Assembly: GCA_015039365.1 (NCBI GenBank)
Contig: WION01000634.1
Coordinates: 1-27,024, forward strand
Origin: Amanita rubescens
Taxonomy: Eukaryota > Basidiomycota > Agaricomycetes > Agaricales > Amanitaceae
Direction of reading: 5' to 3'
DNA: 27,024 bases
Shown here: positions 1 through 27,024 of the stretch, piece after piece
Layout of the letters: each line of letters starts with the position of its first letter
How positions within the stretch are numbered: the stretch's first letter is position 1
Translations under genes and position numbers: made by a program
The notes under the pieces: generated by a model
What the model saw: the letters and a program-made list of their open reading frames with translations, nothing else
Told to the model about the DNA's origin: nothing
Databases searched by the model: none

Positions 1-70
1 CTGCAATGCGTGCAACCAGATTCAAGGCCGGCACTCCATGTGTGCCTGACCATATGATTCAACTAATCTT

Positions 71-760
71 CAGGATGTGAGTATAAGCTACATCAATGAC
101 ATAACCATCTGCACTGCCTAATGTTGTGCCCAACTTTTATTCAAACCATACAGGAAGTGGGTGTGCTTGTGTTGATACACCGGGGACATATAATCTTACA
201 CATCACCAGAATGTGAACTTTATTTGGACCTTTGATGGCATACATCATCTACTTACAATCATTCCTGGATTGGTGTATATCAGGCTGTGAGTTGGAATGT
301 TCCTCAACCCAATCACAGTGGTGTACCAATGGCCTCATCATGGCATTGAACAGGTTGATGTAAGTTTTGGCTTGGTGCTCTCTCACTGAGTTACAAATGC
401 TGTATTTGAAGGCTGTATGTACTATCCTACACCAACAATTTCAAACTTAACTAATAAATACTTTATCTGATTTGCAGGCGGTATATGTCATCTGCTCTTC
501 ATGACCACTTATTGATTGTTGCATTGGTCAATACTTGGCATTGCAGTGTGTAAGTTTGTTCCATCATCAGCATCACCAACTTCTGATATGTGGTGTAGGA
601 GGTATGTGATTAGTTTGTCCTTTATTTTTGAATGACATTGGGGTGGATATCAGACTGTAAATATAATTGTGGGTTTACTTTTACCAGCAATTAGCAGATC
701 ATATTTGCATTTGCTTATAACTCACATATCTACTTTGCACCACTGGTGTGCTCTTCACAG
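71..760 (+). other. Diverged intron-like units with single-codon spacers
   Basis: Ten spacers fall between a 3' splice-like AG and a 5' splice-like GT: GAT 74, GAA 154, AAT 210, GCT 284, GTTGAT 354-359, GCT 412, GCG 478, TGT 547, GAG 599, ACT 654. The units between them are 49-104 nt long and share no clear sequence with each other or with the 63-bp array. Several contain branch-point-like CTAAT or CTGAT before the AG. Nine spacers are three bases, one is six, and none is a stop. Two donors (GTGAAC, GTATAT) are weak. The block shows that the architecture extends beyond the tandem repeat. Confidence 0.6.
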
Positions 761-3102
761 GATGTGAATTTGCAATTTTTCTGTTGTGACCAGCCCCTCA
801 CAGCTTACCTCTGCTCTTCACAGCAAGTGAGTTTCTGACTTTTCTGTTGTGATCAGCCCCTCACAGCTCACCTCTGCTCTTCACAGCAAGTGAGTTGCTG
901 ACTTTTCTGTTGTGATCAGCCCCTCACAGCTCACCTCTGCTCTTCACAGTTTGTGAGTTTCTGACTTTTCTGTTGTGATCAGCCCCTCACAGCTCACCTC
1001 TACTCTTCACAGATTGTGAGTTTCTGACTTTTCTGTTGTGATCAGCCCCTCATAGCTCACCTCTGCTCTTCACAGCGAGCGAGTTTCTGACTTTTCTGTT
1101 GTGATCAGCCCCTCACAGCTCATCTCTGCTCTTCACAGGATGTAAGTTTCTGACTTTTCTGTTGTGATCAGCCCCTCACAGCTCACCTCTGCTCTTCACA
1201 GCAAGTGAGTTTCTGAATTTTATGTTGTGATCAGCCCCTCACAGCTCACCTCTGCTCTTCATAGCGAGTGAGTTTCTGACTTTTCTGTTGTGATCAGTTC
1301 CTCACAGCTCACCTCTGCTCTTCACAGCGAGTGAGTTTCTGACTTTTTTGTTGTGATCAGCCCCACAGCTCACCTCTACTCTTCACAGGATGTGAGTTTC
1401 TGACTTTTCTGTTGTGATCAGCCCCTCACAGTTCATCTCTACTCTTCACAGGATGTGAGTTTCTCACTTTCCTGTTGTCTCTCACGGCTCACCTATGCTT
1501 TTCACAGATTGTGAGTTTCTGACTTTTCTGTTGTGATCAGCCCCTCACAACTCACCTCTGCTCTTCACAGTTTGTGAGTTTGTGACTTTCCTGTTGTGAT
1601 CAGCCCCTCACAGCTCACCTCTGCTCTTCACAGTTTGTGAGTTTCTGACTTTTCTGTTGTGATCAGCTCACAGCTCACCTTTGCTCATCACAGCTTGTGA
1701 GTTTCTGACTTTTCTGTTGTGATCAGTCCCTCACAGCTCACCTCTGCTCTTCACAGATTGTGAGTTTCTGACTTTTCTGTTGTGATCAGCCCCTCACAGC
1801 TCACCTCTACTCTTCACAGATTGTGAGTTTCTGACTTTTCTGTTGTGATCAGCCCCTCATATCTCACCTCTGCTCTTCACAGCGAGTGAGTTCCTGGCTA
1901 AGTTTTCTGTTGTGATCAGCCCCTCACAGATCACCTCTGCTCTTCACAGCAAGTGAGTTTCTGAATTTTATGTTGTGATCAGCCCCTCACAGCTCACCTC
2001 TGCTCTTCATAGCGAGTGAGTTTCTGACTTTTCCGTTGTGATCAGTTCCTCACAGCTAACCTCTGCCCTTCACAGGATGTGAGTTTCTGACTTTTATGTT
2101 GTGATCAGCCCCTCACAGCTCACCTCTGCTCTTCACAGCGAGTGAGTTTCTGACTTTTCTGTTGTGATCAGCCCCTCACAGCTCATCTCTGCTCTTCACA
2201 GGATGTGAGTTTCTCACTTTCCTGTTGTCCCTCACAGCTTACCTCTGCTCTTCACAGGATGTGAGTTTCTGACTTTTCTGTTGTGATCAGCCCTTCACAT
2301 TTCATCTCTGCTCTTCACAGGATGTGAGTTTCTGACTTTTCTGTTGTGATCAGTCCCTCATAGCTCACCTCACCTCTTCATAGTATGTGAGTTTCTGACT
2401 TTTCTGTTGTGATCAGCCCTTCACAGCTCACCTCAGCAAGTGAGTTTCTCACTTTTCTGTTGTGATCAGCTCCTCACAGTTCACCTCTGCCCTTCAACAC
2501 AGGATGTGAGTCACTGCACAAAATCAATATTTGATTGCTTTTTGATCCTTGCATCCTTCTTTTGAAATGCATCCAGAATGTATGTGCCTATCTTATGTGT
2601 TACTTCCACTCTTTCATGGGGCCATTTCATCTTCTACTCTCCAATATATGTCCAAACTGATTGCTTTGTGTGGTTTTATAGGACCATCAAAGTTTGGAGC
2701 AGTGCTTCGAGCTTATCTTGCCATTCATACCACTGCAGGTGTGGTACCTTTGTTACAATCTAGGCTAGTTGCCTTATCATCATTCAACTTCACTTAGGAT
2801 TCTTATCAACTTCAAGCTATGTGGATTGGCCTCAGTATGTTTTAACATTCTCTGCCATCATTGATGTCTCACTGATCTAGCACTTCATAGTGGCTGCAGC
2901 TGTTGCAGATCTCTGCTTATTTGCCTCTCTCTCAATATCCCATGAGACCTTTCAGGAGACTTTTGACTTCTGTCTAAATGCAGCATCATATCTGAAACTC
3001 AAGTCTGCTGTAGAGGAACAGTCTTCTACTATCATTTATGCCAATGTAGTCCTGGACATCCTGAAGGAGAATAGGGACAATTACAAGTTGTCACTGCAGT
3101 GA
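71..3102 (+). CDS. Partial gene: one-codon exon tract followed by ordinary terminal exons
   Basis: Not recognised; the 5' end lies outside the window. From 71 onward the strand reads as repeated AG / three bases / GT(R)NGT blocks, and each three-base block would be a phase-0 one-codon exon. The last one (AAT, 2577-2579) is followed by a 102-nt intron and ordinary exons 2682-2738, 2798-2834 and 2891-3102 with GT-AG introns of 59 and 56 nt. All phases agree: 57 nt, 37 nt, then 2 nt completing an ATG codon, and an open frame to TGA at 3100-3102. The terminal part is helical and hydrophobic-rich, beginning D-H-Q-S-L-E-Q and ending N-Y-K-L-S-L-Q, and could be the end of an alpha-solenoid protein; I cannot name a family. 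Codons are AT-rich and CpG-poor, unlike the central genes. Splice sites are seen in sequence; their use is inferred. The alternative is a non-coding minisatellite next to a short gene. Confidence 0.42.
761..2505 (+). repeat. 63-bp minisatellite; each unit is intron-shaped (GTGAGT...TTCACAG)
   Basis: There are 28 tandem units, 21 of them with a period of exactly 63 bp; the others are 53, 56, 56, 60, 61, 66 and 67 bp. Each unit is a 3-base spacer, then GTGAGTTTCTGACTTTTCTG and a pyrimidine-rich stretch ending in CTCTTCACAG. This is a textbook short-intron layout: donor, CTGAC branch-like motif, polypyrimidine, acceptor. The 29 spacer triplets are GAT (9), CGA (6), CAA (5), ATT (4), TTT (3), CTT (1) and TAT (1). 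They vary while the bases on both sides are nearly invariant. The unit at 1079 has a GC donor (GCGAGT). Length changes occur only inside the intron-like part. Confidence 0.93.
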
Positions 3103-3162
3103 AGCAGGGTTGACATGCATAATGTGATAATGATATATGATAATGAAAAGAGCTTTGAATCT

Positions 3163-3450
3163 AGAGTGGGTTGCTTTGGCTTGAGGGTTTTCTGCCAAAA
3201 GATCATATGGTGATGTCAGAAAGGTAGGAACTTGGCTCATGAGAGACACAGTGGTCAAACTGCTTCTCCAGCAAAGACAAGTATTGGAATAGATAGACAT
3301 CCCCATTCTCTGGGGTGATCTCTGACTGAAATAGAGTCGGACAGATGTGATAAAGATGAAGAAGAGGAATTTACTTCTTGTATGTCTTCTAGGATGGTCT
3401 TGTCTGAAGCCATCTCTGATAAAGTGACACGAGTGGGTCAAAGTTTCCTT
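3163..3450 (-). pseudogene. Truncated, frameshifted duplicate of the LAA1 5' end
   Basis: This stretch matches 13487-13772 at most positions and in the same orientation, 10.3 kb away. It includes the ATG (3413), a 39-nt first exon (3375-3413), the first intron (3326-3374), most of exon 2 and the start of exon 3, plus about 37 bp of upstream sequence. It is broken in two visible ways. An extra base in the AAA at 3257-3259 shifts the frame in exon 2, and the donor of intron 2 reads ATGAGC (3240-3235) where the intact gene has GTGAGC. Homology stops near a TCTAGA sequence at about 3163. It is a recent partial duplication with no complete product. Confidence 0.9.
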
Positions 3451-3910
3451 TCGCGCGCCCACCTCCGAATTCGCGACCACCTTGACATCCTTGTCCAACA
3501 TGGAAGAAGGCGATGCCTGCCCAGATGCCCCTTTCGAAGTCCGCGAAGCAGAATCCCACCGCGGGATGCAGCTGAATCGTGCGAGAGACCAACACTTTTT
3601 TCGTCACTCATGTCCGTCTACGACAAGAATCGAAAATGAGAATCACGTCTAGCGTTCAAAAGAGGCAAAATGCACCTTGCTCATATGCCCGCGATCTTCT
3701 TCCTCGATACCAGGACTGTCTTCTTTCCCATTAAGAACATGAACCTGATCGCTCAACGCTCCATCACTTGGCGAAAGCGACAAATGGGGCGGACAATGCG
3801 TCCTCTCCTCCTCCTGCACCACCAACTCAAGATCAACCCTCTCCTTATCCTTGTATCTCGGGCCACCTGTAAGGGGTAAAGGGAAGTGTAACTGACTCCG
3901 AAGAGCGGTG
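3451..3910. other. Spacer with no assignable gene
   Basis: No family is recognisable. A + strand frame opens at ATG 3500 for about 50 codons (starting M-E-E-G-D-A-C) and stops at about 3652. On the - strand an acidic, protein-like frame runs from about 3900 to a stop at 3649 and could be a former C-terminal extension of the neighbouring metallophosphoesterase, which stops in another frame at 3911. GC content and CpG rise here compared with 1-3160, so this is the left edge of the central block. Confidence 0.4.
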
Positions 3911-5235
3911 CTACCCACTAGACACCCGTCTTATAGGAACTTCCCCGATTGCTTTTGTCAAGGGGTCAATGCACAACTCTTTGAAAGTCCTCATGGCTTT
4001 CTCCTTGCCGTCAACCCAAACCTGCTCTGTGTCTGAGTATATCATACTTTGCGAATATAACAATATGCGTGTCGCTTGTTAGGGCAGCTTGGATGACAGT
4101 TAATCATGAAACTCACCACCGCGTCCACGCACCAGATTGACGATTTCCTCCATTCCTCTTTCTGCGATGCGATCGCCAGCGACAGGTATTGAGATACAAA
4201 TCCTGAAAGTATGTTGTCTCGAATTGGAACATAATGGTCGGGTGCCCACTGAGCTACTCACCAGATGGCATGAAGTTCGCCCTTGAGCTCCATCATTTGC
4301 TCACATCCTTCGACCTCGCCAGGCTCGAGTCGGCAGCCCGTCCGTCCAGCACATATATTCTTATATACCATTTGCGCCCGATCCCATTTACACCCCTGCC
4401 AGCGTGAATGTGCCCGAACACATGCAACTTTGGACGGACGTGCCATAATGCAAAGAGCAGTGCGTAGCATCCGTGCCTGTTCGCGTCGAGGTGCGCCAAG
4501 GGAGGACCGTGTGTGATGAGGGTGTCGGTTAGAGGCGGGATTTTGGACCAGGTCTCGTGTGCTTCGGGATGCCCCGGCGGTGAGCGTTGGGCGGACGCGA
4601 GGATACTGGAAAGGCCATGATCCGTGTTTTGGTGTGTATGGGCTGCCATAGATGCGCAACTTGCGTCCACTTATGGTGAGTTCGATGGACGAATTCTCAA
4701 GGTATGTCAAACTTGGCGGTATACGCGCAAGCGTGCGAGCGCGACGTCCGAGTCACAGTGGTTGCCGGCGATGAAGAGTTTGTGGGGGTGCGGATGGGAG
4801 TTGAGCCAGGCGAGGGCGTCATCGAGTTCGTAGTCTGTGCCAGACTGGGTGAGGTCACCCGCGTGGATGAGAATGTCGCCTTCTGGGAGATGAGGTTGAG
4901 CGTGGTGGGTGTTGTGTGGGTGGGTGGGTGTCGGATACTTGCAAACGAGGCGGATGGGGAGTTTTGTCGGAAGTGCTAGAAGCGGCAGAGGGTGCAGCAT
5001 GGAGCCAACGTGCAAGGAAAATGAGGGGCGATGATATGAAGCGGGGCATCTTGACGATAGATGATATCGTCGAGGCTCATAGCGTTCCGTGTGTCGAGAA
5101 TGAGCGGTCCGAGTACCTAGAGATCCCACAGTTTGAGCCTTCTGTGGCTGGTCGGATGACCCACGCTGAATCGACACCGGCGTTGTCGAAGCCTGCTGAT
5201 GTAACTCGCGATCACGCACATCACACTCGATGATG
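3911..5235 (-). pseudogene. MPPED-type calcineurin-like metallophosphoesterase, multiply frameshifted
   Basis: Family motifs appear in order on the - strand but in different frames: S-D-T-H (4924-4938), G-D-I-L-I-H-A-G-D (about 4850-4883), A-G-N-H (about 4758-4769), Y-G-S-P-Y-T-P-K-H-G-S-W-P-F-Q-Y-P-R (about 4595-4650), T-H-G-P-P (4500-4514) and V-F-G-H-I-H (about 4404-4421). These are the metal-binding motifs of MPPED1/2-like phosphodiesterases. At least five frame changes are needed to join them, near 4940, 4885-4923, 4710-4745, 4570-4610 and 4385-4400, and none has room for an intron. The 3' end is well formed: an exon ending at 4262, intron 4203-4261, exon 4117-4202, intron 4033-4116, exon 3911-4032, stop TAG at 3911-3913, all in phase. 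A recent pseudogene is the simplest reading; local assembly error is the alternative. Confidence 0.78.
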
Positions 5236-5289
5236 GATTATTGACAATAATAATAACATATGACGGGAACGGAACCCTCGATCGAGAGA

Positions 5290-5871
5290 TTAAATAAAGT
5301 GAATATGCGGTGCCTGCACTACAATATTCATTGCCTTGAACTCCTCACTGACATCCTCGTCATCCCCATCCAGCACTTTACCCTCTCTGTTTGGTATGTA
5401 AAATCTCTTTTCAAGTGGCTTGACCCGCTTAGCCCATTCCGGGGCCTCTTCAAAGACTTTCGGGCGTGCTGCGAGCTCAGTAAAATCGGTTACGATGGGA
5501 GGTGCGTCCCTGGGCAAGCCGTATGCAATGCGTCGGTTGAAAGCGTCCCACATCAACTGGGTAAGGACGGCAAGAATGGCGCGGCGGACGGGATCGGGAT
5601 TGGGATCGTCCACGGGCTTAGGAATGGAGGAGATGGCCCAGTCAGGATGGCTACGGCAAAAGTACTCGAGCTCGTCTCGGAAGTTAATGTTCCAGCCAAG
5701 GACGAAGAACTCGTAGAGACGGTACAAGGAGGCTGAAGGGGTGTCGGGGCTGGTACGGCCGAGGAGACGGGAGAAGAAGGAAGGGGAGACGTGTGGGCGT
5801 GCACAACGGGTACGAACACGGGAGGGATCCGCGAGGATGTCTGAGACTGTGGGTGGAAGGGCGAGCATCAC
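5290..5871 (-). CDS. Hypothetical protein, 193 residues, single exon
   Basis: The frame is intact from ATG 5871 to TAA 5290-5292 with no intron. I do not recognise the family. The product is soluble and rich in aromatic and charged residues. It has a helical N-terminal half (L-P-P-T-V-S-D-I-L, then L-Y-R-L-Y-E-F-F-V-L-G-W), a proline/aspartate linker near residues 82-93, a second helical block (A-I-L-A-V-L-T-Q-L-M-W-D-A-F-N-R-R), and a C-terminal part with R-F-Y-I-P-N-R-E-G-K before an acidic D-G-D-D-E-D run. No signal peptide or membrane segment is visible. A TATA-like box and an E-box lie just upstream, supporting this start. The start of the metallophosphoesterase relic follows about 55 bp downstream on the same strand. 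Confidence 0.8.
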   Translation of the reverse strand: MMLALPPTVSDILADPSRVRTRCARPHVSPSFFSRLLGRTSPDTPSASLYRLYEFFVLGWNINFRDELEYFCRSHPDWAISSIPKPVDDPNPDPVRRAILAVLTQLMWDAFNRRIAYGLPRDAPPIVTDFTELAARPKVFEEAPEWAKRVKPLEKRFYIPNREGKVLDGDDEDVSEEFKAMNIVVQAPHIHFI

Positions 5872-5890
5872 AGTGTTCGCGTTAGATATT

Positions 5891-5911
5891 CTTTTTTATA
5901 GTATCACGTGA
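5891..5911 (-). promoter_or_regulatory. TATA-like box and TCACGTGA E-box upstream of the 193-residue gene
   Basis: On the - strand TATAAAAAAG (5900-5891) lies about 20 bp before the ATG at 5871, and the palindrome TCACGTGA (5904-5911) lies just upstream. TCACGTGA is the classic core bound by bHLH factors of the Cbf1/Pho4/SREBP type. The motifs are seen directly; factor and function are inferred. Confidence 0.45.
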
Positions 5912-6500
5912 CCCGTCGAAATCAGACCCATCTACGAGTTAAGGCTCTTGTTCTTTCTTCCCAATAATGCGGATGTCGAACACGGGTTAACGGCTGTTCA
6001 CTCACATTTCCCGGATGAGTTCATTCCGTGTGGGAAGAACATGGCTTCTTCGCTAGATTAGTCTCCAGTGGCAATGCGGACACCAACAATGGTGCTGCCC
6101 TCAGGGAACAGATGACTCCTGCTATGCCTTGAAGATCGACCGAATGGAGGCTTGAAAGTGGTGAGTTGAGATATTCTCCCTTGGAACCGTGATTGCTCAT
6201 TTGTTCGGCATCCAGTTGTTAATACTTTCTATCGTGCTCATAGCAATGTTTGATCACCTCACTCTTTTCCGGGACTGTAGCTATTCATCATCATTCAAGG
6301 CGTAAATTAAATGTGCCGCTCAACGAACGAAAACTTAGCTTCAATGTATTCCTGGCCTAGGAATCAGCTAGGTATGCCGCACAAGGCATTCATAGCGACC
6401 TGCTGATCGCCAGGTGGGCATTGACACGTAATCATCATCAAAAAAATTGTCCATGCAATTACAAAATGCAAACTTGAAGATGTACACAGCGCTACAGACA
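5912..6500. other. Intergenic region between the 193-residue gene and the 3' end of LAA1
   Basis: No gene is assigned. A + strand stretch at about 5964-6061 is open for about 32 codons and protein-like (it includes P-D-E-F-I-P-C-G-K-N-M-A-S), and a second short one follows at about 6070-6133. With no start, splice sites or known motif, these may be gene relics or chance. The part next to 6500 is presumably the LAA1 3' UTR. Confidence 0.4.
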
Positions 6501-9500
6501 TTAGAAGGAACGCAGTGATATTTGAGGCTTGGTCGAGGCCGAAGCAGCAGAGGAATTACTACCAATTGCTCGCCTGATTGATTGCTCCAATAAATCACGT
6601 TGTGATTGATCAAGCTTCGAAGCAGCTTCTTTGAATGCCGCAGGAGAAGATGTAGCATACGATAATAACTGTGTGGCCGTCTGCGACCTCACAGGGTCGG
6701 TTGCCGACGGTTGTTGATTCGACAATAGAAGCGACATCGTCGGCAGCAGGATGCAAAGTGCGCGTGTGCCTATAAACACTTAGCAAGGTGCGAACAGCAG
6801 AGCAATTAACGTACGATGATTCTCGGGAATGGAGGAGAAAAATAAGTAGAATGCCTTCCAAACTTCGCCAACCGCGGCGGTACGTGCTTCGCTGATATTC
6901 CCGTCATTTACTAGAGACGCCGTCTTTGCAATGAATTCGACCAAGCCCGGAAGCACTTGTTTTGTACATTCAACTAGGACAGGACTTCCCAAACTCGAGG
7001 CAGCAATGAGCGTTTTGCAGCAATGTGCTGCTGTTAGGGTTATCGCCTGTGCAATTGTCAATTATTCAGTTTTCAGTAGTCCAAATATACACACATCTTC
7101 GTCTTCTAGTAGCTTTTGCATAATGATGAAACAGCAGTACTCTACAACCGGCCGCCCTAACTTGATCCAGTTCGGAACAACAGTTAGAACAAGAACAGCT
7201 GCCAGCATGTTATTCTTGACTTTTTTATCGCAAACCAGACCTTGTCGTCCTCTGTACGAATATACTCGAAATCGGATGGGAAGAATAAATCGAAAGTCTT
7301 ACCTCATTTCGTCTATATTCAAGAGACACGCAGATAACAAAGCATGGACTAGCCGAGTATATAATGCCTTATCTTGCTGAGGAAATTCAAGAAGCGACTT
7401 GAGCGCAGGTAAAGTGGGTCCAACAAGATCTATTTCGGTCGATTCGTCCTTCAACAACTCTATTGTAGTCAGTGGACAGGCCAAACAGTCGGTCTTGCTT
7501 TACTTACCTGTATATAGCATTATGGCCACCCCACGTACGTCTTCTCTTTGAGAAGACTCTAAGGTCGACATAACTTTCGTCATTGCCACGAATGCTGTAT
7601 TCAACATCCGAACGCGGTCCAGTGTATCTCCCTCTGTCTTTATTAGGTATCACTACGCTTCGTTGCTGCAAACGCTACTCACGGATGATGGGCCCGCGCG
7701 ACGACGACGACGAATGCTTGATCGTGTATGAACATATTCTTAAGCAGTGGGTCGCCGCAGAAGTAGGAGCAAGATTAGGGCTGACAGCCATCAACGCATT
7801 ACACAAGGAATATCAGTGTAACGTACCTTGAACTGTGCATTGTTGCCATACTTGCTAGCATTTCTATAAGGTCTATATGCACGCTAGCCGGTTCTGTCAT
7901 CGCCAACCGATAACATTGGCTTATAAGCTCATCGAAAATAGTTGGTTCAGCCAGTACGTTCCCCGAGTATTCTGGTCGAACTAGCGACTTGAGCGCACGC
8001 AGAGCAGAGATCAAGACCGATTGATGAGATGACGGGGCATGGCTCGATTCGGATGACGATGTCGAAAGTGCCTCGAATACCAAACCAAAAAGGACATAGA
8101 AGAAGGCGGTGGGTTCCTCTCTACCACGCGCCGGTTGCACCAGGGTCCCAGACCCATTTTGTTTCAGCTCTTGTCCGTCCATTGCGGCTAATACGTATGG
8201 GTCCTCGGCTTGCATCGCGTGAGCTACCGCAGACAGTATGATAGGCCATGCGTCCACATAATACTAGGTATGTTAGCACTATGTTTGCAGTGACATTTCG
8301 AATGAATACACTTACGGGCATCAGTACCTCTTTTCCAAGGCTTGAATATGAAGCGTCAATGCCGACTGTGGACGACTCCTGGGTGAATTCCGAGTCAACA
8401 CGGATGCTTGCATAGTCGGACAAGGCCGCAATCCAGAGCGGAGCAAGCTTCGGTTTATGAGGCTTGATGACATTTTCCAAGTAAGATTGGGAGGCGCTGG
8501 CAACGTGCAACTGCGCCCATGCTGACAAAGTCGTTATTCTGAGCATAGCTGATGCGTTAGGGCTCATTTCGCCCGCTTCTCCGAGAGAGACCGTGCCAGA
8601 ATCTAAAAATGAATCTCAGCATTGATTAAAAGATCATATACAACATATACGTGACCTTTAGACTGTTCCAATGCTGTCGTTAGCAGTCTCAAGATGCGAC
8701 CCATTCTACTGATATCCTTGACAACACCACATCCGACAAATGCAGCGCAGGCATATACAGCAGAGGCTAAGATTTCTGGCGTCGAGTCTGAAGAGAAGGC
8801 GGGTGTCAAGGCAGCCGTGATGGGAGCCTGGTGCTGTTCCAACAGAAGGGCATCCTCATACGCTGGGTCAGGGGACGACGCAAAGACCTTAACAGTAGTA
8901 TAAGAAACGTCATCAAATACCAGCAACGACAGATCACCTTGATAACATCTCTCAGCACCACCAGCCCTTCTAACCTTATTTCCGTCACATATGCCGTGGA
9001 AGCGGTAAAGGCCATCTTGATCAAGTCAGGAACTCGAGAAACAAGTAAGCTTGGTATTGGTAACCCGACATTCTTCGCATATACGGGATCAATATGCTCC
9101 CTTCTTCCACTCTGCGCAACAAGCGTGCAAATCTGGTGAAGACATTGCAGGGCGAACAACTGCGTCCTCCACCTCGATGTAGTATGTCCCACTCCGTCAG
9201 CGGTGTTGGTGCCTACTCCACCCGCTCCTCCCATAGCTCTGGAATTCAAGGATTCTCCTTCGTCATCACGCATATTCTGATTGGAAGCAGCTTCTGTAAC
9301 CTGTTGGTTCGCGTTAGACCGCGCCATGATTCTTTGACAGAGATCTATCCAGGCCGACGGATTATGCACGACCGTTTGCTGCAGCCAACTAGAAATGACG
9401 TTCCTGACTCCTTGCACAGACGCATCGTCATCCAACATAGCGAACAGATCCTCGACGAGACGATCGCCTCCCAACTTGGACATTGCTAGTGCATCTTTTT

Positions 9501-12500
9501 GGACCAGCTGGTACAGCGCATTGATCGACGCAAGTTTGGGCGGACGACGAGAAGAGCTGAGATGCTGTCTGAATTGCTTCACGAGCCCAGGAATATCAAC
9601 GTGTTCAGGAGCGAACATCAAAAAATGTTGAATGCACTTGATTGCTTCGACTTGAACACCCTCGTCATTCTCCAGGGAAAACTCTCTAATCAGATTAAGA
9701 ACTAGCGTTCTAGTCCTCGGTGATTCGTGCATGTCCGGCCCTAAAACCGTCGTAACGGCGTCGATGATTTGACACGCAACAGGATATGCCGGACAATCTC
9801 CGCTGAGATTGCCGTTGAGCAGTGTTCCACCCTCCCTTTCGTGCGAATCGAGGGTATAAACTTTGAGCAGCATTCCAAGCGTACTTGATACGAACGGCGC
9901 GTAACCCAAACTGGCGGCATTGATAACGGTAGCAAGTGACTTCAGAGCCCAGAAGTGTACAACCGGGTGCGGGTCGTTGCTCAGTGACATGAGAACATTG
10001 ACTGTCGTTTTCAACAACGGACCAGCAGCAAGCCCACCGACGTAATTGTATATAGCACCAAATGCGAGCGCACAGCCTGCTCGCCCATTGGGATCTCGGT
10101 TGCTAACGACCTGGTCTACCAAATCTTTGATCTGAGTCGTGAGGAAACTGGTGTTTGAGAGGCTGGCAAGCCTTCCTATCGCCTCTGTGCTCGCAGCACG
10201 TAAGACGGGGTCACCATCGATAAGTGTAGACTGTGCATATATTGAGTACGGCCAAACGGGGAAAAAGGAGACATACCATAAGGAACGGGGACAGCAGGTT
10301 AGTTATCTGTGTATTTCCTAAAACATCGCGAGTTTGCCTTGCATGCGTTGAGCCCATGGCGTTCCTCAAAGCAAGAACTATCGCGATTGACGCGTTAACA
10401 GTAACAGCAACCTTCCGACCCAAATTCTTCTCAAGCTTCGAGGACCGAACAGCTTCAAGCAACGTATTGATCGTCCGGATAGAGACTGTCAGGTCCTGCA
10501 AGGGCAATAGTTGCGCAAATAATTCGACAGCTGCATCCACTACCGCTGTCGTAGGTGGCGGAGGTTCAACAAGTTGGAACAGTTTCCCGTCCAAACTCCT
10601 GGATTGCTGCTGACACAAGAAGAGTGGATCGTACTCGCAAGTGCCTAAGATAGGTTTCCGCAACTAATAGAATATTGTCACTAAGACGTCCCACCAGTTC
10701 ATCACCAAAAACACGTACCAGCGCATTTATAGCAACCTCCACCACATCTCGATTCAAAATGTCCCCTCCATCATCACCATTCTCCTCTCCGCCGTTCGCA
10801 GAAGCAGGTGATCCCTCAGCCCTAGCCCCATCCAGCATTCCAAACCCGACCTCGACAATCTCACCTGGCTTACCACCCGCAACCACTCCATACGCATATC
10901 CATCGGCGCTACACCAAAGATTCGAAAAGGCGCCGGTATTTGAAGTAATCGCGGCTTGCAACTGCGAACCTGCGTACCCCTCCATGCTGCCAAACAGAGA
11001 CGCAGTCGATTGCAACAACGCGTTCTGAATTGGATCCGCGATCCGATTCGCGCCAAGCGCCGAGAAACACTGGAATATGCGCTTCCTTAACAATGCCTCT
11101 CTAGCTCGCAGAGTCAAGGATCGACTGCCGGGGTATCCCAACTCTGCCCCGATGGAAGACGGTCCAGGTCCAGGTCCAGATGAAGACCCCGATGATGTAC
11201 CCCCACTTACGATCTCCAGAGGATCTTCTACACTCAAACCCTGAAAGTTATTCGCAAATTGAAGCGCGTTGCTCAACACGGACGAGATCCTACGAGCCAC
11301 ATCGAGCGTAACAAGCGCAGACGCGTTGTGACGAAGGAAACAAAGGACGGCGCCCAACGCGCTTTCTCGCACGTGCAACAAGAACGCCCATTCCGACGGA
11401 GATCGAGACGCTGAGCCACTCAAGCTCGTAGAACTCGATCCAGCGTTTCCGAGACCGCTTCCACCCGCCAAATCGCGTCCTGTCGGTTTCGGCAGCGCGT
11501 TCCTCCAAAGGACGAGCAATTGCGCGAGCTGGGGTCGGACGAACCCAGGTCCTAAACAGAGTAGCGCGCTTATCGCGGTCCACGCTACCTCTACTTCGAT
11601 CCATGCAACCTCTAAGGTGTGTTCGCCTGCGCGTTTGAGTAGTTGGACGGCGATGTCGAGGACTTTGGCCGAGATGTCGTATGAGACGTAGAGGGGGCGA
11701 GAAGGGATGACTGATACGAGTGCTGCCAGGGCATGGGCGTGGCCGAGCGCTCGGATAGGTGGTGAAGAGGTGTGGTGTGATGAAGAGGGAGGGCTGACCA
11801 GGAGAGTGAGATCACGTTGCAACAGTTCGATAATGGTCAAAAGGGTTTTTGGGAGACGGAGAGGAGTCGAAGCGCAGAAACAACGCAGAGCCCATGATGC
11901 GGATATGCGCACGCTATGACTGGGGTGGGTGAGGAGGGTGAGGAGCGGCTCCGCTAAAGCTTCCTGTTGTATCGTTTACGTGAACACTGGATCGGGGGGG
12001 CTACTCAAAATCAAACTGACCTGAATAGTACCCGGGAGATTCCCAAGCTGACCCACCAACCCAGCTGCCTCCTTCAACACTACACATAACACAGTACTTC
12101 CCGGGACGTTAGCACCGGATCCCAGCATCGGCGGCCAGCGCTTGAGATACGACACCGACAACTCCTTGAGAGCCTGTATCTGGTCCTGTTCGCTCAACAT
12201 CCTCACCCCAACCACATCGCGAAGGACGATAGACACGAGCTTACAAGCAAGCAGCCTTTCGTACCTCTTCGCAAGTACATTTATGCCCCCTGCACCGCCG
12301 CCAAAACCCGATCCAGACGTAGCACCGCTACCTCCAGCGGAAGAAACATAATGTGCCACAATCTCCGTCATAAAATGCGCGACTAGCAACGCATAGTTCG
12401 CCTCTACCCATTCCGAGCCCAGTTTTTCCAGCACGGCAACATAAAAGTCGAATAAACCAATCTTTGTCTTTCTACTTGCGTTGGTCTTGTTGAACTGTAC

Positions 12501-13736
12501 GGAAAGATGCTTCAGCATCTCCTCCGCTGTCCAAAGTGGTTTGGCGATTTCCACCGCTGCAGCGGTATGCGCAGGGGTCCCTGGAGCGAGGGTTTCGTCG
12601 TTCTCCACTAGACTTCCATCTCCATCTTTTCCCTTTTTGCTAGATCCCGCAGACCCCGCCTTGGATGAGGCAGCGGTAGGTGGAGGAATCGCGATCCTTC
12701 TCTCCATCTGCGTCGACGCTAGTAGATGTCCAACTAACCCAGCATGCGCGCTCCTAGTCGACTGGTCTGCACCATCCAGGCTCCGAACGCATAAAGTCAA
12801 GATGGACTCTACGTCTGTGTGAGATGGAGGCGTGTCCGGAGAGAACATGGCGATTAGGACCTGTGTTGCGGCTCGCTGAACGGGGAGGGATTTGTCTGTT
12901 AAGACGTATCGCGATTGCTTTAGAATGTCTTTGGAGGCATAATCGGTTACGGCGCGTTTGGCTGTTGAAAGTGCTTTGCGGAGGGTGAGTAGGGCGGAGT
13001 ATCGGAGCAGAGGCGACTGAAAGGCCTTGTCAGCCAAAATAGTTATAGATCGTGTTAGGCGTACTTGCATTATTAGATGATTTGGCAGTTTTTAGAGTGA
13101 TGACGACGATCTCGGCCATGAACGACATGAACTGTGAAAGAGAACGTTTACGACCAGTCTCATCCAGAAAATCTGGATACTACTCACCTGTGACCCAAAT
13201 GTACCCATAATCTCTCCTATACACGTGAACGCAGCACTCAACGCGAAGCACTCAGCTTCCCATTCAACATCCTCAACGTGGACCACTCACATCCTCTTTG
13301 CCTCTTTCTCTGGGGTCTTGAAATCGCCCACGATCTTCATGAACACTTGTAGAGTATCGAAAAGGGACCTCGTTTCACCTCGTGAATACATCGCAGTGAA
13401 ACATCTCGCAACGAGGTTTCTAAGCGCTCGACCTGGAAGTGGGTACGGATCTGGTGCAACGACGACTTTGATTAGAGCTTTCTCTAGAGCGGATTGCTTT
13501 GGCTTGAGGGTTTCCTACCAAAATATCATACGGTGACTTCAGAAAGGTAGGAACTTGGCTCACGAGAGACACGGTGGTCAACTGCTTCTCCAGCAAAGAC
13601 AAGTATTGGAATAGATAGACCTCCCCATTCTCTGGGGTGATCTCTGACTGAAAGAGAAGTCAGACAGATGTGATAAAGATGAAGAAGAAGAATTTACTTC
13701 TTGTATGTCTTCTAGGATGGCCTCGTCTGAAGCCAT
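6501..13736 (-). CDS. LAA1: LAA1/HEATR5 HEAT-repeat protein, AP-1 clathrin adaptor cofactor
   Basis: Complete gene of 18 exons, about 2,122 residues, close to yeast Laa1 and human HEATR5B. Exons: 13698-13736, 13564-13647, 13291-13514, 13188-13236, 13069-13131, 12021-13016, 10695-11963, 10277-10633, 8938-10230, 8656-8887, 8316-8602, 7827-8263, 7683-7780, 7508-7633, 7303-7459, 7095-7251, 6815-7046, 6501-6769. All 17 introns are 45-61 nt and every phase fits. Intron 5 (13017-13068) is GC-AG with GCAAGT. Family hallmarks include P-Q-L-A-Q-L-L-V-L-W-R-N, N-Y-V-G-G-L, C-I-Q-H-F-L-M-F-A-P-E-H-V-D and L-A-P-L-W-I-A-A-L-S-D-Y-A. Known role: an alpha-solenoid that helps AP-1 function at the trans-Golgi/endosome. 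The start is ATG 13736 (AGAGATGGC context); no in-frame ATG lies just upstream. A serine/glycine-rich, K-K-G-K-D-G-D loop in exon 6 is probably disordered. The intron at 10634-10694 has an alternative 37-nt solution. Confidence 0.95.
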
Positions 13737-14093
13737 CTCTGCTGAAGGGACGCGATGGGTCAAAGTTTCCTTTCTTGGATCAATGCGTGACAGATGGTCA
13801 CTCCGAGTCCATCAAAATTCCCATCACTACCGTTGTCCAAGCCTCGAGAGACGATTCAATCATTGAATCTGTGTTCGAACTCACCATACATCAGAGCCAC
13901 GCTTCAGCACCCTAATTCTCGGCGTCACAAGCACCAAGGAGCTATCTTCCCTTGGGCAATGACTTGGTATGTAATATGGGCGCCGTCTGGTTCAAAAGAC
14001 GCGGACGACCAAATGTAAGAACTTGCAGCTTGCGTGATGAAAGGAAGCTAGGAGGGGTTTCGAACCGCTCATTGTTCAAGATTCGTGGTTCTC
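13737..14093. other. Upstream region of LAA1, no gene seen
   Basis: This is the presumed LAA1 promoter and 5' UTR. About 36 bp next to the ATG is also present in the duplicated copy at 3414-3450. Short open frames on the + strand show no recognisable motif. A GGTTCGAAACC-like element on the - strand near 14055-14065 is not part of a foldable tRNA. Confidence 0.5.
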
Positions 14094-14450
14094 TCAACTA
14101 GATTTTGGAGCCCAAAGAACAAGACAAAGGGCAGGAGAAGCCAGGCCGATGTGCCAGTGCGACTTAACTGCCACGATTGTCTTAGTGAGGGGCCCGCCAG
14201 TCGAATCATCTGAAACGGTGAGTTCGACAGGCTCATTAAGCAGCACAGTGGTTGTCAGGCCGCAAGCTTCACGAAACTTTACGCCTTGCTGTGCGCATTG
14301 AAAACCGTGGCACAATACTTGATCGTTACCGATATCTTGACCTGTTGTTGACGCCTCCAACCAGGATAAATAGATAATTGAGGAGAAGACCCCAGAATTG
14401 GGTAGAGGCAGGCCGCCGAGCCTCACAGGTATTCAAATATTCAAGTACGA
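14094..14450 (-). pseudogene. Decayed tandem copy of the DUF4430 gene
   Basis: The - strand resembles exon 2 of the intact DUF4430 gene just upstream. In one frame S-T-Q-F-W-G-L-L-L-N-Y-L-F-I-L-V-G-G matches S-T-K-F-W-G-I-L-L-N-Y-Q-F-I-P-V-G-G of the intact gene. The frame then hits a stop, and the remaining similarity (E-P-V-E-L-T-V-S-D-D-S-T-G-G-P-L) continues in another frame. The equivalents of exon 1 and the signal peptide are missing. The last residues before the stop at 14094 are hydrophobic and unlike the intact protein. The copy is same-strand and downstream, consistent with an old tandem duplication. Confidence 0.72.
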
Positions 14451-14570
14451 CACAAAATCTATTTCTTCTGTCCGGTATAATCCAAGAATACCCGTAGAAC
14501 CGATCACCAACAATGTCAAAAGAGTGGAAAAAAAGATATAAACCCAGCATCTGATCCTCGCCGACCTCTT

Positions 14571-15353
14571 TCAGTAAACTACTTCAATCGTCAACGCAGC
14601 TGAACGAACGGAATCCGACTTCTCTGCCTTCACCTTCTGCGTACCTGGACTTTTGAAGGTAACGGAAACGTGTCCGTTTGCGTCACTGGTCTGTCCATTA
14701 ACCTCTGCTCCTGCAACGGGCGAGCCACTTTGACCGTTTGTAACGGTGAGTATCACTGGGTGACCAACGTGCACGTAGCCGGGGCCAGTAAGCTTGAGGA
14801 AGTTGACCTTGTTGAACGCGTCAAAAGCGAACAAGACGTCGTCCATGCGCTTGACCTCTTGTTGACACCCTCCGACCGGGATAAATTGATAATTGAGGAG
14901 AATGCCCCAGAACTTGGTAGATGTCTGCGCCTGGTCCGCGATGGTGGTGACAAAGTAATCGTCGAACTCTGTAGAGAACGTGCTGCAAGTAGAGGTTGAG
15001 CGTCACATTTTCGGGAAAGGGAATGCAGTGGGGCGGACTTACCCGTCCCACGAGAAGTGATGGAGTTTTGAAGCATCGTCGAGCGCACTCGTAACAGTGG
15101 GACCGGGAGTCGGATTAGCGTTATTATTGGTACCGTCACAAGGGTGGGTGCCTCCCGACGCAGTGGTCACCTTATGACCATGCGTAAAGATCGGTCCTTC
15201 GAAGATGGTGTAAGTTGCGGCTTCGATGCGCAAGTTGACAGTTGTTGGGACCGCCGAGTTATCAGCAGAGGCCTTGACGCTGAGGATGAGTGCCCCAAAT
15301 AGGAAGAGCAAGCTGTGAGTGACAGTGCGTAGCGCGAAGCTGCGAGGTAACAT
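14571..15353 (-). CDS. Secreted DUF4430 domain protein
   Basis: Two exons, 15043-15353 and 14571-14982, separated by a 60-nt GT-AG intron (14983-15042, GTAAGT...TTGCAG), give 240 residues with matching phases. ATG 15353 starts an N-terminus with two arginines, a hydrophobic stretch (L-L-F-L-F-G-A-L-I-L-S-V) and a likely cleavage after A-S-A, so the product is probably exported. The mature part has the DUF4430 pattern: V-N-L-R-I-E-A-A-T-Y-T-I-F-E-G, then G-G-T-H-P-C-D-G-T-N-N-N-A-N-P-T-P-G-P, then F-W-G-I-L-L-N-Y and V-G-G-C-Q-Q-E-V. Two cysteines (in H-P-C-D-G and G-G-C-Q-Q) may pair. The C-terminal third (T-V-T-N-G-Q-S-G-S-P-V-A-G-A) looks like a small beta-sandwich. Similar proteins occur in multicopy families in mushroom-forming fungi; the function is not established. 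A decayed copy lies just downstream. Confidence 0.9.
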
Positions 15354-16256
15354 GATAGCCTTTCGAGTGAAAGAAAGCCTCTGTTATTGTACTAGCGGCG
15401 TTTCTTCGGTTACGTGCTGCAAAAAAAAATCAAGTACGTAAATCTGATGCCGGCAGACAGCCCGAGTTCCTTCCCCATTTAGGTTTTCAAATTTTTATCT
15501 GTCGAAATGGAAAGGCGTGGGCTTAGGGCTGCTTAGGGAAATCCCAATGGGCAAAGACATAGCACCTTGACTCGGGACTCCTGGATTCCAGCACCTGGCA
15601 AACACTATAAATGACAAGCCCAATCACAACATGTCCCAGGACGAAACCGTACTTACAGCCAATTCCAAAACCGTAGTCGTTTTCGACTTCAGTATGTGGG
15701 GCCGAATAACGTGGGACGCCCAGCCATACTACTGATTTGGAAAGACTCATGTTTTCACCTCCAATTATGACCCTGAAGGGGCTTCAAATTTGTATGGTGA
15801 CCGACCAAGTGGTATGATAAATTACATATGTAAGTATTGTTGTGTCACTGGCCTGAGAGTCTGTTTCGAGAAAATGGCCTGAAGACGGGGAGAGACAGGG
15901 CAGCTTCGTGGCATGTTGTCAGATGTTAGTATCCAAATCGCGTCTCCACCTGTTCCTCCGTACGGCGACAAGTCGATTGTTTTCGTTGTTTGATTTCTTG
16001 GTGAACAACGAGGTCAAGATGGGGAGCGTCAGCATCAACGATATACGACTGTAGCGTCCAGATAAGGTAGTACAGATCGTGAGTAAATATTAAATGATGG
16101 GAATATCAACGCTAGAAGGTGCGCTAATTCGCTTCCACACTGGGCCACAAATTGTCCACGCTAGTCCAACTTCCGCAGTGACTAGTCCATCGGATTCGCT
16201 ACCTAACCAATCTTATAAGCAAGCCAACAAACGTATGTAAAAGACGAGGGTGGACT
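15354..16256. other. Intergenic region, one weak small-gene candidate
   Basis: This contains the DUF4430 promoter and spacer sequence. A - strand frame from ATG 15750 could be a small gene: it has a donor-like GTAAGT about 95 bp downstream and a TTTATAG acceptor 54 bp later, giving about 57 residues when spliced or 75 unspliced. I see no known domain and rate it doubtful. No UBL domain or other DDI1 N-terminal coding sequence is visible before 16257. An A9 run lies near 15422. Confidence 0.35.
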
Positions 16257-16883
16257 ATGCTCTAGTTAGTGCCAGATCATCTTCATTGGGTGACGACTAA
16301 TTTGATGACTTGAAGCGTGCCTGTCGAAGTTAACGGTCATCCCATAAAAGAGTTTGTGGATAGCGGCGCGCAACAGTCTATTATGAGCCTTCGATGTGCA
16401 GAGGCGTGTGGGTGAGTACAGTGTTCCTCCAGTTCTGCTCTCGCTGACTGGTTCTGACATTATGCGTCTGATCGATTCACGACTTTCAGGAATAGCGCGG
16501 GGAGTTGGGACTGCCAAAATTCTCGGAAGGGTGCACAGCGCTCAACTTAAACTGGCAGATCTCTTCTTCCCATGTTCATTCACAATCATGGAGGTACATG
16601 TAAGACTTTCAAAGTCTTATTACGCACGACTGACGTGACTTAGGGCCGAGACGTCGACCTGTTGCTAGGTCTCGACATGCTCAAAGCCCACCAAGCATGC
16701 ATCGACTTGGAAAAGAATGTCCTCTGGATTCAAGGCCGTGAAGTCCGGTTCCTGAGCGAACACGAGCTACCGATGAAGCAAGGTAACGCCGAATATTCGT
16801 CTGCCTCAGTTTCTTATACCATAACTGAGGCTCATTCCTTAGATATTTGCCTCGATAAATTTTCGCTGCCAACAGTTACATGA
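16257..16883 (+). pseudogene. DDI1: DDI1-type retroviral-like aspartyl protease, N-terminally truncated, one acceptor missing
   Basis: The product resembles the RVP domain of the ubiquitin-shuttle protease Ddi1. Segments: 16257-16264 (M-L-Y), 16316-16411 ([21 protein letters not shown], with the catalytic D-S-G-A intact), 16458-16593 ([15 protein letters not shown]), 16644-16782 (L-L-L-G-L-D-M-L-K-A-H-Q) and 16843-16883. Introns at 16265-16315, 16594-16643 and 16783-16842 are normal GT-AG and in phase. The second intron starts well (GTGAGT at 16412), but at the position family alignment requires (about 16457) the sequence is TTCTGAC, with no AG; every nearby AG breaks the frame. The UBL domain expected in Ddi1 is absent upstream. 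A degenerate paralogue is likely; a single-base sequence error at the acceptor is the alternative. Confidence 0.75.
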
Positions 16884-17988
16884 TCAATCCAAAGGCATGT
16901 TTGCATAGAGCGATTCCCTCGCCATTTTCTTCCTGAGAATCTGGGCTCCCGGTTCAGTGACGGATTTGTCCCGAGCCCTTCGTACAATCGCCTTGTCCGT
17001 CTCTGTCATCTCTGCACGCAATTTCAACTGATTCTGCTTATCCGAACGGATGTGGAGGTTCATGTACCTAATCGAAATACGTTCAACGACCACGCGGCAA
17101 AAGGAAATCGACGTTGCTTACTCCATGCATGAAGCGACCGTCATGGGTTTCTCAACAGTTGTGCCAGTGCGACCAGAAAGCATCAAAAACGCTTCTTTCT
17201 CTTTCGCCATCTTCATGGGATCGCCGTAGACGGGGAAAGGCATCGTGATCGAAAAGTCGCTGTTGTTGACGTTGAACTCCAGTAGTCCGAGGCGATCGTT
17301 GCGGTGCCCGTTGCGATTGAGTTTCTCTCTCTCTCCTCGCCACATGCTGTCGCGCATCTCGGTGAGAGGGGCATTTCCCGATTGGCCTGGTATGTGGGAG
17401 TACAAGTGATTAATTTGGATCATCCCTTCCATCTTCTCGCCGTAGGGCTCGTCAGTGATAAAGAGTTTGACGAAAGAATGTACGTCGGAAGGTTCGATGG
17501 CGATGTCGACGCGGGTCATGAATGGCACTTTGAATCCGAGCTCACGATTCCTGTTAAGGTCCAGGTCGAGGGCAACACAGACCTGGAGCATGGCGACGAG
17601 CGTGACGTTGGAAGCCAAGGTTTTCACGAGTTCCTGGACCTTGGGACGCTCTGACGGAGTGCACCCTGTTTTGTGACGAGGCCTGAAGAGCGGTGAGCTT
17701 TCGGAAGAGAATGCACTTCTGTTGACATACCAGTCCTTCTTTTGGCACTCCTTCGAACAATACCACACACTTTTGCACTGCAAACCATACGATTCAACCG
17801 GGAGAAAAATAGGAGGTCATCCTCACCCTTTTACATGTCGGCAAATTGTGGCGGACCGTGAAGCAGGTTGTGCACTGGACTTGGATCTTACTTTTGTTTG
17901 CCTCGATGACTTCCTGAGGGGTAGCTGTCATGCGGAACAACTCTTGGCTGAGAGGATGGGTCGTATGAATGACCTTCGTTGGATCCAT
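16884..17988 (-). CDS. MYND zinc-finger protein, 317 residues
   Basis: Four exons, 17827-17988, 17731-17777, 17122-17682 and 16884-17067, with 48-54-nt GT-AG introns, all phases matching, and stop TGA at 16886-16884. The MYND finger is complete and spans three exons: C39, C42, C52, C55, C61, C65, H73, C77 (Y-C-S-K-E-C-Q-K-K-D-W). MYND fingers usually bind proline-rich peptides. Downstream there is no SET domain, only an uncharacterised region typical of fungal MYND-only proteins (R-V-D-I-A-I-E-P-S-D-V, F-I-T-D-E-P-Y-G-E-K) ending in a basic, helical tail. The start is ATG 17988; no better in-frame ATG was seen. It converges with the DDI1-like gene, whose stop codon directly abuts this one. 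The partner or target is unknown. Confidence 0.9.
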
Positions 17989-18406
17989 CGTGCCGATGCG
18001 AGTCAAGTGGTGGTCACGCAAGGTCGCCAATTTATCTCAATAGTTCTGTGGCTGTACATGTCTCGGATGTTTCTTGTCCTGGTCTCAGCTACTAGTAACA
18101 CACACTGGCACTTGCCATCCACAACCCCGACCTGTTCCGTTGTTTGCCGCGCGTTCCGTCCTCCGCCTGAAGGCTGAAGCTGAAGTATGACTGGTGCCTG
18201 CCTGCGTGTGTGACCTCAAGAATCTTAATCAGGTCGCGCGACACATACATCACTGAAGCCACTACGACCGCGCCGATGTTCCCAAATGTTTCCAACTGTA
18301 AGCCTGTACCTCCTAGCACCACCTGATCCTGCTATATTGATATATAATCCCTGTTATACTACAATTTAATAATGGGGACTCACCCAACGTTGTCCCCCTC
18401 CCGCCG
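17989..18406. other. Divergent intergenic region between the MYND and NACHT-WD40 genes
   Basis: This presumably holds both promoters. A - strand frame at 18092-18322 is open with a hydrophobic patch (G-A-V-V-V-A-S-V-M-Y-V) but has no ATG near its start and no known domain. An AT-rich segment with TATATAAT lies at about 18339-18350, roughly 140 bp before the NACHT start. Confidence 0.4.
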
Positions 18407-18444
18407 CTTATAGCCCCTTATAGCAACGCGTGACGCGTCACGCG
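18407..18444 (+). promoter_or_regulatory. Tandem MCB-like ACGCGT sites in an 18-bp perfect palindrome, plus a CTTATAGC repeat
   Basis: CTTATAGC occurs twice (18407-18414 and 18417-18424). Right after it, CGCGTGACGCGTCACGCG (18427-18444) is a perfect palindrome, and two ACGCGT hexamers lie at 18426-18431 and 18433-18438. ACGCGT is the MCB core recognised by MBF-type (Mbp1/Swi6) regulators in fungi. The block ends 43 bp before the NACHT-WD40 ATG. The sequence pattern is seen directly; MBF control is inferred. Confidence 0.5.
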
Positions 18445-18487
18445 CGTGGTCACCAGTTTAGCCTCGTGGCTTTCCTTGCCTCCCTCC

Positions 18488-21400
18488 ATGGCCGACCGAC
18501 GTGAAGGCACTGCACGAACGATATTCAAGACGCTCCTAAAGCCCATTGATAAGTGGCGCAAATCAGCCAGCGCCTCGGCTAGCCCGTCGAGTTCAACTCG
18601 GGTTTCCATTTCCTATGCATCTGACGCTCACGATCCTGTCTCAAGAAGTGCAGGGCCGACGGGTTCAAGTAAGTATATTGGTCCCATCTTAGTTTTATCC
18701 GACTCAAACTCTTGCTAGGCGCCGATGCTACCTTGAATCAGGGTATGGATTTCTACCTCACAGATCTAGCGGACTCAGCCCACTATCCAGGTCCTACCAC
18801 CCCCTTCCAGTCAGTAAAACATCTTTCATCAAGCATTCCGGATCTGCGAGGTCCCGCTGTTCAAGGTGAGATTGCAATACGCCCGGTCGTCGCGTCTGAG
18901 AATTGACTTCGAGCACGGCCGTGAAATCCGACTCGTACTGAAGAACCAGCGTCGATTAATTCTCAAATGCCGGTCTCGGATTGGAAGGCGACTACAAAAC
19001 AGGGTCTTGGAGTAGCTTCGCGGTTCGCCCAAACGCTCCTCAAGAAGCTGCCGGACTGTGTCAATACTAATCCAGTTAAGATGGCACTCTCCATTGTTAA
19101 GGCGGTCATCGAGATAAAAGAGGTGGGTCGTCATCCTTGTATCTCGACCACAGGTTGACTATTATCTCAGGCGGTCGGAGAAAACAAGGACGAGCTTGCA
19201 CAACGTCTCGAAGACACAGCGAACAGACTCATGTCTGTGGAGGGGGCTTTAGCTATTGGTATTCCGAAGGCTGCCGAACAGAAGATGGAGAAACTCAAAC
19301 AGTACGTCGTCCTCCCTGCGTCAAATGGTATACCACAATGAACGCGTCGCCATCTAGGATCCTTCAGGAAGAAATGAAGAAGTTAGAAGACCTCACCCAT
19401 AAGTCGCTGGCCATACGGACGCTAGACCATGAAGAATATCAGAAGATGATCGGCCAAATCTTTCAACGCGTAAATGGTGCTACGACATCCTTCCAGGTCC
19501 ATACTCTTATATTCGTCTAAGCTTATGTATTTGCTCATTGTTTGTTCCCAGTTCGAAATGGCGAACAGCATCCAGGAAACGGCGAACATAATGCACGACG
19601 ACATCAAGGCAAGTATCTCGGTTTCCTGGCTTGTGACCAACACTGATTGATTGAACAGAAAGAGGCCCTAAAAAGCCTGCGTCCCTCCGAGAAGGCCGAC
19701 CACAATACTATTCTCGAAGAGCAGGGCCTGAAGCGGGAAGTGTGCACGGACGGAACGCGTGTCAAGATATTGGAAGATATTATCAAATGGGCTAATGATT
19801 GCTCATCAGACAGCCCGTGTGTCTTCTGGCTGACTGGTCAAGCTGGCTCCGGCAAAACCACAATTGCGTATACCATAGCCAAACGATTCGAGAAGGATGG
19901 TGAAGCCAACGAGCTCACCGTCTTGGGCGGCAACTTTTTCTGCTCACGACAATACCAAGAAACACAAGCCCAAACCCGTATCATTCCCACCATCGCCTAC
20001 CAGCTTGCTCGTAAATGCAAATCGTATGCAAACACTTTGCATGTTGCCGACAAATTCGACGCCGTCAATCACGACGTCTCCCGCCAGATAAAGAGTCTTC
20101 TTCTTGGACCTTGGCAACTGTCCGAAGCCACACGCCCCCTGAACTACCACCCTACCTCGTTATCATCGATGCTCTCGACGAGATCAAGGACAACGGAGGG
20201 TCAGCATTTCTGCGCGACCTGCTCACAGCAATCAACAAAGACGATATCAGAGGCTTAAAGTTTCTCGTGACGAGTCGATCGGATCCTAAAATTGTTACAC
20301 TCTGCGAGTCCTTCGCGTCCGAGGCCGTTTGTCGTCTCCAAGACGTGCCGATCGAAGAGGCAAAGTCAGACATCAAGATGTACTTGAACATCAAGCTGCC
20401 GAAGCTTGCTGGCAGTCCAGAGCTGGCCAAGGTTGGACAACAGGCGGGTGGTCTGTTCATCTACGCTGCGACGGTGGTGAGGTATTTGACCCGGTGTAAC
20501 TCGATCTCCCCTAAAGAGCAGACCGAGATGCTTAACAATCTCCTTTCCAAATCGGCTTCCGCAAGTGCTACATTCTTAATTGACATATTATACCGCCAAA
20601 TTCTGCACGACGCGTTTTCGGAGTTCGAAGGAAATATCTTGACTCGCCGATTGCATTCCTTTATACCTTCCTATGTACGGCTGAACGCACATCACCCTCT
20701 ACCGTTGCTGCGCTCATCGCAGGCAATGATAATGAAGCCGCAAAGGCCGTTTTGGATAATCTCCATTCTGTGCTATATACCCAGGACGATCGGGTTTTTT
20801 GGTACCATGCCTCGTTCCCCGACTTCATTTTTGATCCAGCCCGGTCAAACTTCTGCGTTGGTGAGAAGAACTTTCTGTTTTCGTGTAACGAACCAGCACA
20901 CCACAATCTTCTTAGTGAATCGTGCTTCGGCGTCATGAAGTCCAGTTTGCGATTCAACATGGGTGATATAACTTCATCCTTCCCGTTCGACCGTGACAAC
21001 GCCGCTGCGCTGTCTAAGCAGGTTGACCAGAACATCACTGCTGTTCTTAGGTACTCATCTCGCCACTGGACTTACCACTTGCCATTGCCCCAGCTCATCA
21101 ATACCAATAATCTTCGTTGCTGCATTTCGGAGTTCCTCCAAATTCGTGTCCTGTTCTGGATCGAGGGTATGAATTTGCTTGGATTATGCAATCAGTGTAC
21201 CCCAATGCTTCAGCATGCACGTCAGTGGGTATTGAAGGTATGGATTGCAAGGCTTGAGTTGTGCTGCAAGAACTAACAGTGTCGGTCAGTACGGGAACAG
21301 TTATTCGGAATTGGCAGGTGACCTTTGTGAAGCTGCCAATTTTGCTACCTATTTTGCTGGGAGCCCGGCTGCCGAATCGACACCGCATCTGTACATCTCG

Positions 21401-22939
21401 GCGTTGGCAACATGGTCGCGGGAAACTAGTCTCTCTCGGAAGTGGAAAAGCCAATTCACTCGCATCCCTGTCTTTACGCATACCAAAGGCAGTAGTATTG
21501 ATTTGCCATTGATGACGATATCAGCTAGGGGAATAATCTTCGCTGTTGCATTTTCAGGGGACAGCACGCGGATTGTGTCTGGGTCGTCTGACAAGTCTGT
21601 GCAGGTGTGGGATGCGTCAACAGGTGTGGAGTTGAATAAGCTGAAGGGCCACACCGGGTGGGTCAATTCGGTCGCGTTCTCGAGCGATGGGACGCGGATT
21701 GTGTCTGGCTCGGATGTCAACTCTGTGCGGGTGTGGGATGCGTCGACAGGTGTGGAGCTGAAGGAGCTGAAGGGCCACACTGGGTCAGTCAATTCGGTCG
21801 CGTTTTCGAGCGATAGGACGCGGATTGTGTCTGGCTCGGATGACAACTCTGTGCGGGTGTGGGATGCGTCGACAGGTGTGGAGTTGAAGGAGCTGAAGGG
21901 CCACACCGGGTCAGTCATTTCGGTCGCGTTTTTGACTGATGGGACACGGATTGTGTCTGGCTCGTATGACAACTCTGTGCGGGTGTGGGATGCGTTGACA
22001 GGTGTGGAGCTGAAGGAGCTGAAGGGCTACATCGGGTCGGTCAGATCAATTGCGTTTTCGAGCGATGGGATGCGGATTGTGTCTGGCTTGTATGACAACT
22101 CTTTGTGGGTGTGGGATGCGTCGACAGGTGTGGAGCTGAAGGAGCTGAAGGGCCACACCGGGTTAGTCATTTCGGTCGCGTTTTCGAGCGATGGGACGCG
22201 GATTGTGTCTGGCTCGGATGACAAGTCTGTGCGGGTGTGGGATGCGTCGACAGGTGTGGAGCTGAAGGAGCTGAAGGGCCACACCGAGGAAGTCAATTCG
22301 GTCGCACTTTCGAGCGATGGGGTATGGGTTGTGTCTGGCTCGTCTGACAATTCTGTGCGGGTGTGGGATGCGTCAATAGGTGTGGAGTTGAAGGAGCTGA
22401 AGGTCCAGACTGAGTGGGTCAATTCTGTCGCGTTTTCGAGTGATGGGACGCGGATTGTGTCTGGCTTGTATGACAACTCTGTGCGGGTGTGGGATGCGTT
22501 GACAGGTGTGGAGCTGAAGGAGTTGAAGGGCCACACCGGGTGCGTCAATTCTGTCGCGTTTTCGAGCGATGGGACGCGGATTGTGTCTGGCTCATCTGAC
22601 AACTCTGTGCGGGTGTGGGATGCGTCGACAGGTGTGGAGCTGAAGGGCCACACTGAGTGGGTCAATTCGGTTGCGTTTTCGAGCGATGGGACGCGGATTG
22701 TGAGCTCGGATGACAAGTCTGCAAGTGTAGGATGTGTTGATGAGTACTTTCCTTGGAATCTGACAAACACAAATTGGATTATTTCTTCTCAGGGGCAAAA
22801 CTACCTCATGTGGGTGCCACAAGAAGTTGGATTGCTTTCACCTTTCAATATTCTCATCATTTCTCGTTCTGGATTTGCCACTGTTGACTTTTGTCAGGCC
22901 ATGATAGGTCTTGGTTGGGTTCACTGTTATACACCATAG
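18488..22939 (+). CDS. NACHT-WD40 STAND (fungal NLR-like) receptor with two frameshifts
   Basis: Eight exons: 18488-18668, 18719-18865, 18950-19122, 19171-19301, 19358-19496, 19552-19608, 19659-21237, 21290-22939. About 1,350 residues would result if the two shifts below are ignored. Residues about 1-330 are helical with no named effector domain. The NACHT domain follows with Walker A G-Q-A-G-S-G-K-T-T (about residue 336, 19836-19862) and Walker B V-I-I-D-A-L-D-E (20159-20182). A winged-helix/helical linker is next, then about nine and a half WD repeats and a tail ending W-V-H-C-Y-T-P. Known fungal relatives (HET-E/D type) sense non-self through WD repeats. Exon 7 lacks one base in the C run at 20135-20139, between Walker A and B, and another near 20655. 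Two missing bases restore its expected phase exactly. The intron at 19609-19658 is GC-AG. It is either a recently disabled allele or a consensus error. Confidence 0.88.
21534..22734 (+). repeat. 126-bp tandem repeats encoding WD40 units
   Basis: There are nine 42-residue repeats plus a partial tenth, with nearly identical DNA. The core is V-A-F-S-S-D-G-T-R-I-V-S-G-S, then S-V-R-V-W-D-A-S-T-G-V-E-L-K-E-L-K-G-H-T. Variation is concentrated at a few positions: the residues after S-G (S, D, Y, L-Y), the N/K before S-V-R, and the last two of the repeat (G-W, G-S, G-L, E-E, E-W, G-C). Repeat 9 lacks three residues. Repeat 10 has lost the W-D core and runs into the C-terminal tail. High DNA identity implies recent unequal exchange or conversion. 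Long open frames on the opposite strand (about 21349-22770) are a by-product of the 126-bp period. Confidence 0.93.
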
Positions 22940-23302
22940 GCCATCAGGATTTTGGCTTAAAATAGTGTCAGAACTATGTTCCACACTATCTCAAGGTCAC
23001 CATGAGTGATGACGAAGGGAGAGGAAAGAAGGATGAGATTCATGGTAGAGTGTACTACATACAAGATTATCGCAAGACTGGCTACTAGTCTCGTAGTACA
23101 GGGCTGTATATATACACTACTACTACATCAAAATGAAGCAAATTGGTTGCAGTGATGACACAATTCAATTGCAGCTCAACAGTGAGAGTCTAGTAGTTCC
23201 ATACTTTTCAACTCCACCACATTTTTTGAATCTTCTCCATTACATCTTTTGTTACAGACCTGTTCCAGCAAAAACTTCTCCTGCCTTTCCTGGCCTACTA
23301 AT
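22940..23302. other. Intergenic region between two convergent genes, no gene seen
   Basis: The 3' ends of the NACHT-WD40 gene (+) and of the array-bearing gene (-) face each other here. The sequence is AT-rich and CpG-poor. A TATATATACACTACTACTAC simple stretch lies near 23106-23125. No recognisable element was found. Confidence 0.4.
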
Positions 23303-26300
23303 CTATTGACTTTTGCTACACACATTCATACTTTCCGTTCTGCTTATGCCCCAGTGCCCTTTCCATTTCTGCCTAGTACAAATGATAAATATGAGCTCAA
23401 TGCAAAGGCCATGAGCCAATAAATCACCTGGATGTCATGTGGTGTGTTTCACCCTGCCATAAATTGTCCATAAATAGTGCATGACAAAACAATGCACATC
23501 ATACCATCAATGTGAGTCACCTGCCTATGGAGCAATGTGACAAAATCTTGATGGCCAGTGTGGATAAAGTCAGGAATGATGTAAGCCTTCAGCTTCTGAA
23601 AATAGCCTTTTTGCTTGTATTGATCCAAGGCTTCAGTGACTGATACCAAAAATGGTTTATTGATCCAGAAGGATAGCTTTGCAATGATAATAATTGCTTG
23701 AAAGGTTAAGCATATATACTATAAATGAAAAGGGATGATTTACAAAGTAAGACTTGGAAATCAGTAGGCTGGTTGCAGTGGTATCAGTTGTGTAGTACTA
23801 CCCATAAAAAAGAAAAGAAAAAACCTTGACTGCAAAGTTCCTTTGCTTGTTCCCAAACATGGTAAAAAGTTCATGCTACATAGTACTATGAGATAGAGTA
23901 ATAACTCCAATCTCCCAAGACCTACACACTAACACACAAACTAATATAAAATCAATACCTTATGAACTGGCATCACTCACCTAGAAGTAAAGAAAGTCAT
24001 ATAAGTGGGATCATGATGTGGGAGTTTGTTCACTAAGATAAAATCTTACAATCTATGATGATGATGATGATGTAAAAGCAAGTAAGATATGGACAAGATA
24101 TGGCAACATGCTCACTTTCTGACATACATAGGATGTAATAATATGTCATTCATGAATTGAGCTATGCTGAGGATGCAGTTCAGAAAATGTGCAATGTCAC
24201 TCACAAGCTGTTTGTCAAAGGAAAAGATGTGAGACAGCCTTTCATAAAATGTGCAATGTCACTCACAAGCTATTGGTCATAGGAAAAGATGTGATGAGAT
24301 GCCTTTCCCAAACATGTGCAATGATGTCACTTACATCCTGTTGGTCATAGAAAAGTTGTGATGGGACTGTCTTTCACAACATATGCAATGTGGTGACTCA
24401 CTCCCTGTTGGTTGTAGGAAAGATGTGAGCAGACTACCTCTCACTTGAAAATGTGAAATGTCACTCACAAACTGTTGGTTACAGGAACAGATGTGATGAA
24501 ACTGCCTTTCACAGCATGTGCAGTGTCACTCACAAACTGTGGAAAAGATGTGATGATACTGCCTTTCACAAAATGTGAATGTGCATTGTCACTCACAAAC
24601 TGTAGGTCATAGAAAAAGATGAGACAGCCTTTCACAAAGTGTACAACATCACTCACAAACTGATGATCACAGGAAAACATGTGTGAGACTATCTTTTACA
24701 AAATGTTGAATGTCACTCACAACCTGTTATTCATAGGAAAAGACCATGAGACTTGCTATTACAAAATGTGCAATGTCACTCACTCGCTGTTGATCAAAGG
24801 AACAGTTGTGATGAGACTTCCTTTCACAAAATGTGCACCATCACTCACAACCTGTTGGGCATAGGAAAAAATGTGATGAGACTGCCTTTCACAAAATGTG
24901 CAATGTAGTGCTCACTTGCTGTTGGTCATCAGAAAAGAGGCAATGAGACTGCCTTTCACAAATGTGCAATGTGTCACACTCACTCCCTGTTGATCAAATG
25001 AATAGATCTGATGAGATTACCTTTCACAAATTTGCAATGTTACTCACAAGCTGTTGGGAAAAGGTATGGGTGTGATGAGACTTCCTATCACAAAATGTGC
25101 AATGTAACTCACAAACTGTTGGTCATATGAAAATATGTGATGATTGCCTTTCTGTCACTCACTCGCTGTTTGTCATAGAAAAGGATGTGATGAAACTACC
25201 TTTCACAAAATGTGTAATCTCACTCACTCGCTGTTGGTCATAAAAAAAGGAGTGATGGGGCTGCCTTCCACAAAATGTGCAATGTCACTCACTTCCTGTG
25301 GGTCATAGGAGAAGATGTGATGTGACTGCCTTTAACAAGATGCTCACTCGCTGTTGGCCATAGGAAGAGGTTGTCTTTTCTTTCACAAAATGTGCAATGT
25401 CACTCACTCCCTGTTGATCATAGGAAAAAATGTGATGAGACTGGCTTTTACAAAATGTGTAATGGCACTGACTTCCTGTTGATTATAGGAAAAGATATGA
25501 TGAGAATGCCTTTCACAAAATGTGGAATGTCACTGACAAGCTGTTGGTCATAGGAAAAATGTGATGAGACTGCATTTCACAAAATGTGCAATGTCACTCA
25601 CTCCCTGTTGGTCATAGGAAAAGATGTGATGAGACTTTGCCTGTGGAATGTCATGGTCACTCACTTCCTGCTCATCCATCATAGGAAAAGGTGTGATGGA
25701 ACTGAATTTCACAAAATGTGGAATGTCACTCACTCCCTGTTGGTCATAGGAAAAGATGTAATGAGACTGCCTTCCACAAAAATCTTCAATGTTGCTCACA
25801 TCCTGTCAGTCATAGGGAAAAAGTACTTAGCAAAGCATTTCAGAAATATTTGCAATGCTACTCACATACTGTTGGTCATAGGAAAAGGTTATATTTGAAC
25901 CACTAAGCTAGCAATGACATCCTGCTAACCTCCTATGTTTATAGGAAAAGTTGTGATTTCATTGCTTTTACAAATTTTGCAATATCACACACAATCTGTA
26001 AAACAAGAGGTGTCAAAATTATATTGTATCAAAGGGCCAGCATGACTCACTTCCTTTTGGAACAGAATTAGCATCATGAATGGAGAGAAAAAATAAAAAC
26101 AATGGAACTGACTCTCTTTTTTGATAGCATTTCATGTGATGAATTTACATCTCACAAAAGGATCACATACATCCTGTTTGTTTTGCAATAGCTTGTGAAG
26201 AGGCTTTGGAAAGGAGACATATTTACTGTCTGTTGTTTTGGAACAAGATGTAATGTTTATAAGCAAAAAGAAAGGAATGTCACTTACTTCCTGTTATTAA

Positions 26301-26891
26301 GTAATTTGTTCATACTCTTTTTCAGATAATAGTATGTCATTAACTTTCTATTGTTCATTGAGTTATGTCTGATAAGCTGCACAAACATTAATGTTACTTA
26401 CTTTCTTTAAGCAGGTTAGATGTGGTGTAAAGCAGTTTTGTCACTACTCACTCCCTGCCAATGAGAGACTGGAATGACAAGGCTGCTTACAATGATAGAT
26501 CAACTCACTTGCTATTGGTCATATGATGCACCATTGGATAATCTACCACAAATCAAAATGGATTCATGTTACTCACTTCCTGCAGATTATGAGTCAAGAC
26601 TGTTCATCACAAAAGAGGGCATTGCACACAAACTATTGTCATGAGACAATATGTATATCAGATCTGTGCTAGTTCGATGTCACTTACCCACTGATATCAA
26701 TAATATCAGATCTTGCCACCAAAAGAGTAGGGTGACAACTAGCCTGTGTGTCACTCAGTTGTTCATTGGACATCTGAAGTGATTAATTTGTTTTCATATG
26801 AGGGCAAAGTTGGTTTGTTACTTACCCCCTGATGAACTTTTGCAAGTATTCATCATTTCACATGAAGGCCACTTACCTCCCTGTCCACCTA
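23303..26891 (-). CDS. Partial gene: second one-codon exon tract followed by ordinary terminal exons
   Basis: Not recognised; the 5' end lies beyond 27024. Read on the - strand, blocks of AG / three bases / GT continue from about 26828 down to 24050 (AAA 24116-24118, ATT 24050-24052). A possible 12-nt exon lies at 26877-26888. Ordinary exons then follow: 23521-23718 (66 codons), 23428-23453 and 23303-23372, with introns of 67 and 55 nt, consistent phases and stop TAG at 23305-23303. The largest exon encodes I-I-I-I-A-K-L-S-F-W-I-N-K-P-F and later Y-I-I-P-D-F-I-H-T-G-H-Q-D-F-V; I cannot name a family. Exons between 24050 and 23718 are unclear. Splice use is inferred; the alternative is a non-coding repeat. 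Confidence 0.35.
24205..25802 (-). repeat. About 64-bp minisatellite; each unit is intron-shaped on the - strand
   Basis: There are 26 spacer triplets separated by units of 50-69 bp (mostly 62-68). On the - strand the unit reads GTGAGTGACATTGCACATTT, then a stretch leading to CTTTTCCTATGACCAACAG, then three bases, then GTGAGTGAC again. Spacer triplets are GGA (5), TTT (5), CGA (4), CTT (4), GAA (3), GTT (2), GAT (2) and CAA (1); all are sense. The unit body has no clear relation to the left array, so the shared layout is not shared descent of the body sequence. Donor variants include GTAAGT, GTCAGT and GTGAGC. Confidence 0.92.
25803..26891 (-). other. Diverged intron-like units with single-codon spacers (right side)
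   Basis: On the - strand the AG / triplet / GT pattern continues outside the tandem array. Spacers (+ coordinates) are TAT 25866, GAG 25930, ATT 25993, GAA 26051, AGA 26113, GAT 26171, ACA 26227, GAA 26288, AAA 26345, AAA 26402, GGA 26452, CAA 26509, GAA 26577, TTT 26630, TGG 26688 and GGG 26826. Donors are mostly GTAAGT, GTGAGT, GTATGT, GTCAGT or GTTAAT. The stretch 26700-26800 has decayed and gives no clear unit. Units here are largely unrelated in sequence, yet the spacer stays at three bases. Nothing else was recognised to 27024. Confidence 0.6.
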
Positions 26892-27024
26892 CATACTTCC
26901 ATTTAACTTTTCATAAACTGATGTGCAGTTTGCATACCCAGAAATGTGGAAATTTTGAAAAAACTATGAGAATGACATCATCCCATGTCCAATGTTTATG
27001 TTCAGAACATGTCTGAACAATGTT

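Follow-up and report, generated by a model that had tools for sequence, protein, structure and literature searches.

Arrays of candidate one-codon exons within a GTPase gene family of Amanita rubescens

Three reports describe isolated microexons of one codon or less, in lipS of Dactylellina (PMC5639578), in CYP621A of Fusarium (PMC12940212), and in homothorax of Drosophila (PMC7392893). As described there, the isolated 1-nt and 3-nt microexons are like the arrays of A. rubescens in that no exon exceeds one codon, whereas they occur as a single exon or a pair per gene and the candidate exons of A. rubescens follow one another by the dozen, would form a protein segment, and recur in many genes. 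In searches of an open-access literature library, we found isolated cases only and no arrays of 1-nt or 3-nt exons.

The coding region of schistosome micro-exon genes (MEGs) consists mostly of short symmetric exons, and these genes form a multigene family with variable products; each MEG exon spans several codons, and the encoded proteins are secreted. The A. rubescens genes share the mostly short symmetric exons, the multigene family, and the variable products, but they differ in having one codon per exon, homogenized introns, and a GTPase as the host protein. Introner elements are near-identical spliceosomal introns that occur in many copies per genome, dispersed among unrelated genes. The arrays likewise bring many near-identical spliceosomal introns into one genome, but here they follow one another in tandem with a single codon between them, and a GTPase precedes them in 13 of 19 array stretches (five others do not include the upstream part). 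Coding minisatellites, or VNTR proteins, are built of tandem units that change in copy number while the frame is kept, and the same holds for the arrays; in VNTR proteins, however, the repeat is the coding part, whereas in the arrays the intron would be the repeat and the nonrepeated 3 nt the code.

A candidate array in the left gene

We analyzed a 27,024-nt stretch of A. rubescens DNA (contig WION01000634.1), which we call the window. A base-by-base check of positions 74 to 2579 on the plus strand located 40 short spacers. Every one has AG directly before it and a donor directly after it (GT in 39 cases and GC in one, as GCGAGT after 1076–1078), which bears out the acceptor-like and donor-like flanks proposed in the first-pass annotation. 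That annotation had also counted 40 spacers, 39 of three bases and one of six; the total stands, but by our count 38 spacers measure 3 nt, one measures 6 nt (354–359), and one is better taken as 15 nt (654–668, ACTGTAAATATAATT). We favor the 15-nt reading because the related protein P0122 has S-V-D-I at the place of T-V-N-I in this exon. The introns that follow the 40 exons are 49–102 nt long (median 60), and all 40 consecutive exons have lengths divisible by three and phase 0, leading into ordinary exons and a stop codon at 3102 (table 1). The left array combines very short exons, AG/GT bounds, and a coding frame, as microexons do; as in schistosome MEGs, short symmetric exons account for much of the coding sequence. 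Exon 412–414 was overlooked by the parser and placed by eye. A version of the gene with just two terminal exons was dropped after P0122 revealed the extra exon at 2798–2834 and showed that the last exon starts further downstream.

A tandem repeat of period 63 was detected at 749–2496 (28.1 copies, 87% matches), and the stretch 74–668 lies outside it. Among 20 units of exact length in the distal core, the entropy of the codon columns is 0.97–1.81 bits, whereas intron columns average 0.153 bits. The motif AG-NNN-GTRAGY occurs 30 times on the plus strand within the first 3 kb of the window and once across the remainder. The minus strand of the window carries a second array with different introns, and the proximal block of this right gene is 94–96% identical in its codons and 80–81% in its introns to L011 and L019; by-eye comparison with L011 indicates that the frame of its exon at the contig end is disturbed.

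The first-pass annotation had called CTGAC branch-like, but no more than 12 nt separate its A from the donor, which is probably too short a distance for a branch site, and we dropped this reading in favor of a better placed CTNAY motif. CTNAY with its A 12–40 nt before the acceptor is present in 121 of 200 diverged array introns versus 74 of 200 after one shuffle each, and a distance of 15–19 nt from this A to the acceptor is the commonest. An antisense gene was also dropped, since the antisense chains that the parser also builds on the 63-bp family include 127 exons of 2 nt and score lower (165–513).

Table 1. Predicted features of the left and right genes, in window coordinates
Feature	Positions	Strand	Remarks
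Left gene, proximal short exons	74-76, 154-156, 210-212, 284-286, 354-359 (6 nt)	+	Peptide D-E-N-A-VD
Left gene, proximal short exons, continued	412-414, 478-480, 547-549, 599-601, 654-668 (15 nt)	+	Peptide A-A-C-E-TVNII
Left gene, distal core	761..2505	+	29 single-codon exons; introns related to one another, most of them 60 nt long; peptide DQQFIRDQRRDDIFFLIIRQRDRDDDYQD
Left gene, final single-codon exon (AAT, N)	2577..2579	+	
Left gene, ordinary 57-nt exon DHQSLEQCFELILPFIPLQ	2682..2738	+	Resembles P0122 RYLQQCLETLLAFMPQQ
Left gene, ordinary 37-nt exon DSYQLQAMWIGL	2798..2834	+	Last base belongs to the following codon; revealed by P0122 TSYRPIWIGL
Left gene, terminal exon	2891..3102	+	TGA at end; P0122 counterpart MTEAIADFCLFTSLSSTHENFQKAFDFC
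Right gene, exon at contig end	26938..27012	-	Contains ...TTTCCACATTTCTGG (FPHFW in L011), the segment preceding arrays of its subfamily
Right gene, 30-nt exon MSNEQLSDTQ	26744..26773	-	P0001 has TNEQLSETK there
Right gene, proximal single-codon exons	25866..26690	-	W-F-E-Q-G-K-K-E-T-D-R-E-I-E-Y (TGG 26690-26688 to TAT 25868-25866)
Right gene, distal variable single-codon exons (DGEGLEGRERRFLGQVRVFFFFGDLLK)	24116..25802	-	Repeat period ~65
Right gene, ordinary C-terminal exon IIIIAKLSFWINKPFLVSVTEALDQYKQKGYFQKLK...HIDG	23505..23696	-	Resembles P0052 IIIIAKLSFWIKNP; borders by eye

Exon length and stop codons across the genome

A strict pattern of two units matched 3,540 times in the whole A. 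rubescens genome and the reversed pattern not once; the unit pattern is not chance. A parse free of any length prior, applied to the sense strand of 17 arrays, returned 612 exons of 3 nt, 10 of 6 nt, 5 of 4 nt, and 4 of 2 nt, and the parsed exons of about 50–90 nt look like missed weak introns. When one intron family was scanned genome-wide, 1,169 spacers were 3 nt long, 24 were 4–30 nt long (16 of 6 nt, 7 of 4 nt, and 1 of 9 nt), and 17 were 0–2 nt long, the last confined to two contigs. Five arbitrary control stretches of 10 kb each (L024–L028) were free of arrays, with AG-NNN-GTRAGT appearing no more than once, in isolation, on either strand, and gave no match in the P-loop search.

Among 797 array triplets, we found no stop codon where about 40 are expected (25.9 TAA, 10.3 TGA, and 4.0 TAG); stop triplets of the other strand are present (20 of the 797). 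T is the first base in 0 of 332 xAA/xGA triplets versus 95 of 328 xTT/xAT triplets (P = 5e-33), and genome-wide, in one motif context, 2 TAA/TGA stand against 1,548 (A/C/G)AA or (A/C/G)GA triplets. One TGA is present in L030, and further stops lie inside longer parsed exons of L010 and L016. Codons ending in A or T make up 735 of the 797, and 41 of the 373 A-ending codons are xTA or xCA, either of which would create a YAG acceptor. A splicing constraint shows in these A/T endings and in the small number of YAG-creating triplets.

Spacers with a length other than a multiple of three amount to 8 of 56 in L023 and 5 of 49 in L029 (all of 2 or 4 nt) and to 17 of 41 in L031 (0, 1, 2, or 4 nt), with intron length kept in 54 of 55, 46 of 47, and 29 of 40 introns, respectively; in L020, with equally uniform introns, all 34 spacers are 3 nt long. 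No stop was found among the 3-nt spacers of L023 (48), L029 (44), or L031 (24). Taken as one string, L023 has no open frame at all, and arrays of this kind may be broken, or their consensus may be wrong. The arrays that hold spacers of 0, 1, 2, or 4 nt are some of the most uniform.

The host GTPase and its uninterrupted relatives

A P-loop is encoded upstream of the array and on the same strand in 13 of the 19 array stretches, five of the other six exclude the upstream part, and in L017 the 4.9 kb upstream of the array contained no P-loop. The motif GxANAGKTT together with a G-domain fold identifies the host as a P-loop GTPase. The L011 type matches the Pfam model MMR_HSR1 (E value 1.4e-5, passing the cut-off), and the L021 type falls below it (20.1 vs. 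21.9 bits). In a fold search, the G domain matched chains of IRGs (immunity-related GTPases), EngB, and septins; the IRG structures compared were 4lv8 and 1tq4, and after residue 308 of the predicted GTPase structure, in the region where IRG helical domains were sought, pLDDT is mostly below 50. Five annotated proteins of the family from A. rubescens, A. muscaria, and Russula decolorans end within eight residues of one place, and an array of one-codon exons would, if true, explain this shared end, with gene finders blind beyond it. In the near-identical copy L021, the array sits between the GTPase P-loop and the conserved C-terminal part, and the proximal codons, in the same order as in the left gene, align with the uninterrupted proteins P0122, P0125, P0126, and P0129.

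The matching proteins come from short contigs labeled only jgi, which we infer to be cDNA because their open reading frames continue across the positions of A. rubescens introns. The 45 single-codon exons of L009, parsed ahead of any homologue comparison, align with P0052 (an uninterrupted protein of 478 aa from a 1,486-nt contig) with 36 of 44 residues identical and a score of 187, against at most 68 for the best of 1,000 codon-order shuffles; in another set of shuffles the maximum was 62. When aligned with P0122, P0125, P0126, and P0129 in turn, the proximal string of the left gene scored higher every time than any of 2,000 shuffled strings. In 14 comparisons of whole arrays, for which the pairs were hand-chosen, nine scored above all shuffles, one tied, and four did not, the whole string of the left array against P0122 being among these four (28 vs. 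a shuffle maximum of 54). Direct protein matches cover the proximal codons of the left gene and not the distal codons of the window.

The left array very probably forms the midsection of a GTPase gene, with nearly all of its codons standing alone as 3-nt phase-0 exons that splicing is predicted to join into a continuous segment; we base this reading on the exon–intron grammar, the single open frame to a stop, the lack of stop triplets, the position between P-loop and C-terminal part in L021, and the order-preserving protein matches. The consecutive 3-nt phase-0 exons posited by the first-pass annotation thus gain support from sequence evidence, that is, from stop avoidance and the single frame into the terminal exons as well as from paralogue codons kept despite diverged introns and the ordered protein matches. 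Ordinary splicing would free each single codon and join its neighbors; splicing of short introns by intron definition would permit exons of 3 nt, and neighboring introns would be removed in sequence since splice sites 3 nt apart could hardly be bound simultaneously. If true, this is a limiting case of splicing, in which dozens of consecutive exons below the size for exon definition are joined in order, and a coding architecture with introns as the homogenized repeat and single codons as modules.

Codon variability and competing explanations

In the part next to the GTPase, the codons are conserved while the introns have diverged, whereas in the distal part introns are identical and codons look random. 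For the block FEQGKKETDREIEYDG, compared in ten pairs among five loci (two of them shortened by parse breaks), codons are 87–100% and introns 79–85% identical. At distal codon sites of three arrays, changes are 145–590 times more frequent per site than in introns. L020 and L023 share 98.7% identity in the 1.6 kb that precede the array and 99.6% in the 0.76 kb that follow it, yet their codon strings are no more similar than shuffled ones, and the arrays of these close copies differ in copy number.

Gain, loss, or skipping of a 3-nt phase-0 unit would leave the frame intact, the proximal codons forming a conserved block and the distal codons a hypervariable segment. Recombination between near-identical introns would add, remove, and shuffle one-codon units, and selection would favor new codon strings in an intracellular GTPase of the recognition type. 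On balance, we lean slightly toward a gene family that carries its recognition segment as one codon per exon, uses homogenized introns as recombination handles, and diversifies codon by codon through about ten thousand one-codon exons, a number extrapolated from the 3,540 strict pairs at 797 exons per 273 strict pairs in sampled, nonrandom loci. The genome could then add, remove, exchange, or skip amino acids one at a time with frame and splicing kept. If true, this suggests that mushroom genomes are a large unrecognized source of variable proteins, which may serve in recognition, and would make codon change beside identical flanking introns a directly testable question.

A noncoding minisatellite grown from one intron, with neutral spacers, was the alternative offered by the first-pass annotation, and the clean period-63 repeat of the core, the unequal copy numbers of L020 and L023, and the odd spacer lengths of some arrays agree with it; it is nevertheless extremely improbable, as it explains neither the absence of stops, which extends to the 3-nt spacers of L023, L029, and L031, nor the frame, the codons kept where introns diverge, or their order as in uninterrupted proteins, and exons beyond the tandem core obey the same rule. 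An introner-like burst, in which identical introns entered an older continuous exon between its codons, would leave identical introns with diverse codons, as seen, but we know of no mechanism that would place an intron at each codon boundary, codons so regularly ending in A or T are not to be expected of every ordinary old exon, and the unrelated codon strings between the near-identical flanks of L020 and L023 argue against it, so that we regard it as improbable. Assembly may have contributed to the pattern of the most uniform arrays through mixed reads, over-uniform introns, and hybrid spacers (GATT, GAAT, CTGA): several 4-nt spacers of L023 resemble two overlaid common codons, and the odd spacers are concentrated in three very uniform arrays. 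Mixing, however, would also make stops, which the 3-nt spacers of those arrays do not contain, L020 keeps its spacers at 3 nt with introns just as uniform, and the window core, the proximal blocks, and the protein matches would be left unexplained; such an artefact is unlikely.

Alternative splicing might usually omit the whole array or variable subsets of the distal core, giving many in-frame isoforms, as phase-0 units of 3n length can drop out without loss of frame and the A. rubescens database model P0088, though only an annotation, runs from the GTPase straight into the C-terminal exons with no array segment in between. Because P0122 has 35 residues at the place of the distal core of the window gene, P0052 holds most of the L009 array, and stop avoidance in the cores implies at least occasional translation, we doubt that skipping is the rule. 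Somewhat less doubtful, but still tentative, is a targeted or error-prone process that alters codons at the spacer, for example at a junction upon array expansion, and spares the introns. In units of exact length, codon bases deviate from the array consensus at 53 of 99 positions in L020, 59 of 117 in L023, and 28 of 117 in L029, versus 5 of 1,980, 2 of 2,340, and 4 of 2,418 intron bases; among 379 unit pairs of L020 whose introns are identical, 119 differ at all three codon bases; and length changes affect the spacers of L023 and L029 (8 of 56 and 5 of 49) more than their introns (1 of 55 and 1 of 47). Against such a process, an excess of codon change is not clear among the window, L021, and L022, which are about 1% apart (3 of 228 codon sites vs. 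42 of 5,044 others), and neighboring units carry the same codon more often than when their order is shuffled, a pattern that favors duplication of entire units (7 vs. 4.3 in the window, P = 0.11; 12 vs. 6.7 in L023, P = 0.025; and 10 vs. 3.4 in L020, P = 0.001).

Structure and extent of the single-codon arrays

The first-pass annotation had described intron-like units one codon apart at 71–2579 of the window, and a base-by-base reading bears this out with 40 short exons on the forward strand at 74–2579, of which 38 are 3 nt, one is 6 nt, and one is 15 nt. AG precedes all 40, whereas GT follows 39 and GC one. Translated in one frame, they read DENAVDAACETVNIIDQQFIRDQRRDDIFFLIIRQRDRDDDYQDN. The tandem repeat, with a period of 63, is restricted to 749–2496, and short exons on both sides of it keep the same one-codon rule. 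The 5' part of this left gene falls outside the window and is visible in the copy L021 (97.6% identical over 5.9 kb; L numbers denote genome stretches compared with the window). The gene of the right array may be a pseudogene or carry an error at the contig end.

Features of the window besides the left short exons
Feature	Position	Strand	Remarks
Ordinary exon, left gene	2682–2738	+	Same frame as array
Ordinary exon, left gene	2798–2834	+	Same frame as array
Ordinary exon, left gene	2891–3102	+	Same frame as array; ends with stop
HEAT-repeat gene	8806–10302	−	Relative of Laa1/Sip1/HEATR5
NACHT/NPHP3_N-type gene	19647–22939	+	Between both arrays; ~10 WD40 repeats (126-bp DNA period); fungal NLR-like
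Second (right) array	about 26.7 to 24.1 kb	−	Intron family differs from left (period 65); one-codon rule kept
Exon, right gene	26938–27012	−	Apparent frame loss versus L011 (by-eye comparison)

A strict pattern of two successive units matched the whole genome 3,540 times and its reversed form 0 times. We sampled 15 array stretches and five arbitrary 10-kb stretches, then three further array stretches, and parsed 17 arrays with no prior on exon length. On the sense strand this parse gave 612 exons of 3 nt, compared with 10 of 6 nt, 4 of 2 nt, 5 of 4 nt, and 5 of 15 nt; parsed exons of ~50–90 nt look like cases of an overlooked weak intron. Antisense chains on the 63-bp family gave 2-nt exons. 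For one intron family searched genome-wide, 1,169 spacers are 3 nt and 24 are 4–30 nt (16 of 6 nt, 7 of 4 nt, and 1 of 9 nt), and its 17 spacers of 0–2 nt are confined to contigs C13 and C749. Passages in two reports describe isolated 3-nt and 1-nt exons in fungi (PMC5639578, PMC12940212); our searches of open-access literature listed no array of one-codon exons.

Spacers other than 3 nt occur in three very uniform arrays, L023 (8 of 56), L029 (5 of 49), and L031 (17 of 41), in which 54 of 55, 46 of 47, and 29 of 40 introns, respectively, keep their length. Read as one string, L023 has stops in every frame, and its 48 three-base spacers contain none; in L020, which is as uniform, all 34 spacers are 3 nt. 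Such irregular spacers could stem from consensus errors in uniform repeats or from decay, or could mean that the spacer itself is the mutable site. In L031 (C749:1701–4700) the 17 spacers are 0, 1, 2, or 4 nt and the other 24 are 3 nt; this array may be decaying or misassembled, or may show how spacers change.

Coding character of the triplets

Among 797 array triplets, none is TAA, TGA, or TAG, where position-wise composition predicts ~40. T is the first base of 0 of 332 xAA/xGA triplets compared with 95 of 328 xTT/xAT triplets (P = 5e-33, a value that is too small because duplication relates some of the triplets to one another; the loci are many, however), and without L018, L021, and L022 the counts are 0 of 294 and 80 of 267. 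In one motif context, the whole genome holds 2 TAA/TGA triplets and 1,548 with the same endings and another first base. The only two TGA single-codon triplets in that context lie in L030 (contig C557) and at C537:2935; because L030 has an 8-nt exon in addition to its TGA, it may be a decaying copy.

Codons of the block FEQGKKETDREIEYDG, which lies near the GTPase part, are 87–100% identical in pairwise comparisons of five loci, and the intervening introns 79–85% (parse breaks leave only 6 codons in L013 and 10 in L016). In L009, 45 single-codon exons were parsed before any homolog was known, and their peptide is identical at 36 of 44 positions to residues 329–375 of P0052, an uninterrupted 478-aa database protein from a 1,486-nt contig; the score is 187, whereas 1,000 codon-order shuffles, done twice, reached at most 62 and 68. 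Across 14 chosen pairs of array peptide and protein, nine score above all shuffles, one ties, and four fall below the best shuffle, three of these four pairing left-type genes with P0122, where the string consists mostly of the variable part. For the left gene, the proximal string was fixed within the search query before P0122 was known; in separate comparisons with P0122, P0125, P0126, and P0129, it outscores every one of 2,000 shuffles. P0122 matches the whole predicted left protein with 100% coverage and 59% identity and has 35 residues at the place of the distal core, the tandem part of the array in the window. The first-pass annotation had proposed dozens of consecutive one-codon exons, with a minisatellite evolved from an intron as the alternative; the stop, conservation, and order tests all indicate that the triplets are codons.

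Splicing, too, would have marked codon choice: 735 of 797 array codons end in A or T, 41 of 373 A-ending codons (xTA, xCA) would make a YAG acceptor with the next G, and 11 of 362 T-ending codons (xGT) would make a second donor, a pattern expected if no triplet may form rival splice sites.

Conserved proximal and variable distal parts

Codons close to the GTPase are conserved among drifting introns; in the distal cores the relation is reversed. Among units of exact length, one and the same 60-mer intron, common to both loci, recurs in 28 of 33 units of L020 and 37 of 39 of L023, and the flanks adjoining the two arrays are 98.7–99.6% identical; nevertheless, the two codon strings resemble each other no better than shuffled strings do (the longest common subsequence is 11, against a mean of 11.9 after shuffling). 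The per-site rate of departure from the array consensus is higher for codon bases than for intron bases by a factor of 212 in L020, 590 in L023, 145 in L029, and 15 in the window. Between the window, L021, and L022, which are about 1% apart, codon change is not clearly faster (3 of 228 vs. 42 of 5,044 other sites), and 24 of 25 codons keep their order between the window and L021.

Identical introns with differing codons could possibly reflect selection for new strings together with unit shuffling, or else some targeted or error-prone process that acts on the spacer. In L020 and L023, neighboring units have the same codon more often than they do after shuffling, and in the window the excess is not significant; therefore, whole units have been duplicated.

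The host GTPase and its relatives

The host protein of the arrays is a P-loop GTPase. In 13 of the 19 array stretches, a P-loop precedes the array on its own strand, with the sequence GRANAGKTT or GNANAGKTT, or GRANSGKTT in L015. As for the remaining six, both arrays of the window run off or begin at the window ends, L018 begins within its array, and L029 and L030 are cut close, with GTPase pieces matched at those places; in L017, no P-loop was found in the 4.9 kb searched 5' of the array, probably owing to an inserted element between L017 and L016. On this contig (C3), direct repeats of 705 bp (L016:5451–6155 and L017:3816–4520; 99.86% identical, about 9–10 kb apart) sit between the L016 array end and the L017 array start and probably belong to an LTR element that landed within a single-codon array.

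The Pfam model MMR_HSR1 matches the L011 type above the cut-off and the L021 type slightly below it, and the genome contains at least 391 matching pieces. The G domain predicted for P0122 is similar to immunity-related GTPases (IRG), with EngB and septins close behind; the C-terminal third of the model has low confidence. A hypervariable segment next to a conserved GTPase, in a multigene family of large size, suggests a putative role in recognition.

The annotated proteins P0121 (A. rubescens), P0132 and P0133 (A. muscaria), and P0127 and P0136 (Russula decolorans) all terminate within eight residues of a common FPHML point (FPYML in P0127). Since all stop near the same point, arrays invisible to gene finders may also follow it in these genes. 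The one-codon-exon architecture may be wider than Amanita: the distant jgi members P0158 and P0188 (39% and 45% identity) likewise end, past the FPH segment, in tails that are charged or biased, which are what single-codon arrays would make.
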